From contig JAHLKT010000009.1 of assembly GCA_020444545.1 (NCBI GenBank), forward strand, positions 1 to 63,742: DNA of 63,742 nucleotides. Direction: 5' to 3'. The notes below the pieces were generated by a model. That model was not told where the DNA came from. It saw nothing but the letters and a program-made list of their open reading frames with translations, and did no database searches. Below are positions 1 through 63,742 of this stretch, piece after piece. A program made the position numbers and the translations under genes. This DNA is from Desulfarculaceae bacterium. GTDB taxonomy: Bacteria; Desulfobacterota; Desulfarculia; Desulfarculales; Desulfarculaceae. The first letter of the stretch is position 1. Each line of letters begins with the position of its first letter.

Positions 1-2
1 GA

Positions 3-110
3 ACCGAGGCCCTCAACAAAAAAGCCCTCGCCGCCGGCGTGAAGCTGGCCAAGGACTGGCAGGGCGCGGGACGGCAAGAGGCCCACGAGGTCAGCGCGGC
101 CGACCTGTAG
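3..110 (+). CDS. C-terminal fragment of an unidentified protein
   Basis: The frame is open from the window edge to TAG at 108-110 and gives 35 residues ending HEVSAADL. The stretch is charged and helical in character, rich in Ala and Lys. Codon choice matches the G+C-rich style of the neighbours, so I take it as the real 3' end of a gene that begins upstream. Too little is visible to assign a family. It lies 34 bases before the ModF-like gene on the same strand and may share its transcript. Confidence 0.5.
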   Translation, partial: TEALNKKALAAGVKLAKDWQGAGRQEAHEVSAADL

Positions 111-144
111 CGCAAGCCTCCAGGCTCTGATAAGACCACAGGGC

Positions 145-1665
145 ATGACGCCCTCTAAACCAAACATAGAACCGCCCCTGGTGGAGCTGGAGCGGGTAAG
201 CTGCGCCCTGGGCGGCACCACCCTGCTCCATGATCTCACCTGGCGGCTGCCCCAGGGCCAGCACTGGGCCGTGTTGGGCGGCAACGGCGCGGGCAAGAGC
301 ACCTTTCTGCGCCTGGTGCGCGGCGAGCTGTGGCCCTTGCCCGAGAGCCGCCAGCGCCGCCGCTTTCTGGTGGACGGCCGCCTCACCACAAGCCCCCTCT
401 CCTTTCGCGAGCACACCAGCCTGGTCTCCAGCGAGCTGCTGGCCCAGTACCAGCACAAGAACTGGAGCCTCACCGGCCTGGAGGTGGTGGTCAGCGGGCT
501 CACCGGCAGCCACCTGCTCTACTCCGACCCGGCCCCGGTGCAGTGGGAGCGGGCCCAGGAGGTGCTGGCCCGTTTGGAGCTCACCCACCTGGCCGAGCGC
601 GACATCCTCACCATGTCCCAGGGCCAGGCCAAGCAGGTGCTCATCGCCCGCGCCCTGGTCAGCCGGCCCCGCCTGCTTATTTTGGACGAGCCCTGCGAGG
701 GCCTGGACGCGCCCTCCCGCGCCCGATTGCTGGCCATGCTGGGCAAGGTGGCCGACAGCGGCACCCAGCTGCTCTACGCCACCCACCGGGGCAGCGAACT
801 GGCCCCGGGCACCAGCCACGCCCTGATCCTGGAGCAAGGCCGCATCGCGGCCCAGGGGCCCTTGGACCAGGTGTTGGCCTCGGGCGGCGTGGATCTGGTG
901 CCGGCCGCCGCAAACCAGAGCGCGACCCCTGCCCCGCCCGTGGACAACGGCGAGCCCTTCCTGGTGCGGGTGGAGGCTCCCGAGGTATACGTGGAGCACC
1001 AGCTCATCCTGCGCGGCCTGGACTGGGAGATAGCGCCCGGCTCCAACTGGCTGGTGCTGGGGCCCAACGGCGCGGGCAAGACCACGCTCTTGCGCCTTTT
1101 GGCCGGAGAGCTGCGCCCGGCCCTGGGTGGATCGGTGGCCTGGTTCGGCCGGGGGGTACGGCGCAATCTGCAAAGCCTGCGCACCCGGGTCAGCCTGGTC
1201 TCCGCCGCCTGGCAAAGCCGCCACATGCACTCCCAGAGCGGGGCGGAAACCGTGGCCTCGGGCCTCAGCGGCAGCGTGGGCGCGGTGCGCCTGCCCGACC
1301 CGGCCCATTTGCAAGCCGCACGTGAGTGGCTGGAGCGCTGGGGCCTGAGCGAGCTGGCCGAGCGCGACATCACCACCTTGTCCTACGGTCAGCTCAGGAA
1401 AATCCTCATCGCGCGGGCCATGATCAACCAGCCGCGCCTGTTGCTTTTGGACGAGCCCTTGGCCGGGCTGGACGCGCCCGCCCGGGCCGAGGTCGGCGCC
1501 TTGCTGGCCCGCCTGGCCGGCGAGGGCGTCACCCTGGTGGGCGTTACCCACTACCCCGGCGAGATGCTGCCCTACATGAGCCACGTGGCGCTGATCGAGA
1601 ACGGGCGCATGGTCTTCCAGGGCAGCGCGCTGGAGTATCTGGAGGCCCACGGCCCCTTGGCTTGA
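145..1665 (+). CDS. ModF/PhrA-like ABC protein with two ATPase domains
   Basis: A 506-residue cytoplasmic protein with two complete ABC ATPase domains and no membrane segment. Domain 1 has Walker A GGNGAGKST (about 45-53), signature MSQGQ (157-161), Walker B LLILDEP (177-183) and the H-loop His near 214. Domain 2 has GPNGAGKTT (306-314), LSYGQ (412-416) and LLLLDEP (432-438). The departure from LSGGQ at both signatures, the fused layout and the length fit the ModF/PhrA group (molybdate-locus ATPase, also called photorepair protein). No modABC permease genes lie nearby, so a molybdate role is only a family-based guess. The next gene starts 71 bases downstream. Confidence 0.75.
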   Translation: MTPSKPNIEPPLVELERVSCALGGTTLLHDLTWRLPQGQHWAVLGGNGAGKSTFLRLVRGELWPLPESRQRRRFLVDGRLTTSPLSFREHTSLVSSELLAQYQHKNWSLTGLEVVVSGLTGSHLLYSDPAPVQWERAQEVLARLELTHLAERDILTMSQGQAKQVLIARALVSRPRLLILDEPCEGLDAPSRARLLAMLGKVADSGTQLLYATHRGSELAPGTSHALILEQGRIAAQGPLDQVLASGGVDLVPAAANQSATPAPPVDNGEPFLVRVEAPEVYVEHQLILRGLDWEIAPGSNWLVLGPNGAGKTTLLRLLAGELRPALGGSVAWFGRGVRRNLQSLRTRVSLVSAAWQSRHMHSQSGAETVASGLSGSVGAVRLPDPAHLQAAREWLERWGLSELAERDITTLSYGQLRKILIARAMINQPRLLLLDEPLAGLDAPARAEVGALLARLAGEGVTLVGVTHYPGEMLPYMSHVALIENGRMVFQGSALEYLEAHGPLA

Positions 1666-1736
1666 CAAGCCGCCGCGAGGCCCACAACATGGAGCCAAGG
1701 ACAGCACTGGCCCATCAGGCGGCAAGGAGAAACGAC

Positions 1737-2051
1737 ATGAGCCTACCCAAGCCTTACACCGACTTTATCGAGAACTTCCCCCAGGTGGCCGAGACCTTCG
1801 AAAAACTGGGCGTGCAATGCAAGGAGGCCGGCCCCTTGGACGCGCGCTCCATGCATTTGGTCAAGCTGGGCCTGGCCGTGGCCACGGTCTCGCGCGGCGC
1901 GGTGAAGAGCCAGGCCCGCCAGGCCCTGGAGGACGGCTTCAGCGTGGAGGAGGTGCGCCACGCCGCTCTCTTGGCCCTGCCCACCATCGGCTTCCCCTCC
2001 ATGATCGCGGCCCTGGGCTGGATCAACGAGGTGGCCGGCGAGCTGGCCTAG
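1737..2051 (+). CDS. carboxymuconolactone decarboxylase family protein
   Basis: A 104-residue protein of the CMD/AhpD-like fold. The conserved C-terminal helix region (EVRHAALLALPTIGFPSMIAALGW) is characteristic. The CxxC redox pair of AhpD is absent and the only Cys lies near residue 27, so peroxidase activity of the AhpD type is unlikely. The ATG is preceded by an AGGAGA Shine-Dalgarno at about 1725-1730. An upstream in-frame extension lacks homology-like character and was rejected. Physiological substrate unknown. Confidence 0.75.
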   Translation: MSLPKPYTDFIENFPQVAETFEKLGVQCKEAGPLDARSMHLVKLGLAVATVSRGAVKSQARQALEDGFSVEEVRHAALLALPTIGFPSMIAALGWINEVAGELA

Positions 2052-2124
2052 GGCGACCACACCGCCAAAGCTCCCTTCAAACCTTGCCTCCGTGGCTGAG
2101 GCTGGTACAATCGATAGTCCTTAA

Positions 2125-2198
2125 TGGCCCGTCGTCTAACGGCAGGACGTCAGCCTTTGGAGCTGATTATCTAGGTTCGAATCCTGGCGGGCCAGCCA
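2125..2198 (+). tRNA. tRNA-Gln (anticodon UUG)
   Basis: Cloverleaf read directly: acceptor TGGCCCG pairs with CGGGCCA, the anticodon stem TCAGC/GCTGA encloses loop CTTTGGA with anticodon TTG, and the T arm CTAGG-TTCGAAT-CCTGG contains the GTTCGAATC box. The 3' CCA is encoded after a G discriminator. It decodes CAA. Because gatC and gatA lie at 14.5-16.2 kb, this tRNA is probably charged indirectly through Glu-tRNA(Gln) amidation; that link is inference. Confidence 0.93.
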
Positions 2199-2208
2199 AA
2201 CAACACCA

Positions 2209-2237
2209 GGGGTCGGCCTTGTGGCCGGCCCCTTTTT
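2209..2237 (+). terminator. intrinsic terminator after tRNA-Gln
   Basis: GGGGTCGGCC and GGCCGGCCCC form a 10-bp stem with one G-U pair around a TTGT loop, followed by TTTTT at 2233-2237. It lies 11 bases after the tRNA CCA end. Confidence 0.85.
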
Positions 2238-2327
2238 GCCGCCTGTCAGCGCCCTGCCCATCGAGTACACCTGGAAAGACGCCGCCCTCCAGGCCCCGGC
2301 CGGCAAAAGCAGCCCCCCCAAAAGGGA

Positions 2328-2366
2328 GGACCGGGAGCCCCTGTGGCTCCCGGTCCATTTTTACCG
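2328..2366. terminator. hairpin terminator, probably serving the minus-strand carrier gene
   Basis: GGACCGGGAGCC (2328-2339) and GGCTCCCGGTCC (2345-2356) form a perfect 12-bp stem. The plus strand continues ATTTTTA. The minus strand continues TCCCTTTT and has A-rich sequence before the stem. It sits about 60 bases beyond the stop of the OxlT-like gene and may work in both directions. Confidence 0.7.
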
Positions 2367-2417
2367 GCCAACGCGGAGGAGCTTCCCCATTCCCCCTCGT
2401 GCCCGGGCTCTCGCTTA

Positions 2418-3752
2418 TTACTTGCGGCGGGCCATCGCCTGGGAGGGCAGCAACCGGGCGAAGGCCCGGGCGCGTTCCCGCTGGGCGGCCTGGGCCGCGG
2501 CCCGCTGCTCGGCGCGCTCGGCGGCCGCCTCGGGCTTCTCCACCACCATGGTCATGCCCGCGCAGAACACCAGCAGGATGCCGGCGGCCAGGTAGGCGGT
2601 GCTGAAGGAGCCGGTGCTGGCCACGATCATCTGGGACACCCGGGGCAGGATGAAGCCGCCCACGCCCCAGGCCGAGAAGAGGATGCCGTAGTTCACCCCG
2701 AAATTTTTAAGGCCGAAGTAGTCCTTGCAGGCAGAGGGGAACAGGCTGAGGTTGGTGCCGTAGTTGAAGCCGATGAGCGCGGCCGCCAGGACCAGCACCA
2801 CGATCTGCTGCTTGCCCATCATGAACAGGCTGAACATGATCAGGGCCTGGAAGGTGAGCATGATGCACAGGGTCTGGGTGCGCCCGATCTTGTCCGACAG
2901 GGTTCCGGCCACGATGCGGCCTCCCGCGTTACCCACCGCCATCAGGGCCACCACCACCCAGGCATACTCGCCCATGGAGGCCTTGGCCATGCCGGCCACG
3001 TTGCCGATGATCATCAGGCCCGCGCCGGAAGCCACCGCGAAGATGAACCACATCACCTGAAAATTGCGGTTGCGGATCATCTCCATGGGCAAAAAGTCCA
3101 GACCCGAGCTTTTGGCCTTGTTCGCCTTGGCCGTGGGCGCGGCCTCCACGGGCTTGAAGCCCTTCGGCGGGTTGACCAGGAACTGGGCCAGGAGGCAGAC
3201 CGCCACCATGAAGCCGCCGCCAAAGACCAGCATGGCGCTGGACAGGCCGTAGTTGCCGATGAGGTAATTGGCTAGGGGCGCGATGTACACCGAGGCCAGG
3301 CCGAAGCCCGATACCACCAGCCCGGCGATGAGGCCGGTCTTGCTGGCCGGGAACCACTTCAGGGCCGGCGGGGTGGCCGAGGCGTAGCCGAAGCCCAGGC
3401 CCGCGCCGGTCATCACCCCGAAGCCCAACACCCAGGAGGCCAGGGAGGTGCTCTGGCTGATCCACAGGAGGCCCAGGCCGGTGAGGATGCCGCCGATCAT
3501 GGCCGTGAGCTTGGGGCCCACCTTGTCCTGCACCCGGCCCGCGATGACCATGGTGAAGGCGAAGACCAGGCAGCAGACCGCGTAAGGGTCGTTGAGCGAG
3601 GCCAAGCTCCAGTCGAAGCGTCCGTCGCCGGCCTGGATCGACTCCTTGATGGCCAGCTTGAAGATGCTCCAAGTGTAGAGAATGCCCAGTGCCAGGTTGA
3701 TGCCCAACCCGGCCATGGTGACGCTCCAGCCCCGGTTCTTGTTCTGTGCCAT
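2418..3752 (-). CDS. OxlT-like major facilitator carrier
   Basis: A 444-residue, strongly hydrophobic protein with about 12 membrane segments. It belongs by sequence style to the oxalate:formate antiporter (OxlT) branch of the major facilitator superfamily: N-terminal GLGINLALGILYTWSIF-type helix, an RVQDKVGPK loop between early helices, and SDKIGRTQT between helices 8 and 9. The C-terminus is an Ala/Glu/Arg-rich cytoplasmic tail. The substrate cannot be read; monocarboxylates or dicarboxylates are typical. AAGGAGG lies 9 bases before the ATG. An exact sigma-54 promoter lies 55-70 bases upstream and the adjacent kinase/NtrC pair is the obvious regulator. Confidence 0.82.
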   Translation of the reverse strand: MAQNKNRGWSVTMAGLGINLALGILYTWSIFKLAIKESIQAGDGRFDWSLASLNDPYAVCCLVFAFTMVIAGRVQDKVGPKLTAMIGGILTGLGLLWISQSTSLASWVLGFGVMTGAGLGFGYASATPPALKWFPASKTGLIAGLVVSGFGLASVYIAPLANYLIGNYGLSSAMLVFGGGFMVAVCLLAQFLVNPPKGFKPVEAAPTAKANKAKSSGLDFLPMEMIRNRNFQVMWFIFAVASGAGLMIIGNVAGMAKASMGEYAWVVVALMAVGNAGGRIVAGTLSDKIGRTQTLCIMLTFQALIMFSLFMMGKQQIVVLVLAAALIGFNYGTNLSLFPSACKDYFGLKNFGVNYGILFSAWGVGGFILPRVSQMIVASTGSFSTAYLAAGILLVFCAGMTMVVEKPEAAAERAEQRAAAQAAQRERARAFARLLPSQAMARRK

Positions 3753-3806
3753 GCCCGCCCCTCCTTGCCTGGTTCCTGACTAATAGCCCTTGCGGCCTCT
3801 TTACAA

Positions 3807-3822
3807 AGCAAGCCGTGTGCCA
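3807..3822 (-). promoter_or_regulatory. sigma-54 (RpoN) promoter of the OxlT-like gene
   Basis: The minus strand reads TGGCAC-ACGGC-TTGCT, an exact match to the TGGCAC-N5-TTGCW consensus with correct spacing between the -24 GG and -12 GC. Predicted transcription start is near 3796, giving a leader of about 45 bases to the ATG at 3752. The gene immediately upstream encodes a sigma-54-dependent activator, which supports the call. Confidence 0.88.
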
Positions 3823-3930
3823 GGAGGGAGCAAAATGGCTTTTACATTTAATTACGCAATGTTATGGCTTTGGACGTAAAGGGGAAATGTCCGCGACGGG
3901 CCTGATTCTAGAGAAATCCTCACCTCAAAA

Positions 3931-3944
3931 TAGAAAATTTTCTA
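3931..3944. promoter_or_regulatory. 14-bp palindrome, candidate activator-binding site
   Basis: TAGAAAATTTTCTA is a perfect palindrome in an AT-rich patch, about 110 bases upstream of the sigma-54 -24 element. That is the usual distance for an enhancer-type site bound by an NtrC-family dimer. A second, imperfect dyad centred on TCTAGA lies at about 3904-3918. Assignment to the adjacent regulator is inference. Confidence 0.5.
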
Positions 3945-3972
3945 CTTTTAGCGGGAAGCGATTGGCGGCAGC

Positions 3973-5346
3973 TCAGTCGCCCAGGAGCTTTTTCTTGCGG
4001 TAGCGGAAGGTGTGATAGTTCATGCCCAACAGCTCGGCGGCCTTGCTTTCGTTGCCCTGGCTCATGGCCAGGGCGCGCTCGAAATAGGCCCGCTCCGTAT
4101 CGCGCAGGACCTCCTCCAGTGCCAAGCCGCCCGGTTCCAGGGCGGGCAGCCCCTGCCCCGCCGCCACGCTGGGCGCGGCCTCGCCCCCGGGGTCCAAGGC
4201 AGCCAAGGTGAGCAGGGGCTCGCGGCCCATGAGCACCCCGCGCTCCAATACGCCTTTTAGCTCGCGCACGTTGCCCGGCCAGGCGCGGCCTTGCAGCCAG
4301 GCCTCGGCCTCGGGCTCCAGGCCGGTGAAGGCGCGCTCGTACTTCTGGTTGAACTCGTGCAAGAAGTGGCGGGCAATGGGCAGGATGTCCTCGGGCCGCC
4401 GCTCCAGGGAGGGCAATTCCACCTTGACCATGGCCAAACGGAAGTAGAGGTCGCGCCGGAAGCGGCCCTGGTCCATCATGGCGCCCAGGTCGCGGTTGGT
4501 GGCCGAGACCACCCTGGCCTTGGCCTTGCGGGGCTCACTGCCGCCCACCCGGTAATACTCGCCCGAGTCCAGAAAGCGGAGCAGCTTGGCCTGGGCCTCT
4601 AGGCTAAGCTCGCCCACCTCGTCCAGGAACAAGGTGCCGCCCGCTGCCTTTTCGAGCAGGCCCGCCTTGCCGCCGGGCTTGGCCCCGGAGAAAGCACCGG
4701 GCTCGTAGCCGAACAGCTCGGACTCGATCAACTCGGCCGGGATGGCCGCGCAGTTCAGGGTGACCATGGGGCCCTGGAAGTTGGGGCTCTGGTAGTGGAT
4801 GGCCCCGGCGATCAGCTCCTTGCCCGTGCCGGTCTGGCCCAGGATGAGCACCGGCATGTCCGGGCTGGCCGCCACCCGAGTCACGAACTCCATCACGCTC
4901 TGGATGCTGTTGCTCTCGCCGATGAACAGAGGCAGGTTCTCTTCCAGATAGCGCTTCTGGATGGCCCGCACCTCCTTGCGCAGGCGGATCGTCTCCAGGG
5001 CGTTGTCTATCTTGCTCTTGAGCGTCTCCAAATGCAGCGGTTTGACCACGTAGTCGTGGGCCCCGGAGCGCATGGCCCGCACCACGGTGTCCACGTCCTC
5101 GTAGGCGGTGATCATGATGAACAGCACCTCGGGCGCAATGGCCTTGATGCGGCGCAGGCACTCCACCCCGTCCATGCCCGGCAGGCCGATGTCTTGCAGG
5201 ATCAGGTCCGGGGCCTGGCGCTCCGCCGCGGCCACCGCCTCCTCGCCGGTGGCGAAGGTTTGCACCTCGTAATCAGTGAGGCCCAGCTCGGCCGCGTCCC
5301 GGATGGACTCCTCGTCGTCCACCACGAATATGCTGTAGGTGATCAT
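3973..5346 (-). CDS. NtrC-family sigma-54-dependent response regulator
   Basis: 457 residues in three domains. The receiver (1-120) has acidic D10/D11, phospho-acceptor D52 and K102. The AAA+ domain has Walker A GQTGTGKE (170-177), Walker [10 protein letters not shown] (about 239-247) and the sigma-54 contact loop as GAFSGA (217-222) instead of GAFTGA. A Fis-type helix-turn-helix ends the protein (about 420-457). It starts 9 bases after the stop of the sensor kinase gene, so the two are one operon. Its likely target is the sigma-54 promoter 150 bases beyond its own stop. Confidence 0.92.
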   Translation of the reverse strand: MITYSIFVVDDEESIRDAAELGLTDYEVQTFATGEEAVAAAERQAPDLILQDIGLPGMDGVECLRRIKAIAPEVLFIMITAYEDVDTVVRAMRSGAHDYVVKPLHLETLKSKIDNALETIRLRKEVRAIQKRYLEENLPLFIGESNSIQSVMEFVTRVAASPDMPVLILGQTGTGKELIAGAIHYQSPNFQGPMVTLNCAAIPAELIESELFGYEPGAFSGAKPGGKAGLLEKAAGGTLFLDEVGELSLEAQAKLLRFLDSGEYYRVGGSEPRKAKARVVSATNRDLGAMMDQGRFRRDLYFRLAMVKVELPSLERRPEDILPIARHFLHEFNQKYERAFTGLEPEAEAWLQGRAWPGNVRELKGVLERGVLMGREPLLTLAALDPGGEAAPSVAAGQGLPALEPGGLALEEVLRDTERAYFERALAMSQGNESKAAELLGMNYHTFRYRKKKLLGD

Positions 5347-5355
5347 GCGCGCCCC

Positions 5356-7179
5356 TTAGCCGTGACTGTCGTACCCGTAGTATACGTCCACCGGGATGAC
5401 GATGGTGAACAAGGCCCCGCCCCAGGCCCCCCGGCGCACGCTGAGGCTGCCGCCGTGGTCGCTGATGATGCGGTGGCACAAGCTCAGCCCGATGCCCAGG
5501 CCGTCCTTGCGCTCGGTGAAGAAGGGGTCGAAGATGCGCTCGGCCACCTCCTCGGGCACGCCGGGGCCCGAGTCCTCCACCATGATGATGATGCGCTCCT
5601 TGTCCAGGGCCGAGCTAAGGCGGATGCGCTTGTCCTTGGGCCAGTCCTTGAGCGCCTGCACCGCGTTGGTCACCAAATTGAGCAGCACCTGCTCCAAAAG
5701 CTGGGCGTCCACAAAGCACAAAGGCAGGTTCTTCTCCAGCCGGGTGTCCAGGCTGACGCCCGCCTTGCGCAGGGTCACGCTGGAAAGCTCCACCACCTCC
5801 ATGATCACCCGGTTCACCTGGCCCCAGGCCAGGCGGGGCGCACCGGGCCGGGCAAAGTCCAACACCTGCTTGATCACTGTCTCGATCTTGGACGAGGCGG
5901 CCTTGAGCTTGCCCAGGATCTCTCCCCGCCTCGGGTCGCCGGGCTCCAGGCCCTCCAGGGCGCTCAAGTACATGTTGAAGCCCGAGAGCGGGTTGCGGAT
6001 CTCGTGGGCCATGCCCGCGGCGATGCGCCCCAGGGAGGCCATCTTGTCCTGGAGGCGCATCAGGTGCTCCATCTCCTTGCGCTGGGTGATGTCCTCCTGG
6101 GTGCACAGGATGCCCCGCACCTCGCCGCCAGGCTCGCGCAGGGGGATGCGGCTGACGTCCATCCAGCGCGAACCGCCCTGGGCCTGGCCGTGGCGCTCCT
6201 CGCCGTGCAGCTCGGCCGCGCCGCTGGCCATGACTTCCCGTTCCCGCTGCCGCTGCTCTGCCGCGTGCTCTTGGTCCCAGGGCACCTGGCGGTCGCTGAG
6301 CCCCACGATCTCGGCCGGGTCGTCCAGGCCCGCCTCGGCCGCGAAGCCCCGGTTGCAGCCCAAATACACCCCGTCCTTGTCCTTCCAAAAGATGAGCTGG
6401 GGGATGTTGTCCATGACCAGTTCCAGCATGCCCTGGGAGTGGCGCAGGCCGTACTCCGCCTGGCGGCGGCGGCGCTCGGAGCGCAGGCCCTCCTGCACCA
6501 TGAAGAACACCAACAGGGCCACCACCCCCAGGATGATCAGGGCGATGGTGGTCAGGCGGCTGGTCATACCCTGGATCTCGGCCCGGGCATCCTCCAGATA
6601 GATGCCGGTACCCACCACCCAGCCCCAGGGCTTGAACAGCTTCACGTAGCTCACCTTGGGCACGATGTGGCTGGGGTCGTCCTGCCACTGCCAAAGGTAG
6701 TCCACGTATCCGGCCCCGTTTTTCTTCACCGTTGCCACCACGTCCTGGAACACCCGCTTGCCAGAGGGATCGCTGAAGCCGGACACGTCCGCGCCCTCCA
6801 GATCCTGGCGATAGGGGTGCATGACCATGCGCGGGGCGAGGTCGTTGATCCAGAAGTAGTCCTTGCCGCCTGGGCCGAAACGCTGGGCGCGTAGCTGGGC
6901 CTTGGCCAGCTCCTGAGCCTGGGACCGGCTCACCACCCCCTGCTCCTCCAGGGTGTGGTAGTGCTCCAGGGTGTTCCAGGCCATCTGGGTGAGGCCCTGG
7001 GAGGTCTCGCGCTTGCGCTCCAGAACCTGGTCCTCGAAGCCGGGCAGGATGATGAAGAAGATGGCGATGGTGAAGAGAATGATGGTGAGCACCGCCGGAA
7101 TGACCAGGCGCAGGGAGATGGAGAACCAGGCGGAGCCGGTCTTGTCCCCCGGCAGGGGGGTGGGAGGCGATGCGCTCAT
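5356..7179 (-). CDS. membrane sensor histidine kinase with single Cache domain and PAS
   Basis: 607 residues. A membrane segment (about 24-46) is followed by a periplasmic single-Cache-2 domain (about 50-200) with the family motif DYFWINDL (107-114) and VMHPY. A second membrane segment is at about 211-228. Then come a PAS domain (about 245-365), the HisKA box with H392 in MAHEIRNPL, and the HATPase domain ending in [18 protein letters not shown]. The periplasmic Cache domain implies an extracellular small ligand, probably an organic acid given the OxlT-like carrier it appears to control. ATG is preceded by GAGG. Confidence 0.9.
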
Positions 7180-7330
7180 GCTCGGAACCTCGGGTGCCGC
7201 TGTTCATTCAGAGTAGCGGGGAAGCCCTTTCTTTGTATCACAGATCGGGTTGGTGGGGGACGTGGGGTGTTTGTAGATGGGGCGAGAAGAGTTAAGAAGT
7301 TGGGAATAAGGGAAGAGAGAATTTAGTCTG
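7180..7330. other. intergenic stretch without recognised gene
   Basis: The first part (7180-7330) is the upstream region of the kinase gene. It has an A+G-rich run (GAAGAGTTAAGAAG and similar) and no confident promoter on either strand. The rest of the gap to 7689 is occupied by the repeats listed separately. Confidence 0.5.
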
Positions 7331-7460
7331 CTGGCCCCGACAGCTTGCCTGTCGAGGTCGCGGCGCGTAGCGGCGCGACAAGAAATCTTTGCCGCAGCGT
7401 GACGCGGTTAACGCCGGATTTCTTGTGGCTGCGCCACCCCGATAGCACAGCTATCGGGGG
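7331..7460 (+). repeat. intergenic palindromic repeat family A, copy 1
   Basis: About 130 bases with nested dyads: CGACAG/CTGTCG, ACAAGAAATC/GATTTCTTGT around a variable core, GTGGC-TGC-GCCAC, and CCGATAG/CTATCGG. A second copy in inverse orientation lies at 17007-17134, with conserved outer shell and a different core. No reading frame. Looks like a non-autonomous, MITE- or REP-like element. Confidence 0.75.
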
Positions 7461-7507
7461 CAACAGGGAACGTTAGGTTTTTTACTTTCCCAACCACTTC
7501 CTAGCGG

Positions 7508-7588
7508 ACAGAGATTGCTTCGCTTCGCTCGCCATGACAAGCCTTGTCATTGCGAGGAGCGGCCTTGCCGCGACGCGGCAATCTCTGT
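7508..7588. repeat. 81-bp palindromic REP-like element
   Basis: Ends are a perfect 11-bp inverted repeat, ACAGAGATTGC and GCAATCTCTGT. The interior has the inverted pair ATGACAAG/CTTGTCAT and the motif TTGCGAGGAGC. The TTCGCTTCGCTCGC...ATTGCGAGGAGC type of sequence is a familiar dispersed intergenic repeat in several Gram-negative genomes. Confidence 0.7.
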
Positions 7589-7639
7589 AGGCACCAGGCG
7601 CTGGTGTCCCACCCCCGCCACCCGGCAACCAAAATCAAA

Positions 7640-7660
7640 GGGCGGGGACCAACCCCGCCC
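7640..7660 (-). terminator. GC hairpin, likely terminator of the VWA gene
   Basis: GGGCGGGG and CCCCGCCC form an 8-bp stem around ACCAA. The minus strand after the stem reads TTTGATTTTGG, moderately T-rich, and it lies about 30 bases beyond the stop of the VWA gene. The same core sequence recurs in the element at 17171-17241, so it may also be repeat-derived. Confidence 0.55.
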
Positions 7661-7688
7661 TCGCCTGATCTACTTTTGCAGCGCCGCC

Positions 7689-8861
7689 CTAGTGCCGCAC
7701 CATCAAGGCCTTCACCGCCTCTTCCAGACCGTCCAGGGTCAGCGGGAACATGGGGAACACCTTGCGCACCGTGGCGATGGTGGGGTGCTGCCAGGCCCGC
7801 TCGGGCATGGGGTTTAGCCAGACGCAGTAGCGGAAGTGGTCGGCGATGCGCTCCAGCCACTCCAGGCCTGGGAGGTCGTTGTGGTAGTAGAAGTCAATAG
7901 CCCCGCCCACGCTCACCAGCTCCGAGGGCGACATGAAGGCATCGCCCACGATGATCACCTTGTAGTCGCCCGAGAGGTTTTTCAGCAGGCTGCCGGTGGG
8001 CACGTCCTCGGAGGTGTAGATGTCCTTGAAGACGTCCTGGTAAACGCAGTTGTGGAAGTAGTAGGCCTTGAAGTCGCGGAAGTGGCTCATCTGGTGCGCC
8101 GCGCTGAACAGGCGGTCCACCAGCCGGGCGTAGGGGTTCATGGACCCGCCCGAGTCCATGAGGAGCAGCACCTTGACCGTGTTCTTGCGCTCGCGGGTGA
8201 AGACCAGCTCGATTTCGCCGCCTTCCTTGCAGGTCTTGTCGATGGTGGCGTCCAGGTCCAGGAAGTCCTCGGGCCCTTCCTTGGCAAAGCGCCTGAGCTT
8301 CTTCAGGGCGATCTTCATCTGCCGCACGTCCAGGGTCACGTCGGTGCGGTAGTTCTTGAAGCGCCGCGCCGCCGCGATCTGCACCGCGCGGCCCCCGCCG
8401 CCGGGCCCGCCGATGCGGATGCCCGCCGGGTTGGCCCCGGAGTGGCCAAAGGGGCTGGTGCCTCCCGTGCCGATCCAGCGCCCTCCCCCGTCGTGTCGCT
8501 CGTCCTGCTCTTGCAGGCGCTTCTCCAGCTCCTCCAGCAACTCCTGCAAATCCATCTGCTTGATCTTGGCCATCTCCTCCTCGTCCAGCTCCAGCCGGTT
8601 AAGGGGGTCGGCCAGCCAGTCCATGATCTCCTGGCGAATGTCCGGGGGCAGCTCCGCGTCCTTGAAAACGTGGGCAAAGGCCTGGTCGTACTGGTCGTAG
8701 AACGCCTCGGACTTGATGAGGATGGCCCGGGCCAGGTGGTAGAAGTCGTTCAGGCTGCCCTGGGCATAGCCCTGGTCCATGGCCTGCATCAGGGTCATCC
8801 ACTCGGTGATGGACACCGGCACCTTGAGAGTGCGGAGGGTATAGAAGAGATTCAGAAACAT
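7689..8861 (-). CDS. CoxE-like von Willebrand factor A domain protein
   Basis: 390 residues, no signal peptide. The N-terminal half is a helical CoxE-like region, with an acidic/coiled stretch at about 90-122 and a Gly-rich linker (125-158). The C-terminal VWA domain has its metal site as DSGGS starting at D236, the DxGxS form seen in this subfamily. MoxR ATPase and VWA proteins commonly act as a pair, probably in maturation or metal insertion of a partner. The MoxR gene is in the same operon, separated only by tag. The AGGTTTAG before the ATG is both the end of tag and the ribosome site. Confidence 0.85.
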   Translation of the reverse strand: MFLNLFYTLRTLKVPVSITEWMTLMQAMDQGYAQGSLNDFYHLARAILIKSEAFYDQYDQAFAHVFKDAELPPDIRQEIMDWLADPLNRLELDEEEMAKIKQMDLQELLEELEKRLQEQDERHDGGGRWIGTGGTSPFGHSGANPAGIRIGGPGGGGRAVQIAAARRFKNYRTDVTLDVRQMKIALKKLRRFAKEGPEDFLDLDATIDKTCKEGGEIELVFTRERKNTVKVLLLMDSGGSMNPYARLVDRLFSAAHQMSHFRDFKAYYFHNCVYQDVFKDIYTSEDVPTGSLLKNLSGDYKVIIVGDAFMSPSELVSVGGAIDFYYHNDLPGLEWLERIADHFRYCVWLNPMPERAWQHPTIATVRKVFPMFPLTLDGLEEAVKALMVRH

Positions 8862-8865
8862 CGGG

Positions 8866-9444
8866 CTAAACCTGGGCTCCGGTTGCTTGCAGCTCGCCGT
8901 GGCGCGGGCAGCTCACCAGATGATCGTTGACCATGCCGATGGCCTGCATGTGAGCGTAGATGATGGTGGGCCCCACGAAGTTCATGCCCCGCCTTTTCAG
9001 GTCCTTGGATATCGCCTTGGAGGTCTCGTCCGAGGCCGGTACGTCGCTGAGCTTTTTATAAGCATGCTGCACCGGCTTGTGCTCCACAAAGGACCAGATG
9101 TAATGGTCGAAAGAGTCGAACTCCTTCTGGATGGCCAGGAAAACCTTGGCATTGGCCTTCGCCGCCTCGATCTTTTTGCGGTTGCGCACGATGCCCGCGT
9201 CCTGCATCAGGGCCTCGATCTTCTCCGGGCCGTAGGCCGCCACCTTGTTGGGGTCGAAGCCGTCAAAGGCGGCCCGAAAGTTCTCGCGCTTCTTCAGGAT
9301 GGTCAGCCAGCTCAGCCCGGCCTGAAAGCCCTCTAGGATCAGCATTTCGAAGTGGCGTTGCTCGTGGTGCAGGGGCACGCCCCACTCATGGTCGTGGTAG
9401 TCCTGGTAGAGCGGGTCGTCCCCGGCCCAGGGGCAGCGCGGCAC
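8866..9444 (-). CDS. tag: DNA-3-methyladenine glycosylase I
   Basis: 192 residues matching Tag. It starts MPRCPWAGDDPLYQDYHDHEWG, with the zinc ligands recognisable as Cys4, an N-terminal His (17 or 19) and the C-terminal HLVSCPRH. The helical core includes GLSWLTILKKRENFR. The enzyme removes 3-methyladenine from alkylated DNA. The GTG start follows GGAGAG, which overlaps the end of the MoxR gene (TAGGAGAG). Its placement between a MoxR ATPase gene and a VWA gene is odd and implies shared transcription. Confidence 0.92.
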   Translation of the reverse strand: MPRCPWAGDDPLYQDYHDHEWGVPLHHEQRHFEMLILEGFQAGLSWLTILKKRENFRAAFDGFDPNKVAAYGPEKIEALMQDAGIVRNRKKIEAAKANAKVFLAIQKEFDSFDHYIWSFVEHKPVQHAYKKLSDVPASDETSKAISKDLKRRGMNFVGPTIIYAHMQAIGMVNDHLVSCPRHGELQATGAQV

Positions 9445-9455
9445 CGGGCCCTCTC

Positions 9456-10322
9456 CTAGTAGCGCGAGCGCAGGCCCATGCGGGCGGCCGGTCCGCCGGC
9501 CCGGCTAAGGGCGGCCTCCAGCACCTCCAGGTCCTGCTCCTTCTTGATCAGCGCCCCGGCGAAGGGCAGTTCCTTGGCCACCTTGTCCGGGCTCATGCCC
9601 CCGGCCAACAGGGCCTGGATCCAGTCCAGCAGCTCACTGGTGGATGGCTTCTTGCGGAAGCCTTCGATTTGCCTGAGCCAATAGAAGCGCTTGAGCACCT
9701 CTTTGAGCAGCTTCTTCTCCAGGTCCGGGTAGTGCACCCCCACGATGTCGGTCATGAGCTGTTCTTCCGGGAACTCGATATAGTGGAACACGCAACGTCT
9801 GAGGAAGGCGTCGGGCAGCTCTTTTTCCGAGTTGGAGGTGATGACCACGATGGGGCGGTTCTTGGCGCTGATCCGCTCGTCGGTCTCCGGGATATGGAAG
9901 CTCATCTCGTCCAGCTCGTTGAGCAGGTCGTTGGGGAACTCCAGGTCCGCCTTGTCCACCTCGTCAATAAGAAGCACCAGGCGCTCGTCCGCGTCAAAGG
10001 CGCGGCCCAGCGGGCCCAGGTGGATGTAGTTGCTGATGTCGCTCACGTCGCCGGTGCCGAAGCGCGAGTCGTTGAGCCGCTGCACCGTGTCGTAGACGTA
10101 GAGGCCCTCATGGGCCTTGGTGGTGGACTTGATGTTCCATACCAGCAGCTTCATGCCCAGGCCCCGGGCGATGTTGTGGGCCAACAGGGTCTTGCCGGTG
10201 CCCGGCTCGCCCTTGACCAGAAGGGGCCGGCCCAGGGCTATGGACACGTTGACCACGTCCCTAAGCTCCGGGGAAACGATGTACTTGTCAGTGCCTGTGA
10301 AACGGTCGAACTCGGCTGACAT
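9456..10322 (-). CDS. MoxR-family AAA+ ATPase
   Basis: 288 residues. Walker A is GEPGTGKT (38-45), Walker B is VLLIDEVDKAD (near residue 125), and sensor-1 is VVITSNSEKELPDAFLRRC. The start chosen is ATG at 10322 (MSAEFDRFTG) because AAGGAG precedes it by 8 bases. A longer in-frame extension to 10460 is Arg/Cys-rich and not family-like. It forms a moxR-tag-VWA operon and probably remodels a client together with the VWA protein. Client unknown. Confidence 0.9.
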   Translation of the reverse strand: MSAEFDRFTGTDKYIVSPELRDVVNVSIALGRPLLVKGEPGTGKTLLAHNIARGLGMKLLVWNIKSTTKAHEGLYVYDTVQRLNDSRFGTGDVSDISNYIHLGPLGRAFDADERLVLLIDEVDKADLEFPNDLLNELDEMSFHIPETDERISAKNRPIVVITSNSEKELPDAFLRRCVFHYIEFPEEQLMTDIVGVHYPDLEKKLLKEVLKRFYWLRQIEGFRKKPSTSELLDWIQALLAGGMSPDKVAKELPFAGALIKKEQDLEVLEAALSRAGGPAARMGLRSRY

Positions 10323-10379
10323 CTGGATGGCTCCTTCAAAAAATCTGGCTGGGGCGTGAGCGCCTAGGCAACGTAAGTA

Positions 10380-10392
10380 GCTACAATGTAGC
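10380..10392. promoter_or_regulatory. 13-bp dyad in the moxR/symporter divergent region
   Basis: GCTACA-A-TGTAGC is a perfect 6-1-6 dyad about 57 bases upstream of the MoxR start. A related TAGCTAC occurs near 10480. It could be an operator. No regulator is identified. Confidence 0.3.
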
Positions 10393-10437
10393 ACGTATGA
10401 GCTTTTAATCAAGGCCCGGACGCATGGCCCTCTCCTC

Positions 10438-10467
10438 TTGACTTGACGCCGGGCTCCCACTTATGAT
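10438..10467 (+). promoter_or_regulatory. sigma-70-type promoter for the symporter genes
   Basis: TTGACT (10438-10443), 18-base spacer, TATGAT (10462-10467). Predicted start near 10474, about 110 bases before the accessory-peptide GTG. Confidence 0.5.
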
Positions 10468-10586
10468 GTAACTACTTTATAGCTACCCAATGGGTGGGCC
10501 AACCCCGCAACATGAAATAACAAACCCGTCCGCCCCTGGGCCGCCCTCTCGGGGCTCTCCCTATCCCGCCATGCAGGAGGTTGCCC

Positions 10587-10751
10587 GTGCTCGGCATCGC
10601 AAGCCCGGAACTGGCCCTGGCCTATATCCTTTGCATCGCCGCCTCGGTTCTTTGCGTGATCTACGGAATTGTAAAGTGGAACGATTCCGGTCCGCTGACC
10701 GAGGAGCTTCGGGACCTTGATCAATGGGCCCCGGAGAACAAGGGCGAGTAG
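10587..10751 (+). CDS. symporter small accessory protein
   Basis: A 54-residue peptide starting at GTG with AGGAGG 6 bases upstream. It has one membrane segment (about residues 9-29, ALAYILCIAASVLCVIYGIV) followed by an acidic, polar tail with the WNDSGPLTEELRDLD pattern. Such a peptide typically precedes a sodium:solute symporter gene, as here, 55 bases upstream. It is too short for usual ORF cut-offs. Probable role: stabilising or regulatory subunit of the transporter in the inner membrane. Confidence 0.8.
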   Translation: MLGIASPELALAYILCIAASVLCVIYGIVKWNDSGPLTEELRDLDQWAPENKGE

Positions 10752-10806
10752 TCCCAGCCCCCGCCGTCCGGCCCCCGCGCCCCGGTAACATGCTTTAGGA
10801 GGCACG

Positions 10807-12405
10807 ATGACCGTCAAGATCATTTTGGCCCTGGTCTATCTGGTGGTGGTCTTTTACCTGGGATACAAGGGTTGGCGAGAGACCCGCCAGGCCAGCGACT
10901 ACATGCTGGCCGGACGCCAGATGAACCCCTTTGTCATGGCCATGAGCTATGGGGCCACCTTCATCTCCACCTCGGCCATCATCGGCTTCGGCGGCGCGGC
11001 GGCCCTGTTCGGCTTCCCCCTGTTGTGGCTCACCTTCCTCAACATCTTCGTGGGCATCTTCATCGCCATGGTGTTTTTCGGCAAACGCACCCGGCGCATG
11101 GGGGTGGCCCTGGATGCCCACACCTTCCCCGAGCTCCTGGGGCGGCGCTTCCAGTCGCGCTTCGTGCAGGGCTTTGCGGGCCTGGTTATCTTTTTGTTCA
11201 TCCCCATCTACGCGGCGGCGGTATTGATCGGCATCAGCCGCATGATCGAGGTGGGCCTGGGGGTCAACTACTACGTGGCCCTCTTGGTCTTCGTGGCCAT
11301 CCTGGCCTTCTATGTGATCACCGGCGGGCTTAAGGCGGTGATGTACACCGACGCCTTCCAGGGCAGCCTCATGTTCATCATGATGCTCATCCTGATCATC
11401 GCCACCTACTACATCCTGGGCGGGGTGACCGACGCTCACCAGGCGCTCACCGACCTGGCCCCCCAGATGCCGGCCAAGCTCAAGGCCGGGGGCATGTTGG
11501 GCTGGACCCAGGGCGCGGTGCCCTTCTCGCCCCTGTGGCTGGTCATTTACACCACCATCATCTATGGCGTGGGCATCGGCGTGCTGGCCCAGCCCCAGCT
11601 GGCGGTGCGCTACATGACCGTGGCCAGCGACCGCCAACTGAACCGGGCGGTGCTCTTCGGCGGCATCTTTATCATCATCATGACCGGGGTGGCCTTCGTG
11701 GTGGGCGCCCTGTCAAACGTGGTGTTCTTCAAGCAGCTGGGCAAGATCGCGGTGGCCGTGGCCGGGGGCAACATCGACAAGATCATCCCCCTGTACATCA
11801 CCCGGGTAATGCCCGACTGGTACGAGATTCTCTTCTTGCTGGGCATGTTCGCGGCGGCCATGTCCACCCTGTCCAGCCAGTTCCACGTGGGCGGCACCAG
11901 CCTGGGCCGCGACTTCTACGAGAAGGGCTTCGGCAGCCGGGGCCGCACCGGCCTGGGGGTCACCCGCGCCGGGGTGGGCATCACCATCCTGATCACCGTG
12001 ATCTGGGGCCTGTTCCTGCCGCCCTCGATCATCGCCCTGGCCACCGCCTTCTTCTTCGGCCTGTGCGCCGCCTCTTTCCTGCCGGCCTACTTCCTGGGCC
12101 TGTACTGGAAGGGCATGACCCGGGCCGGAGCCATCGTGTCCATGGTGGGCGGCTTTGCCACCAGCTTCTTCTTCCTCTTGTTCGTGCACACCAAGGAGTC
12201 GGCGGCCATCGGGCTGTGCCAGGCCGTTTTCAACACCCCCAGCCTGGCGGCCGGAGCGGCCAAGGGTTCGGGATGGTGGTTGTTGCAGTTCACCGACCCC
12301 AACATCATCGCCCTGCCGGTGTCCTTCGTGTTGGCCGTGGCGGTCAGTTGGTTCACCGCCAAGTCCGATCAAGACCACTTGCGGCTATGCTGGCGAAACC
12401 TTTAG
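10807..12405 (+). CDS. sodium:solute symporter family permease
   Basis: 532 residues with about 13 membrane helices. The N-terminus (LVYLVVVFYLGYKGWRETRQASDYMLAGRQ, given here in part as YLGYKGWRETRQ and SDYMLAGR) and the FISTSAIIGFGGAAALFG region are typical of the SSS family. GGLKAVMYTDAFQG is the conserved helix 5 motif. The ATG follows TAGGAGG. Substrate cannot be fixed; sugars, amino acids or carboxylates are possible. The accessory peptide lies directly upstream. Confidence 0.88.
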   Translation: MTVKIILALVYLVVVFYLGYKGWRETRQASDYMLAGRQMNPFVMAMSYGATFISTSAIIGFGGAAALFGFPLLWLTFLNIFVGIFIAMVFFGKRTRRMGVALDAHTFPELLGRRFQSRFVQGFAGLVIFLFIPIYAAAVLIGISRMIEVGLGVNYYVALLVFVAILAFYVITGGLKAVMYTDAFQGSLMFIMMLILIIATYYILGGVTDAHQALTDLAPQMPAKLKAGGMLGWTQGAVPFSPLWLVIYTTIIYGVGIGVLAQPQLAVRYMTVASDRQLNRAVLFGGIFIIIMTGVAFVVGALSNVVFFKQLGKIAVAVAGGNIDKIIPLYITRVMPDWYEILFLLGMFAAAMSTLSSQFHVGGTSLGRDFYEKGFGSRGRTGLGVTRAGVGITILITVIWGLFLPPSIIALATAFFFGLCAASFLPAYFLGLYWKGMTRAGAIVSMVGGFATSFFFLLFVHTKESAAIGLCQAVFNTPSLAAGAAKGSGWWLLQFTDPNIIALPVSFVLAVAVSWFTAKSDQDHLRLCWRNL

Positions 12406-12423
12406 AATAGCCTGAGTCTTATC

Positions 12424-12453
12424 GCCGGGCGCCGGCCTAGGCTGGCGCCCGGC
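12424..12453. repeat. strong GC hairpin between symporter and LysM-like genes
   Basis: GCCGGGCGCC (12424-12433) and GGCGCCCGGC (12444-12453) form a perfect 10-bp stem. There is no T-run on the plus strand, so it is more likely an attenuating or RNA-stabilising structure than a classical terminator. Confidence 0.5.
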
Positions 12454-12477
12454 AAACTATTCAAAGGGGCATGCACC

Positions 12478-13371
12478 ATGACCGAACCCGAAAACGGCCA
12501 CAAGCCAAACCAGGACCTCGGCGCTCCCAGCAAACCGCCCCAAGCCAAGGGCTCTTCCGCCCTTCCCTGGCTTTTGGCCATCCTGGCGATTTTCATCGCC
12601 GGAGGCGCCCTGTACTACTTCTGGGGCGACCTGAACCCCTCTGCCCCACCTCCCGCGCCGCCTGCTGACAAGACCGCGTCGTCCCCGGCAGCTGGCCAGA
12701 AGACGCCTCCGCCCAGCCAACACGGCTCGGTGGTGAAGATGGACGGCACCCAGGGCGCGGAGCAGGACGCCCGCAAAAAGCCCTACGGCCTGGACAAGTC
12801 GGTGGACGCCGTGGCCCGCAGCGACGAGAGCATCCAGGTGGGCGCTAAGAAGGTGCCCGTGGAGGAGCTCGAAAAGAAGCTGGTGGTGGAGCAGCGCGGC
12901 GAGGTGCGCGAGAAGTCCCTGCAAGACAAGAAGGTCAGCGCCTGGGGCGTTTACATGGTGCGGCCCGGCGACAGCCTGTGGCGCATCCACTACCGCCTGC
13001 TGCGCGAGTACTTGGGCTCGCGGGGGGTGAAGCTGCCGCCCTTCTCGGACCAGCCCAACCAGAAGGGCTACTCCTCGGGCGTGGGCAAGGTGCTCAAGTT
13101 CGCCGAGCACATGGTGGGGGTCTACAACGTCCGCACCGGCCACATGAGCAAGAACCTGAACCTGCTGGAGCCTGGCCAGAAGGTGGTGGTTTTCAACTTG
13201 AGCGAGATCTTCGGGCAACTGGACAAGGTCAATCCCAACGAGATAAGCGGTATCAGCTACGACGGCCGGGTGCTGTTCTTCCCCAAGCCCGAAAAGGTGG
13301 AAGTGACCACCAAGGAGCTGGCCCCCCCGGGCCAGACCCCGCCCGCCGCCGCCAAGCTGCCCAAGGAGTAA
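12478..13371 (+). CDS. membrane-anchored LysM-like protein
   Basis: 297 residues. A cytoplasmic N-terminus is followed by one membrane segment (about 28-49), a Pro/Ala-rich linker (about 52-80) and a C-terminal region containing VYMVRPGDSLWRIHYRLLREY (about 158-178; core VRPGDSLWRIH), the opening motif of a LysM fold. The C-terminal tail is again Pro-rich. Topology implies a periplasmic LysM-like domain that may bind peptidoglycan. AAAGGGG precedes the ATG. Five bases separate it from the HDAC-family gene, so they are co-transcribed. Confidence 0.65.
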   Translation: MTEPENGHKPNQDLGAPSKPPQAKGSSALPWLLAILAIFIAGGALYYFWGDLNPSAPPPAPPADKTASSPAAGQKTPPPSQHGSVVKMDGTQGAEQDARKKPYGLDKSVDAVARSDESIQVGAKKVPVEELEKKLVVEQRGEVREKSLQDKKVSAWGVYMVRPGDSLWRIHYRLLREYLGSRGVKLPPFSDQPNQKGYSSGVGKVLKFAEHMVGVYNVRTGHMSKNLNLLEPGQKVVVFNLSEIFGQLDKVNPNEISGISYDGRVLFFPKPEKVEVTTKELAPPGQTPPAAAKLPKE

Positions 13372-13376
13372 GGCAA

Positions 13377-14408
13377 ATGCGCCTGGGGGTGGTGCGCGAC
13401 CCGGTCTTTCGTGAACATGACACCGGCCCTTACCACTGCGAGGTGGGCGGCCGCCTGGCGGCCATAGATCAGGCCATCGACCAGTGGGAGGGTTGGGTGG
13501 ACCTGGATGACGTGCCCCTGCGCTCCGCCTCCGAGGAGGAGCTAAAGCGGGTGCACCACCCCAGCCATTTGGCGCGCATCGCCTCCACGGCGGGCAAGAC
13601 CATGGACCTGGACCCGGACACCATCTGTTCGCCCCGCTCCCACGAGGTGGCCTTGTTGGCCGCCGGCAGCCTCATCGACCTGTGCGACGCGGTGTTGGCC
13701 CGCGAGCTGGAGTACGGCTTCGCCCTGGTGCGCCCGCCGGGCCACCACGCCACCACCACCCGGGCCATGGGCTTTTGCCTGTACAACAACATCGCCGCCG
13801 CAGCGGCCCATCTCATCACCAAGCGGGCCTTGAGCCGGGTGCTGGTGGTGGACTGGGACGTGCACCACGGCAACGGCACCGAGGACATCTTCTACGACGA
13901 GCCCCGCGTTACCTATTTCTCCACCCACCAATCGCCCCTGTACCCCGGCACCGGCACGGTGGGCGCGGTGGGCCACGGCAGGGGCATCGGGCACAACCTC
14001 AACGTGCCCATCTCGCCCGGCCGGGGCGACCTGGAGCATTTGCAGGCCTTCCAGCGCCTCCTGCTGCCCGTGGCCCAAAGCCTAAGGCCCGAGTTCATCC
14101 TGGTCTCGGCCGGCTTCGACGGCCACAGGGACGACCCCCTGGCCTCCATGAACCTCACCTCCCAGGGCTTCGCGGCCATGGCCCAGCTGGTTACGGAGTT
14201 GAGCCGGGAGTTCTGCCCCGGCAGGGTGGTGATGACCCTGGAGGGCGGCTACGACCAGGCCTCCCTGGGCCGCTCGGTGGTGGCGGTGCTCAAGGCCCTC
14301 CGGGGCCACCGCGAGGATGAGCTCATCGACCGGGCCGCCGGGGCCAACCTGGCCGCCGAGGTGGAGCGGGCCATGCTCACCGTGGGCCAGCACTGGGAGC
14401 TTGCCTGA
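13377..14408 (+). CDS. histone deacetylase family (class II-type) deacetylase
   Basis: 343 residues. Metal and catalytic motifs of the arginase/deacetylase fold are intact: RPPGHHA, VDWDVHHGNGT, YPGTG, SAGFDGHRDDP and LEGGYD. Bacterial members remove acetyl groups from polyamines, lysines or other acylated amines; the substrate here is unknown. The ATG at 13377 is chosen because the protein then starts MRLGVVRDPVFREHD, as in the family; the frame is open further upstream only as a shadow of the LysM-like gene. Confidence 0.88.
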   Translation: MRLGVVRDPVFREHDTGPYHCEVGGRLAAIDQAIDQWEGWVDLDDVPLRSASEEELKRVHHPSHLARIASTAGKTMDLDPDTICSPRSHEVALLAAGSLIDLCDAVLARELEYGFALVRPPGHHATTTRAMGFCLYNNIAAAAAHLITKRALSRVLVVDWDVHHGNGTEDIFYDEPRVTYFSTHQSPLYPGTGTVGAVGHGRGIGHNLNVPISPGRGDLEHLQAFQRLLLPVAQSLRPEFILVSAGFDGHRDDPLASMNLTSQGFAAMAQLVTELSREFCPGRVVMTLEGGYDQASLGRSVVAVLKALRGHREDELIDRAAGANLAAEVERAMLTVGQHWELA

Positions 14409-14482
14409 GCCCTCCGGCCGCCTTGCCGGTTATGCCGCCGCGTGATAAAACCAAATTCTCTTAAAACGCCCTGGAGGCAGGC

Positions 14483-14767
14483 ATGAAGATTACCGCCGAG
14501 GAGGTGGCCCACGTGGCCGCCCTGGCCCGGCTCAGGCTCAGTGACGAGATGAGCGCCAAGCTCACCGAGCAGCTCAACGACATCCTCACGGCCATGGACA
14601 AGCTGGCCGAGCTGGACACCAGCGGGGTGCCCTCCACCAACCACGCATTGGAGTTGACCGGCGCCATGCGCCCGGACCAGGCCCGCCCCGGCCTGGACCA
14701 CGCCCGCGCCCTGGCCAACGCGCCCGACAGCGACGGCCAGAGCTTCATCGTGCCCAAGGTGATATAG
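14483..14767 (+). CDS. gatC: Asp-tRNA(Asn)/Glu-tRNA(Gln) amidotransferase subunit C
   Basis: 94 residues, typical GatC: starts MKITAEEVAHVAALARLRLS and ends FIVPKVI. GGAGG precedes the ATG by 7 bases. GatC clamps GatA to GatB in the complex that amidates mischarged Glu-tRNA(Gln) or Asp-tRNA(Asn). Three bases separate it from gatA. Confidence 0.95.
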   Translation: MKITAEEVAHVAALARLRLSDEMSAKLTEQLNDILTAMDKLAELDTSGVPSTNHALELTGAMRPDQARPGLDHARALANAPDSDGQSFIVPKVI

Positions 14768-14770
14768 GCC

Positions 14771-16231
<1,461 letters not shown>

Positions 16232-16243
16232 GGCGCGAGCACC

Positions 16244-16939
16244 TTGGGCCCCCTGGAACGCAGCCGCTTCTACGACCAGGTGGCCGAGGTCTACGACCGC
16301 CAATACGCCTACCCGCGCCGCCACAGCCTGGTGCAAGCCGCCTGGCTGGGGCGGCGTTGTCCTTCCGGCCGCCTGCTGGACCTGGGCTGCGGCACGGGCC
16401 GCATGTTGGGGCTCCTGAGCCGGGCGGGCTTCACCCCCTTCGGCCTGGACTGCTCCCCGGCCATGCTGGCCCGCTGCCGCCAAACCGGCAGCTTCCCCCT
16501 GGTCCTGGCCGACGCGGCCCGGGGCCTTCCCTTCCGCGATCAGAGCTTCGCCACGGTCGTGAGCCTCCACGCCACCCTGATCCACCTCACCGCGCCCGGC
16601 GAGCTGGAGGCCGCCCTGGCCGAGGCTAGGCGGGTGCTGATGCGCGGAGGGATGCTGGTGGTGGAGCTGCCTCACCCGTCCAGCTTCCCACCCGGCAGGG
16701 ACGCGCCTCTGTGGCGGGAGTATCAAGCGGGCATGAGCTGCCGCGAGGCCGCGCGGGGCCTGGAGGAGATGCGCCTGGACGACTGCCGGGAGCTGACCAC
16801 TCTGGTGCGCGTCTTGCGCCTGCCCGACGTGCAGCGCCTGTTTCAGGGCTGGCGGCGGGTGCAGGTGCATCCCGGTTTCCGGGGCGGGCGCTTCAGGCTG
16901 GATAAGGGTGAGGTCATGGTGGTCACGGCGGTAAGGTAG
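16244..16939 (+). CDS. class I SAM-dependent methyltransferase
   Basis: 231 residues, starting at TTG 13 bases after gatA. Motif I is LLDLGCGTGRMLGLL (about 41-55), followed by LDCSPAMLARC (motif II region) and LPFRDQSFATVVS. This is the Methyltransf_11 arrangement for small molecules. No signal peptide. Substrate unknown. Likely translated from the gatCA transcript. Confidence 0.75.
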   Translation: MGPLERSRFYDQVAEVYDRQYAYPRRHSLVQAAWLGRRCPSGRLLDLGCGTGRMLGLLSRAGFTPFGLDCSPAMLARCRQTGSFPLVLADAARGLPFRDQSFATVVSLHATLIHLTAPGELEAALAEARRVLMRGGMLVVELPHPSSFPPGRDAPLWREYQAGMSCREAARGLEEMRLDDCRELTTLVRVLRLPDVQRLFQGWRRVQVHPGFRGGRFRLDKGEVMVVTAVR

Positions 16940-17006
16940 CGGCGGCTTCTCTAAATTTTGCGCTAAGGAAATTAAGGCGGGTAAAAATAATCCTGGCTCT
17001 GTTGGC

Positions 17007-17134
17007 CTTGATAGCTCTGCTATCGGGGTGGCGCAGCCACAAGAAACGCATTGGCAACCACGCGCATTGTTTTATGGATTTCTTGTCGCGCCGCTAAGCG
17101 CCACGACCCCGCCAGACAAGCTGTCGGGGCCGGC
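17007..17134 (-). repeat. intergenic palindromic repeat family A, copy 2
   Basis: Inverse-orientation copy of the element at 7331-7460. Shared parts include CTATCGGGGTGGCGCAGCCACAAGAAA-type sequence at one end (core GTGGCGCAGCCACAAG) and TTTCTTGTCGCGCCGC at the other. The central bases between the AAGAAA/TTTCTT arms differ from copy 1. It occupies the gap between the methyltransferase gene and the regulator at 17277. Confidence 0.75.
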
Positions 17135-17170
17135 AAGAAATGAATACGCTGAATATTCTTTTGTCTGGCG

Positions 17171-17241
17171 TAGGGGCGGGGTTTATCCCCGCCCAACGCG
17201 GCCCGAGCAAAGCAAAGGGGCGGGGATAAACCCCGCCCCTA
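17171..17241. repeat. GC-rich double-hairpin repeat
   Basis: Arms of 24 bases, starting TAGGGGCGGGG and ending CCCCGCCCCTA, are perfect inverted repeats. Each arm is itself a hairpin (GGGCGGGG-TTTAT-CCCCGCCC). Widespread type of intergenic repeat; a related half-element is at 7640-7660. May also insulate the convergent transcripts here. Confidence 0.7.
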
Positions 17242-17276
17242 CATCTCCCGGCTATAACTCCGGCCCCAACGCCGCT

Positions 17277-18623
17277 CTAACTGATCCCGTACTTTTTCAG
17301 CTTGTAGGCCAGATTCGATTTGGTGAGCCCCAGGGCCTCGGCCGCGTGGGCGGCCACGCCGTCGGCCTCCTTAAGGGCCTGGAGGATCATGCGCTGCTCC
17401 AGGTCTTCCAAGGCCTCGTTAAGGTTCACCCCGCTGGGAGGCGGGGCCGCCTCGGCAGGCGTGGCGGCTGGCCGCATCTCCAAGGGGAGGTCGGCCGGGG
17501 TGATGCGTTCGCCGGCCAGGATCACCGCCCGCTCGATGGCGTTCTCCAGCTCGCGAACGTTGCCCGGCCAGGGGTGGCGGTAGATCACCTCCATGGCCTC
17601 CTGGGAGACCTCGGGCGCGGGGCGGCCCACCTCGGCGGCGTACTTGTTTACGAAGTGGGCCACCAGAGCGGGTAGGTCCTCCATGCGCGAGCTGAGGGGA
17701 GGCAGGTCGACGCGCACCACGTTTAAGCGATAGAACAGGTCCTCGCGGAAGGAGCCCTCCTCCACCGCCTCGGCCAGGTCGCGGTTGGTGGCGGCCACGA
17801 TGCGCACATCCACCTTGATGGGCTGGTTGCCCCCCACCCGCTCGAAGGTCCGCTCCTGCAGCACGCGCAAGAGCTTCACTTGCAGGCTGGGGCCCATCTC
17901 GCCTACCTCGTCCAGGAACAGGGTGCCCCCATGGGCCAGCTCGAAGCGGCCCTTGCGCCGGGCGCTGGCCCCGGTGAAGGCGCCCTTCTCGTGACCGAAC
18001 AGCTCACTCTCCAGCAGGGTCTCGGTAAGGGCCATGCAGTTGACCGCCACGAAGGGCTCCTCGGCCCGGGGGGAGCGGGCGTGGATGGCCCGGGCGATCA
18101 GCTCCTTGCCCGTGCCGCTCTCGCCGGTGAGGAGCACCGTGGCCTTGGTGGCGGCCACCTTGTCGATCAGCTCGTACACCTCGCGCATGACCTTGCTGTC
18201 GCCGATGATCTCGCCGAATCCTTTGAGCTCCTCCTTGAGCAGCCGATTCTGGGCCAGCAGGCGGCGCATCTTGAGCGCCTTTTGCACGGTGAGCAGCAGC
18301 TCGGTGTTCTCGAAAGGCTTGGTGATGTAGTCCACCGCCCCGGCCTTCATGGCCTCAACCGCGTTTTCCACCGTGCCGTAGGCGGTCATCACGATGATCA
18401 GCACGTCCGGGAAGCGCTCCTTGAGGCGGCGGATAAGCTCCACCCCGGTCATGGTGGGCATGCGCATGTCGGTGATGACCAGGTCGGGCTCATCCTCGGC
18501 AGCCTGGGCCAGGGCCTGGGAGCCGCTGTTAGCCGTGAACACCTCGTAGCCCGCGTCAGCCAACAGGGCCTGCAAGACCACCAGGTAGTTCTTCTCGTCG
18601 TCGACTATGAGGATGCGTTCCAC
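17277..18623 (-). CDS. NtrC-family sigma-54-dependent response regulator
   Basis: 448 residues. Receiver 1-118 with D8/D9, phospho-acceptor D52 and K102. AAA+ domain with Walker A GESGTGKE (167-174), canonical GAFTGA (214-219) and LFLDEVGEM. Fis-like helix-turn-helix at the end ([18 protein letters not shown]). GTG start, 15 bases after the partner kinase stop. No matching sigma-54 promoter was found in the window, so its targets are elsewhere. Confidence 0.92.
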
Positions 18624-18638
18624 TGGCCTATCCGCTTC

Positions 18639-20090
18639 CTAGGTCTCGTAGGGCCGAGGCAGGAGCACTATTACCTGGGCCCCGCCGTCCGGCGTGTTGC
18701 CCACCTCCACCAGGCCCCGGTGGCTGGCGATGATGTTGCTCACGATGGATAGCCCCAGCCCAGTGCCCTTTTCCTTGGTGGTGAAGAAGGGGTCCAGGAG
18801 CCGGCCCGTGGCCTCGGGATCGAAGCCCGGACCGGTGTCGCTCACCGTGATCTGCACGAATTGGCGGCCGCCGCGCTCCACCCCGGCGGTGGCCACCCGC
18901 AGCACTCCGCCGTGATTCATGGCTTGCAGGGCGTTGTTGAAAATATTCAAAAAGGCCCGGTATAGCAAGTCCGCGTCGCCCAGGGCCAGGATGGTGGGCC
19001 TCTGGTACTCCCGCTCCACCCGGATGCCCAGCCGCACCGCCTCGCGCCCCAGGAACTCCAGGTTGCGCTCCAGCACCTCCTCCACGGCCATGGCCTGGAG
19101 CTGGGGCTGCTGGGGGCGGGCGAAGTCCAGGAACTCGGTAACGATCTGGTTGAGGCGGGTGCTCTCCTCCACAATGACCCCGGCCAGAGGCTTGGAGCTG
19201 TCCTCCACCTTGCTGCCCAACAGCTCGGCCGTGGAGCGCACGATGCCCAGGGGATTTCGTATCTCGTGGGCCACGCCCGCGATCATGCGCCCCAAGGAGG
19301 CCAGACGCTCGGCCTGGTTGAGCTGCTCCTCCAGGCGGGCCTGCTCCGCCGCGCGGCGGGCCATGATGCGCTGGCCCCGGATCACGATGGAGCGCAGGAT
19401 CACGAACAGCAGGGCCATCATCACCAGCAGGGTGGCCAGGATCAACAGCTGGTTGTACCAGACCTCCTGGAAGTCCTGGGCCAGGTCCAGGGTGATCTCG
19501 AACACCGCCCGGGGCGGCCCCAGCTCGGCGGTGCGGCGTCGCTCGTCCCTGAGGGGGATGAAGGTCTTGAGCACCCGCTGGCCCCCGCCCGCCTCAAAGA
19601 AGTTGGGCGCGGGCTCGATGACGCTCACCGCCTTGCCCGCCACCGCCCCCTGGAAGGCGGCCCCCTCGTTGCTCACCCGCCCGATGTAGTCGGGCTGGGT
19701 GGAGTAGATGATGTTGCCCTCCAGGTCCAGGATATTGACCTTGAGCACATGCAGGGAATGGATGGTGTTCTTGACCACCGCGTCCAGGAGGGTGAACTGC
19801 TCGGGCTGGCCCACGTTGATGCCGCCGTGGCTGGTGATGGCGGGCACCACGAAGCGGGTCATCACCTGGTGGTTCAGGTTCTCGGCCAAAAGCAGGGCGT
19901 ATTGCTCGCGCTTCTGCAAAAAGAACTGCGAAGCCCTACGGCTCACCGCGCTGGAGATGAGCAGGCTGAACAACAGGATGATGATAAGGCTGGTGACCGA
20001 GAAATACTTGACCAGCTGAAACGGCTTGGCAGCCTCGCTCTGGCTGAACCCCCCGGGTGGGGGCAGCGCGGCGGCGTTGGACTCGCTCAA
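18639..20090 (-). CDS. membrane sensor histidine kinase
   Basis: 483 residues. Two membrane segments (about 31-49 and 214-236) enclose a periplasmic sensor region of about 160 residues with LKVNILDLEGNIIYSTQPDYIG, which resembles a Cache/PAS-like fold. Then a linker, HisKA with H275 in VAHEIRNPL, and HATPase ending GLGLSIVSNIIASHRG. The start is TTG, 12 bases after pgi, with AGGGCGGG upstream. Operon order is pgi, kinase, regulator. Confidence 0.88.
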   Translation of the reverse strand: MSESNAAALPPPGGFSQSEAAKPFQLVKYFSVTSLIIILLFSLLISSAVSRRASQFFLQKREQYALLLAENLNHQVMTRFVVPAITSHGGINVGQPEQFTLLDAVVKNTIHSLHVLKVNILDLEGNIIYSTQPDYIGRVSNEGAAFQGAVAGKAVSVIEPAPNFFEAGGGQRVLKTFIPLRDERRRTAELGPPRAVFEITLDLAQDFQEVWYNQLLILATLLVMMALLFVILRSIVIRGQRIMARRAAEQARLEEQLNQAERLASLGRMIAGVAHEIRNPLGIVRSTAELLGSKVEDSSKPLAGVIVEESTRLNQIVTEFLDFARPQQPQLQAMAVEEVLERNLEFLGREAVRLGIRVEREYQRPTILALGDADLLYRAFLNIFNNALQAMNHGGVLRVATAGVERGGRQFVQITVSDTGPGFDPEATGRLLDPFFTTKEKGTGLGLSIVSNIIASHRGLVEVGNTPDGGAQVIVLLPRPYET

Positions 20091-20102
20091 GCCGTCCCGC
20101 CC

Positions 20103-21500
20103 TTACACCAGGTACTTTTCGCCGGCGTCCAGGGCCCTCATGCGCTCGGCCTGGGCCTCGAAGCCCTTGCGGCCCATGAGGCCGTAGGAGAGCTGCTTAC
20201 TTAGCTCCACGCCGGGCTGGTCCAGGGGGTTGATCTCCATGAGGCCGCCGGCCATGACCGTGGCCAGCTCCAGGAGGTAGATCACCTCGCCCAGGGTCTC
20301 GGGCGAGACGGCGGGCAGGCGCAGGCTATAGGAGGGCCGCCCCTGGCTGGCCAAGGCGGCGGCGGTGGCCCGGCTCTCGGCGTGCACCAGCTCGGCCAAG
20401 GAGCGCCCGCCCAGATAGCTCAGGGCGTCGATCTTGGGGTAGAGCTCGGGAATCACCAGGTCGCGGCCGTAGTTGTCCAGGGTGAGGAACATGACCAGCT
20501 TGTCCTGGGGCCCTTCCATGTAGAGCTGGAGCTGGGAGTGCTGGTCCGTGGCCCCCACCGCAGCCACCGGGGTTTGGCCCAGATGCACCTCGTCGCCCTT
20601 CAAGGACACCGCCTTGCCCAGGGACTCGGCCCAGAGCTGGGCGAACCATTGGGCCAGTCCGAACAGGTCGGTGGCATAGGGCATCATCACCAGGACGTTG
20701 CGCCCCTGGCGGTAGAAGCCCACATTGAGCGCGCCTACCAGGTAGGCCGGATTTTTCATGAGGTCCGGGCTGGTGCAGTCCGCGGCCATGGCCGCCGCGC
20801 CCGAGAGCAAGGCGGCCACGTCATGCCCCGCGCAGGCCAGGGGCAAAAGGCCCACCGGGGTGAGCACCGAGTAGCGCCCGCCCACATTGGGCGGCACGTT
20901 GAGGATGGCCACGGGCTCGTCCTCGGCGATGAGCCGGAGGTTGCCTTTCTGGGGATCGGTGATGAACACCAAACGCCTAAGCGCCTCTTCTTTGCCCAGG
21001 CGGCGCTCCAACAGCTCCTTGACGATGAGGAACTGGGACATGGTCTCGGCGGTGGATCCGCTTTTGCTGATCACGCAGAAGGCGGTGCGCTCCAGGTCCA
21101 CCTGGTCCAGCACCGCGCCGAAGAAGCGGGGGTCGCTGTTATCGGCCACGAAGACCCTCATGCCGTCCGGGCCGGGCGGCAGGGCGTGGCGCAGAGCGCC
21201 CTTGAGGGCCATGTCCACCGCAGTGGTGCCCAGGGCGCTGCCCCCGATGCCCAAGACCACCAGCTCGTCGGCGATGGAGCGCAGGCGGGACGCCTGCTCC
21301 AACACCTGCTCCAGCACCTCGTCTTGGGCGGGCAGGTCCATGAAGCCCAGTTGTCCGGCGGCGTGCTGCGAAGTTATGCGTTGGTGAACCGCCTCCACCG
21401 CCGGGGCCAGGTCGTTCAGCCGCGCCTGGGTGAACCCGTGCGCGCCGATGATCTCCTCCCGGCAGTATGCGTAATCTACCTTCACACCGCGTTTGGCCAT
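20103..21500 (-). CDS. pgi: glucose-6-phosphate isomerase
   Basis: 465 residues, close to the shorter bacterial PGI length. Conserved segments include VLGIGGSALGTTAVDMAL, VADNSDPRFFGAVLD, VISKSGSTAETMSQF and a C-terminal YGLMGRKGFEAQ. It interconverts glucose-6-P and fructose-6-P. The ATG at 21500 is chosen because AAAGGG stands 9 bases upstream; ATGs at 21509 and 21548 are in frame but worse placed. It is the first gene of an operon with a two-component pair, an unusual coupling. Confidence 0.93.
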   Translation of the reverse strand: MAKRGVKVDYAYCREEIIGAHGFTQARLNDLAPAVEAVHQRITSQHAAGQLGFMDLPAQDEVLEQVLEQASRLRSIADELVVLGIGGSALGTTAVDMALKGALRHALPPGPDGMRVFVADNSDPRFFGAVLDQVDLERTAFCVISKSGSTAETMSQFLIVKELLERRLGKEEALRRLVFITDPQKGNLRLIAEDEPVAILNVPPNVGGRYSVLTPVGLLPLACAGHDVAALLSGAAAMAADCTSPDLMKNPAYLVGALNVGFYRQGRNVLVMMPYATDLFGLAQWFAQLWAESLGKAVSLKGDEVHLGQTPVAAVGATDQHSQLQLYMEGPQDKLVMFLTLDNYGRDLVIPELYPKIDALSYLGGRSLAELVHAESRATAAALASQGRPSYSLRLPAVSPETLGEVIYLLELATVMAGGLMEINPLDQPGVELSKQLSYGLMGRKGFEAQAERMRALDAGEKYLV

Positions 21501-21645
21501 AGCCGACATCCCTTTCCGCTCTCCCATGCGGCACACCCGCCGGAGCACGGCAATTGCTCATTAGTAGTTGGGATGATTATACGTTGTGGCTGCCGCCCCC
21601 TCAAGGCCATATAGATTTGACAAAGCTTTACAAACGAGCTATGTA

Positions 21646-21954
21646 ATGAACAATCTCAAGTGCAAAAAATGCAGATGCAAATCGGTATTCCCAAGGCTGG
21701 AGGTTCGTGTGCGGGATATGCTCGATCATCTGGCGGACCAGATCTTGGATATGGACGCCAACGACCTCAACGAATTCCTGCCCGAAATGCAAGCCCGCAT
21801 GGACGATTGCGACAATAGCCTGGAATGGGAACGCTCGGTGATCATCTTTTTCCTGATCAACGCGGTGCGTTTCAAATGTTCCATGGCCAGCAAGCACGCC
21901 CAGAAGAACTGCCCCGAGGAAGTGGGCCGTCCCCAACTGAGGGTGGTCAAGTAG
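21646..21954 (+). CDS. small Cys-rich protein of unknown function
   Basis: 102 residues starting MNNLKCKKCRC, with three Cys in the first eleven residues and further Cys at the C-terminal half, suggesting a metal-binding patch. The middle is acidic and helical (MDANDLNEFLPEMQARMDD). Third-base G+C matches local genes. No good ribosome site precedes the ATG, and a TTGACA at 21617 is too close to it to serve as its promoter, so the start is uncertain. The stop is 1 base from the convergent rarA stop. Confidence 0.5.
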   Translation: MNNLKCKKCRCKSVFPRLEVRVRDMLDHLADQILDMDANDLNEFLPEMQARMDDCDNSLEWERSVIIFFLINAVRFKCSMASKHAQKNCPEEVGRPQLRVVK

Positions 21955-21955
21955 A

Positions 21956-23314
21956 CTAACTTTTCCCCTTATCCTTTTCCGAAGCGAGGCGGGCCTTGGC
22001 CTGCCTTAATTTTTCCAAACGCTCCCTTAGGAATTTTTCGCGACCCCGCTGGCTGGGGCGGTAGTAGCTCCGTCCGCGCAGCCGCTCGGGCAAAAACTCC
22101 TGGGCCACCACCGCATTCTCGAAGTCGTGCGGGTACTGGTAGCCTTTGCCGTAGTCCAGCTCTTTCATCAGGCGGGTGGAGGGGTTGCGGATATGGAGCG
22201 GCACTTCCAGGGGCCCCAGTTCGCGGGCGTCCCGTTTGGCCGCGCTGAAGGCAGTGTACAGGGCGTTGGTCTTGGGGGCCAGGGCCAGGTAGACCACCGC
22301 CTGGGCGATGGGCAAATCGCCCTCGGGCAGGCCCATGAGGTCAAAGGCCCTGAGCGCGGCGATGACCTGGTTCAGGGCGTAGGGATCGGCCAGGCCCACG
22401 TCCTCGCAGGCGAAGTTGCACAGCCGCCGCAGGATGTAGTGCGGCGACTCGCCCGCTTCCAACATGCGGGCCAGCCAGTAGAGCGCCGCATCCGGGTCCG
22501 AGCCCCGGAGCGACTTGTGCAGCGCGCTGATGAGGTTGTAGTGCTCCTCGCCGGCCTTGTCGTAGCGCAGGGCCTTTTTGCCCACCGCCTCCTCGGCCAG
22601 CTCCAGGTCGATGAGCTTGCCCCCGGCCTTGCCCAGGGGGGCCGCCTGGGCCGCCACCTCCAAGACCACCAGGAGCCGCCGGGCGTCGCCAAAGGCCGCG
22701 TTGATCAGATGCTCGGCCGCCTCGGGAGTCACCTCTATGCCCAGGCCGCCCAGGCCGCGCTCCGGGTCGCTGAGCGCCCGGGCCAGGATGCTCTCCAGCT
22801 CGGCCGGTCCCAGGGGATGGAGCACCATGACCCTGAGCCGGGACAAGAGCGCCGGAATTATCTCGAAGCTGGGGTTTTCGGTGGTGGCTCCCAAAAGGGA
22901 GATCACCCCGGACTCCACGTGGGGCAGGAAGGCATCCTGCTGGGCCTTGTTGAAACGGTGGATCTCGTCCACGAACAGGACGGTGCGCCGTCCGCCGCGC
23001 AAGCGGTCGCGGGCAGCGGCCACCTCGCGGCGCACTTCGGCCACGCCCGAGAGCACGGCCGAGAACTCGCTGAAATGGGCGTCCCAGGAGCGGGCCAGGA
23101 GGCGGGCCAGGGTGGTTTTGCCAGTGCCCGGCGGGCCCCAGAAGATCAACGAGGCGGGCTGCCCCTGCTCCATGAGCTTCATCAGCGGCTTGCCCGGGCC
23201 CATGAGATGCTCCTGGCCCGCGAAATCGGCCAGGTCATGGGGGCGTAGGCGCTCGGCCAGGGGGGCATTGGCAGGCGGGGCGTTGGGCGCTTCGGGCTCT
23301 TGGAACAAGCTCAC
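21956..23314 (-). CDS. rarA: replication-associated recombination AAA+ protein RarA/MgsA
   Basis: 452 residues. Walker A WGPPGTGKTT (59-68), Walker B LFVDEIHRFNKAQQDAFLP, sensor-1 LLGATTENPSFE, and the C-terminal tetramerisation region with DYGKGYQYPHDFENA. RarA acts at stalled forks with SSB. The start is GTG at 23314, whose GTGA overlaps the patatin stop by 4 bases, indicating translational coupling. The frame stays open further upstream, but that part is antisense shadow of the patatin gene. Confidence 0.93.
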   Translation of the reverse strand: MSLFQEPEAPNAPPANAPLAERLRPHDLADFAGQEHLMGPGKPLMKLMEQGQPASLIFWGPPGTGKTTLARLLARSWDAHFSEFSAVLSGVAEVRREVAAARDRLRGGRRTVLFVDEIHRFNKAQQDAFLPHVESGVISLLGATTENPSFEIIPALLSRLRVMVLHPLGPAELESILARALSDPERGLGGLGIEVTPEAAEHLINAAFGDARRLLVVLEVAAQAAPLGKAGGKLIDLELAEEAVGKKALRYDKAGEEHYNLISALHKSLRGSDPDAALYWLARMLEAGESPHYILRRLCNFACEDVGLADPYALNQVIAALRAFDLMGLPEGDLPIAQAVVYLALAPKTNALYTAFSAAKRDARELGPLEVPLHIRNPSTRLMKELDYGKGYQYPHDFENAVVAQEFLPERLRGRSYYRPSQRGREKFLRERLEKLRQAKARLASEKDKGKS

Positions 23315-24240
23315 CGCGCCGCCTCCCCGCCCCGAAGCAGGCGCTTCCACCAGGGGCCGCCGGACTTGAGCAAGCGCTCCAGATTCTGCCAGGCCTCTTC
23401 CCCGGCCCGGCGGCCCTGGTCCATGATCCAGGCGCTGCGGCCGAAGTCGGCCCAGTGCACGTCGCCCAGGGCGGGTTGCAGGGCCAGGTCGGCCTGCTCG
23501 CACAGGAGTTGGGCCAGGTGATAGCTCTGTATCTCGGTGGCTCGCAAGTAGTACTCCATGGCCTGACCGGGCAGGTCGCTCACCGCCACCTCGCGGTCCA
23601 CGTTCACCGCCACCACCAGGCCTCCCTTGCCCAGGCGGCGGGCGAAGTCGGTGGGCACCAGGCACACCGCCCCGCCGTCGATGAGATGGCGGCCGTTCAG
23701 TTCCACCGGCTCGGCCACCCCGGGCACCGAACAGCTGGCCTGCACCGCGCGGCGCAGGTCGCCGTGCTCCAGAAGCACCGCCTCGCCGCTGATCACGTCG
23801 GTGGCCACGGCGGCAAAGGGGATGCGCGCGTCCTCTATTTTGGCGGGCGGCAGGAAAAAGCGCACCATCTCATGGAAAAAATCGGCCCCCACCAGGGCGC
23901 GGTCCAGGAAAAAGGATTTTACCAGAAGCCCCTGGCAGAACAGGCGGGTCACCCGGTCGGCCAATCCATGGCAGCTCTGCTCGTCGTTGGAGCGCATGGC
24001 CGCCAGGCGGGGATGGCGCGCCAGTTCGGTTTCGGAAAAGGCCAGCACCTGCTCGCGCATCTTGGTGGTGGAGTAGCCCAGGGCATAGCCCGCCCCCGCC
24101 ACCGCCCCGGCGCTGACCCCCACGATGTTATCGATAACCACGCCGTGGGCCTCGAAGGCCTCGATGACCCCCACGTGGGCGAAGCCGCGGGCTCCGCCCC
24201 CGCCCAAAGCCAAGCTTATTCCTCGTGCGCGCCGGGCCAT
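23311..24240 (-). CDS. patatin-like phospholipase (RssA-like)
   Basis: 309 residues. The oxyanion loop is GGGGARGFAHVGV (about 13-25), the nucleophile S43 sits in GVSAG, and the catalytic Asp is in DGGAV. Together these form the Ser-Asp dyad of patatin hydrolases. No signal peptide, so cytoplasmic or membrane-associated. Probably acts on acyl lipids. First gene of a pair with rarA. A second patatin gene is at 39629. Confidence 0.88.
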   Translation of the reverse strand: MARRARGISLALGGGGARGFAHVGVIEAFEAHGVVIDNIVGVSAGAVAGAGYALGYSTTKMREQVLAFSETELARHPRLAAMRSNDEQSCHGLADRVTRLFCQGLLVKSFFLDRALVGADFFHEMVRFFLPPAKIEDARIPFAAVATDVISGEAVLLEHGDLRRAVQASCSVPGVAEPVELNGRHLIDGGAVCLVPTDFARRLGKGGLVVAVNVDREVAVSDLPGQAMEYYLRATEIQSYHLAQLLCEQADLALQPALGDVHWADFGRSAWIMDQGRRAGEEAWQNLERLLKSGGPWWKRLLRGGEAAR

Positions 24241-24270
24241 TTATTATCGCCGCCCCCTTGCTTTTAACCC

Positions 24271-24299
24271 TTTACAGATACCTAGGTTTTGGCTATATT
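24271..24299 (+). promoter_or_regulatory. sigma-70-type promoter of rpsU
   Basis: TTTACA (24271-24276), 17-base spacer, TATATT (24294-24299). Predicted start near 24306, about 68 bases before the rpsU start. Confidence 0.65.
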
Positions 24300-24373
24300 T
24301 ACCAACTGTTTCCGCCCAGGGGGGCGGAGCGGGTTCGATTCACAACTTAATGTTATAGAGGGTGGTGATTGCT

Positions 24374-24577
24374 GTGCAAGTCCAGGTAGTGGACAACAAC
24401 GTCGAGAAGGCCATCAAGGTTCTCAAGCGCAAGCTGACCAAGGAAGGCGTTTTCCGCCAGCTCAAGGAAAAACGCTGGCACGAAAAGCCGTCGGACATGC
24501 GTCGGCGCAAGGAGCGCCAGGCTCGCCGGCGCCTGCGGCGTCAGATCGCCCGGGCCCGCGCCCGCACCACGCGCTAG
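24374..24577 (+). CDS. rpsU: 30S ribosomal protein S21
   Basis: 67 residues, highly basic, with the S21 signature VVDNNVEKAIKVLKRKL near the start and an Arg-rich C-terminus. The GTG at 24374 is preferred because GGTGG lies 8 bases upstream and gives a family-like N-terminus. An earlier GTG at 24362 is in frame and falls inside the ribosome site. S21 helps mRNA binding on the small subunit. Confidence 0.93.
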   Translation: MQVQVVDNNVEKAIKVLKRKLTKEGVFRQLKEKRWHEKPSDMRRRKERQARRRLRRQIARARARTTR

Positions 24578-24597
24578 GTTCCTTCTCCGCGTTTGCC

Positions 24598-24631
24598 AAG
24601 CGGCCGCTCCCCCAACGCGGGGCGGCCGCTT
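24598..24631. terminator. hairpin after rpsU
   Basis: AAGCGGCCGC and GCGGCCGCTT arms with a C/G-rich inner stem lie 20 bases after rpsU. No T-run follows on either strand, so termination efficiency is unclear. It could also protect the 3' end of the LysE-end transcript. Confidence 0.5.
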
Positions 24632-24691
24632 CGTCGTGCCTGGACGCTGGGAGCCACCCTCCCCTTCCCGCCTCATTGACGGCCTGAGAAA

Positions 24692-25357
24692 TCAGGCCCC
24701 GAACTGCTGCCAGGCGAACCAGGCGAAGTAGGCGGCGAAAAACACCAGGAACCCGGCGCACACCCCCACCAGCCCCCGATAGGCCGTGTCGTTGATGAAG
24801 CGGCGGCCCTTGGCCACCACCAGCGACACGAACAAGTACCACACGAAGTCCGAGCTGATGTGGCCCAGGTAGAAGATCACCAGGCCCCACCAGCCCAGGG
24901 GCGTGTCCAGGGCCATGGCGGTGAGCGACAGGCCCACCGTGGCCCACCACAGCGACCAGTAGGGGTTGGCCAGGCTGAGCAGGAAGCCGTCGCGCACCGG
25001 CCCGGCCGCCCGGGCCTTGCCCTCTTCCAGCTTCAGGCTCATGCCCGGTAAGGCCCGGAACATGCCCCAGGCCAGCCACACCAGGATAAGCGCCCCCACC
25101 CCGCCGATGATCCCGGCCACGGTCGGCTTGGTGAGCACCGGAGCCAAACCCAGCACCAGCGCGGCCAACAGCGCTGCCTCCAGGATGGCGTGGCCCAGAA
25201 CCACCAGGGGCCCGGCCTTCACGCCCTGGCGGGCGGCATGGGTCACGGTGACCGCCAGCACCGGGCCGGGCATCACCGCGCCGGATAGGCCGATGACGAA
25301 GCTGGTGGCCAGCAGGCTCCAGACGCCCAGACCGGACGGATCGGGCAAAGGGGTCAA
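24692..25357 (-). CDS. LysE-family exporter
   Basis: 221 residues with about six membrane helices. Typical LysE/RhtB start: FVIGLSGAVMPGPVLAVTVTHAARQG. Likely exports amino acids or similar small molecules across the inner membrane; substrate unknown. TTG start with AGGATAG upstream, 9 bases after the zinc-ribbon gene. Last gene of the long minus-strand block. Confidence 0.82.
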   Translation of the reverse strand: MTPLPDPSGLGVWSLLATSFVIGLSGAVMPGPVLAVTVTHAARQGVKAGPLVVLGHAILEAALLAALVLGLAPVLTKPTVAGIIGGVGALILVWLAWGMFRALPGMSLKLEEGKARAAGPVRDGFLLSLANPYWSLWWATVGLSLTAMALDTPLGWWGLVIFYLGHISSDFVWYLFVSLVVAKGRRFINDTAYRGLVGVCAGFLVFFAAYFAWFAWQQFGA

Positions 25358-25366
25358 GTGACTATC

Positions 25367-25567
25367 CTAGAAATACTTGCAGCCGGGCAGGTGGAACTTG
25401 GCGTAGCCGATGATGGGGCAGTCGCAGTCGGGCATGGCCGGAGAGCAGTCCTTCCACTCCGTGTCCTGCTGCTCGCGGGGCTTGCACATGGGGCAAAGCC
25501 CCTCCTCTTCCACCGGCTGCCCGCACTGGGGGCAGCGGTGGACCATCAGGCCGATAAGCTCTTTCAC
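25367..25567 (-). CDS. zinc-ribbon mini-protein
   Basis: 66 residues. A CxxC-x9-CxxC ribbon (C12, C15, C25, C28) is followed by three more Cys (C41, C48, C50) and a terminal IIGYAKFHLPGCKYF. This tail resembles the HxPxCxxY/F metal-site strand of the Ada-type fold but stops there. The ATG overlaps the aminopeptidase stop (ATGA), so expression is coupled. Likely zinc-binding; function unknown. Short length and the overlap argue for a real gene rather than chance. Confidence 0.7.
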   Translation of the reverse strand: MKELIGLMVHRCPQCGQPVEEEGLCPMCKPREQQDTEWKDCSPAMPDCDCPIIGYAKFHLPGCKYF

Positions 25568-27012
25568 AGGGTGCGTCCCGCGCTGGCGGGCACGGGCGCG
25601 GCCTCGTAAAAGGCCTGGTAGGCCATAACCGAGGAGAGCATGTCCGCCTTGGAGCTGATCTCAAAGGGCGAGTGCATGGCCAGCATGGAGGGTCCCACGT
25701 CGATGATGTCCATGCCGTAAACCGCCATGTGCTTGGCGATGGTGCCGCCGCCGCCCTGGTCCACCCGGCCCATGCCCGCCGGTTGCCAGGCCACCTTGGC
25801 GTCGTCCCATACCTTGCGCAGCCAGGCCACGTACTCCGCGTCCGCGTCGCTGGCCCCGTACTTGCCGCCGTGGCCGGTGTACTTGGTCAGGCACACGCCG
25901 TAGCCCAGGAAGGCGGCGTTGCGCTTGTCGTGCACCTCGGGGTAGTCGGGGTCATAGGCCGCGTTCACGTCGGCCGAGAGCATCTGGCTGGCGGCCAGGG
26001 CGTGGAACACCTGCTGATAGGACGCGGACTCGCCGGCGGCCTCCAGCAGGGAAGAGGTCAAGAGCTCCAGGAAGCGGCTCTGGGCTCCGGTGGCGCCCTC
26101 GGAGCCGATCTCCTCCTTGTCCAGAAAGATGGCCACGCTGGTCATGGCCGGGTTCTTGAGCGACAGGATGGCCTCCAAAGAGGCGAAGGCGCTGGAGCGG
26201 TCGTCCTGGCCGTAGCCGCCCACCAGGGCGCGGTCCAGACCCACGTCGCGTGCCTTGCCCGCGGGCACCAGCTCCAGCTCGGCGCTCACCAGATCCGGCT
26301 CGCTGAAGCCGTACTTGTCGTTGAGTAGCTTCAAGACGGCCAGCTTGACCCGCGCCTTGCCACCGTCCGCGTCCAGGGGCAGCGCACCGATGAGCAGGTT
26401 CATGCGCTCGGCCTCCACCGCGTCGCCCAGCTTCTTGGACTCCTGCACCTGACGGCTCAGGTGGGGCAGCAGGTCCAGCACGGTGAACACGGGGTCGTCC
26501 TCAGCGTCGCCGATGTGCACCTCCACGCTCTTGCCCGCGCTGGTGCAGACCACGCCGTGGATGGCCAAGGGCCGGGCCAGCCACTGGTACTTCTTGATGC
26601 CCCCGTAGTAGTGGGTCTTCAAGAACACCAGCTCCTGGTCCTCGTACAGGGGGATCATCTTCAGGTCCAAACGGGGCGCGTCGATATGCGAGCCCAGCAG
26701 GCGCATGCCCGAGACCGGGGAGCGGCGGCCCAACACAGCCAGGGCCACCACCTTGCCCTTGTAGTTGAAGGCCAGGCGCTTGGCCTTGATGCCCGGCTTG
26801 TACATCTTGAAGCCCTTGCCCCGGGCCCGGGCCAGGATGGTCTTGACCGCCATGCGCTCGGTCTTGGCCGCGTCCAGGAACTCCTTGTAGCGCTCGCCCA
26901 GCTTCATGATTTCCTTGCGCTGGGCGGCGTCGGCCTGATCCCACACGCTCTTCTTTTCGGGCATGAGCTGGTCGCTGAGCTTCTTGTATTGCTTCTTGGT
27001 CAGTTTGGCCAT
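25564..27012 (-). CDS. M18-family zinc aminopeptidase
   Basis: 482 residues. Dinuclear zinc site motifs are visible: LGSHIDAPRLDLK, GGYGQDDRSSAFASLEA, DKEEIGSEGATGAQS and AMHSPFEISSKADM. This matches the aspartyl-aminopeptidase-like M18 family. Cytoplasmic, with no signal peptide. It probably trims acidic or neutral N-terminal residues from peptides. Sixteen bases after the DUF4019 gene, and overlaps the zinc-ribbon gene. Confidence 0.9.
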   Translation of the reverse strand: MAKLTKKQYKKLSDQLMPEKKSVWDQADAAQRKEIMKLGERYKEFLDAAKTERMAVKTILARARGKGFKMYKPGIKAKRLAFNYKGKVVALAVLGRRSPVSGMRLLGSHIDAPRLDLKMIPLYEDQELVFLKTHYYGGIKKYQWLARPLAIHGVVCTSAGKSVEVHIGDAEDDPVFTVLDLLPHLSRQVQESKKLGDAVEAERMNLLIGALPLDADGGKARVKLAVLKLLNDKYGFSEPDLVSAELELVPAGKARDVGLDRALVGGYGQDDRSSAFASLEAILSLKNPAMTSVAIFLDKEEIGSEGATGAQSRFLELLTSSLLEAAGESASYQQVFHALAASQMLSADVNAAYDPDYPEVHDKRNAAFLGYGVCLTKYTGHGGKYGASDADAEYVAWLRKVWDDAKVAWQPAGMGRVDQGGGGTIAKHMAVYGMDIIDVGPSMLAMHSPFEISSKADMLSSVMAYQAFYEAAPVPASAGRTL

Positions 27013-27028
27013 GACCGGTCTCCACTGG

Positions 27029-27466
27029 TTACAACTTCAAGTCTATGAAATAGCCGCTCACTTGCCAGGCGCCGCCAAGGCCCGGACGGCAGGTGAGGCT
27101 CTCTTCCACGGTGCCCACCTTCTGGGTGCGGGTGGCAAAGGTGAAGGCCCAGTAAGGCCGCGCGGGCGGGTTGGGCCGGTCGCCGGAATACTCGGCCTTG
27201 ACCAGCTTGCGCCCCTTGATGTCCCCCAGATCGCCGCGCAGCTCCTTGAGGCGATAGTCCCAGGCCGCGCGGTCGGTGGTGGAGGTCAGGTTGGCGTGGG
27301 CGGTCTTGTACGATCCCGCCCAGTCGGCTTGGTCCACCAGGGCCAGCCAGGCCAGCGCCGCTTTCTCTGCCGCGGCCTTGCCATTGTCCGGAGCGGCGGC
27401 CAGGGCGGTCAGGGCCGCCATCAAGAGCAACCCCGCTGCCAAGGCTATGGTGATCGTCCGGCGCAT
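27029..27466 (-). CDS. secreted DUF4019 protein
   Basis: 145 residues. N-terminal signal peptide MRRTITIALAAGLLLMAALTALA with cleavage after AAA. The mature part has the DUF4019 pattern AALAWLALVDQADWAGSY followed by a beta-rich region ending GAWQVSGYFIDLKL. Function unknown, probably periplasmic. Start taken at the ATG beginning the signal peptide; an ATG 21 bases upstream is possible. Confidence 0.75.
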   Translation of the reverse strand: MRRTITIALAAGLLLMAALTALAAAPDNGKAAAEKAALAWLALVDQADWAGSYKTAHANLTSTTDRAAWDYRLKELRGDLGDIKGRKLVKAEYSGDRPNPPARPYWAFTFATRTQKVGTVEESLTCRPGLGGAWQVSGYFIDLKL

Positions 27467-27515
27467 AACGATTAATTGTAATGGCATGGCCGCCCCAGGT
27501 AAACAGGCATGGCCC

Positions 27516-28259
27516 CTATTCCACGGGTTTGCGGGCCAGGAGAAAATACTCCTGATTGCCCTTGGGCCCCTGGATGGGGCTGGGCGCGGCTCCTTGCACC
27601 CTCAGGCTCAGCGACGCCAGACACTGGCTCACCTTGTCTACCGCGGCCTGTTGGTCCCGTGGATCGCGCACCACTCCGCCCGCGCCCACGGCCTCGCGGC
27701 CCGCCTCGAACTGGGGCTTGACCATGGGCAGCAGCCAGCCGCCCGGCCCCAGGCGGGGGGCCAGCTTGGGCAGCACCAGGGTGAGGCTGATGAAGCTCAC
27801 GTCCACCACGATGAGGCCGAAGGGGCCGGGAGCCATATCCTCGGCTAGCTTGCGCGCGTTGGTGCGCTCGATGCAAGTGACGCGGGGGTCCTGGCGGAGC
27901 TTCCAGGCCATCTGGCCGTAGCCCACGTCCACGGCCACCACCGAGGCCGCGCCCCGTTGCAAGAGGCAGTCGGTAAAGCCGCCGGTGGAAGCGCCCACGT
28001 CCAGGCAGCAGAGCCCCGCCACCTCCAGGCCGAAGTGGTCCAAGGCCCCGGCCAGTTTCACCCCTCCGCGCGAAACATAGGGGTGCTCCGGACCCGCCAC
28101 TTCCAGATTGTGCTGGGGTTCCACCGGCTGCCCGGCCTTGGTCGCGGGCTGGCCGTCTATGCGCACCAGACCCGCCAGGATGAGGGCCTGGGCCTTGCTG
28201 CGGCTGGGGGCCAGGCCCCGGGCCACCAGCTCCTGGTCCAGGCGGCGGCCCTTGGCCAC
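27516..28259 (-). CDS. tlyA: TlyA-family rRNA 2'-O-methyltransferase
   Basis: 247 residues. N-terminal S4 RNA-binding domain (about 5-65) then an FtsJ/RrmJ-like methyltransferase with CLDVGASTGGFTDCLLQRGA (motif I) and VVDVSFISLTLVLP. TlyA methylates ribose 2'-OH on 16S and/or 23S rRNA, sometimes annotated as hemolysin. GTG start, 3 bases after dxs, which is its usual neighbour in many bacteria. Confidence 0.92.
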   Translation of the reverse strand: MAKGRRLDQELVARGLAPSRSKAQALILAGLVRIDGQPATKAGQPVEPQHNLEVAGPEHPYVSRGGVKLAGALDHFGLEVAGLCCLDVGASTGGFTDCLLQRGAASVVAVDVGYGQMAWKLRQDPRVTCIERTNARKLAEDMAPGPFGLIVVDVSFISLTLVLPKLAPRLGPGGWLLPMVKPQFEAGREAVGAGGVVRDPRDQQAAVDKVSQCLASLSLRVQGAAPSPIQGPKGNQEYFLLARKPVE

Positions 28260-28262
28260 GGC

Positions 28263-30149
28263 CTAGTCCAGCAGTTCGCGGGCCGCGGCGGCCACGGAGA
28301 TGCAGTCCACCTCGTAGATGCGGCGAAGCTCGCTCTGGGTGCCGTGCTCCACGAAGACGTCGTTCAGGGCCACCACCTTGACCCGCACCCCGGCCAGCCC
28401 GCGCCGGGACAGAAGCTCCAGCACCGCCGAGCCGAAGCCGCCGGCGGCCTCGTTCTCCTCCACGGTGACCACCCGGCCGCTGGCCGCGGCCAGCTCACAG
28501 ATGGCCTCTTCGTCCAGGGGCTTGGCAAAACGCGCGTTCAAGACCGCCGCCTCGACGCCCTCCTGGACCAGTTGCTCGGCCGCGTCTTCGGCCGCGCCCA
28601 CGCCCACCCCGATGCCGATCAGAGCCACGTCCTTGCCCGCGCGCCGCAGCTCGGCCTTGCCCCAGGGCAGCGCCTTGAGCGGGCCGCCGTGGGGCACGCC
28701 CCGGCCCTTGCCCCGGGGATAGCGCAGGGCCACCGGGGCCTGGCGCTCGACGGCGGTGAGCAGCATGTGGCGGAGCTCGTCCTCGTCGGCCGGGCTGAGG
28801 ATGCTCAGGTTGGGCACGCAGCGCAGGAAGCTAAGGTCCAAGACGCCCTGGTGGGTGGCTCCGTCCTCGCCCACGATGCCTCCCCGGTCCAGGGCAAAGA
28901 CCACCGGCAGGTTCATCAGGCAGACGTCGTGCACCAGTTGGTCAAAGGCGCGCTGCATGAAGGTGGAATAGATGGCCACCACCGGATGGAAGCCCTGCAC
29001 CGCCAGCCCGCCGGCAAAAGTGACCGCGTGCTGCTCGGCGATGCCCACGTCCACGAAGCGGTCGGGGTAGGCCTCGGCAAAGGGCAAGAGGCCGGTGCCC
29101 TCGGGCATGGCCGCGGTGATGGCCACCATCTGGGGCCGGTCCTTGGCCAGCTCCACCATGGTCTGGCCGAACACCTCGGTGTAGCTGGCCGCCGGAGTGG
29201 AGGTGCTCTTCTTGGCCACAGGAGCCTTGGCCCCCACCCCGTGGTAATGGGCCGGGTTGGCCTCGGCCGAGGCGTGGCCCTTGCCCTTTTTGGTGATCAC
29301 GTGCACCAGCTGGGGCCCTTGCAGGGGCTTCACGTTCTTGAGTGTCTCGATGAGCCGTTCGATGTTGTGCCCGTCTATGGGTCCCACGTAATTGAACTTG
29401 AAGGCCTCGAAGAGCATCCCCGGGGTGTAGAAGGTCTTGAAGGATTCCTCGGAGCGCCGCGCGATGTCCAGCAGATCCTTGCCGATGCCCGGCAGGGCTC
29501 CCAACATGCGCTCCAGCTCCTTGCGGAAGGTCTGGTAGGCCCGGCCCGAGAGGGTGCGCGACATGAACTTGGAGAGCGCGCCCACGTTGGGGGCGATGGA
29601 CATGCCGTTGTCGTTCAGGACCACGATCAGGTCCTCGTCCATGCCGCCCGCCTGGTTGAGCCCCTCGTAGGCCAGCCCGGCGGTGAGCGACCCGTCGCCG
29701 ATTACCGCCACCACCCGGCCGTCGCCGCCCTTGAGGCGCTCGCCCACGGCCATGCCCAAGGCCGCGCTGATGCTGGTGGAGGAATGGCCGGTGTCAAAGC
29801 TGTCGTAGGGGCTCTCGGCCCGCTTGGGGAAGCCGGAGAGGCCGCCCAGCTTGCGCAAGGTCTGGAAATCGGTCCGGCGTCCGGTGAGGAGCTTGTGGGC
29901 ATAGGTCTGGTGCCCCACGTCCCACACGATCTTATCCTTGGGCAGGTCGAAGACGTAGTGCAGGGCCAGGGTCAGTTCCACCACCCCCAGGCTGGGCGCC
30001 AGGTGGCCGCCGGTCTTTTCCACCGTGCCGATGATCTCCTGGCGCAACTCGCGGGCCAGGGTCTCCAGCTCCCGGAGGTTCAGATCCTTGAGGTCCGCCG
30101 GGGAGTTGATGCTCGGCAGCAGGTTTTTTGTGGCGGGCAGATTGGGCAC
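28263..30149 (-). CDS. dxs: 1-deoxy-D-xylulose-5-phosphate synthase
   Basis: 628 residues, full length. Thiamine-diphosphate site GDGSLTAGLAYEGLN, an HQTYAHKLLTGR region and a transketolase C-terminal domain. It condenses pyruvate and glyceraldehyde-3-P in the first step of the MEP isoprenoid pathway. GTG start with AGGAAAG upstream, 9 bases after ispA. Together with ispA it shows that C5 isoprenoids are made by the MEP route. Confidence 0.97.
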   Translation of the reverse strand: MPNLPATKNLLPSINSPADLKDLNLRELETLARELRQEIIGTVEKTGGHLAPSLGVVELTLALHYVFDLPKDKIVWDVGHQTYAHKLLTGRRTDFQTLRKLGGLSGFPKRAESPYDSFDTGHSSTSISAALGMAVGERLKGGDGRVVAVIGDGSLTAGLAYEGLNQAGGMDEDLIVVLNDNGMSIAPNVGALSKFMSRTLSGRAYQTFRKELERMLGALPGIGKDLLDIARRSEESFKTFYTPGMLFEAFKFNYVGPIDGHNIERLIETLKNVKPLQGPQLVHVITKKGKGHASAEANPAHYHGVGAKAPVAKKSTSTPAASYTEVFGQTMVELAKDRPQMVAITAAMPEGTGLLPFAEAYPDRFVDVGIAEQHAVTFAGGLAVQGFHPVVAIYSTFMQRAFDQLVHDVCLMNLPVVFALDRGGIVGEDGATHQGVLDLSFLRCVPNLSILSPADEDELRHMLLTAVERQAPVALRYPRGKGRGVPHGGPLKALPWGKAELRRAGKDVALIGIGVGVGAAEDAAEQLVQEGVEAAVLNARFAKPLDEEAICELAAASGRVVTVEENEAAGGFGSAVLELLSRRGLAGVRVKVVALNDVFVEHGTQSELRRIYEVDCISVAAAARELLD

Positions 30150-30158
30150 AATACTTTC

Positions 30159-31046
30159 CTAGTAAGTACGCTCCATGATATAGCGGGCGATGAGGGCCAA
30201 GGGGTGGGCGCAATCGCCCAGGCTCTCGGCGATGGCCGCGGCCTCGTCCACCAGTTCCTGGCCCATGGCCCGGGCCTGGGGGGTGCCCACCACCGCGGGG
30301 TAGGTCATCTTGCCATGGGCCTGGTCCGCTCCCACCGCCTTGCCCAGCTTGGCGGGGTCGCCCTCCAGGTCCAGGAGGTCGTCGGCGATCTGGAAGGCCA
30401 GGCCGATGCGCCGTCCGTAGCGCATGAGCTTGCCCACCTGATCATCATCGCCCCCGGCCAGGATGGCCCCCGCCTCCACCGAGGCGGTGAGCAGCGCGCC
30501 GGTCTTCATGGCGTGCATGTACTGCACCGTGGCCAGGTCCGGCTTGAGCTTCTCGCTGGCCAGGTCCACCGCCTGGCCGCCCACCATGCCCAGATAGCCC
30601 GCAGCGGTGAGCACCACCCGAGCCGCCCGAAGCACCCGGACCGGGTCCAGGCCCTTGGTCTCCTCGGGGTCGCAGAGCAGCACCGCCGCCTGGGTCAGGA
30701 GGCCGTCGCCGGCCAGCACCGCCATGCCCTCGCCGTAGACCATGTGGTTGGTGGGCACGCCGCGCCTAAACTCGTCGTCGTCCATGGCGGGCAGGTCGTC
30801 ATGGATCAGGGAATAGGTGTGGACCATTTCCAGGGCGCAGGCGCAGTACATGGCCTGGTTGGGATCGCCACCCACCGCCTCGGCCCCGGCCAGGCACAGG
30901 ATGGGCCGCAGGCGCTTGCCCCCTGCGAAGAGGCTGTAGCGCATGGACTCCAGGATGGGGCCGCCCGCCTCGTCGGCGGGCAGCAGGCGCTCCAGGGCGG
31001 CGTCCACGTTCTGGCGGCGCGAGCTCAGGTAATCCTTGAGGCGCAA
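30159..31046 (-). CDS. ispA: short-chain polyprenyl diphosphate synthase (FPP synthase-like)
   Basis: 295 residues. First aspartate-rich motif in LIHDDLPAMDDDEFRRG and second in IADDLLDLEGD. Length and the xseB-ispA-dxs order fit farnesyl/geranylgeranyl diphosphate synthase. TTG start with GGAGG 9 bases upstream; 3 bases after xseB. Product chain length cannot be set from sequence reading alone. Confidence 0.92.
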   Translation of the reverse strand: MRLKDYLSSRRQNVDAALERLLPADEAGGPILESMRYSLFAGGKRLRPILCLAGAEAVGGDPNQAMYCACALEMVHTYSLIHDDLPAMDDDEFRRGVPTNHMVYGEGMAVLAGDGLLTQAAVLLCDPEETKGLDPVRVLRAARVVLTAAGYLGMVGGQAVDLASEKLKPDLATVQYMHAMKTGALLTASVEAGAILAGGDDDQVGKLMRYGRRIGLAFQIADDLLDLEGDPAKLGKAVGADQAHGKMTYPAVVGTPQARAMGQELVDEAAAIAESLGDCAHPLALIARYIMERTY

Positions 31047-31049
31047 GGC

Positions 31050-31301
31050 CTAGTCCTCCTCATCCGGCTCAAAGGGGGCCTCGCTCAGGGCGCCCTCGCT
31101 GTTTTTCAGCAAGAGGGCCACCTTTTTCTCGGCCTCGTCCAGGCGCTGGTTGCAGGTCTGGGCCAGCTTGACCCCTTCCTCGAAAAGGGCCAGGGACTGC
31201 TCCAGCTCCAGCTCGCCCTCCTCCAGCTGGTCCACGATCTCTTCCAGCCGCTCCAGGGACTTTTCGAAACCCGGCTCCTGCTTGGCTTTGGCCATGCTCA
31301 T
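31050..31301 (-). CDS. xseB: exodeoxyribonuclease VII small subunit
   Basis: 83 residues, helical, with FEKSLERLEEIVDQLEEGEL and LEQSLALFEEGVKL, the XseB signature. The ATG at 31301 overlaps the stop of the peptidase gene (ATGA). A longer reading to 31343 is shadow. It binds along the XseA coiled coil to form exonuclease VII. The M23 gene separates it from xseA. Confidence 0.95.
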   Translation of the reverse strand: MSMAKAKQEPGFEKSLERLEEIVDQLEEGELELEQSLALFEEGVKLAQTCNQRLDEAEKKVALLLKNSEGALSEAPFEPDEED

Positions 31302-32170
31302 TCTCCCAAGCGCGCCGAAAGCTCTCGGCTCAGCGCGATCCACTCCTGGGGGTCCACCCGGGCCCCGGCCAGCTTGACCCCGAAATCCAGATGCGGCCCG
31401 GTGACCTTGCCGGTGGCTCCAACTTTACCTATTATCTCGCCCTTTTTCACCTTTTGCCCCGGCTTGACCAGGGCGGCGGAAAGGTGCAGGTAGCGGGTGA
31501 TGACCCCACGGCCGTGATCTATGAGAATCGTGTTGCCGCTGAAGTAGGCGTCGCGCACCAGGGCCACGGTGCCGTCGGCCGCCGCCGGGACCGGGGTGCC
31601 GGTGGCCCCGCGCAGATCCACCCCGCCGTGAGGGCTGCGCTCATGGCCGTTTACAAAGCTGCGCCGCCCAAAGAGGCTCACCACCTTGCTGTTGAGCGGC
31701 AGGATGAAGGCCTCTTGCCAGTAGCCCTCAGGGGTGAAGGAGGTGAAGACCTTTTGCATGGCCGCGCGGTCTTTCTTGTAGCGGGCCAGGGCCTGGGGGC
31801 TCAGGGTCAGGTACTTGGGGTCCACCTTGAGGCGGCGGATGCCCCGGTCGCGGCGGTAGAGGGTCAGCTTGGCCGCAGCCACCTGCTTGCCGTCGGCCTT
31901 GATGCGCACGATGGCCTTCCCGGCCTTGTCTTGCAAATCCACGCCCAGGGCCCCGTACCAGCAACCGTCCTTGCCCTTGGCCAGGGCCATGGTGCGGCCC
32001 TTGAACTCGGCCCGCAGATGCTTGGGCGAGCCTTCCAGGCACACCCGAAGCAAGGCAGGCTGGCCCAGGGCCAGGCGGGAGGGCTCCACCTGCAAGGTGG
32101 CCGCCCAGGCGGGCAGGCCCAGGCAGAGCAGGAGCGCCAAGGTCAAGATGGCTGTCAAATACCGTTTCAT
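31298..32170 (-). CDS. secreted M23-family (LytM) peptidase
   Basis: 290 residues with signal peptide (about 1-23, LLLCLGLPAWAA). The central region has an immunoglobulin-like beta character. The C-terminal LytM domain has HERSPHGGVDL (His and Asp ligands) and YLHLS (HxH ligands), so the zinc site is intact. Probably a peptidoglycan endopeptidase in the periplasm. Its ATG overlaps xseA and its stop overlaps xseB, four bases at each end: an envelope enzyme embedded between the two exonuclease VII genes. Confidence 0.9.
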   Translation of the reverse strand: MKRYLTAILTLALLLCLGLPAWAATLQVEPSRLALGQPALLRVCLEGSPKHLRAEFKGRTMALAKGKDGCWYGALGVDLQDKAGKAIVRIKADGKQVAAAKLTLYRRDRGIRRLKVDPKYLTLSPQALARYKKDRAAMQKVFTSFTPEGYWQEAFILPLNSKVVSLFGRRSFVNGHERSPHGGVDLRGATGTPVPAAADGTVALVRDAYFSGNTILIDHGRGVITRYLHLSAALVKPGQKVKKGEIIGKVGATGKVTGPHLDFGVKLAGARVDPQEWIALSRELSARLGE

Positions 32171-33513
32171 TCCAGGATGTCCTCCACCTTGGCCCTCAGC
32201 GCGCCCTCGCCCAGGCGCACGGTGATTTTCTTGCCCTTGGCCGTGTCTCCCGCGCGGCGCAACACCCGGCCCTCGCTGTCCGTGGCCAGGGCATAGCCCC
32301 GGCCCAACACGGCCAGGGGGCTCAGGGCCCGGAGGCGGGCCTCCAAGCGGGCCACTCCCTGGCGCGGGGTGTTGATGCTCTCGGCTCCGGCCACGGCCAG
32401 GCGCAGAGCCAGCTCACGCTGGCGGGCGCGGGTCTCGGCCAGGCGCTTATCCGGCCGGGCGGCCAGGGCCCGCTCATAGAGCTTGCCCACCGCGCGGCCC
32501 CGCTGGTGCAGGCCGGATTGCAGGGCGTGGCCTGCCCGCGAAAGCAAATCATCCACCCGGAGGCGCTTGTCGGCCAGGCGGCGGGTTGGGTCGCCCAGGG
32601 CGCGGGCCAGATGGCTCAGCTCGGCCCGGCGGCGGGCCAACATGCGCCCGCCTGCCCGGCCCAGGCGCAGGGACAGGCGCTTGAGGCTCTCTTCCAGCTC
32701 GGCCCGGTTCTTGACCAGCAGCTCGGCCGCCGCCGAAGGGGTGGGCGCGCGCAGATCGGCCACCAGATCGCTGATGCTCACGTCGATCTCGTGGCCCACG
32801 GCCGAGACCACCGGGATGGGGCAAGCGGAGATGGCCCGGGCCAGGTGCTCGTCATTGAAGGCCTGCAAGTCCTCGGGCGAGCCTCCGCCCCGGGTGAGCA
32901 CGATCACCTGAGGCCAGCCCCACGCGGCCAGGTCTTGCAAGGCCTCGATCATCTGGGGCGCGGCGTTGAAGCCCTGCACCCGCACCGGATAAACCGCCAC
33001 CGCCACCTTGGAGTCGCGGCGGTGCAATACGTTGAGAAAGTCGCGGATGGCCGCGCCGCTGGGGCTGGTGACCACCGCCACCCGGGAGGGCAGCTCGGGC
33101 AGGGCCTGCTTGCGGGACTCGTCAAAGAGTCCCTCGGCCTCCAGGCGCTTGCGCAGCTGCTCAAAGGCCAGGGCCAGGGCCCCGGCCCCGCGCGGCTCCA
33201 CCGAGTCCACCACCAGCTGCACCTCGCCCCGGGGCTGGTACACGCTGACCCGCCCCTGACAGAGCACCTGAAGGCCCTCCTCCAAGGCGAAGCGCAGCAG
33301 CGAGGCCTGGTGCTTGAACAGCACCGCCCTGAGCGAGGCCTGTTCGTCCTTGAGCGCGAAGTACATGTGCCCGCTGGCCGGGGTGCGCAGGCCGCTGATC
33401 TCGCCCTCCACCCACACGAAATCAAAGGCCTCCTCGGTGATGCGCTTGAGGCGCCCCACCAACTGGCCCACACTGAGGATCTCGCGCCGGGTGAATAGTT
33501 CCAAAGGCTCCAA
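32167..33513 (-). CDS. xseA: exodeoxyribonuclease VII large subunit
   Basis: 448 residues with the chosen start. N-terminal OB fold (FTRREILSVGQLVGRLKR, WVEGEISGLR), catalytic core with RVAVVTSPSGAAIRDFLNVL, VLTRGGGSPEDLQAFNDE and VSAVGHEIDVSISDLVADLRAPTPSAAAE, then a long coiled-coil region. I prefer TTG at 33513 (GGAG upstream, family-like N-terminus). An ATG at 33579 would add 22 residues with no family resemblance. Degrades single-stranded DNA with XseB. Confidence 0.95.
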   Translation of the reverse strand: MEPLELFTRREILSVGQLVGRLKRITEEAFDFVWVEGEISGLRTPASGHMYFALKDEQASLRAVLFKHQASLLRFALEEGLQVLCQGRVSVYQPRGEVQLVVDSVEPRGAGALALAFEQLRKRLEAEGLFDESRKQALPELPSRVAVVTSPSGAAIRDFLNVLHRRDSKVAVAVYPVRVQGFNAAPQMIEALQDLAAWGWPQVIVLTRGGGSPEDLQAFNDEHLARAISACPIPVVSAVGHEIDVSISDLVADLRAPTPSAAAELLVKNRAELEESLKRLSLRLGRAGGRMLARRRAELSHLARALGDPTRRLADKRLRVDDLLSRAGHALQSGLHQRGRAVGKLYERALAARPDKRLAETRARQRELALRLAVAGAESINTPRQGVARLEARLRALSPLAVLGRGYALATDSEGRVLRRAGDTAKGKKITVRLGEGALRAKVEDILE

Positions 33514-33610
33514 CCGCCCTGCTCCGCCAAACAAGCCGGGCCCCCGCTCGCCGGGAGCCCCGTGAGTCCAAATTAACATAGCCCCCCAGGGGGCTCAAGC
33601 CGGGGCGCCC

Positions 33611-34585
33611 CTAGGGCTTGGCCGCGGGCAGGGATTCCAGCCAGGCCTTGGCCTTTTTGGCCTCCGGGCACTGGCCGGTGGCGCAGTTAACGTCCGCGTC
33701 CAGGCTGCTCTTGGGCCAGGGATCACCGCCGAACACCCGGCCCATATCTCGCCTGGTCAGCTCCATCATGCGCCAGAGGCCCGCCCTGTCCTTGGAGGTC
33801 GCGCGGTGCACGCTGAGCACCGCCCGCACGTCCATGTCGCTGTACCGCCAGGCTAGCCACCACACGTACAAGGGCCGGGCGCTGTGGCCCAAAACCCAGC
33901 CCAGGGCATTGCCCGCCCAGCGGCCCGGCCGCTCAAGCTGGCCCGAGAGCCAGAACACGTAAGGCAGGCGTTTGACCTCTTTGTAGTGCGCCTGCATGGC
34001 CGTGGCCAGCACCGCGCGGGGCACCTGGCGGCCGTACACCCGGGCCAGCGCCTTTTGCCACAGGCCCAGGTCTTCATCCCAGGCCAGGGGCGCGGACCAC
34101 AACCAGGCGCCCTCGGGCCGCGAGAGCAGCCAGGCGTCCAGGCCCCATTCGAACTGCTTGTGGGCCAGCTTGTGCTCGGAGAAAGGCCCCATGGTGAACA
34201 CGTTGACCAGGTCGCGGTGGGCCCGGATGTCCAAAAAGGCGTGGGAGAGCCAGCCCAGGGCAAAGGCCTGCTCTTGGGGCGTTCGGGCCAGATCCAGCAT
34301 GGCCCTGGTCAGCTCCCAGGGCTTGATCAGGTGGATGCTGTAGGACAGGGCGCTCTCCGCGCCGGGGTAGTAGCCCGCGTCCAGAGCAATGGCCCCGGCC
34401 AGGAAGTGGGGCCAGAGCCGGGCGCGCTGGGCAGGGTCCGGGCCGATCTCCGGCCCGACAACCGGCCAGAGCTGGCGGCAGAAGGTGAAGTGGCTGAAAG
34501 GCCCCAGGGCGGAGGCCGGAGCGGCCAGGCCCAGCAGAATGAGGGCCAGGCACAGGATTCGCAGCTTAGGCGCGATCCAAGACAA
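33611..34585 (-). CDS. zinc-dependent phospholipase C-like secreted protein
   Basis: 324 residues with a signal peptide (about 10-27). HFTFCRQLWP, PHFLAGAIALDAGYYPG and ALGWLSHAFLDIRAHRDLVN resemble the His/Asp zinc ligands of the phospholipase C/nuclease S1-like all-helical fold. Catalytic activity is likely but not shown. TTG start overlapping the end of the RNA methyltransferase gene by 20 bases, with GGAGG 6 bases upstream. C-terminus has a CATGQC pair. Confidence 0.65.
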   Translation of the reverse strand: MSWIAPKLRILCLALILLGLAAPASALGPFSHFTFCRQLWPVVGPEIGPDPAQRARLWPHFLAGAIALDAGYYPGAESALSYSIHLIKPWELTRAMLDLARTPQEQAFALGWLSHAFLDIRAHRDLVNVFTMGPFSEHKLAHKQFEWGLDAWLLSRPEGAWLWSAPLAWDEDLGLWQKALARVYGRQVPRAVLATAMQAHYKEVKRLPYVFWLSGQLERPGRWAGNALGWVLGHSARPLYVWWLAWRYSDMDVRAVLSVHRATSKDRAGLWRMMELTRRDMGRVFGGDPWPKSSLDADVNCATGQCPEAKKAKAWLESLPAAKP

Positions 34586-35849
34586 GCACCGCCTCCGTGT
34601 GCCCGGTGTGGGGGAAAAGGTCCACGGTCCACAGCCGGGTCATGGCATAGCCCGCCGCCAGGAGCACCGCCGCGTCGCGGGCCAGGGCCGCCGGGTGGCA
34701 GGAGATGTACACGATGCGCGACGGGCCCAGGTTGACCAGGAAGGGCATCACCTCCTTGGCCCCGGTGCGCGGCGGGTCCAAGAGAGCCAGAGCGAACTTC
34801 TCGCCCTGGGCGGCCAGGCTGGCCGTGGCCTCGGAGGCCTCGGCCTGGTGCTGCTCGACGAGCCCGGCCAGGCCCTCGCGTTCGGCCAGATGCTCGGCGC
34901 TCTGGTGGCTGTCCGGGTCGCCCTCCACGGCCAGCACGGTGCGCCCCGCCTGGGCCAGGGGCAGGGTGAAGTTACCCCCGCCCGCGTAGAGCTCCAAGGT
35001 GTCGCCGAGGGGCGCGCCCGCCGCCGCCTCCAGCACCAGGTTTATCAGCAGCTCATTGGCCCCGAAGTTGGCCTGGCAGAACTCGCCGGGATAGGCGCTG
35101 AGCGTCAGGTCGTCTTGGCGATAGTAATCCACGCCCTCTTCCGGACCCCGCTCCCAGGGCTCCAGGCCCTGGTAGTGCAAACGGGTGGCCGTGGCTCCGG
35201 CCCGGCGGCACAGGGAGCGAAGCTCCTTGCGCCAGCGGTTGGAAAAGGGCCGCTTGGCGTCCAGGCCGCAGGTGACGAAGCCGCGCCCCTCCCCGGCCAG
35301 AAGCTCCAGCCAGGAGACATGCTCGCCGCCGCTGCCGGTCATTACCTCGGCCAGGCCCGAGAGCAGCAGGTTGACCTCCCTGGCGGCCACGGGGCAGTGC
35401 TCCACCGGCACCACCCGGTTGCTGCCCGCCGCGTAGAAGCCGGGGCCTTGGGGACTCAGGGCCAGGCGCACCCGGTGCCGCCAGCCCCAAGGGCTGGGCG
35501 AGGCCACCTCCTCCACTGCAGGCAGGTCGCCCAGGCGCGACAACGCCCGGCGCACCCAGGCGGCTTTGGCGCGCACCTGGGCGGGATAGGCCAGATGCTG
35601 GAGCTGGCAGCCGCCGCAACGGCCATACAGGGGGCATTCGGGCTCCACCCGGTCGGGCGAGGCCTGCTCCACCTCCAACAGCTCGGCCCGGGCAAAGTCC
35701 TTTTTGACCTGCTGCAAACGGGCGCGCACCCGCTCGCCGCCCAGGGCGCCGGGCACGAACACCACCCGGCCGTCCGGGCCATGGGCCAGGCCGTCGCCGC
35801 CTGAGGCCAGTTCCTCGATCTCCAGGACTAACTCCTGGTCGCGTTGCAT
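34566..35849 (-). CDS. TrmA/RlmD-family RNA m5U methyltransferase
   Basis: 427 residues from the ATG at 35849. N-terminal TRAM domain, a 4Fe-4S cluster motif CPLYGRCGGCQLQH, SAM site TLELYAGGGNFTLPLA, and the catalytic Cys in VYISCHPAALARD. Forms 5-methyluridine in tRNA or 23S rRNA; which one cannot be decided here. A TTG 48 bases upstream (35897) is an alternative start. Head of the long minus-strand block. Confidence 0.88.
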   Translation of the reverse strand: MQRDQELVLEIEELASGGDGLAHGPDGRVVFVPGALGGERVRARLQQVKKDFARAELLEVEQASPDRVEPECPLYGRCGGCQLQHLAYPAQVRAKAAWVRRALSRLGDLPAVEEVASPSPWGWRHRVRLALSPQGPGFYAAGSNRVVPVEHCPVAAREVNLLLSGLAEVMTGSGGEHVSWLELLAGEGRGFVTCGLDAKRPFSNRWRKELRSLCRRAGATATRLHYQGLEPWERGPEEGVDYYRQDDLTLSAYPGEFCQANFGANELLINLVLEAAAGAPLGDTLELYAGGGNFTLPLAQAGRTVLAVEGDPDSHQSAEHLAEREGLAGLVEQHQAEASEATASLAAQGEKFALALLDPPRTGAKEVMPFLVNLGPSRIVYISCHPAALARDAAVLLAAGYAMTRLWTVDLFPHTGHTEAVLVLDRA

Positions 35850-36042
35850 TTCGTTTTCCAAGGACAAGCGGGCCTCCCGGGCCTGGGTTTGGGGCAAGGT
35901 TACGTGCTATCTTACCGCAAGCTGCCGGCTAACCCAGCCTAGCCTGGAAATTTCATAAAGGTTGGGCGGAATCAAGGTGATGGTTCAAAGGCCTTGGAGT
36001 CATTACGGGGGAGACGTTCAAGGCTTCAAGGTTGGGCCTTAA
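35850..36042. other. intergenic divergent region
   Basis: Between the methyltransferase start and the repeat at 36044. It contains an AT-richer stretch and no confident promoter or gene. Confidence 0.4.
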
Positions 36043-36043
36043 T

Positions 36044-36172
36044 CCGGCACAGCCAGCCGCGGGCAGACAAGGCGTCTGGCCAGCGAGGGCCGAAGGCGTA
36101 GCCATTAGCTACGTCGAGGCGCGAGCGCAGCCAGCAACGCAGTATGCCGGTGGCTGGCGCAGCCGGACGCCC
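36044..36172 (+). repeat. intergenic palindromic repeat family B, copy 1
   Basis: Outer arms GGCGTCTGGC (36071-36080) and GCCGGACGCC (36162-36171), with a flanking AGCCAGCC/GGCTGGC pair. The interior is GGCGTAGCCATTAGCTACGTCGAGG with a GTAGC/GCTAC stem. A divergent copy with the same order and orientation is at 45104-45207. T-rich sequence (TTTATTT) follows, so it could also end transcripts. Confidence 0.65.
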
Positions 36173-36208
36173 GGCCTTTATTTAATGCCCAGGCTCGAGA
36201 GGTAGAAA

Positions 36209-36649
36209 ATGAGCGACGAGGCGGTGGAGCGCATCTGGAAGCGAGTCGAAAAAGAGAAGTACCCCAAGCTTTTGGGCATTGAGGTCTTGGAGATAGAACC
36301 GGGCCGCGCCCGGGTGGCCATGACCTTTAGCGAGGATTTGACCAACATCTACGGCATGTTGCACGGTGGGGCTGTTTTCTCGCTCCTGGACGAGGCCTTC
36401 CAGCTGGCCTGCAACGCCCACGGCTCCATCGCCGTGGCCCTGTCGCTGAACATCTATTACCTCACCACCGCCGACCCCGGCGCGCGCCTGTTCGCCGAAT
36501 GCCGCGAGATCAACGCCACCCGCAAGACCGCGCTCTACGACGCCGAGGTCTGGCAGGAGGACGGCAAGAAGATCGCCAGCGGCCAGGCCCAGGCCTACCG
36601 GGTGGGACGGCCTTTGCCCTTTGACGAGGAGGGGAATCTGGTGGAGTGA
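36209..36649 (+). CDS. PaaI-like hotdog thioesterase
   Basis: 146 residues with the PaaI/4HBT hotdog fold: YGMLHGGAVFSLLDEAFQLACN carries the HGG and the acidic residue of the active helix, followed by the beta strands ALSLNIYYLTTA. Hydrolyses acyl-CoA or aryl-CoA thioesters; substrate unknown. GAGGTAG precedes the ATG. Monocistronic between a repeat and a 240-base gap. Confidence 0.85.
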   Translation: MSDEAVERIWKRVEKEKYPKLLGIEVLEIEPGRARVAMTFSEDLTNIYGMLHGGAVFSLLDEAFQLACNAHGSIAVALSLNIYYLTTADPGARLFAECREINATRKTALYDAEVWQEDGKKIASGQAQAYRVGRPLPFDEEGNLVE

Positions 36650-36891
36650 GGGATGGGGCGGCGCTCCCATTCCACAATACCTTGTTAATATTCCGCAAAA
36701 CCGAGCTGTTGTAAAATTTGCTGCCCATGAATCATACCCCGTCATTTTGTCTATATTTTCACATAACAAGCTGCTAGCATTTTAGGTGAACTCACCATTC
36801 GGGTATCGGCCAAGTTGGCCGAGATATGGGAGGGGGTTTGATTTAAGGGCTTTTTAACAACCGGGCGAACGACTTCATCGAGGAGAACACC

Positions 36892-38661
36892 ATGGATATC
36901 GCAACGTCTGCCTGCCGTTATGCAAAGCCGCCCCACCACAAGATCATTCTAATAATACTGGCCCTATTGTGCCTGGGCCTTGCCGTCCCGGCCCTGGCCG
37001 CGCCCCAGCCCACCACCGGCCGCTTGGTCAGCGCCCAGTGGCTCCAGCAACACCAGAACGATCCCAATCTGGTCATTGTCGACGCCTCGCGCACCAAGAA
37101 CTACTTGGCCGGCCACATCAAGGGAGCGGTGAGCTGCTCCTTTGACAAGGACCACTACCTCTCCTACGGCATCGACACATCCTACGGGGGCAACGACCTG
37201 ATCAACAGCGAGACCGACCCCCTGCCCTGGCAGGACGGCCCCACCCCCTACATCCAGAAGGTGATGCGCTCCCTAGGCATTAATAACAACTCCAAGGTGG
37301 TCATCTATGACGATGGCGGGCATTTCCGCGCCCCCCGCTTCTACTGGACCCTGACCTTCAACGGCTGCAAGAACGCCTACATCCTGGACGGCGGCATGGC
37401 CAAGTGGAAGGCCCTGGGCCTGCCGGTTACCACCGAGATCCCCCAGGTGAAGCAAGGCGACTTCGTGGCCAAGCCGGGCGACGAATCCCAGATCGCCAGC
37501 ACCGACTACATCCTGTCCAAGCAGTTCAAGCCCGGCACCGCGATCGTCTACGCGGTGACCCCGGTCTGGTACTACGGGCCCTTTCAGGCCTACTCCAAGA
37601 TGGGCCACATCCCCGGCTCAGTGATGGTCTCCTATCCCGACTACTTCAACCAGGACAAGACCTGGAAGTCCCCGGCCGAGCTCAAGCGGCTCTTTGCCTC
37701 GGTGGGGGCCACCCCCGACAAGGAGATCATCTGCTACTGCGGCGGCAACCCCGCCGCCTCTTGCCTGTACTTCACTCTCAAGAACGTGTTGGGCTACCCC
37801 CGGGTGCGCTACTACTACAAGGGTTCCACCATGGGCTGGTTGGACGATCCCCGCGACCTGCCCCTGCACACCTACGGCAACCAGCATCTGCTGCGCGACC
37901 CCTACTTCGTACGCTGGTGGGGCGGCACCCGCATACAATATCTGGTGCGCGATCCCCAGGTGCTGACCGTGGATGTGCGCTCTCCCGAGGCCTTTAAGGC
38001 CGGCCACATCCCCTACGCGGTGAACCTCCCGGTCGAGGATCTGGTTTCCCGGCAAGGCGTGGACCCGGCCAAGTGGGCCAAGCTCTTGGGCGACAAGGGA
38101 GCGGCCGACTTCAAGGAGTTGGTGATCGTGGACGACAAGTCCACCCCCAAGGCCTGCCTGATGTTCTGGCTGGCCGAATACCTGGGCCGTCCCAAGGTGT
38201 CGCTTCTCAACGGCGGCATCAAGGCCTGGCAGGAGCATAACCTCAAGCTGACCGACAAGCCCACCATCATCGCCCCTGCCAAGGTCAAGTACGACGTGGC
38301 GGTGCAGCCCGTGCGGATCAAGGCCTCCCCCCAGGCGGACAAGCGCCTGGCCGACGCCGTGCAGAAGCCCGACTTCCTGGGTTATCCCCGGGTGTACGTG
38401 GTGTCTTCGGAAAAGGGCGCCAAGCTGCCCTTTGATCCGGCGGGCGCCAAGGTGGTGCACATCCCGGCCGCCAAGAACTTCCACGCCTACGGCATCCTGG
38501 ATTTCGCCTCGAACCTGATCAAGATGTATGAGAGCGCCGGGGTGTTCAAGCAGGCAGAGGTGGTCTGCTACTCGGACAAGCCCGAGGAGGCGGCGGCCAC
38601 TTACTATGCCCTGCGCACCCTGGGCTATCCCAAGGTGATGGTGTATTACCCGGACAAGTAA
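36892..38661 (+). CDS. exported protein with four rhodanese-like modules
   Basis: 589 residues. A hydrophobic export segment (about 18-36, ending AVPALA) is followed by four rhodanese-like modules at about 44-180, 200-325, 345-450 and 480-589. Each has a repeat of the GHI-P-A-type strand or its remnant. The active-site loop is YDDGGHFRAPR in module 1 (D140), CYCGGNPAAS in module 2 (C283), VDDKSTPKAC in module 3 (D414) and CYSDKPEEAA in module 4 (S561). Only module 2 appears to hold the nucleophilic Cys. Likely a periplasmic sulfurtransferase or sulfur carrier. No operon partners. Confidence 0.85.
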   Translation: MDIATSACRYAKPPHHKIILIILALLCLGLAVPALAAPQPTTGRLVSAQWLQQHQNDPNLVIVDASRTKNYLAGHIKGAVSCSFDKDHYLSYGIDTSYGGNDLINSETDPLPWQDGPTPYIQKVMRSLGINNNSKVVIYDDGGHFRAPRFYWTLTFNGCKNAYILDGGMAKWKALGLPVTTEIPQVKQGDFVAKPGDESQIASTDYILSKQFKPGTAIVYAVTPVWYYGPFQAYSKMGHIPGSVMVSYPDYFNQDKTWKSPAELKRLFASVGATPDKEIICYCGGNPAASCLYFTLKNVLGYPRVRYYYKGSTMGWLDDPRDLPLHTYGNQHLLRDPYFVRWWGGTRIQYLVRDPQVLTVDVRSPEAFKAGHIPYAVNLPVEDLVSRQGVDPAKWAKLLGDKGAADFKELVIVDDKSTPKACLMFWLAEYLGRPKVSLLNGGIKAWQEHNLKLTDKPTIIAPAKVKYDVAVQPVRIKASPQADKRLADAVQKPDFLGYPRVYVVSSEKGAKLPFDPAGAKVVHIPAAKNFHAYGILDFASNLIKMYESAGVFKQAEVVCYSDKPEEAAATYYALRTLGYPKVMVYYPDK

Positions 38662-38686
38662 TCAGCCGAACGTGATTCAAAGTTAA

Positions 38687-38716
38687 GGGGGCCCGGCGAA
38701 AGCCCGGCCCCCTTTT
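38687..38716 (+). terminator. intrinsic terminator of the rhodanese gene
   Basis: GGGGGCCCGGC and GCCCGGCCCCC pair with one mismatch around a GAAA loop, followed by TTTT at 38713-38716. It lies 25 bases after the stop. Confidence 0.8.
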
Positions 38717-38811
38717 ACATGCCAAAACCACCTGGCTGAGGGCGCTAACAAGCCACAAAACGCCGAATCAATACTTAATGTTGTTTGTTAACTAAATTTG
38801 GTTTAATGCCG

Positions 38812-39579
38812 TTATAAGTGGCTTTTTTCTAACTCACCAGCCAGCGCGGCCAAGGCCTCCCCCGCCGGTCGCCGGAACACCAATTCCGCCCGCCCGTCCA
38901 GCGGGGTGGGGTCGCGATTGAGGATGGCCAAGGCCCCGCCCGAGGCCAAAGTGGCCTGGGGCAGCTCGGCCGCCGGGGTGACCACCAGGCTGGAGCCCAC
39001 CACGATCAGCGGGTTGGCCGAGGCGCAAAGCTCGGCCGCGCGCTCCAGGGCGGCGCGTTCCAGGTTTTGGCCGAATGAGATGGTGGTGGGCTTGAGCAGC
39101 CCGCCGCACTGCGGGCAGGCCGGATCCTTGTCCCCGTTCGTGAAGCGGGCCAGGACCCCGGCGGTGGGCTCCTGGTGGCCGCAGCCGCTCAGGCAAGCGG
39201 TGTCAAACACGTTACCGTGCAGCTCCACCACCGCGCCGGCGGGCACCCCGCCCGCCTGGTGTAGGCCGTCCACATTCTGGGTGACCACCCCCCGGAGCAG
39301 CCCCGCCGCGTGCAAACGGCCCAGGGCCTGGTGCCCGGCATTGGGCCGGGCCTCGCTGAAACCGGGGAACCACTCCTGGTAGAAGCGCCAGTAATCCTCC
39401 CGCGCCCAGGGATGAGCCACGAAATCGGGATACATCACCGGCTTGTGGCGCTCCCAGATGCCGCCGGGCGAACGGTAGTCGGGGATGCCGCTCTCGGTGG
39501 ACATGCCCGCGCCGGTGAAAACCACCAGGCGGCCGCCTTCTTTCACCAGCCGGGCCAGGGCGCGAATTTTGTCGTCCAT
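38812..39579 (-). CDS. cobB: Sir2-family NAD-dependent protein deacylase
   Basis: 255 residues. NAD-binding motifs GAGMSTESGIPDYRS (about 21-35) and TQNVDGLHQAGG, catalytic His in LHGNVFD, and a zinc Cys4 site from CLSGCGH and CPQCGG. Removes acyl groups from lysines using NAD. GAGGTGA before the ATG. A second, unrelated deacetylase (HDAC family) is at 13377, so both enzyme classes occur in one window. Confidence 0.92.
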   Translation of the reverse strand: MDDKIRALARLVKEGGRLVVFTGAGMSTESGIPDYRSPGGIWERHKPVMYPDFVAHPWAREDYWRFYQEWFPGFSEARPNAGHQALGRLHAAGLLRGVVTQNVDGLHQAGGVPAGAVVELHGNVFDTACLSGCGHQEPTAGVLARFTNGDKDPACPQCGGLLKPTTISFGQNLERAALERAAELCASANPLIVVGSSLVVTPAAELPQATLASGGALAILNRDPTPLDGRAELVFRRPAGEALAALAGELEKSHL

Positions 39580-39628
39580 GGGCTCACCTCGGTTGACAGG
39601 GTGCGCCCTCTAGTCTAGAGATGGGCAC

Positions 39629-40501
39629 ATGAGCCAGCAAGCCCCACCCCCGGACCCCAGCGCCCTGCCCCGCCCCGTGGCGGCGGTGATGTCGTCAGGC
39701 TTTTTCGGGTTCTTCGCCCACGCCGGTTTTTTACAAGGCCTGGCCGACGCCGGGCTGGAGCCGGATTGCTATGCGGGCTCATCCTCCGGGGCCTTGGTGT
39801 CCGCCTTTGCCGCCGGGGGTATGGACCCGGCCACCATGCTCTCCCTGTTCCGGCAGCTGAGGAAAAGCGACTTCTGGGACCCTCCATCCAAGGCCGACAC
39901 CCTGCGCTGGCTGCTGCGCGGCCTGCGCGGCCGCTCGGGCTATGTGCGCGGCGAGGCCTTCGAGCGCCTGCTGCGCGACTACCTGCCCGCCCAGCGCTTC
40001 GAGGACTGCGCACGGCCCTGCCTCATGTCCGCCCTGGACCTGGCCAGCTCGCGGCGGGTGGTGCTGGACTCCGGCGACCTGCCCACCGCCGTGCGGGCCA
40101 GCGGCGCGGTGCCGGCTCTGTTCGCGGCGGTGCCTTGGGAGGGCGGCCTGCTGGTGGACGGCGGCATCATCGACAAGGCCCCCCTGGTGGCCGCGGTGGA
40201 GCGCCTGGGCGCGGCCAGCCTGGTGGTGCACCTGTTACCCTCGGGCAGCCTGGAGCGCCCCGTGGCCGCCACCCTGGCCAAGAGCTTCGCGCCGCTGCGC
40301 TTGCAGTCCCGGGCCGTGGACGGGGCCCGCTTGCAGTTCTACGAAGACCAGAAGGCCGAGCTGGCCCGCCGGGGCGTGCCGGTCATCGAGGTGGTGGGGC
40401 GCGATTTGCCTCGGTGCGGGCCCACGCGGATGCACCAGGGCCCGGCCGCTTTCGAGGCGGCACGCCGGAACCTCCTGTCCCAACTGGGAGGCAGGGTTTA
40501 G
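39629..40501 (+). CDS. patatin-like phospholipase
   Basis: 290 residues. Nucleophile Ser in AGSSSGALVSAFAAGG (G-x-S-x-G about 50-54) and catalytic Asp in DGGIIDK. The usual GGGxRG oxyanion loop is replaced by SSGFFGFFAHAGFL near residue 22, a weaker match. Cytoplasmic by lack of a signal peptide. Divergent from the sirtuin gene with 49 bases between. Confidence 0.82.
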   Translation: MSQQAPPPDPSALPRPVAAVMSSGFFGFFAHAGFLQGLADAGLEPDCYAGSSSGALVSAFAAGGMDPATMLSLFRQLRKSDFWDPPSKADTLRWLLRGLRGRSGYVRGEAFERLLRDYLPAQRFEDCARPCLMSALDLASSRRVVLDSGDLPTAVRASGAVPALFAAVPWEGGLLVDGGIIDKAPLVAAVERLGAASLVVHLLPSGSLERPVAATLAKSFAPLRLQSRAVDGARLQFYEDQKAELARRGVPVIEVVGRDLPRCGPTRMHQGPAAFEAARRNLLSQLGGRV

Positions 40502-40706
40502 GGCCGCGCCTTAATCTAAAAAAAGTTTGGAATAAGCCCTGTAGCCGGGGCAAGAAGGGTTGCGCCACCCTGGCGTTTCGCCAGGTTCACCTGACGCCCC
40601 CAAGTGCGCGGTCCGCCATGCTTGCAGCCTGGGGCTGGCGGAGCGGAGGCCCCTGCCGGGAAGGCGCTATACCTTCTTTTGCAATAAGCCCAGCCGCCGA
40701 ACCGGC

Positions 40707-41162
40707 TCAGTCCTCGCGGCCCTCTTCATAGGCGCGCATCACGGCGAGATAGTCCTCGGGCAGGCCGCAGGCGCGGCGCGTGGCCGGGTTTACGCAGGTG
40801 ACGCGGGTGAAGCCCTCGGCGGCGATCAGGTCTTCCTCGGGCAGCCACAGAAGATAGTGGAACTTGAAGGAGCGGCTGGTCCAGTCGGCGGTGCGCAGGT
40901 GCACTTGCACCAGGTGGTGATGCTGCACCGGCCGGGTGTAGCGGCAGGTGTCCTCCACCACGATGAGGTGCGGCCCGGACACGGCGGGCGCGAACAGGCC
41001 CAAACGGGCCAGATAGGCCATGCGCGCCTCTTCAAAGTAGGTGAAGAAGCGCGAGTTGCCCACCCGGCCCATGGGGTCCAGGTCGGAGAAGCGGGGACGG
41101 AACTCCAGGTTGAAGCGGAAGCGCTTCAGGGGATCGCTGGTCTTTTTCTGGCTCGGGCTCAT
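40707..41162 (-). CDS. acyl-CoA thioesterase, YbgC-like hotdog
   Basis: 151 residues. Hotdog fold with FSDLDPMGRVGNSRFFTYFEEARMAYL, where the catalytic Asp of the YbgC group appears as D in DLDPMG. Probably cleaves short acyl-CoA or acyl-ACP. Last of four closely spaced minus-strand genes (42866 down to 40707) with the PfkB kinase. Confidence 0.83.
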   Translation of the reverse strand: MSPSQKKTSDPLKRFRFNLEFRPRFSDLDPMGRVGNSRFFTYFEEARMAYLARLGLFAPAVSGPHLIVVEDTCRYTRPVQHHHLVQVHLRTADWTSRSFKFHYLLWLPEEDLIAAEGFTRVTCVNPATRRACGLPEDYLAVMRAYEEGRED

Positions 41163-41182
41163 ATCCTAGTCTCGGCTCGGTT

Positions 41183-41518
41183 CTAGCTACGGGGCCTCCG
41201 GTCCAGCAGGCTCACCACCTTTTCGCCGCCATCGCCGCTTTCAGCCGCGGGAGCGGGCTCCTCGGGCACGGCCTCCACGGGCTGGGGCGGGGCCAGGCGT
41301 TCCAGGCGCAGGGGGTCGCCGCCCATGGTGAAGTTGGCCCCGTCGATGTATTCCTCGCGTAGAATCCAGGTGGCTTCCTGGGACGGGGGGTGCAGGATCA
41401 GCAAACGCAATTGCCACCAATGGGGCTTCACGTCGGCCAGAATCTCCTCCACCCGGGCATAGACCACGGGCTGGTTGTCCTTGTGGATGAGTACGATGTC
41501 GCCGGGCCTGGTGTCCAC
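41183..41518 (-). CDS. conserved-looking protein of unknown function
   Basis: 111 residues from a GTG with AAGGGAG 7 bases upstream. The N-terminal part (MDTRPGDIVLIHKDNQPVVYARVEEILADVKP) is beta-rich, with an aromatic PHWWQLRLLILHPP core and an EEYIDGANFTMGG segment; the C-terminus is a Pro/Glu-rich disordered tail. No family recognised. Operon context with PfkB and a thioesterase. Confidence 0.7.
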   Translation of the reverse strand: MDTRPGDIVLIHKDNQPVVYARVEEILADVKPHWWQLRLLILHPPSQEATWILREEYIDGANFTMGGDPLRLERLAPPQPVEAVPEEPAPAAESGDGGEKVVSLLDRRPRS

Positions 41519-41569
41519 CTGGGTCTCCCTTGCTGGTTTCCTTCTATGCTAAGGCCTTGTTACGCCCTG

Positions 41570-42511
41570 TCAAGCCGGATAAGCCCCGCCGCCAAGGGTC
41601 TCCAAGCGCTTGGCGAAGCCCTCCTGGTCCACGCTGTACTCCTGGGTGCCGTAGCAGGCCACGGCGTAAGAGGACAGCACCGCGCCCCACAGGCAGGCCT
41701 GGGCCAGGTCCAGGCCCAGGGAGATACCCTTCATCAGCCCGGCCCGGTAGGCGTCGCCCGCGCCGGTGGGGTCCAAGACCTTTTCGGCCTTGGCGATGGG
41801 AATGTCGGTGCGCTCCTGGCCCCGCCAGAGCACCGAGCCCTCCTCGCCCTTGGTGGTGATCACCGCCCCAACCCGCTCCAAAATCTGGCTGAGCTTGAGG
41901 CCGGTCATGCGGCGGATCAGCTCCAGCTCATAGTCGTTGGAGATGAGCACCTCGGCCCCGGTGAGGGCCTTGTCCAGGTCCGGCCCCTGCCAGATGTTGA
42001 GCGACTGGCCGGGGTCGAAGATGTAGGGCACGCCCTTGGCCCGGAACTCCTTGGGCAGGCGCTGCATGTCCTCCAGGTTGCCCGGGGCCACGATGGCCAG
42101 GGAGCTCTTGGGGTTCATCTCGCCCACGTCGCACAGGCAGGGGTGGTTCATGGCTCCGGGGTTGAAGCCGGTGATCTGGTTGTCCGCCTTGTCGGTGGTG
42201 ATGAAGGCCCCGGCGGTGAACTCCTCTTCCAAGACCCGGACGCGGCTGCCGTCGATGCCCTGGCTCTCCACCCAGCGCAGGTAACGCTCGCCGTCGCGGC
42301 CCAGGCAGGCCAAGAGCACCGGGCGCTCGCCGAGCTGGGCCAGGCCGTAGGCGATGTTGCCCGCCGTGCCACCCAGCTTTTCCTGCAGGCCGTTCACGTT
42401 GAAGCACACGTTGAGCACATGAATCTTGTCGGGCAGGATGTGGTCGGAGAAACGGCCATCGAAGTTCATGATGCGGTCGTAGGCCAGAGACCCTGAGATG
42501 TAAAGCTTCAC
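41570..42511 (-). CDS. PfkB-family carbohydrate/nucleoside kinase
   Basis: 313 residues. Ribokinase-fold signatures: GGTAGNIAYGLAQLG near residue 47 and the anion hole/catalytic base in LDPTGAGDAYRAG. The N-terminal SGSLAYDRIMNFDGRF resembles adenosine kinase-like members. GTG start with GAGG upstream. Substrate (sugar or nucleoside) not resolved. Confidence 0.88.
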   Translation of the reverse strand: MKLYISGSLAYDRIMNFDGRFSDHILPDKIHVLNVCFNVNGLQEKLGGTAGNIAYGLAQLGERPVLLACLGRDGERYLRWVESQGIDGSRVRVLEEEFTAGAFITTDKADNQITGFNPGAMNHPCLCDVGEMNPKSSLAIVAPGNLEDMQRLPKEFRAKGVPYIFDPGQSLNIWQGPDLDKALTGAEVLISNDYELELIRRMTGLKLSQILERVGAVITTKGEEGSVLWRGQERTDIPIAKAEKVLDPTGAGDAYRAGLMKGISLGLDLAQACLWGAVLSSYAVACYGTQEYSVDQEGFAKRLETLGGGAYPA

Positions 42512-42530
42512 TGCGATCCTCGCTATGTTT

Positions 42531-42866
42531 CTAGCGGTTGGTTTTGTCCAAGGCGCTGATGATGCGCTCCACCCAGGCCCGCGCCTCGCTCAGCGACTCG
42601 GGCGAGGCGGGATCGGGGCAGGCATTCTCGCTGGCGTCCAGGCTGAAACACTCGGCCGCGCTTAGGCGGCAAACGGTCCAGCCCGGCATTCCCGGCGGCA
42701 CATGGGGGCGCTCGTTCACCCGGTAAAGGCTAAAGCACTCCAGGTCGCAGCGCACGCTGTAAGCGCGGCCCAAAAGGCGCACCTCAATGGCCCGCCCCAG
42801 CAACCCGCGTTGAGAGAACTCGCCCAGCACCAGGCTGAAGAGAGCCTCGGCCCGCTGGTTAGGCAT
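42531..42866 (-). CDS. hypothetical Cys-containing protein
   Basis: 111 residues from ATG with GGAGG 6 bases upstream. Contains spaced Cys (RCDLECFSLY, TVCRL, AECFS, NACPD), which could bind a metal or form a small beta domain. No recognised family. It starts the four-gene unit with the PfkB kinase (19 bases apart). Confidence 0.65.
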   Translation of the reverse strand: MPNQRAEALFSLVLGEFSQRGLLGRAIEVRLLGRAYSVRCDLECFSLYRVNERPHVPPGMPGWTVCRLSAAECFSLDASENACPDPASPESLSEARAWVERIISALDKTNR

Positions 42867-42983
42867 CACCCTCCTCCCGGACGGCCAAGCGCGCCTGCTT
42901 GACCGCCACTCATTATTAAGCTAACGATTACAATATCAGAAAAACGGCTGCCTTGCGTAGACGGCGGCATCAGGGAGGGAAGC

Positions 42984-43727
42984 ATGGACTTGCAGAGCGA
43001 GGTGGCTCTGGTCACTGGCGCGGGCCGGGGCATTGGCCTGGCCACGGCGGAAAAGCTGGGCACTTCGGGCGCGGCGGTGGTGCTGGCCGACATGGACCTG
43101 GCCACGGCCGAAGCGGGCGCCCTGGCCATCGAAGGCGCGGGGGGCCGGGCTCTGGCCCTGCAAATGGACGTGCGCTCGGCCGAGGGCTGGGCGGACACCG
43201 TGAACAAGGCCGTGAAGCGCTACGGCCCGCTCACCGCCCTGGTAAACAACGCTGGCTTCGACCGCCCCGGCGGGGTGGCCAAGGTGAGCCAGGAGGACTT
43301 TCAGGACGTCTTGGAGGTCCACCTGATCTCCTGTTTGCTGGGTATGCGCGCGGCCTTGCCCGCCTTTGAGCAGGCCGGGCGGGGCGCGGTGGTCAATGTG
43401 TCCAGCGTGTACGCCAAGATCGGCGGCCACGGCGAGGCGGCCTACACCGCGGCCAAGGCGGGCATGGTGGGGCTCACCAAGTCGGCGGCCCGTGAGTTCG
43501 CCAAGTTGGGGGTACGGGTCAACTGCGTGTTGCCCGGGCTCACCGACACCCCGGCCATCCGGGGCATGATGTCGGACAAGGTGCGCGAAAAGCTCCTGGC
43601 CGAGACCCCGCTACGGCGCATGGCCCAGCCCGGCGAGATCGCCAACGTGATCGCCTTCCTGTGCTCCAATGAGGCCAGCTACGTGACCGGCGCGGCTTGG
43701 GAAGTCAGTGGCGGTTGGAATATGTAA
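42984..43727 (+). CDS. short-chain dehydrogenase/reductase (FabG-like)
   Basis: 247 residues. NAD(P) motif VTGAGRGIGLA, NNAG, catalytic SVYAKIGGHGEAAYTAAKAG (Ser-Tyr-Lys) and the C-terminal TGAAWEVSGGWNM. The acidic D at the end of beta 2 (LADMD) favours NAD(H). Substrate class 3-oxoacyl or similar, not fixed. GGGAGG before the ATG. The stop abuts the convergent methyltransferase stop. Confidence 0.88.
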   Translation: MDLQSEVALVTGAGRGIGLATAEKLGTSGAAVVLADMDLATAEAGALAIEGAGGRALALQMDVRSAEGWADTVNKAVKRYGPLTALVNNAGFDRPGGVAKVSQEDFQDVLEVHLISCLLGMRAALPAFEQAGRGAVVNVSSVYAKIGGHGEAAYTAAKAGMVGLTKSAAREFAKLGVRVNCVLPGLTDTPAIRGMMSDKVREKLLAETPLRRMAQPGEIANVIAFLCSNEASYVTGAAWEVSGGWNM

Positions 43728-44912
43728 TCAGGCGCGGGGGACTTTTCCCGAAAGCAGGGTGACCTTGAGGCCGCCGAAGGGCGCGGCGATCTGGGTGGTG
43801 TCCACTAGGCCCAGGGGCCCGGCCCACTCGGGGCGATAGAGCACCACGCCCACCTGCCAGCCCGCATAGGCTTCGCGCAGGCGCGCGCCCACTTTGGCCA
43901 CAAAGGCCTCGGCCTGGCGCACGCTGCCCATGCGCTTGCCATAGGGCGGATTCATCACCACCAGGCCCGGCCCGGAAGGCGGGGCCTCTTGCAAAAAGTC
44001 GACGGACGTGAGCTCCACGCCCTCGACCACTCCGGCGCGGGCCACGTTGTCCTTGGCCAGGGCCACCACCTTGGGATTGCGGTCGCGGCCGATGATGGGC
44101 GCGGCAGGCGCGCCCAGGGCATTGGCCGAGGCCTCGCGTTTCAGGTGCTTCAGGGCCCCTTCGCGGAATGACGGCCAGCGCTCAAAGGCGAAACCGCGCT
44201 GCCCGCCGGGCGGCAGGTGCCGCGCGATGAGCGCCGCCTCGATGGCCAGGGTGCCGCCGCCGCACAGGGGGTCCAGCAGGGGCGCGGCGCCGTCATAGGC
44301 GCAGAGCATGAGCAGCGCGGCGGCCAGATCCTCGCGCAAGGGAGCCGCGCCGCCCTGGGGACGATAGCCCCGCTTGTGCAGGTGCGCCCCGGTGGTATCC
44401 AGGCTGATGCTGGCCCGCCGGTCCACCCCGCGCACTTGCAGGCGCTGGGCCTCCTCGTCGCCGGGCTTTGCGGGTATTGGCGGCTCCAGGCCCAGGGACT
44501 TGAGCCGGTCCGAGGCGGCCTTGCCCACCACCTCGGCGATGCGGCCCTCGTGCTTGAGGTTGCTGGCGCTGAGGGACACGCTGATGTTGAGCGGCGCGCC
44601 GGGCGTGACGAAAAGCTCCCAAGGCACGGAATCGGCCTGGCGCAGCAGGTCTTCCCAGCGCCGCACCCGGAAGTCCTTGAGCCGTAGCCACACCCGCCCG
44701 GCGGTGCGCAGCCACAAGTTGGCCGCGTAGGCCATCTCCAGCTTGCCGCTGAAGTTCACCCCGCCCGGCTCGGGCGCTACTTCGCCCGCGCCCAAAGCAA
44801 CCAGCTCGCGGGCGCAAAGCTCTTCCAGCCCGGGAGCGCACACCGCGAAGTAGCGGTGCTCCGGGACCCACACCTGGCGCTTGATGCGCCGCTCAAGATT
44901 GAATTCAGACAT
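43728..44912 (-). CDS. THUMP-domain RNA N2-guanine methyltransferase (RlmL-N/Trm14-like)
   Basis: 394 residues from MSEFNLERRIK. N-terminal THUMP region (about 20-150), then a Rossmann methyltransferase with DPLCGGGTLAIEAAL and the N6/N2-type catalytic NPPYGKRMG. Methylates guanosine N2 in 23S rRNA or tRNA. The frame is open to 45032, but the extra 40 residues are not family-like. Convergent with the SDR gene with no spacer. Confidence 0.88.
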   Translation of the reverse strand: MSEFNLERRIKRQVWVPEHRYFAVCAPGLEELCARELVALGAGEVAPEPGGVNFSGKLEMAYAANLWLRTAGRVWLRLKDFRVRRWEDLLRQADSVPWELFVTPGAPLNISVSLSASNLKHEGRIAEVVGKAASDRLKSLGLEPPIPAKPGDEEAQRLQVRGVDRRASISLDTTGAHLHKRGYRPQGGAAPLREDLAAALLMLCAYDGAAPLLDPLCGGGTLAIEAALIARHLPPGGQRGFAFERWPSFREGALKHLKREASANALGAPAAPIIGRDRNPKVVALAKDNVARAGVVEGVELTSVDFLQEAPPSGPGLVVMNPPYGKRMGSVRQAEAFVAKVGARLREAYAGWQVGVVLYRPEWAGPLGLVDTTQIAAPFGGLKVTLLSGKVPRA

Positions 44913-45103
44913 GCCGAGGTTTACCACGCGCCAGTGGGCAAGCCAAGCAGTCCCAAAAAAGAAAGCCGTTTTGAAAAAGCAGCCAGCCGATCTTGGCGGC
45001 ACAGCCTGGCGGTTGGGGGCAAGGCGGCCCAAGGCTTGGGCAGCCAGAGGTTTCCCACCGGGAGCATCCAGGGCCGGTGAGAGCTAATCGCCACTCGACC
45101 CGA
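44913..45103. other. intergenic region without gene
   Basis: Between the THUMP methyltransferase start and the family B repeat. It contains an A-rich patch (CCCAAAAAAGAAAGCC) and a GC-rich stretch; no gene or confident promoter was seen. Confidence 0.4.
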
Positions 45104-45207
45104 TTCGCCTCCAGCGGCACGCTGGCGAGGGGGCGACGCAGGCGTAGTGTCACCTACGCCGAGGAGCACACGAGGCCGCCCAACATTGCCCACGGCCGTC
45201 AGGCGAA
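45104..45207 (+). repeat. intergenic palindromic repeat family B, copy 2
   Basis: Terminal TTCGCCT (45104-45110) and AGGCGAA (45201-45207) arms, inner GCGTAG-TGTCAC-CTACGC stem followed by CGAGGAGCACACGAGG. Same order of blocks as 36044-36172 with considerable divergence. Confidence 0.6.
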
Positions 45208-45214
45208 GCCGCGT

Positions 45215-46381
45215 CTAGATCATGGAGTCGGCCAGCTCGTTGATCACGTCGTCCGGGTTTTGCCCCGCCCTCTCCATGCGCGCGATGTTCTTTTCCAGGT
45301 CCACGCGCAGGCCCATGCGGTCCACGTCGCGGGGCTCGCGGCAGCGGCCCATGCGGCGGCACAAACGGTAAAGAAGGCGCTCGCGGTCGGGCAGGTTCAG
45401 GTACTCGTCCAGCTTGGCCAGCAGGGCGGGCTTGTCCTGGGGGAGCTGGCCGTTCACCGTCTCGATGAGGTTCATGATGTGGTCGGAGGCCACATAGCTG
45501 GTGATGCCGTCCAGGGTCTCGATGAACAGGCGTATCTCGGCGGCCACCTCGTCGTCGCTGATCTTCTGGAATGCGCCGGATTGCAGGTCCTGGTACAGCT
45601 CGATGCGCGGCGGCACGCGCAGGGTGCGCAAACGAATGAAGTCCGGGTTGATCTGGTTGAGCACCTCGGCCGTGGCGATGGCGTGCTCGCGGCTCCACTC
45701 CTTGCCGCCCAGGCCGGGCATCACGTACTCGCTAAGTTCCATGCCCGCGGCCTTGACGTTCTGGCCGCCCTGGATCTGCTTGGCCGCGGTCACGCCCTTG
45801 TTCATGAACTTGAGCAGCGGGTCGTAACCGGTCTCCAGGCCGATGTGGATGCGGTCCAGGCCAGCCTCGCGCAGCATGGTCAGCTCTTCCACGCTGCGCT
45901 GGGCGGCGGTGGAGGAGCGGGCGTAGGTGGTTATGCGCTTGGCCTCGGGCAGCTTGGCACGCAGATAGTTGAGCGCCTCGGCCAGCACCGCCGGCTTCAT
46001 CACCAGGTTGTTGGCGTCCTGCAAGAACACGTTGCCCGTGTTGTAGTAGAGCCAGGCGGCCACGTTGTGGAAGGCGTGGCTCAGGCGCGGGTTGGAAAAC
46101 ACCGCGTTGACCACCGGCGTGCTGATCCGGCCGTGCTCGCCCATGGCCGAGGACAGCTCGATGATCTCGCGGCGCATCTCGGCCGCCGCGTCGATGTCGG
46201 CCTTGATCTCCTCCAGGGAGCGGCGGGAGAAGGTGCGGCGCTTGTACACCGGGCAGAACTTGCACTTGTTCCAGGGGCAGTTGCGCGTGAAGCGTAGCAG
46301 CAGGCTCTGCGCCTCCGACGGCGGGCGGATGGGGCCTTGCTCAAAATCCAAGGACGTGTCCAGGGCGGGTAGCGCGGTCAC
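45215..46381 (-). CDS. radical SAM protein
   Basis: 388 residues. The cluster motif is NCPWNKCKFCPVYK, so Cys spacing is C-x4-C-x2-C rather than the usual C-x3-C-x2-C. Later GLETGYDPLLKFMNKGV and YVMPGLGGKEWSREHA are typical of HemN/Elp3-type radical SAM barrels. GTG start with AGGAG about 8 bases upstream, preceded by a plausible promoter. Reaction unknown; a modification or biosynthetic role is likely. Confidence 0.85.
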   Translation of the reverse strand: MTALPALDTSLDFEQGPIRPPSEAQSLLLRFTRNCPWNKCKFCPVYKRRTFSRRSLEEIKADIDAAAEMRREIIELSSAMGEHGRISTPVVNAVFSNPRLSHAFHNVAAWLYYNTGNVFLQDANNLVMKPAVLAEALNYLRAKLPEAKRITTYARSSTAAQRSVEELTMLREAGLDRIHIGLETGYDPLLKFMNKGVTAAKQIQGGQNVKAAGMELSEYVMPGLGGKEWSREHAIATAEVLNQINPDFIRLRTLRVPPRIELYQDLQSGAFQKISDDEVAAEIRLFIETLDGITSYVASDHIMNLIETVNGQLPQDKPALLAKLDEYLNLPDRERLLYRLCRRMGRCREPRDVDRMGLRVDLEKNIARMERAGQNPDDVINELADSMI

Positions 46382-46419
46382 TAGGAGTCTCCTGGGCTCG
46401 GGTTAATGGCTGGATAATA

Positions 46420-46447
46420 AGTATGCGGGAGTGGTGGGATGTGTCAA
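46420..46447 (-). promoter_or_regulatory. promoter of the radical SAM gene
   Basis: On the minus strand TTGACA (46447-46442), 16-base spacer, CATACT (46425-46420). Predicted start near 46413 and a leader of about 32 bases. Confidence 0.45.
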
Positions 46448-46551
46448 GGATGGCGGGCGGGAGGGGCGGTGGGTTATGATGGGCGGGCTGTAATTAAGGC
46501 AAAAAAGAGAGAAGAAGAAAAGCAGGTTGGGTGGGAAAGAAGGGGGGCGTT

Positions 46552-47655
46552 GTGGCTAATCCGGAGCACGTGAAGATTTTGAAGCAGGGAGTAAAGGTTT
46601 GGAATAGGTGGAGGAAAAATAATCCGGACATAAAGCCTGATCTCTTCGAGGCAGATTTTGCCAACGCCGATCTTACCGACGCTAATCTCGATGGAGCAGC
46701 CCTCATCCGGGCGAACCTCGCAAATGCTAACCTCAACAGAACAAGTCTCGTCCGTGCAAGCCTCACCGAAGCGAATCTTGTCGATGTAAGCCTCACAAAT
46801 GGAAACCTCACCGAAGCGAATCTCAGGATGGCGCATCTCATTGATGCTAATTTTTCTGGTGGGAATTTCCACAAAGCAGACCTCAGCGATGCAAACCTCA
46901 TGGATGCAAAACTTATTGAAGCGGAACTTGTCAAAACGAATCTCAACAAGGCAGTGCTTTATGATGCAAATTTTTCTAGAGCTAACGTCAAGGGGGCGAA
47001 CCTGAGTGATGCCGAAGTTGGATGGACAGTATTTGCAAATTTAGATTTAAGTAAGGCAATTGGCTTGGAATATGTTAAACACGAAGGCCCGTCAACAATC
47101 GGCATCGACACCATCTATCAATCCAAAGGCGATATTCCCGAATCATTCCTTCGCGGCTGCGGCGTTCCGGAAGACCTCATCAAGCTCATCCCTTCTCTAC
47201 TTTCACAACCTTTTGACTTCTACTCTTGCTTCATCAGTTACTCGTCCAAAGATGACAGTTTCTCGCGCCGCTTATACGCCGACTTACGCGAATCAAAAGT
47301 CCGCGTCTGGTTCGCGCCCGAGGACATGAAAATTGGCGACAAAATCAGAGAGCGGATAGACCAGACCATACGCATCCACGACAAGCTCTTGCTCGTCCTT
47401 TCAGAACAATCCATTGAAAGTCAGTGGGTGGAGAAAGAGGTGGAGACTGCCTTTGAGCAGGAACGGCGCAACCCAGGAAAGACCGTTCTGTTCCCCATCC
47501 GCCTCGACGATGCGGTGATGGAAACCAACAAAGCCTGGGCCGCCGACATCCGCCGCACCCGCCACATCGGCGACTTCACGGACTGGAAAGACCACGACTC
47601 ATACAAAAAGGCCTTCGACCGCCTGCTGCGCGACCTCAAGGCCTCCGAGAAATAG
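46552..47655 (+). CDS. pentapeptide-repeat and TIR-domain protein
   Basis: 367 residues. The N-terminal leader MANPEHVKILKQGVKVWNRW precedes a right-handed pentapeptide-repeat helix (about 31-170, pattern A[D/N]LxxANL). A linker with GPSTIGIDTIYQSKGDIPE (179-197) is followed by a TIR domain (about 223-340). The TIR domain keeps FISYSSKDD, the WFAPEDMKIG BB-loop region and W292-VEK-E296, where E296 matches the catalytic Glu of NAD-cleaving TIRs. GTG at 46552 with AAGGGGGG upstream gives a family-like start; GTG at 46531 is possible. Base composition is clearly more AT-rich than neighbours, suggesting transfer. Confidence 0.85.
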   Translation: MANPEHVKILKQGVKVWNRWRKNNPDIKPDLFEADFANADLTDANLDGAALIRANLANANLNRTSLVRASLTEANLVDVSLTNGNLTEANLRMAHLIDANFSGGNFHKADLSDANLMDAKLIEAELVKTNLNKAVLYDANFSRANVKGANLSDAEVGWTVFANLDLSKAIGLEYVKHEGPSTIGIDTIYQSKGDIPESFLRGCGVPEDLIKLIPSLLSQPFDFYSCFISYSSKDDSFSRRLYADLRESKVRVWFAPEDMKIGDKIRERIDQTIRIHDKLLLVLSEQSIESQWVEKEVETAFEQERRNPGKTVLFPIRLDDAVMETNKAWAADIRRTRHIGDFTDWKDHDSYKKAFDRLLRDLKASEK

Positions 47656-47672
47656 CCCCCACAAAAAACCAA

Positions 47673-47700
47673 GCCCCCGGGTCCGCGTGAACCCGGGGGC
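47673..47700 (-). terminator. minus-strand hairpin terminator (distal)
   Basis: GCCCCCGGGT and ACCCGGGGGC form a 10-bp stem. On the minus strand it is followed by TTGGTTTTTT. It sits just beyond the TIR gene stop and would also block read-through from the right. Confidence 0.7.
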
Positions 47701-47820
47701 GAGGCCGGCCCTCCCCTCCCCTTGCAAGGGACAACTAGTGGACGGCACGGACCGGCCAATGCCCTCCCTGTCCCTGAGGTATGCCGGAGCCATATTACTT
47801 CATTGCGATAACAAAAAGAA

Positions 47821-47851
47821 AGCCCCCTGGACAAAAAAAGTCCAGGGGGCT
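47821..47851 (-). terminator. terminator of the HdrD-like gene
   Basis: AGCCCCCTGGAC and GTCCAGGGGGCT form a perfect 12-bp stem with a 7-base A loop. On the minus strand it is followed by TTCTTTTTGTT. It starts 20 bases after the gene stop. Confidence 0.88.
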
Positions 47852-47871
47852 CGTCGGGCTTGTTTTAGGGG

Positions 47872-49011
47872 CTAGAGCTGCTCGGCGATGATCTCGGCCA
47901 GGTCTTTGACCTCCAAGGTCTCGTCAACGTTCTCGCCCTTGGCGCTGTCCACGAACATGTTGATGCAGTAGGGGCAGCAGGTGGCCAGCACCTCGGCGCC
48001 CTTGTCCACCGCCTCGCGGATCTTGTGGGTGCTGAAGCGCTGCTCGGGCTCGGTCTCCATCCACAGGCGGCCGCCGCCGCCGCCGCAGCACATGGCCATG
48101 CCCTTGTTCTTGCCGAACTCCATGCGCTCGGCGCCGCAGGCATCGATGAGCTCGCGGGGCGCGTCGAAGACCTTGCTGTGACGTCCCAGGTAGCAGGGGT
48201 CGTGGTAGATGACCTTCTTCTCGTAGCCGCCCAGGCTCAGCTTGCCCTCGTCCAGGAGCTCTTTGAGCAGTTGGGTGTAGTGCACCACCTCGAACTCGCC
48301 GCCGAACTCGGGGTATTCCTGGGTGAAGGTGGTGAAGCAGTGCGGGCTGGTGGTGATGATCTTCTTCACGCCCTTGTCGTTGAACAGGTTGATGTTCTTC
48401 TCGGCCAGGCCCATGAACTGCTCTTCGTCGCCCATCTTGCGCAGAGCCTCGCCGCAGCAGGACTCCTCGTTGCCGATGATGCCGTAGCTCACGCCCGCCG
48501 CGTTGAGAATCTTGACCAACGCCTTGGCGATGGCCTGGGAGCGGGGGTCGTAGGCCGAGGTGCAGCACACCGAAAGGAAGTACTCCTGGCTGCCGTCGAA
48601 CTTGGGCACGTCCAGGCCCTCGGTCCACTTCTCGCGCTTGTCGCGCGGCTCGGACCAGGGGTTGCCCTGGGAGTGGATGGAGCCCATGATGGTGCGCAGC
48701 ATGGCCGGGGCCGCGCCGGTCTCGGCGATCATGGCCCGCATGGCCCGCACCACGTCGATGATGGCCACCTCGCGGGGACAGTTCTCCACGCACAGCTTGC
48801 AGGTGGTACAGGCGTAGAGGATGTCGTCGGACTCGAAGCCCTCCAGGCCCAGCTGGCCCATTTTGATGAGCTGGCGGGTGCGGAAGGGGCTTTCCACCGC
48901 GGGCCAGGGACACAGGCCCGAACACAAGCCGCATTGCATGCACTGGTAGAGGGTCTCGCCGCCCATCAGGGCGATGGCCTCGCTAACCTCCAAAAAGGGC
49001 GTGGCGGGCAT
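47872..49011 (-). CDS. HdrD-like (Fe-S)-binding oxidoreductase
   Basis: 379 residues. Two 4Fe-4S sites: C24, C27, C30, C34 and C68, C71, C74, C78. Two CCG domains follow, with C149/C150...C185/C186...C225 and C273...C308/C309...C345/C346...C349, the pattern of heterodisulfide reductase subunit D and glycolate oxidase GlcF-like proteins. No membrane helix. It likely carries out electron transfer on thiol/disulfide or 2-hydroxyacid substrates; no partner subunit is adjacent. ATG at 49011 with GGAG 9 bases upstream; an ATG at 49053 lacks a site. Confidence 0.88.
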   Translation of the reverse strand: MPATPFLEVSEAIALMGGETLYQCMQCGLCSGLCPWPAVESPFRTRQLIKMGQLGLEGFESDDILYACTTCKLCVENCPREVAIIDVVRAMRAMIAETGAAPAMLRTIMGSIHSQGNPWSEPRDKREKWTEGLDVPKFDGSQEYFLSVCCTSAYDPRSQAIAKALVKILNAAGVSYGIIGNEESCCGEALRKMGDEEQFMGLAEKNINLFNDKGVKKIITTSPHCFTTFTQEYPEFGGEFEVVHYTQLLKELLDEGKLSLGGYEKKVIYHDPCYLGRHSKVFDAPRELIDACGAERMEFGKNKGMAMCCGGGGGRLWMETEPEQRFSTHKIREAVDKGAEVLATCCPYCINMFVDSAKGENVDETLEVKDLAEIIAEQL

Positions 49012-49092
49012 ATGTAGTATCTCCTTGTCTATAATCAGCCGAAGCGCGCCCACCTCCCCTGGGCGGCGCGCCGATCATGCGGGTGCCCCGAA

Positions 49093-49121
49093 TCAATAGC
49101 ACCATCCTAAAAAGGTGTCAA
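49093..49121 (-). promoter_or_regulatory. sigma-70-type promoter of the HdrD-like gene
   Basis: On the minus strand a perfect TTGACA (49121-49116), 17-base spacer and TATTGA (49098-49093). Predicted start near 49086, leader about 75 bases. Confidence 0.6.
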
Positions 49122-49166
49122 GAAAAGGCGACCATGGGGAATGCCTAGGGGTTGGAGCGGGATAGC

Positions 49167-49703
49167 TCAGGCCAGGGTGTTCCGAAAGGCGCTGAGCGCC
49201 TGGGGGATGACCGAGCGCACCACCGCCTCGGGCTCCATCTCCAGGCGGCGGCGCACCTGCTCGAAATCCGGGTAGGTTTCCAAGAGCTTCAGAGGCTTTT
49301 GGCCGGCCCCGGCGGCGATCTGGCGGTAGTCGCGGGCCATGTCGATGATGCTGTGGCCCCGCGCGCCGGGCGGCTCCAGCCAGCCCAGGCGGGCCATCAG
49401 TTCGAAGCGCACCTGATCCACCAAGTATAGGAAGGCGTCCAGGGCCTCCAGCTTGGCCCGGGCCTCCAGGTCGGCGTAGCGCTCGCCCGGCCCCAGGCCC
49501 CGCACCCCCAGGACCACGTCGTACAGGGCCAGGGTGGCCTGGTGGCCCAGCTCGGCCAACACGGCCAGCACCGCGGGCGGCAGGTCGGCCAGGCGCTCGC
49601 CGTGGGCCGGGGCGTGGTCCACCCGCTGGGGCCAGCGCCCGAAGGCCGCCTTGGCCTCGCGGTTTTGCCGCGCCTCATCCAGGCTGATTACTTGGCCGCT
49701 CAC
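49167..49703 (-). CDS. hypothetical helical protein in glgA operon
   Basis: 178 residues from GTG with GAAGGAG upstream, 15 bases after the kinase gene. Mostly helical: SLDEARQNREAKAAFG at the start, LPPAVLAVLAELGHQATLALYDVVLGV in the middle. No cysteine or catalytic motif seen; family not recognised. Co-transcribed with glgA and the GAF kinase. Confidence 0.7.
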   Translation of the reverse strand: MSGQVISLDEARQNREAKAAFGRWPQRVDHAPAHGERLADLPPAVLAVLAELGHQATLALYDVVLGVRGLGPGERYADLEARAKLEALDAFLYLVDQVRFELMARLGWLEPPGARGHSIIDMARDYRQIAAGAGQKPLKLLETYPDFEQVRRRLEMEPEAVVRSVIPQALSAFRNTLA

Positions 49704-49718
49704 CCCGCTCCTTCCGGC

Positions 49719-52052
49719 CTACTTGAGGTAGGCTCGGCCCTCCTCGGCCGCGGGCAGGGTTACCAAGAACGACGCCCCGCTCTCACCCCGGTTGTGCACC
49801 TCCACCTGCCCGAAGTGGCGGGTCACGATCTTGTGCACGATGGACAGGCCCAGTCCCGAGCCCTCGTCCTTGGTGGTGAAGAAGGGGTTGAAGATGTTGT
49901 GCACGATATCCATGGGGATGCCGCCGCCGGTGTCGGTGACCTCGCCGGCCACGAACTGCTTGCCCTCGCGCACCACGCTGAAGGTGCGCACCGTGAGGTT
50001 GCCGTTGTCCTGGCCCATTGCCTGAATGGCGTTGAGGAACAGGTTCAGGAAAACGTGCTTGATCTGACGGTCGTCGCAAAACACCGGGGGCAGGCCGGTG
50101 CCCAGCTCCTGGTTCACCGCGATGTTCTTCTCGGCCAGCTCCCGGCTGATCAGCTCCAGGGACTGGTCGATGATCTCGTTGAGGTCGTGCTCCTCGAAGT
50201 GGCCCCGCGCGTCGGAGGAGAAATCCAGCATCTCGTTGAGTGTCTTCTCCAGGCGGGTCACCTCGTCGATGATCACGTCCAAATACTGGATGAACGGCGA
50301 GTCGTCGCCCACCTTTTTGCGCAGGCGCCGCGCGAAGCCGCCGATGGAAACCAGGGGGTTTCTTATCTCGTGGGCCACGCCCGCCGCGATCTCGCCCAGG
50401 GCGGCCAGCTTGTCCGACTCCAGGAGGCGGTTGCGCATCTGAGCCAGCTCTTTGTTCACCTGCTCCAGGTGATGGTAGAGCCGCGCGGTCTCCAGGGCCA
50501 GGCCGCCCTGGTTGGCCAACATGCCCAACAGCTTCAGGTCACGCTCGTTGAAGGGCCGCCCGCTGATCACGTTGTTGACCAACAGCTCGCCCACCACCTT
50601 GCCCTTGGCGAACATGGGCACGGCCACGAAGGCGCGCTCCAGGCCCAGGGCCTCGGCCATCTCCTGGTTCATGCGCGGCTCGTTGCGGGGGTCTTCCACC
50701 ACCATGGTGGTGCCCAGGGCCACGCACATGGCCACCACGCTGTCCGGCGGGTCCAGGGGAACTTCCAGCGCGGCCAGGCTCTCGTCTGCCAACAGCTCGC
50801 GGCGGGGGCGGCTGTCGCGGATGTCTTGCAGGCTCTGGGTCAGCTCCTTGTGCAGGCCGTTCTCCACGTCCTTGGTCAGGCTGGCGATGGGCCGGAGCAC
50901 CTTGGCGTCTTCGTCCACCAGGAAAAGCACCACCCGGTCGTGGTCCATGCCCGCGGGGTGGATCACCGCGTCCATGATGATGAGCACCGTGGCCTCGAAA
51001 TCCATGGTGGTCATGAGCACGGTGGAGATCTCGTAGAGGGTGGCCAGGGCGCCCACCATCTCCTCGTTGCGCTGGACCAGCACCTCCATGCGCTGGAAGA
51101 TGAGGGCGTTCTCCAGGGCCGAGGAGATCATGGAGGCCATGGTGACCAGCAGGTTGCGGTCCTCGGCGTTGAAGCGGGGCACCGCGTCCTTGTCCAGCAC
51201 CATCTTCTCGAACACGCAGAGGTGGCCCGAGTAGTTGCCCTTGAAGCTCAGCGGCACGCACATGCCCTTGGCCGAATCCGGCGGCGCGCCTTCCTCGGGC
51301 TCCCCGCCGTAGAGCTTGCAGGCGTTGAGGCACTCGCGCTCCTGATCCAGACACGCGGGGGGCACCACCCCGAAGGCGGCCTGCAAGCGGGGCGGCTCGT
51401 TGGTGGGGGCATTGATGCACACCAGCCCGCCCTTGGCGCCCAGGAGCTTGGAGACCATGGAGGCGGCGGTGTTTAAGAGCTCGTCCAGCTCGATGGTGCT
51501 CACCGCCGCCCGGCCCAGGTCGCTGATCACGTTGAGCTCGGTGATGCGGCGCTTGGCCTCGAAGTAAAGACGATGGTTGCGGATGGTGCCGGCCATCTCC
51601 CGGGCCACCATCTGCACCAGGCGCACCTCGTCGCTGTCAATAGTCTGGCCCGGCGCGAAGATCAACAGCAGCACCCCGTAGAGGCGGTTGTCGTCCATGA
51701 CCGGGAACAGGGCGGCCAGCTCGCCCGCCGCACACAGCGCGTCCAGGGCCGGATCGCCGTTGGGCGGCTCCATGACGATCAGTTGGTGGTCGCGGTCGCG
51801 GGCCACGCGGCCCAGCGCGCCCTGGCCAAAGGCCACCTCCAGGGGCGTCTCCGTCTTGGGCTGGCGGGGCCAGGCGTTGGCCTGGGTCAGGCTGCTCTTG
51901 GCGGTCTCCTGTAAAAAGAGCATGGCCAGGCGGGAGCCCAGGTGACTGTTGATGGTACCCAGGATGCTGTCCAGGCGCTCATTCACGTCCACCGAGGCGT
52001 TGGTGATCTCCACCACGTGGGCCAGGACATCGAAGCGTTGGGCATGATCCAT
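49719..52052 (-). CDS. soluble histidine kinase with tandem GAF domains
   Basis: 777 residues, no membrane segment. Up to three GAF-like domains (about 1-165, 170-340 and 345-530), then HisKA with H561 in VAHEIRNPL and HATPase with FFTTKDEGSGLGLSIVHKI. A cytoplasmic small-molecule or redox sensor. Start is ATG at 52052 (MDHAQRFDVLAHV), 4 bases after the glgA stop, with GGAGG 9 bases upstream; the frame is open beyond but only as glgA shadow. No receiver gene follows; the regulator may be the divergent one at 55110 or elsewhere. Confidence 0.87.
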   Translation of the reverse strand: MDHAQRFDVLAHVVEITNASVDVNERLDSILGTINSHLGSRLAMLFLQETAKSSLTQANAWPRQPKTETPLEVAFGQGALGRVARDRDHQLIVMEPPNGDPALDALCAAGELAALFPVMDDNRLYGVLLLIFAPGQTIDSDEVRLVQMVAREMAGTIRNHRLYFEAKRRITELNVISDLGRAAVSTIELDELLNTAASMVSKLLGAKGGLVCINAPTNEPPRLQAAFGVVPPACLDQERECLNACKLYGGEPEEGAPPDSAKGMCVPLSFKGNYSGHLCVFEKMVLDKDAVPRFNAEDRNLLVTMASMISSALENALIFQRMEVLVQRNEEMVGALATLYEISTVLMTTMDFEATVLIIMDAVIHPAGMDHDRVVLFLVDEDAKVLRPIASLTKDVENGLHKELTQSLQDIRDSRPRRELLADESLAALEVPLDPPDSVVAMCVALGTTMVVEDPRNEPRMNQEMAEALGLERAFVAVPMFAKGKVVGELLVNNVISGRPFNERDLKLLGMLANQGGLALETARLYHHLEQVNKELAQMRNRLLESDKLAALGEIAAGVAHEIRNPLVSIGGFARRLRKKVGDDSPFIQYLDVIIDEVTRLEKTLNEMLDFSSDARGHFEEHDLNEIIDQSLELISRELAEKNIAVNQELGTGLPPVFCDDRQIKHVFLNLFLNAIQAMGQDNGNLTVRTFSVVREGKQFVAGEVTDTGGGIPMDIVHNIFNPFFTTKDEGSGLGLSIVHKIVTRHFGQVEVHNRGESGASFLVTLPAAEEGRAYLK

Positions 52053-52056
52053 GGCC

Positions 52057-53523
52057 TTACGCCTCCGTCCTGCGGCCCGCTTGGCCCAGGGCCTTTTGGT
52101 AAATTTCCACGTAGCGCGGCGCGGCGGCCTGCCAGGAGAAGTCCTGGGCCATGCCCCGCTGCATGATGCCGCGCCATTCCTCGGGCTTTTGGTAGGCCTC
52201 CCGGGCCCGGGCCAGGGCCCCCAGCATGGCATCCAAAGCGAATGGCTCGAACTTGAAGCCCGTGCCCGGAGTCTGGGCGGTGTGGTCGGCCACGGTGTCG
52301 GCCAGGCCGCCGGTGTCGCGCACCACCGGCACCGCGCCATAGCGCAGAGCCTGCATCTGATGGATGCCGCAGGGCTCGTAGCGGCTGGGCACCAGGAGCA
52401 TGTCCACCCCGGCCATGATGCGGTGGGCCAGGGGCATGTCGAAGCCGATGGTGACCCCCAGGCGGCCGGGGTTGCGCTGGGCCAGCTCCATGAGGGCCAC
52501 ATGGTAGTGGTCCTCGCCATAGCCCATGACCACCACGTTGAGCCCCAACTCGAACATGCTCTCCATGCCCGCGGTCACCAGGTCCAGGCCCTTGCGGTCC
52601 TCCAGGCGGCCCACCAGAGCCACCAGGGGCCGGCCGTCCGCCTCGTCCAGGGAGTAGAGCTCCATCAGGTCGCGGCGGCAGCGCTTCTTGGGCTCCACGT
52701 CGTCCTGGCTGTAGGTGGCCGGCAGATGCTCGTCCTCGGCCGGATTCCACACCGAGTAGTCGATGCCGTTGACCACCGCGGTGAGGCGCTCGCGCCGGGC
52801 CAGGAGCACCCCTTCCAGGCCTTGGCCCAGGTCCGGGGTGAGTATCTCGCGGGCATAGGCGTGGGACACGGTGGAGATCATGTCCGCGAAGAGCAGGCCG
52901 CCCTTGAGGAAGTTGATCTGTCCGTAGAACTCCAGGGCCTCGGGGGTGAAATACTCCCAACCCAGGCCGGTGAGCGGCATGTCGTAATGCCAGAACTGGC
53001 CCTGGTTGCCCAGGTTGTGCACGGTCATCAGCGAGGCGCTGCCCTCCAGCTGGGGGTCGCCCGCGTAGAGGGTGCGCAGATACACCGGCACCAGGCCGGT
53101 GGTCCAGTCGTTGGCGTGGAACACGTCCACCTTCCAGCCCATGGCCTTGGCCAGCTCCAGGCAGGCCCGGCTGTAGAAGATGAAGCGCTCGGCGTTGTCC
53201 TCGTAGTCGCCGTAGGCGTTGCCGTAGAGCCCCTCGCGGTCGAACAGGTGCTCGTGGCTGATGAGGTAGTCGGTGACCCCGGAAGGGTTGCGGCGGCAAT
53301 ACACCTCGGCCTGATGCCGTTTCCAGGAAACCGGCACCTCCAAGGTCACCTCCAGGCGCTCCAGAGTCGCCTCCAGCTCCGGGGACATGCGGGGCTTGGG
53401 AGTGACCACGCCCACGGTGTGGCCCAACTGGGCCAGGGCGCGCGGCAGGTCGTAGGCCACTTCGGCCAGGCCGCCCACCCTTTTGTAGGGCCAGACTTCA
53501 GGCGCCAAAAATAGTATGTGCAT
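52057..53523 (-). CDS. glgA: glycogen synthase (GT5)
   Basis: 488 residues. GT5 two-domain fold with HANDWTTGLVPVYLR (substrate region), LVGRLEDRKGLDL, and SRYEPCGIHQMQALRYGAVPVVRDTGGLADTV. The N-terminal KxGGL loop reads K14-R15-V16-G17-G18-L, so Arg replaces the Lys that contacts ADP-glucose in the family. Adds glucose from a nucleotide sugar to glycogen. Starts an operon with a GAF kinase and an unknown protein. Confidence 0.9.
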   Translation of the reverse strand: MHILFLAPEVWPYKRVGGLAEVAYDLPRALAQLGHTVGVVTPKPRMSPELEATLERLEVTLEVPVSWKRHQAEVYCRRNPSGVTDYLISHEHLFDREGLYGNAYGDYEDNAERFIFYSRACLELAKAMGWKVDVFHANDWTTGLVPVYLRTLYAGDPQLEGSASLMTVHNLGNQGQFWHYDMPLTGLGWEYFTPEALEFYGQINFLKGGLLFADMISTVSHAYAREILTPDLGQGLEGVLLARRERLTAVVNGIDYSVWNPAEDEHLPATYSQDDVEPKKRCRRDLMELYSLDEADGRPLVALVGRLEDRKGLDLVTAGMESMFELGLNVVVMGYGEDHYHVALMELAQRNPGRLGVTIGFDMPLAHRIMAGVDMLLVPSRYEPCGIHQMQALRYGAVPVVRDTGGLADTVADHTAQTPGTGFKFEPFALDAMLGALARAREAYQKPEEWRGIMQRGMAQDFSWQAAAPRYVEIYQKALGQAGRRTEA

Positions 53524-53640
53524 CTGCCCGATCTCCCTTGATAGCCAAACTATAACACGCCATCGGGCGCAACAAAACCAAAGCAGCCATGGGGCCCGCC
53601 ATGCGTTGACACCTTTGTAAAAGCGGCGCTAAGGTTAACC

Positions 53641-55113
53641 ATGCGATGGCTACGGCACATATTCTCCCGGCCCCCGGTGGTGCTGGCGGCGGTGGTGCTC
53701 CTGCCCTGCCTGGCCTGGGGCGTGTTCTCCCTGGGCATGGACTGGAGCATCATGGAGCGCCTGGCCGACGGCGAGCGGGTGTCGGCCGAGATGCAGCGGC
53801 GGGTGCTGTTCACCGGCCTGGGCCTGGCGGTCACCCTGGCCGGCGTGCTCATCGGGGCCTTTTGGTGGCACCGCCGCTACGCCCGCCAGATCGACACCCT
53901 GGTGGAGGCCTGCCACCGCATGTCCCTGGGCGAGCCCTCTCCCCTGCCCGACGCGCCCCAGCGCCTGGAGCAGCTGGGCCGCCTGGCCCTGGCCATCCAG
54001 GTGATGCACGAGGCGCTGATGGACTACCTGAGCCTGTACCGGCGCTTTTTCGACGCCGCGCCGGACATGTTCCTCTCCCTGGCCCCGGCGGGGCAGCGCA
54101 TTCTGGACGCCAACACCGCCTTTTGCCGGGCCGTGGGGATGCTCAAGGACGAGGTCCTTGGCCAGCCGGTGGAGCGCTTCGTGGATTTGGACAAGGGATG
54201 GGAGGAGGCCCTGGGATCGGGCAGCGAGTTTATCTCGGGACAAATCAAAACCGACAGCGGTATCATAAAAGTCGAAGCCAGCATCTCCTTGGAGGGAAAC
54301 CCCGAGGGCCAGCCCTGGGTGCTGGGCGCCATCCTGCGCGACGTTACCCTGCGCGACGCCCTGCACGGAGAGCTTTTGCAGAAATCCACAGCACTGGAAA
54401 AGGCCCTGGAGGAGATCAGAAGCGTGGAAGAGCTCAAGGACGAATTCCTCACCACCCTGAGCCACGAGCTCAAGACGCCCCTGGTGTCCCTCAAGGGCTT
54501 TTTGCAGCTTTTGAAAAAGGGCGGCACCGGGCAGGAGCAGGGCGAGAAGTATCTGGACATCTGCTGGCGCAACCTGAGCAAGCTGGAGACCCAGATCAAC
54601 AACCTCTTGGACCTGGCCCGCCTGAGCCACTCCAAGGAGCAGTACGAGATGGCCCCAGTGGACCTGAGCGCCCTGGTGCGCACCGCGGCCGAGAACCTGG
54701 CCCCGGCCGCGGCCGAACGCCGGGTGACCCTGGACCTGAGCGGCCTGAACGCGGGCCCCCTGGTGGTCGAGGGCAACCTGAACAAGCTGGTACAGCTGGT
54801 GGACAACCTCCTGGTCAACGCCATCAAGTACAACAAGGAGGACGGCCAGGTGCGTCTGGGCCTGGAGCGGGAAGGCTCCCAGGTGGTGCTCACCGTGGCC
54901 GACTCCGGGGTGGGCATCGACCGCGAGCACACCGCGGCCATCTTCAACCGCTTCTACCGGGCCGACATGAGCGGCACCGGCCGCCTGGAGGGCCTGGGTA
55001 TCGGGCTCAGCCTGGTGCAGGAGATCGTAAAGCTGCACAACGGCGACATCCGGGTGGAGAGCGAGCCCGGGGTGGGCACCACCTTCACCGTGACCCTGGA
55101 GGCGGGCGCATGA
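53641..55113 (+). CDS. membrane sensor histidine kinase with PAS domain
   Basis: 490 residues. Two membrane segments (about 11-33 and 56-76) with a very short periplasmic loop, HAMP-like linker, PAS domain (about 132-240), HisKA with H275 in LSHELKTPL and HATPase ending [19 protein letters not shown]. Short loop suggests a membrane or cytoplasmic signal. Divergent from glgA with 117 bases between. Its TGA overlaps the receiver gene ATG. Confidence 0.88.
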   Translation: MRWLRHIFSRPPVVLAAVVLLPCLAWGVFSLGMDWSIMERLADGERVSAEMQRRVLFTGLGLAVTLAGVLIGAFWWHRRYARQIDTLVEACHRMSLGEPSPLPDAPQRLEQLGRLALAIQVMHEALMDYLSLYRRFFDAAPDMFLSLAPAGQRILDANTAFCRAVGMLKDEVLGQPVERFVDLDKGWEEALGSGSEFISGQIKTDSGIIKVEASISLEGNPEGQPWVLGAILRDVTLRDALHGELLQKSTALEKALEEIRSVEELKDEFLTTLSHELKTPLVSLKGFLQLLKKGGTGQEQGEKYLDICWRNLSKLETQINNLLDLARLSHSKEQYEMAPVDLSALVRTAAENLAPAAAERRVTLDLSGLNAGPLVVEGNLNKLVQLVDNLLVNAIKYNKEDGQVRLGLEREGSQVVLTVADSGVGIDREHTAAIFNRFYRADMSGTGRLEGLGIGLSLVQEIVKLHNGDIRVESEPGVGTTFTVTLEAGA

Positions 55114-55496
55114 GCCGGCCCCTGGTGCTGTTGGTGGAAGACGACCAGGACATCGCGGCCCTGTACAGCGCGCTGCTGGAGGCCGAGGGCATGACCGTGG
55201 TGCATTGCCTGGACCGCCAGCAGGCGGACCGCTGGTGGCACAACGCCGAGCGCCGGCCGGACCTGGTGGTGCTGGACGTACGCCTGCCCGACGGCTCGGG
55301 CCTGGAGCTGTGCAGCGACCTGGGGGGCCTTTGCGAAAAATCCTCTCTCCCGCCCATAATCGTGCTCAGCGCCCACGGCGACCCCCGCATGCCTTCCCTA
55401 TGCCGCCAGGCCGGGGCGGCGGCCTTTTTGGACAAGCTGGAGAATTTGGACAACCTTGTCTATAAGGCTAAGGAATTATTGGACAATCAAGCTTAA
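55110..55496 (+). CDS. single-domain response regulator (receiver only)
   Basis: 128 residues. Receiver only: acidic ED11/D12, phospho-acceptor D56 in LVVLDVRLPDGSG, Ser/Ala switch in VLSAHG and the Lys in AAFLDKLE. No output domain, so it acts through protein contact or phosphorelay. ATGA overlap with the kinase gene gives strict pairing. Confidence 0.88.
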   Translation: MSRPLVLLVEDDQDIAALYSALLEAEGMTVVHCLDRQQADRWWHNAERRPDLVVLDVRLPDGSGLELCSDLGGLCEKSSLPPIIVLSAHGDPRMPSLCRQAGAAAFLDKLENLDNLVYKAKELLDNQA

Positions 55497-55880
55497 GACT
55501 TTTTTAGTCCGCCTTTTTAGGGCAATTCTACCCGACAAACTCCCCCAAATTATAGCATCGGCAATTTATTACCGTTTTTTTTCGGGCTATTTCACCTGTT
55601 AATTTAATTGGCATTTAGAAGCAAACTCTTATGCCAGGCAGCCCGATTTGATTCGCCCAACCGGCCTAATCCGGACGCCTCAATTTAGATTAATTTTTTT
55701 GCTGTGTTCTTAGGTGGTTGAAAAAGAGATCCCCGGCGAGAGCACAAAAATATGCGCGCCGCCTTTCACGATCTCCCTGCCTGCCCCTCTAGGGAAAACG
55801 ATCCAGAACGACGCGCACGGCAATTAAAGGTGCAATACGCGGGCCAGAATTGGCCGAGCTTATCTTTTTTGCATGACAAA
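55497..55880. other. AT-rich intergenic region
   Basis: About 380 bases before the terminator at 55881. It is markedly AT-richer than the window (runs such as TTAATTTTTTTGCTG) and carries one terminator-like hairpin near its start. No reading frame with coding character was found on either strand. Confidence 0.5.
55559..55582 (+). terminator. intrinsic terminator of the kinase/receiver pair
   Basis: CGGCAA-TTTA-TTACCG forms a short stem with one mismatch followed by eight T at 55575-55582. Confidence 0.7.
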
Positions 55881-55912
55881 GGGGCCGCCGGACGTCCAGC
55901 GTCCGGGGCCCC
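55881..55912 (-). terminator. hairpin terminator of the SurA-like gene
   Basis: GGGGCC-GCCGGACG and CGTCCGG-GGCCCC arms around TCCAG. On the minus strand CCCCTTTGTC follows, a modest T-run, 18 bases after the stop. Confidence 0.6.
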
Positions 55913-55929
55913 TGGTTGGCTTGATGGGG

Positions 55930-56916
55930 CTAATCGATTATCTTCACGTAGTTTTTTGCCCGCAGGTCCTTGATCCACTCCCGGAAGCGTTTCTCGGTGG
56001 TCTCTCGTTCCAGCTTCTGGCGAATCTGATCCTTGACCGCTTGGAGCGGCAAACCTTTGTCACCGCTGCGCTCGGTGAGCTGCATGATCACGAAGCCCTG
56101 GGGAATCTGCAAAACCTCGCTGACCTGGCCGGGCTTGAGCTCGCCCAGGGCCTGGCGCATGGAAGGCAGAAGGTCAGAAGCCTTCACCGGCCCCAGCTGC
56201 CCTCCCCGCTCGGCCCCCGGCCCCTGGGAGTTCTGCTGGGCCAGCTTGCCGAAGTCCTCGCCGTTCTTGATCTTGGTCAGGATGTTCTCGGCCTTTTGGC
56301 GCACCGCGTTCTCGCCGGCCAGGCTGGTCTTGTCGTCCACCCTGAGGAAGATGGCCCGGATCTGAACCTCGTCCAGGTTCTGGTACTGCTCCTTGTGGTC
56401 CTTGTAGTACTTCTCCACGTCCGCGTCGGTGACCACCACCAGCTTCTTGACTTCCTGGTTGATCAGCCGCTGCTTGAGGATGTCATTGCGCAGGTTGTTG
56501 CGGTACTCCTGGAGGGTGAGCCCCTGGCGGCTCAGGCTGGCCACGAAGTCCTCATCGGTGAGGTTGTTGGACTTCTTCACCCGGTTGATGTAATGGTCCA
56601 GCTCGGCGTCGGGGACCACCAGCCCGGCGCGTTTGACCTCCTTGGCGAAGATCTTGTCGTCGATCAGCCGTTCCAGGGCCAGGCGCCGGATCTGGGTGGG
56701 AGGCATCCCCCCGCTGCCCGGCTGGGTGGCCTCCATGCGGGCCAGGTCCATCTTCACCCGCTTGATGGAGCGGTCCAGGTCCAGGGAGGTGATCACGTCG
56801 TCGTCCACGATGGCCACCACCCGGTTGACCACCTGCTCGGCCGCGGAGGCCAACATGGCCGGCGCGATCAACAGAACCGCCAGAACAAGGCTAAAGATAA
56901 GGCGTCGTAGCATCAT
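55930..56916 (-). CDS. SurA-like periplasmic peptidyl-prolyl isomerase/chaperone
   Basis: 328 residues with signal peptide (about 1-25, ending LASAA). SurA N-terminal chaperone region (VNRVVAIVDDDVITSLDLDR) and one parvulin domain (about 165-275) with AQQNSQGPGAERGGQLGPV and GQVSEVLQIPQGFVIMQL. Assists outer-membrane protein folding. Its ATG overlaps the preceding gene stop (ATGA). Confidence 0.88.
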   Translation of the reverse strand: MMLRRLIFSLVLAVLLIAPAMLASAAEQVVNRVVAIVDDDVITSLDLDRSIKRVKMDLARMEATQPGSGGMPPTQIRRLALERLIDDKIFAKEVKRAGLVVPDAELDHYINRVKKSNNLTDEDFVASLSRQGLTLQEYRNNLRNDILKQRLINQEVKKLVVVTDADVEKYYKDHKEQYQNLDEVQIRAIFLRVDDKTSLAGENAVRQKAENILTKIKNGEDFGKLAQQNSQGPGAERGGQLGPVKASDLLPSMRQALGELKPGQVSEVLQIPQGFVIMQLTERSGDKGLPLQAVKDQIRQKLERETTEKRFREWIKDLRAKNYVKIID

Positions 56917-57899
56917 CCACTCCTAGGAGAGGCCGGGCGGCCCAGTTCAAGAAAATTCTCGTCGTATTGTACCCGAGCCTGGGCTCGCAAGCGCTCCAGA
57001 TATTGCACGGCCAGAGATTCGCGGCGCTGAGCGGACAGACGCTTTTGAATCTCCGGCGCGGCCTGGGCCAGGCTCAGGGTTTGGGCGGGCCTCTTTTGTT
57101 TTACCAGCACCACGTGGAAGCCATAGGTGCTGGGCAGGGGCCCGGCCAGTTGCCCCGCTTGCAGGGCGAAAACCTTCTTCTCCAAGGCGGGCGGCATGTG
57201 CCCCCGGCTGAGCCAGGAGGGGTGCCCGCCCTCGGCCAGGGGGGCGCCCAGGGCATCGGCCGCGGCGCTCATGTCCTGGCCCGTCTTCACCCGGTCCACC
57301 AGCTTTTGGGCCAGATCCCGGCTGGGCAACAGGGCGTGCAGGGCCAGAATCTGCTCGGGGCGCTGAAACTCCCGAACATGGCCCTGGTAATAATCACGAA
57401 CCTGAGCCGCTCCCACCCGGGCCCGGGGCATGAGTATCATGCGCAGGGCCTTTTCCATCAAGAGCTGGCGCTCCAGTTCGTCCCGCCAATCCTTGCGCGA
57501 GATGCCGTGGATGGCCAGGTTGTGCTCAAAGGCCTTTTCGTCCAGCTCGCTGAGCATGGCCTTTTCCTGGCGGGCCGCTTCCTTGGGGTCCAGGTTGATG
57601 CCCTGGCGGGCTGCGTCCTTTAGCACCAGGCGGCGGCTTATCAGATCCTCGATCATCTCGCGGCGCAGCGATTTTTCCAGCATGGCCGGATCGCCCCCCA
57701 GGCCCAGAAAAGCGGCCCGGGCCTTGAACTCATGCAGGGTGATGGCCTCGCCGTCCACCCAGGCCACGGTGGGCGCGGCCTGCTCCGGGGCGGGGGAGCA
57801 CCCCGCCATCAGAAGGGCCAGCAAGGCCGCCGCAGCGAGATATGCCGCCCATGGGCGGCGCCGCGCGGTCCCCGGCCGGGATGACACTAATCCCGCCAT
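56913..57899 (-). CDS. lipoprotein parvulin-type isomerase/chaperone
   Basis: 328 residues or so. Lipobox LLMAGC at the end of a hydrophobic leader; the mature part has a SurA-like N-terminal helical region and a parvulin domain with PLAEGGHPSWLSRGHMPPALEKKVFALQAGQLAGPL. Anchored in a membrane, periplasm-facing. ATG at 57899 is preferred; one at 57920 would overlap the mfd stop by 11 bases. Middle gene of mfd-lipoprotein-surA. Confidence 0.82.
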   Translation of the reverse strand: MAGLVSSRPGTARRRPWAAYLAAAALLALLMAGCSPAPEQAAPTVAWVDGEAITLHEFKARAAFLGLGGDPAMLEKSLRREMIEDLISRRLVLKDAARQGINLDPKEAARQEKAMLSELDEKAFEHNLAIHGISRKDWRDELERQLLMEKALRMILMPRARVGAAQVRDYYQGHVREFQRPEQILALHALLPSRDLAQKLVDRVKTGQDMSAAADALGAPLAEGGHPSWLSRGHMPPALEKKVFALQAGQLAGPLPSTYGFHVVLVKQKRPAQTLSLAQAAPEIQKRLSAQRRESLAVQYLERLRAQARVQYDENFLELGRPASPRSG

Positions 57900-57909
57900 G
57901 TTATCGGAC

Positions 57910-60900
57910 CTAGTTACCATCGCCGCCGATGTATTGCAAGAACTGCCTGGCCTGCTCCAGGGGCGGGCGCCCCGCCTCCAGGGAAAGCTTGACCCGGCCG
58001 TCCGGGAACACGCGCACCTTTTGGGGCTGTTCCTGGGCCATGGTCAAGAGGCGATCCAGGTCCAGGGCGTCGGTGCGGGTGAAATGGGCCATGAAGCCGT
58101 CGCCCGAAACGTCCAGGCGCTCGGCCCCCAGGCGGCGGGCCAGCACCTTGAGCCCCACCCCGGCCAGGAGGTTGCCCGCCGCGGCCGGGGGCGGGCCGAA
58201 GCGGTCGCCCATCTCGGCGGCCACGCCCTCCAGGTCGTCCTCGCGGCGCACCGCGCTCAGGCGGCGGTACAGGCTCAGGCGCACCTCTGGGTCGGGCACG
58301 TAGGACTCGGGCAGATGGGCGGGCAGGCCCAACTTTAGCTCGGGCTCGGGCCCCTCGGCCGGGGCCTCGCCCTTGAGCCGGGCGATGGCCTCTTCCAGCA
58401 GGCGGAGGTAGAGCTCATAGCCCACCTCGGCGGCCACCCCGCTCTGCGCCTCGCCCAGCATGTTGCCCGCCCCGCGAATCTGCAAATCGTGCATGGCGAT
58501 GGCAAAGCCCGCCCCCAGCTGGGTGAAGTCCATGAGCGCCTTGAGCCGCTTGGCCGCCTGGCGGGTCAGGGACTGCTCGCTCTTTACCAAGAGATAGGCA
58601 TAGGCCCGCTGACCCGAGCGCCCCACCCGGCCGCGCAACTGGTAGATCTGGCTCAGGCCCAGCTTGTCCGCGTTGTTGATGATGATGGTGTTGGCCGCCG
58701 GGATGTCCAGGCCGGACTCGATGATGGTGGTGCACACCAGCACGTCCAGCTCTCTTTTCACGAAAGCCATCATCACCCGCTCCAGCTCTTTCTCGGGGAG
58801 CTGGCCGTGGGCCACGCCCACCCGGGCAGCCGGGGCGAGCCTCTGCACCTGGCGGGCCATCTTGTGGATGTCCTGCACCCGGTTGTGCACCAGGAACACC
58901 TGGCCCTGGCGCTTAAGCTCACGCTCCAGGGCCTCGCGCACCGCCTGAGGAGTGAAGGGGGCCACGTAGGTCTTGATGGCCTGGCGGTCGGCCGGGGGCG
59001 TGTTGATCACGCTGAGGTCGCGCAGGCCCGAGAGGCTCATCTGCAGGGTGCGCGGGATGGGCGTGGCGGTGAGGGTGAGCACGTCCACCAAGCGGCGCAG
59101 CTTCTTGAGTCGCTCTTTGTCCTTGACCCCGAAGCGCTGCTCCTCGTCCACCACCACCAGGCCCAGGTCCTTGAACTCCACATCCTTCTGAATGAGACGG
59201 TGGGTGCCGATGACGATGTCCAGCTTGCCCTGTTTGATCCCGGCCAAGATCTGGCGCTGCTCGGCCGGGGTCTTGAAGCGGCTGAGCGACTCCACCTCCA
59301 CCGGCTGGTCCATCAGGCGCTCCACGAAGGTCTGATAATGCTGCTCTGCCAGCACGGTGGTGGGCACCAGGAAGGCCACCTGCTTGCCCTGCATGGCCAC
59401 CAGATAGGCCGCGCGCAGGGCCACCTCGGTCTTGCCGAAACCCACGTCGCCGCAGATGAGACGGTCCATGGGCTTGGCCGCGCCCAAGTCGGCCAGCACG
59501 TCCTGGATGGCCCGGGCCTGGTCCGGGGTCTCCTCCCAGGGGAAGCCCGCTTCGAACTCGCGGAAGGAGCTGTCCGGCGGGGTGAAGGACTTGCCCTTGG
59601 CGATGCTGCGCGCGGCGTAGAGCTCCACCAGGTCGTGGGCGATGAGCTCCACCGCCTTCTTGGCCCGGCTCTTGGTGCGGGCCCAAGAGTGGCCGCCCAG
59701 GCGGTCCAGCTTGGGCTTGGCGTCCTCGGGGCCGCGGTACTTGCTGATCAGGCCCATGCGGTCGGCCGGGAGATAGAGCTTGTCTCCTCCCGCGAAGACC
59801 AGGTGCAAAAAATCGCTCTCCGCCGCGCCCACGGCCACGGTGGTCAGGCCCTCGTAGCGGGCCACGCCGTGGTCCATGTGCACCACCAGGTCGCCGGCCT
59901 CCATGTCGTCCAGGGCAGCCAGCATCTCGCTCAGGCGCGGCGGGGCCTTGTGGCGCACCACCCGGGGCGCGCCGAACACCTCGTCCTCGGTGATGAACAC
60001 CACCGGCAGCTCGGCGGGCGCGAAGCCGGCGGTGAGGCCGCCTTCCAAAAGGCTGAGCGCCGGACCGCCCGGCTCCAGGGGCCAAGTCTCGGCCGCGCTG
60101 CCCCGCACCATCACCCCCACCTCACGCTCGGCCAGAAGCTCGGCCAGGCGCTGCACCTGGGAGCGGGAGCGGCACACCAGCACCGTGGCCCGGCCCTCCT
60201 CGCTCTGCTGGTCCACCCACTCCAAGAAGCGGCTGATGATGGAGCCCTCGCCCGCCCGCTTGAGCTCCGCGTGCAGGCCAGGGAAGGTGGAGGCCTTGAG
60301 CTTGATCAACTCGGCGCCGCCGCTCTTTTCCAGGCCCATGGCCAGGGCGCGGCAATGCAAGTGCGGGCGCGAATCCAGGCGCAGGGCCATCTGCTCCGGG
60401 GTGCGCCGCAGCATGGGCGGGCCCAGCACCACCCGGCCCTCCTCCCGGGCCGCCTCGAACTGCTCGTTCAGCTCGGCGCTCTGGCTCTCCAGGCGGTGCC
60501 CCACCTCGGCGGGCTCCAGCACCACGTGCCAGGCGTCCGAGGGCAGATAGGAGAAGATGTCGCCCGCATTGCTGAAGTACACCGGCAACAGCGATTCCAG
60601 GGCGGTGAAGGGGGCGCGCAGCTCGATCTTCTCCACCAGCTCGGCCAGGCGGCGGGTGGAGAGCCCCTCCTCGCGGGCCAGCTTGCGCAGGCTCTTAACC
60701 GCCCGGTCGGCGGCATCAGCCGAGAGGTCCACGGGCAGGCAGGGGATCAAGGCGGCCTCGGGCAGGGGGAGCTGGGAGCGCTGGTCGCCGGGGTCGAAGC
60801 GCCGAAGGCTCTCGATCTCGTCGCCGAAGAACTCCACCCGCACCGGGTCGTCCAAGAGCGGTCCGAAGAAGTCCACCACCGAGCCGCGCACCGCGAAGTC

Positions 60901-61446
60901 GCCCACCTGCTCCACCAGGGGCACCGGGGTGTAGCCCCCCGCGGCCAAGGCCTTGACCAGGTCATCGCGCTCCAGGCGCTGGCCCTTGGCCAAGGACAGG
61001 TAGTTGTCCAAAAGGTGCTCGGGCGGGCACAGGCGAGAGGCCGCCGCCGCGGCCGAGGTGACCACCAGCAAGGGGCGCTCGGCGGCCATCAGCTCCCAGA
61101 GCACGGCCAAACGGCGAGCCGTTACCTCTGGGGGCGGGTCCAACTCCTGATAGGGGCTCACCTCATAGGCCGGGAACAGGCGCACCGGGCTGCCGCCGGG
61201 CGCGGCGCCGGACAGGAAGAACTCCAGGTCCCTGACCAGGGTCTCGGCCACGGCCAAGGTGGGGCAAACCACCAGCCAGGCCCGGGGCGCATCCAGCCAC
61301 AGCCGGGCCAGGGCAAAGGCCCGCCCCGCGCCCTCCACCCCGCCCAGCAGCGCTGCGCCCTGGGTCTCCAGGGCCGTGCGCGCCTGCTCCAGGTTCCGGC
61401 CCGGAGGCCAGACCACGGGGTTGTCGCCGGTGGATGGCTGAGTCAT
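57910..61446 (-). CDS. mfd: transcription-repair coupling factor
   Basis: 1178 residues, full length. UvrB-like N-terminal module with [17 protein letters not shown], an RNA-polymerase interaction domain ([19 protein letters not shown]), and the translocase with [16 protein letters not shown] (Walker A), [21 protein letters not shown] and the QLRGRVGRS motif VI. It displaces stalled RNA polymerase and recruits UvrA. ATG at 61446 chosen; the frame is open to 61638 without family resemblance. Leads an operon with two chaperone genes. Confidence 0.96.
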
Positions 61447-61631
61447 GCTTTCAACCGCTTTGCCTGCCAAAAAACACAAAAATCCGCGCCACGTTGCTTT
61501 GACGCGGCTGCACGCCCCTAAAGAATAACCCTTGGTTTGGGCAGCGGCAAGTTGCCTCCTGGTGGGAGCGAGGGCCCACCTGAGGTATACTGTTGCCTCG
61601 GAATTGTCACCCAGGTCTTGAAGGAGCTCCC

Positions 61632-62702
61632 TTGCCACCGATGGTTTTGCTGAAAGAAGGCGGCGCGGCCCGCAACGTGGGCTTGCGGCTGGGCCTGAGC
61701 CTGAGCCTGATCACCGGGCTCGGGGTCAAGCTCATGGGCCTGGTGGACGACTCCCTCAAGCCCCGCCCCGGCCTGGGAGCCGGCGGCCTCACCGTGGCCA
61801 ACGCCGCCTCGGCGGTGAGCCGGGGGCGCCTCAAGGCCGAGATCGGCTCCGGCGAGCTGGAGTTCATTCCCGGCGGGCCGCCCCAGGCGGGCGAGTACCA
61901 TTTCGACGTGGCCCAACTGGAGCCCAGTTTCGCGCCCTACACCCCCATCCTGGAGCTGCTGGCCCTGCCCCTGGCCGTGGCTCCGGGTCGCAGCAACGTG
62001 ATCCTGCGGGGGGCCAGCCACGCGGTGGGCGCGCCCACCAGCGACGAGATCGCCTCGGTGCTGTTGCCCAATTTGCGCGCCTTGGGCCTGAACTTGGGCT
62101 ATAGCGAGATTTCGCCGGGATTCTTTCCAGCCGGGGGCGGCGAAGCCGAGTTGACCGTGCGCCCGGCGGTGGTGTTGCAGACCATCAAGGCCGAGGAGCC
62201 CTTCCGGGCCCTCAGGGTGGGGGTGGAGATGATGACCTCCGACCTGCCGGTGCACATGGCCGAGCAGGCCCTGCAAGGGGCCATCGACCGCTTGGCCATC
62301 CACGGCTTCGAGGCCACGGGCAACCTGCGCCGCGCCCGGGGCGGCAAGGGCCAGTCCCTTTTGGTCTGGGCCAGCGACGGCATCCTGCGGGTGGGCTTCT
62401 CCACCCTGGGCAAGCGGGGCGGACGCCCCGAGGCCCTGGCCCTGGAGGCGGTGGAGGCGATGATGCACTTTTTGCACAGCGAAGCCGCCCTGCCCACCGG
62501 CCTGGCCGCGCGTATGCTCCTGCCCCTGGCCTGCGCCAGCGGCCTGAGCTTGTTCACCGCCTCCGGCCCGCCCAAGCCCATGGCCGCGGCCGCCGGGGTG
62601 ATCAACGCCTTTTGGCCGGGCACGGTGCGCTTGTTCCAGCCGCACCCCGCCTCGCCCCTGGAGGTGCGCGTCACCGGCCGCGACTGGGGCCGCAACCTAT
62701 AG
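61632..62702 (+). CDS. RtcA-like (RNA 3'-terminal phosphate cyclase fold) protein, catalytically degenerate
   Basis: 356 residues from a TTG with AAGGAG 5 bases upstream; ATG at 61641 is an alternative. The RtcA fold is recognisable from GEYHFDVAQ, ASHAVGAPTSDEI, GYSEISPGFFPAGGGEAEL and LLPLACASG. However, the GEGGGQ loop reads KEGGAARN, and the HPSCHLLTN segment carrying the adenylylated His of E. coli RtcA reads GPPKPMAAA, with Pro316 at the His position. Cyclase activity by the known mechanism is unlikely; a binding or scaffold role is possible. Divergent from mfd. Confidence 0.7.
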   Translation: MPPMVLLKEGGAARNVGLRLGLSLSLITGLGVKLMGLVDDSLKPRPGLGAGGLTVANAASAVSRGRLKAEIGSGELEFIPGGPPQAGEYHFDVAQLEPSFAPYTPILELLALPLAVAPGRSNVILRGASHAVGAPTSDEIASVLLPNLRALGLNLGYSEISPGFFPAGGGEAELTVRPAVVLQTIKAEEPFRALRVGVEMMTSDLPVHMAEQALQGAIDRLAIHGFEATGNLRRARGGKGQSLLVWASDGILRVGFSTLGKRGGRPEALALEAVEAMMHFLHSEAALPTGLAARMLLPLACASGLSLFTASGPPKPMAAAAGVINAFWPGTVRLFQPHPASPLEVRVTGRDWGRNL

Positions 62703-62727
62703 GCGGACCGCTCCCCCGCCACACGCC

Positions 62728-62766
62728 AAAAAAACTACAGGGCGGCCCCATCGCGGGAGCCGCCCT
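62728..62766 (-). terminator. terminator of the corrinoid-protein operon
   Basis: AGGGCGGC (62739-62746) and GCCGCCCT (62759-62766) form an 8-bp stem. On the minus strand TGTAGTTTTTTT follows (T-run 62734-62728). The other strand lacks a run. Confidence 0.85.
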
Positions 62767-62802
62767 GCTTATTGAGGGCCGGGGAATTGTGTTCGCCAGG
62801 CT

Positions 62803-63444
62803 CTAGCCCATCAGGCTGGTGATCACCTTCACTGCGTCCACCGCGTCGGTGGCGTGGCCGTCGGCCCCGCAGGTCTCCAGGGCAAACTTGGGAGTGACCG
62901 CCGCGCCGCCGCAGACCACCTTGACCTTGCCGGCCAGGTCGCTGTTCTTGAAGGCCTCCACCGTGGCTTTGACGTGCGGATCGCCGGTGGTGAGCAGGCT
63001 GGAGAGCCCCACCACGTCGGCGCCCAGCTCGCGGGCTTTTTCCACGAAGGTCTCGGGGGCCACGTTCTCGCCGACGTTGATCACCTCGAAGCCAGAGCTC
63101 TCCAGCATCAGCACCACCAGGTTCTTGCCGATGTCGTGCAGATCGCCGAAGACCGTGCCGATGACCACGGTGCCGGCCTTTTCCTGCTGGGAGCCGGAAT
63201 CGGCGAGGATGGGCTTGATCACGTCCAGGCCGGTCTGCATGGTGCGGGCCGACATCATCATCTCGGGCACGAAGATCTTTTTGGCCTCGAAGCGGGCGCC
63301 CACCTCTTTCATGGCCGCGATCATGTAGTCGTTGATGATCTCCTGGGGATTGGCGCCGTGGTCTAGAGCGGCCTGCACCAGCCCGGCGATCTCCTTGCGC
63401 TTGCCCTTGCTCACTGCCTCTTTGATTGCTTCCAGGTCAGCCAC
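62803..63444 (-). CDS. corrinoid (B12-binding) protein of methyltransferase system
   Basis: 213 residues. N-terminal helical cap (DLEAIKEAVSKGKRKEI) and B12-binding Rossmann domain with the lower-axial-ligand motif GDLHDIGKN (D101-x-H103-x2-G106), then GLSSLLTT and CGGAAV. Length fits the MtbC/MtgC-type corrinoid protein that shuttles a methyl group. GTG at 63444 is chosen since AGAGGAG lies 6 bases upstream; ATG at 63450 abuts it. 30 bases after the methyltransferase gene. Confidence 0.9.
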   Translation of the reverse strand: MADLEAIKEAVSKGKRKEIAGLVQAALDHGANPQEIINDYMIAAMKEVGARFEAKKIFVPEMMMSARTMQTGLDVIKPILADSGSQQEKAGTVVIGTVFGDLHDIGKNLVVLMLESSGFEVINVGENVAPETFVEKARELGADVVGLSSLLTTGDPHVKATVEAFKNSDLAGKVKVVCGGAAVTPKFALETCGADGHATDAVDAVKVITSLMG

Positions 63445-63474
63445 GCTCATCTCCTCTATTGCCTCGCCCGGGGC

Positions 63475-63742
63475 TTAGTCTTCTACGGGAAATTGTTCGC
63501 GGTAAGCGGTGATGTAGTTCATGGCGAACTCGTCCTTGCCGGTGAACAGGTCGGTCAACACCAGGGTCCTTTTTATCTCCCAGACCGTGGGGTCGGTGAT
63601 GGGACAGGTGAGCCCGGCCATCACCGCCATGGCCAAGAAGGTTCCGTTGATGGCCTTGCGGTCCGGCAGGCCGAAGGATACGTTGGAGGCCCCGATGGTC
63701 TGGTTGACCCCCAGCTTGTCGCGGATGCCGCTCAAGGCGCTG
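63475..63742 (-). CDS. pterin-binding methyltransferase, 5' end beyond window
   Basis: The C-terminal part of a reading frame open to the window edge (63742), 88 codons visible. TIGASNVSFGLPDRKAIN and MAGLTCPITDP belong to the pterin-binding (DHPS-like) methyltransferases such as MtgA, AcsE or the MetH folate domain. It transfers a methyl group between tetrahydrofolate and the corrinoid protein encoded next. Only the last third is present, so the exact family is open. Confidence 0.85.
   Translation of the reverse strand, partial: SALSGIRDKLGVNQTIGASNVSFGLPDRKAINGTFLAMAVMAGLTCPITDPTVWEIKRTLVLTDLFTGKDEFAMNYITAYREQFPVED

Follow-up and report, generated by a model that had tools for sequence, protein, structure and literature searches.

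The window, a 63,742-nucleotide stretch of contig JAHLKT010000009.1 from a Desulfarculaceae bacterium, carries a plus-strand gene for a protein in which pentapeptide repeats are joined to a TIR domain. The gene begins at the GTG codon at 46552, which is the start common to its relatives (MANxEH...), rather than at the upstream GTG at 46531, and it is the sole one of its kind in the window genome (G000). The locus comprises the following features.

45215–46381, minus strand: radical-SAM protein gene, first border of the genomic slot (profile match and slot comparison)
46447–46420, minus strand: promoter-like site, probably of the radical-SAM gene
46475–46480, plus strand: candidate −10 box TATGAT inside GGGTTATGATGGG, a shared upstream motif that starts at 46471
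46540–46547, plus strand: ribosome-binding-site-like AAGGGGGG (from the sequence)
46552–47655, plus strand: pentapeptide-repeat/TIR gene, 367 amino acids, GTG start (Pfam and alignment of relatives)
46552–46641, plus strand: N-terminal head (helical cap), residues 1–30 (alignment and structure model)
46642–47046, plus strand: pentapeptide beta-helix, residues 31–165, 27 units, the hypervariable module
47047–47211, plus strand: helical linker of 55 residues with FLRGxGxP, conserved in the alignment
47212–47652, plus strand: TIR domain, residues 221–367 (Pfam, alignment, fold and sequence matches)
47425–47439, plus strand: WxxxE motif, W292 to E296 (alignment)
47700–47673, minus strand: terminator-like hairpin, possibly a remnant of small minus-strand genes found there in G003–G006
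47852–47820, minus strand: terminator-like hairpin, probably of the CCG-domain gene
47872–49053, minus strand: CCG-domain/4Fe-4S (HdrD-like) protein gene, second border of the slot (profile match and slot comparison)

A Pfam search of the protein returned Pentapeptide in four stretches (1.1e-28) and TIR_2 (3.6e-24), in agreement with the fusion described in the initial annotation, and both residues of the W292-x3-E296 motif are found at the positions it gave. Alignment of 27 sequences divides the protein into four parts: a head of about 30 residues with the consensus MANxEHLxILxQGVxxWNxWRxxNPxxxPDL, a pentapeptide rod, the 55-residue linker, in which F199, R201 and G204 are invariant, and the TIR domain. 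E296 is present in all 27 sequences and W292 in 24, the tryptophan being absent from the copies in G005, G010 and G013; among the aligned relatives, W253 and W345 do not vary, nor do parts of the linker. An AlphaFold model (mean pLDDT 89, with 97–99 in the repeats) exhibits two head helices, a long beta-helix, short linker helices and a TIR fold, with weaker prediction for the TIR stretch 261–276 and for the joint at 219–223. Tandem A(D/N)LXX units forming a quadrilateral beta-helix, the hallmark of pentapeptide-repeat proteins, are recovered by Pfam, by the model and by fold searching.

The closest solved folds to the TIR domain include those of the SPARTA protein TIR-APAZ (Z 16.6 over 125 residues, rmsd 1.9) and Cat1 (Z 14.5), both of which also share its TIR NADase motif. 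By sequence, solved TIR chains match at 1.4e-8 to 2.9e-8, with 7uwg best and the NAD(+) hydrolase AbTIR of Acinetobacter next (2.9e-8), and W292 and E296 align with the WxxxE motif of both chains. The glutamate of WxxxE is the catalytic residue of AbTir. In SPARTA, Glu77 has the role of catalytic glutamate (PMC11156904). Judged from sequence, the domain is probably NAD-destroying, and the intact catalytic-glutamate motif is consistent with the earlier designation of the protein as a TIR effector. AbTIR and other bacterial TIR NADases, however, carry no pentapeptide module.

Neither NCBIfam nor PADLOC yielded a family match to the whole protein, and the PADLOC matches fall in the TIR part only. 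Assignment to Thoeris was rejected because the ThsB_TIR match is weak (3.7e-5) and the adjacent genes encode the radical-SAM and CCG proteins rather than ThsA. SPARTA requires APAZ and a short Argonaute, whereas the N-terminal part of the window protein consists of pentapeptide repeats, without APAZ, and no Argonaute gene is adjacent. The CBASS arrangement TIR-SAVED was also set aside, since the SAVED_TIR profile matches only within the TIR part (231–316) and no cyclase gene adjoins. Cat1 is a CRISPR-associated effector bound by cA4, and the window gene has no such partner.

The gene had been noted as clearly lower in G+C than its neighbours, and the numbers bear this out: 0.502 (GC3 0.59) compared with 0.64–0.73 (GC3 0.85–0.94) in ten neighbouring genes. 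A codon-usage test concurs, giving a neighbour-trained codon adaptation of 0.257 for the gene and 0.57–0.76 for the neighbours. The contrast is uneven within the gene, where GC3 is 0.46–0.48 in the repeat part and 0.74 in the TIR part. The other low-G+C stretch in that part of the window, 55496–55930, is intergenic.

The initial annotation also placed the gene between a minus-strand promoter and two minus-strand terminators. Such sites exist, but their numbers are near those expected from shuffled sequence (one promoter-like site versus 0.9, and three terminator-like sites versus 2.1). They suit the minus-strand neighbours, not the TIR gene, and the TGTCAAGG box of the promoter-like site also occurs in species that lack the TIR gene. 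On the plus strand, exact TATGATGGG precedes the gene in G000, G001, G004, G005 and G007, with a near variant in G002. The GGGTTATGATGGG-type motif is found in all six carriers of the genus and in neither non-carrier (G003 and G006).

We searched for both border genes in 13 related genomes. The TIR gene is present in six of the eight sampled species of the genus, with two copies that look broken. Both borders enclose it in G000, G001 and G005. In G002, G004 and G007 it lies at contig ends, next to one border or both, and in G003 and in G006, a single-contig genome, the slot is without it. G010, from another genus, has a relative of like orientation next to its radical-SAM gene, and a further 13 kb or so separates this relative from the other border. 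The tree of the border proteins places G002 as the earliest branch of the genus and G003 as the next, with modest support, so that the distribution of the gene is most simply explained by a single ancestral gain followed by losses in G003 and G006.

The conserved slot and the upstream sequence shared across the genus speak against recent acquisition of the whole gene, and low G+C is a standing feature of the gene at this slot. The earlier proposal of an acquired gene thus gives way to a gene that keeps a single position throughout the genus, was lost from some species and looks broken in two. The comparison of close relatives that had been suggested as a check yields a shared slot with a gene that is not universal. 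Vertical inheritance in close relatives, which had been named as evidence against an acquired effector, holds for the slot but not simply for its alleles.

Several slots exhibit further irregularities. The G002 gene is split between linker and TIR domain (end of L105 and start of L106, on contigs C2 and C49), and TATAAAA is present on both contig pieces with related inverted ends beyond; these contig ends suggest interruption by an insertion sequence with target duplication. One in-frame TAA interrupts the gene of G007 and could be a sequencing error. Contigs C21 (L104, 1–60) and C40 (end of L103) of G004 have exactly 60 identical bases just before the TIR gene, beyond which they carry different alleles of the gene start, so that the gene is either duplicated in tandem or present as two strain alleles at which the assembly broke. 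The slots of G005 (L101) and G006 (L094), and also of G003 and G004, carry on the minus strand, beside or instead of the TIR gene, genes for one or two small secreted proteins (MKK...QGEKLVRDLWALFAAKD...) that look NTF2-like by eye, and the hairpin at 47673–47700 may be a relic of such genes. The 14-kb slot of G010 (L099) additionally contains, by eye, a carbon-monoxide-dehydrogenase-like gene and a trypsin-like-peptidase-like gene of 40% G+C.

The rod differs between species far more than its surroundings. Between the window genome and its sister G001, identity is 83–88% in the flanking DNA and 86% in the non-coding DNA that precedes the gene. A blastn match between the two breaks off inside the head, at 46633, and is taken up again at 47026, with 80% identity, from where it extends past the gene; the unmatched interval, 46634–47025, is the rod. 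The two rods comprise 27 and 23 whole units. Across seven slot genes, rod lengths are 135, 115, 110, 105, 90, 85 and 150 residues, each divisible by five (30, 27, 23, 22, 21, 18 and 17 units when ranked), while head and linker (55) are constant in length. Amino acid identity between slot genes is 22–49% in the rod, 57–85% in the linker and 75–86% among TIR domains of the common type. More widely, the rod spans 50 to 155 residues and is an exact multiple of five in 20 of 24 relatives.

Within single genes, rod and TIR GC3 are 0.46 and 0.74 in G000, 0.80 and 0.75 in G001, and 0.21 and 0.83 in G010; over the five slot genes measured, rod GC3 (0.21–0.80) and TIR GC3 (0.59–0.83) do not track each other. 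The TIR tree groups G001 with G004 (99/95), whereas the border-gene tree groups G001 with G000 (100/100), and G005 and G010 have in common a divergent TIR type without the tryptophan. Because of this conflict between the trees, together with the rod and GC3 mismatches, either alleles were exchanged at the slot or old paralogues were sorted. Our reading is that alleles are exchanged at the slot, above all the repeat module. No DNA donor of the window rod was matched in 59 related genomes. Synonymous divergence (dS) is 0.18–0.24 in the two border genes and 0.68–1.9 in the modules, a contrast that is inflated by strong codon bias in the border genes. Positive selection measured by dN/dS was dropped because the repeat alignment is unreliable and synonymous change is near saturation.

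Proteins that share the head but not the TIR end provide a control for this variability. The same head is found on Ion_trans_2 channels (with a TLGFGD-type filter), on an uncharacterised C-terminal domain and on rods alone. In the channel proteins (L064, L121 and L126–L128), head and rod resemble those of the window protein, a two-helix channel C-terminus replaces the TIR domain, and the rod is conserved between species: rods of sister species are equal in length and 84–89% identical, close to the value for the channel ends. The pair G013/G016 offers both types, with channel-linked rods that are 89% identical and equal in length and TIR-linked rods that are 45–58% identical and range from 10 to 22 units among the pairs compared, although the latter genes are partly paralogues and thus a weaker control. 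Rod length also varies in the type with the uncharacterised end (152 versus 137 residues in one pair). The conservation of channel-linked rods demonstrates that hypervariability is no general property of pentapeptide rods with the shared head. The sensor or scaffold role that the initial annotation gave the repeat helix finds support in the hypervariability of the rod relative to these channel controls.

We give about an even chance to the reading, drawn from sequence comparison, that the gene by itself encodes a suicide-type TIR effector, with the pentapeptide beta-helix as its variable sensing part. A phage-made or otherwise foreign molecule would bind the beta-helix, and the TIR domains would then cluster and cleave NAD+. 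The infected cell would thereby stop growing, at the invading phage's cost, and fast change of the beta-helix would track changing targets. The activation step is modelled on SpbK of Bacillus subtilis ICEBs1, a single-gene TIR NADase that the phage portal protein YonE activates by bringing TIR domains together, according to the available sections of its description (PMC12847820). SpbK likewise consists of one gene with an N-terminal part followed by a C-terminal TIR domain, and activation by clustering is a likely further similarity. Those same sections, however, mention neither a pentapeptide beta-helix as its N-terminal domain nor a variable module of such a kind. Replacement of the rod between species with retention of the rest of the gene is the pattern expected of an immune receptor with a fast-changing sensor, and the losses and broken copies in the genus fit a costly effector. 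Counting against this reading, PADLOC offers no family for the whole protein, three copies have no tryptophan in WxxxE, and ordinary genes surround most relatives; variation of the rod could also stem from weak constraint instead of selection.

The main rival, which we hold to be unlikely but the one deserving most weight, is weak constraint on a spacer. Here the protein would be a TIR scaffold or signalling protein with no role in defence, whose TIR domain signals or self-assembles on an internal cue and whose beta-helix drifts freely. Surface positions of a solenoid tolerate change, the neighbours are mostly housekeeping genes, and three relatives lack W292. The channel control speaks against free drift, as the same-head channel rods, including those of G013 and G016, stay constant in length and sequence, and so does the strict retention of E296, W253 and W345 and of stretches of the linker.

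That the gene is mobile-element cargo, or a recent low-G+C import with no settled role, is improbable. Low G+C, atypical codon use, integrase genes near three relatives and a plasmid relative disrupted by insertion sequences would suit such an origin, but six species of the genus share the slot and the upstream sequence, which largely refutes it for the gene as a unit. Moreover, a pattern scan of 2.9 million viral contigs found no relative, and no place in phage and plasmid records covers 80% of the protein. Relatives were found in Desulfarculaceae, Nitrospinota, Chloroflexota, Acidobacteriota, Planctomycetota, Pseudomonadota, SAR324 and Verrucomicrobiota, most of them among ordinary genes rather than in evident defence islands.

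Neighbour clustering over 28 loci found no gene that recurs in more than three, tyrosine recombinases being among those that reach this level. No recurring partner gene thus emerges from these loci, which supports the earlier description of a stand-alone, single-gene system. Among 126 neighbours counted with PADLOC and Pfam, type I restriction genes and integrases occur at few loci only, and without a control set we claim no enrichment. The restriction genes adjoin two loci outside the family (L026 and L040), and in L026 the relative lies directly behind hsdM-hsdS-hsdR. Next to the Chloroflexi relative, a second gene (L024:2822-3514) combines a coiled-coil-like N-terminus (RRLQKLKEQEARYGYSVDPHIPLEIEDIE) with a closely related TIR domain that follows it; by eye only, this N-terminus resembles conflict-system adaptor domains. 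Plasmid pSR-5 of Skermanella rosea (L130:853-4609) carries a pentapeptide fragment and a linker-TIR fragment with two IS256 transposase genes between them, probably a disrupted relative.

Also improbable, and more so, is a role as guard of gyrase or some other DNA enzyme, in which the beta-helix would mimic DNA, as those of Qnr and MfpA do, and an attack on the guarded enzyme would set off the TIR domain. HetL, NP275/276, Qnr and MfpA share the right-handed quadrilateral beta-helix of the window rod but lack a TIR domain, and Qnr and MfpA act on gyrase. The rod does match the structures of Qnr, MfpA and AlbG (Z 18–22), yet the highest values of the search (Z 24–27) belong to designed and cyanobacterial pentapeptide proteins, and the NCBIfam Qnr model scores 37.6 bits on the window protein, far under its cut-off of 240 bits. 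Rod length varies from 85 to 150 residues, and charge balance in six slot genes ranges from −9 to +1 (18 acidic and 10 basic residues in the window gene, 10 and 11 in G005). There is no steady negative surface, and DNA mimicry by the rod is unsupported by charge.

Some pathogens use TIR proteins against host signalling, but an effector sent into other bacterial or host cells, with the variable rod as its recognition part, is very improbable here, as no signal peptide is apparent in the sequence, no secretion genes are among the nearest neighbours, and the relatives are spread broadly over many environmental phyla.

TIR effectors, pentapeptide proteins and the combination of pentapeptide repeats with conflict domains are already known. 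Conflict systems with vWA, TRADD-N and Orc/CDC6 components join pentapeptide repeats to effector-type domains, as the window protein does; in the available portions of these reports, their pentapeptide proteins belong to NTPase or TRADD-N systems and a head-rod-linker-TIR arrangement is not described (PMC7159879, PMC8195603, PMC10853773). Our literature search, with most subscription papers outside its scope, found no description of a pentapeptide-TIR defence protein or of rod replacement.

Tentatively, the preferred reading of the window protein as a single-gene TIR effector might extend to a modular class of single-gene immune receptors, with a shared head, a rod swapped or rebuilt in whole units for specificity, and interchangeable ends (a TIR NADase, a potassium-channel-like pore or the uncharacterised domain). 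Ion-channel ends on the same head fit an alternative effector that damages membranes. If such a class exists, the cue sensed by the conserved channel-linked rods would be constant, and the one sensed by TIR-linked rods would change. Pentapeptide repeats, familiar mainly for protecting gyrase, would then be a fast-changing recognition rod in bacterial innate immunity, in a role comparable to that of the variable repeats of eukaryotic receptors. The slot offers a natural allele series (17–30 units) with near-constant heads and linkers and mostly one TIR type, so that module-swap tests of specificity are directly possible.

The uncharacterised end (GEFExxY...) occurs on the same head and rod at L049:10873-12084, L067:4112-5173, L117 and L120, with no convincing Pfam match. 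Contig C72 of G016 (L048–L050) carries several pentapeptide genes within 45 kb, two of them of the head-rod-linker-TIR type, and this family is expanded in the genus of G016.

What the first reader, a model, noticed from the sequence alone, without database searches (positions are those of the whole stretch)
61632..62702. RtcA-like protein lacking the cyclase nucleophile, divergent from mfd
Recalled alignment with E. coli RtcA places Pro316 at the adenylylated His, KEGGAARN at GEGGGQ, and GLGAGGL at the RQHLT loop. The fold is retained while several active-site residues are gone, as in eukaryotic Rcl1. A bacterial Rcl1-like protein would be new to me.
Basis: partly seen in the sequence, partly recalled or inferred. 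Interest (0 to 1): 0.5.

Follow-up and report, generated by a model that had tools for sequence, protein, structure and literature searches.

The report
Bacterial RNA cyclase without catalytic residues
One family of bacteria carries a well-kept gene for a protein with the shape of an RNA-end-repair enzyme but without the residues that do the chemistry, which suggests that it now does another job, as happened separately in eukaryotes.

Summary
The finding holds. [quoted passage not shown] predicted fold pLDDT 92.8, best matches RtcA). All 20 genomes examined of this family (taken to be Desulfarculaceae) carry it, 0 of 20 with the His; 158 of 158 comparison RTCs that reach the site have it. The gene is under purifying selection, is the only RTC in this genome, lies divergent to mfd in 16 of 20 genomes and has a conserved promoter-like element found almost only there. 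RtcB matches in 16 of 20, RtcR in none. Scores put it near RtcA (149 bits) and far from Rcl1 (16 bits), so it is a parallel to Rcl1, not a member. Most likely it makes no 2',3'-cyclic phosphate and works by binding RNA or a partner; new chemistry in a rebuilt pocket is not excluded. Three of 50 Planctomycetota RTCs examined also lack the His. Function is inferred, not shown.

The parts
61632..62702 (+). gene for a nucleophile-less RNA-cyclase-like protein (356 aa, TTG start; ATG alternative at 61641)
62577..62591 (+). codons P313-A317 (ATG numbering) aligned with H309-N313 of E. coli RtcA: the His column holds Pro, the Thr-Asn columns Ala-Ala
61656..61688 (+). codons E6-R16, the former GEGGGQ..R loop: Glu14 column Ala, column 17 Asn (Asn in 16 of 17 members), Arg21 kept
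61743..61790 (+). codons V35-L50, the former RxxR...RQHL loop: family-only two-residue Asp-Asp insertion, Arg40 column Val, Arg43 column Lys, Gln51-His52 columns Gly-Gly
61563..61592 (+). conserved promoter-like element TGGGA-N(15-19)-GTATACT(G); GGTATACTG at 61584-61592
61621..61626 (+). Shine-Dalgarno-like AAGGAG before TTG 61632
   Evidence: read
57910..61446 (-). mfd, divergent neighbour (likely ATG at 61446; the mechanical ORF runs to 61638; named from its sequence, recalled, no family search made)

Best explanation
This is most probably an RtcA that, in the ancestor of this family, lost the adenylylation chemistry and was kept for something else. Shown here: homology to RtcA, whole fold predicted, loss of the adenylylated His in every member and of most other essential residues, purifying selection, one copy per genome, a fixed place beside mfd, and a conserved promoter-like element. 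Inferred: origin from RtcA (because the rest of the superfamily examined keeps the residues), and that the protein can no longer load AMP or make 2',3'-cyclic phosphate. It most likely works without catalysis, by binding RNA (perhaps a 3'-phosphate or 2',3'-cyclic-phosphate end, or a structured RNA) or an RNA-processing partner, as eukaryotic Rcl1 does in the small-subunit processome. The phosphate-side segments of the pocket (columns 12-21, 38-53, 128-136, with Arg21 kept and Arg43 as Arg, Lys or His) are still conserved with new residues, while the segments at 284-288 and 306-313 are looser than the rest of the protein. That fits a kept binding site without the ATP half.
For: His309 absent in 20 of 20 members, present in 158 of 158 comparison RTCs that reach the site (7 of 165 do not). 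Of 17 members that reach the N-terminal columns: Glu14 lost in 17, Gln51 lost in 17, Arg40 not Arg in 17 (Lys in 2), His52 lost in 13, Arg21 kept in 15, Arg43 kept as Arg in 13, with Lys 2 and His 2. Asp287 lost in 20 of 20; Gln288 kept in 2 of 20. Maize RCL1 is described as lacking five of seven essential residues (Glu14, Arg43, Gln51, His52, His320 of human) and hence unable to start the reaction (PMC9048941, section 17 read). Fold: pLDDT 92.8, pTM 0.91; full-length matches to RtcA and Rcl1. One clade, 100/100 support. dN/dS NG86 0.105-0.399 in 9 of 9 chosen pairs; YN00 0.044-0.167 in 8 of 9, one failed. One RTC in the genome. Segment conservation. A precedent for non-catalytic binding: E. 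coli RtcA catalytic mutants still form the RtcR-RtcA-RtcB complex (PMC9650030, abstract and passages read).
Against: No RNA-binding or partner data exist. The neighbour is mfd (DNA repair, recalled), not an RNA gene, and downstream genes vary. Former active-site segments are only slightly more conserved than the rest in the family (entropy 1.10 against 1.29; 304 of 5000 random draws as low), so a kept pocket is suggested, not shown; and the 306-313 segment as a whole is not looser than in ordinary RTCs (1.43 against 1.58), only looser relative to its own background. RtcR is absent (0 of 20), so the E. coli precedent cannot apply as such, and there RtcAB catalytic activity is needed for transcription activation (PMC9650030). 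RtcB was not found in 4 of 20, among them G012 at 92% completeness. The tree does not nest the family inside RtcA: the midpoint root falls on its branch, and no Rcl1 row was included.
Confidence: 0.6

Rival explanations
1. Repurposed enzyme: the old pocket was rebuilt to bind another ligand and carries out a different reaction.
For: Family-only conserved residues sit on the old active-site segments: Asn at column 17 (16 of 17), an Asp-Asp insertion (15 and 17 of 17; no comparison sequence has it), Gly at 49 and 51 (16 and 15 of 17), Thr132, Ser133 and Glu135 columns (17, 18 and 17 of 19), Ala-Ala at 312-313 (20 and 18 of 20). The glycine loop, RxxR loop and 128-136 segment stay tight (0.91, 0.91, 0.92 bits). 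The fold class also contains EPSP synthase and MurA (Z about 12-13).
Against: No known catalytic constellation was recognised; the segments at 284-288 and 306-313 average 1.52 and 1.43 bits against 1.29 for the rest; conserved residues may be structural.
Confidence: 0.2
2. It is still an RNA cyclase that uses another nucleophile.
For: Three His columns remain (window H127 in 19 of 19 members that reach it, H205 in 18 of 19, H221 in 17 of 19).
Against: H127 is nearly invariant in ordinary RtcAs too and is Asp in E. coli RtcA; H205 and H221 lie in the insert domain. Glu14 (metal ligand, recalled), Gln51 and Asp287 are lost as well, and the Tyr284 column, mostly His or Tyr in comparison RTCs, is Gly, Ala, Ser, Asp, Gln or Glu in at least 16 of 20.
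Confidence: 0.07
3. A decaying relic of rtcA with no function.
For: Fast change: the 18 other aligned members share 37-81% identity with the window protein, and a long branch leads to the clade (0.91 plus 0.42 changes per column on the two sides of the midpoint root).
Against: No stop inside any match, dN/dS well below 1 in 9 of 9 pairs, conserved promoter-like element, and present in 20 of 20 genomes.
Confidence: 0.05
4. A regulator or accessory of RtcB that binds RtcB or its RNA substrates without repairing ends.
For: RtcB found in 16 of 20 family genomes; E. coli RtcA interacts with RtcB and RtcR independently of catalysis (PMC9650030, passages).
Against: Not adjacent to rtcB in this genome (contig C8 against C9); RtcR absent in 20 of 20; G012 keeps this gene with no RtcB match.
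Confidence: 0.08

Closest known systems
RtcA, RNA 3'-terminal phosphate cyclase (E. coli, Pyrococcus horikoshii)
   Same: Superfamily, full-length fold with insert domain, Arg21, PGL and GFFPxGGGE motifs, 24-28% identity in structure matches
   Different: No adenylylated His, Glu14, Arg40, Gln51 or Asp287, mostly no His52; below the curated RtcA cut-offs (149 bits against 250 and 352); family-only Asp-Asp insertion
Rcl1 / RCL1, eukaryotic 18S rRNA biogenesis factor
   Same: RTC fold without the nucleophile; Glu14, Gln51, His52 and the His also lost in maize RCL1 (PMC9048941 section 17)
   Different: 13-16% identity; Rcl1 model 15.9 bits against 227.95; maize RCL1 also lacks Arg43, which most members here keep; its partner Bms1 and the SSU processome are eukaryotic (recalled)
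Nucleophile-less RTCs in Planctomycetota (L269, L271, L272)
   Same: RTC proteins without the His
   Different: Single divergent cases placed apart from this clade on a quick tree; L271 has an in-frame stop and keeps an R..QH-like loop; L272 is a second copy in a genome with a higher-scoring RTC whose His was not checked

Membership tests
[quoted passage not shown]
   (fold predicted, with RtcA rows in the alignment)
RtcA (RNA 3'-terminal phosphate cyclase) | Adenylylated histidine (EcHis309) | tested here: not met
   Pro in the window; 0 of 20 members have His
RtcA (RNA 3'-terminal phosphate cyclase) | Other essential residues Glu14, Arg21, Arg40, Arg43, Gln51, His52 (PMC9048941 names five of seven, the His included; Arg21 and Arg40 are recalled) | tested here: not met
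   window A R V K G G; only Arg21 and, as Lys, Arg43 are kept
RtcA (RNA 3'-terminal phosphate cyclase) | Curated equivalog cut-off (TIGR03399, NF003246) | tested here: not met
   149.1 of 250.05 and 149.5 of 352 bits
RtcA (RNA 3'-terminal phosphate cyclase) | ATP-dependent 3'-phosphate cyclisation | not testable with these tools
   needs purified protein
Rcl1 (TIGR03400) | Sequence membership of the Rcl1 family | tested here: not met
   15.9 bits against 227.95; 13-16% identity to Rcl1 structures
Rcl1 (TIGR03400) | RTC fold with the catalytic His absent | tested here: met
Rcl1 (TIGR03400) | Role in small-subunit rRNA maturation, binding to Bms1 | not testable with these tools
   no partner or phenotype data

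The most novel reading that the evidence does not exclude
The Desulfarculaceae independently turned RtcA into a bacterial counterpart of Rcl1: a conserved non-cyclase RNA factor (rRNA or tRNA maturation, or end binding), with a rebuilt pocket and its own dedicated promoter, replacing rather than accompanying the cyclase.
Probability: 0.35. Interest if true: 0.7.

Novelty: new variant of a known kind. Interest (0 to 1): 0.5.

Why it matters
Rcl1 is the known example of an RNA cyclase turned into a non-cyclase factor, and yeast Rcl1 is essential for growth (PMC4914098, passage). A separate bacterial case, kept in a whole family and in single copy, would let one ask which part of the cyclase fold is worth keeping once the chemistry is gone, in cells where the gene might be removed. 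[quoted passage not shown]

Tried and rejected
Membership in Rcl1 was tested and rejected. Another RtcA in the same genome that would make this a spare copy: none found (one RTC match). Mobile origin: tblastn of plasmids and phages gave 4 and 1 distant records at 28-30% identity, not followed up. Link to RtcR control: no RtcR match in 20 of 20 genomes, E. coli control found. Operon partners: downstream genes differ between genera (a lysS-lolC-lolD-like order in the six g7 genomes, others elsewhere; names judged by eye from ORF starts, no family search made), so no partner was inferred. Ordinary rtcA beside mfd outside the family: no mfd, PpiC or corrinoid-gene match in 23 such loci of 2.6-4.0 kb (L115-L134, L021-L023; four further loci in that call hold rtcB). 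Structured RNA near the gene: no Rfam match at gathering score in window 57000-63742. L271 sits next to the family branch on the quick tree but keeps an R..QH-like loop upstream of an in-frame stop and is read as a decaying RTC. On that tree the printed tally for the three His-less Planctomycetota rows is 1 change, because rows in no group are not counted; the drawn tree puts them in three places, on long branches.

Rows dropped: L017, L018, L024 (fragments) from the trees; L025 (second fragment of the G019 gene) and the duplicates L026-L028 from the family counts; L041, L044, L052, L060 from the structure alignment; L041, L052, L060 from the tree; the tree used a chosen 66 rows. G247 counts twice in the comparison set, as two fragments (L221, L238). 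At least L274, L276 and L290 repeat records of the first set, so the two censuses are not independent. The Planctomycetota census took the best 30 and 20 low-scoring matches among 135 genomes with a match; the archaeal one only the best 30 of 193 genomes with a match; the Pseudomonadota one all 19 of 19.

Full report
Observation. It matches Pfam RTC (9.4e-25, 87.5 bits, cut-off 27) and the RTC insert domain (1e-5), and E. coli RtcA chains with E 6e-24 to 1e-23. The His309 column of E. coli RtcA is Pro316 (TTG numbering), the GEGGGQ stretch falls on EGGAARN, and LLRQHL on LGAGGL.

A family trait, not an accident. A search with the window protein in 60 relatives and then with the family profile in the class (63 genomes) found it in 20 of 20 genomes of the same family (two of them only as fragments of a cut contig at the site, G014 and G019). 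Outside the family only 3 of 43 genomes of the class had an RTC match at that limit (G021, G041, G052), all with the His. Named records among the hits (L026-L028) are Desulfarculaceae (taxonomy line). The phylum search drew 395 genomes; 129 matched, 10 of them of the family, and the matches of the other 119 were fetched. With three class genomes and 42 loci this gives 165 comparison sequences. Of these, 158 reach the His column and 158 have His; 7 are cut or broken before it. In the family 0 of 20 have it: Pro 7, Glu 5, Ala 4, Gly 3, Ser 1. Of 17 members that reach the N-terminal columns, Glu14 and Gln51 are lost in 17, Arg40 is not Arg in 17, His52 is lost in 13, Arg21 is kept in 15 and Arg43 kept as Arg in 13. 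Asp287 is lost in 20 of 20 and Gln288 kept in 2 of 20.

Not unique in bacteria. A second census in other phyla (99 sequences: 50 Planctomycetota, 19 Pseudomonadota, 30 of an archaeal phylum) gave 95 with His, 1 broken before it, and 3 without: L269, L271, L272, all Planctomycetota. On a quick tree they sit in three places on long branches. L271 has an in-frame stop; L272 is a second copy in a genome with a higher-scoring RTC, whose His was not checked. So the loss probably happened more than once, but only the Desulfarculaceae group is seen here as a kept family. Sampling favoured high-scoring matches in the archaeal set, so His-less proteins there may have been missed.

Selection and origin. 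dN/dS between chosen close pairs is 0.105-0.399 (NG86, 9 pairs) and 0.044-0.167 (YN00, 8 pairs; one failed). On a tree of 80 RTCs the 17 full-length family rows form one clade with 100/100 support, on a long branch (0.91 plus 0.42 changes per column on the two sides of the midpoint root). That tree is unrooted in substance and holds no Rcl1 row, so it does not itself show descent from RtcA; I infer it because the examined rest of the superfamily keeps the residues. The Rcl1 model gives 15.9 bits against a cut-off of 227.95, the RtcA models 149 bits against 250 and 352. The genome has no other RTC match.

Structure. The AlphaFold2 model has mean pLDDT 92.8 and pTM 0.91. The alignment used contained RtcA rows, so nearness to RtcA is partly built in. 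Foldseek ranks RtcA first (E 1.2e-31 to 4.3e-30, TM 0.84-0.88 by query length) and the Rcl1p-Bms1p entry next (8.1e-24, TM 0.81). VIA-align gives Z 40.8 for P. horikoshii RtcA, 39.3 for E. coli, 32.6-35.7 for Rcl1 and processome chains taken to be Rcl1, about 12-13 for EPSP synthase and MurA.

What the old active site became. Columns in the former active site are, in the family, about as conserved as elsewhere (1.10 against 1.29 bits; 304 of 5000 random draws as low), whereas in ordinary RTCs they are far more conserved than the rest (1.11 against 2.27; 0 of 5000). The glycine loop, the RxxR..QH loop and 128-136 remain tight in the family (0.91, 0.91, 0.92), with new residues: Asn at column 17, an Asp-Asp insertion seen in no comparison sequence, Gly at 49 and 51, Thr-Ser-x-Glu at 132-135. 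The 284-288 and 306-313 segments average 1.52 and 1.43, above the family's own background. Against this: in ordinary RTCs the 306-313 segment also averages 1.58, so as a whole it is looser only relative to background; 284-288 is clearly looser (0.70 there). My reading is that the ATP and nucleophile side was given up while the phosphate or RNA side was rebuilt and kept. This is inference; distances could not be measured.

Gene context. mfd lies divergent to the gene in 16 of 20 genomes (own window and 15). In three the contig ends first (G014, G017, G018); in G012, the most divergent member, no mfd match lies in the 17 kb held. The downstream side varies. RtcB matches in 16 of 20, RtcR in 0 of 20. 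A promoter-like element precedes the gene: GGTATACT occurs 19 times in 369,300 bases of the window and 20 family loci, 17 of them just upstream of this gene. TGGGA-N15-19-GTATACT occurs 16 times in 20 whole genomes, 14 of them upstream of this gene; the control (pattern read backwards) occurs 6 times. G001, G003 and G009 have GGTATACT but not the full pattern at this place, G012 has neither, and in G014 and G017 the upstream side is cut off. In the window's genome the N16-19 form occurs once. Its use as the gene's promoter is inferred from position and direction; it could also serve mfd.

How it most likely works. E. coli RtcA starts with attack of His309 on ATP (PMC6277466, passage read). Without it that first step should not occur, the argument used for maize RCL1 (PMC9048941, section 17 read). 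I therefore take the protein to be a non-cyclase that binds RNA or an RNA-processing partner (0.6). Rcl1 is the working analogy; a yeast Rcl1 mutant fails through loss of Bms1 binding, while the equivalent human mutant still supports rRNA maturation (PMC4914098, passages read). Rivals are a new chemistry in the rebuilt pocket (0.2), an RtcB accessory (0.08), another nucleophile (0.07) and decay (0.05).

Novelty. A kept bacterial family of nucleophile-less RTC proteins did not show up in the listings; these cover an open-licence library and most subscription papers are not held. I file it as a new variant of a known kind.

Noticed in passing
window 61563-61592 (+), and upstream of the gene in L071-L084, L087, L090: GGTATACT conserved across genera in front of this gene (17 of 19 occurrences in 369 kb), mostly with TGGGA 15-19 nt before GTATACT (14 of 16 occurrences in 20 genomes).
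   Followed up: partly
L022, L211, L215-L218, L226-L228, L231-L234, L236: A variant RtcA with SGSGT in place of EGGGQ (Glu14 column Ser) that keeps the nucleophile His, Arg21, Arg40, Arg43, Gln51 and His52: 14 of 165 comparison sequences.
   Followed up: no
L269, L271, L272: Three Planctomycetota RTCs without the nucleophile His; L272 is a second copy in its genome, L271 has an in-frame stop.
   Followed up: partly
L071 10183-12018 against window 62703-62803: In the nearest relative an ORF of about 612 aa, whose start looks by eye like a 2Fe-2S ferredoxin domain, lies between this gene and the corrinoid-protein gene; in the window only about 100 bp separate them.
   Followed up: no
window 62737-62768 (-): Terminator-like hairpin (13 pairs) with a T-run behind the corrinoid-protein gene.
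   Followed up: no
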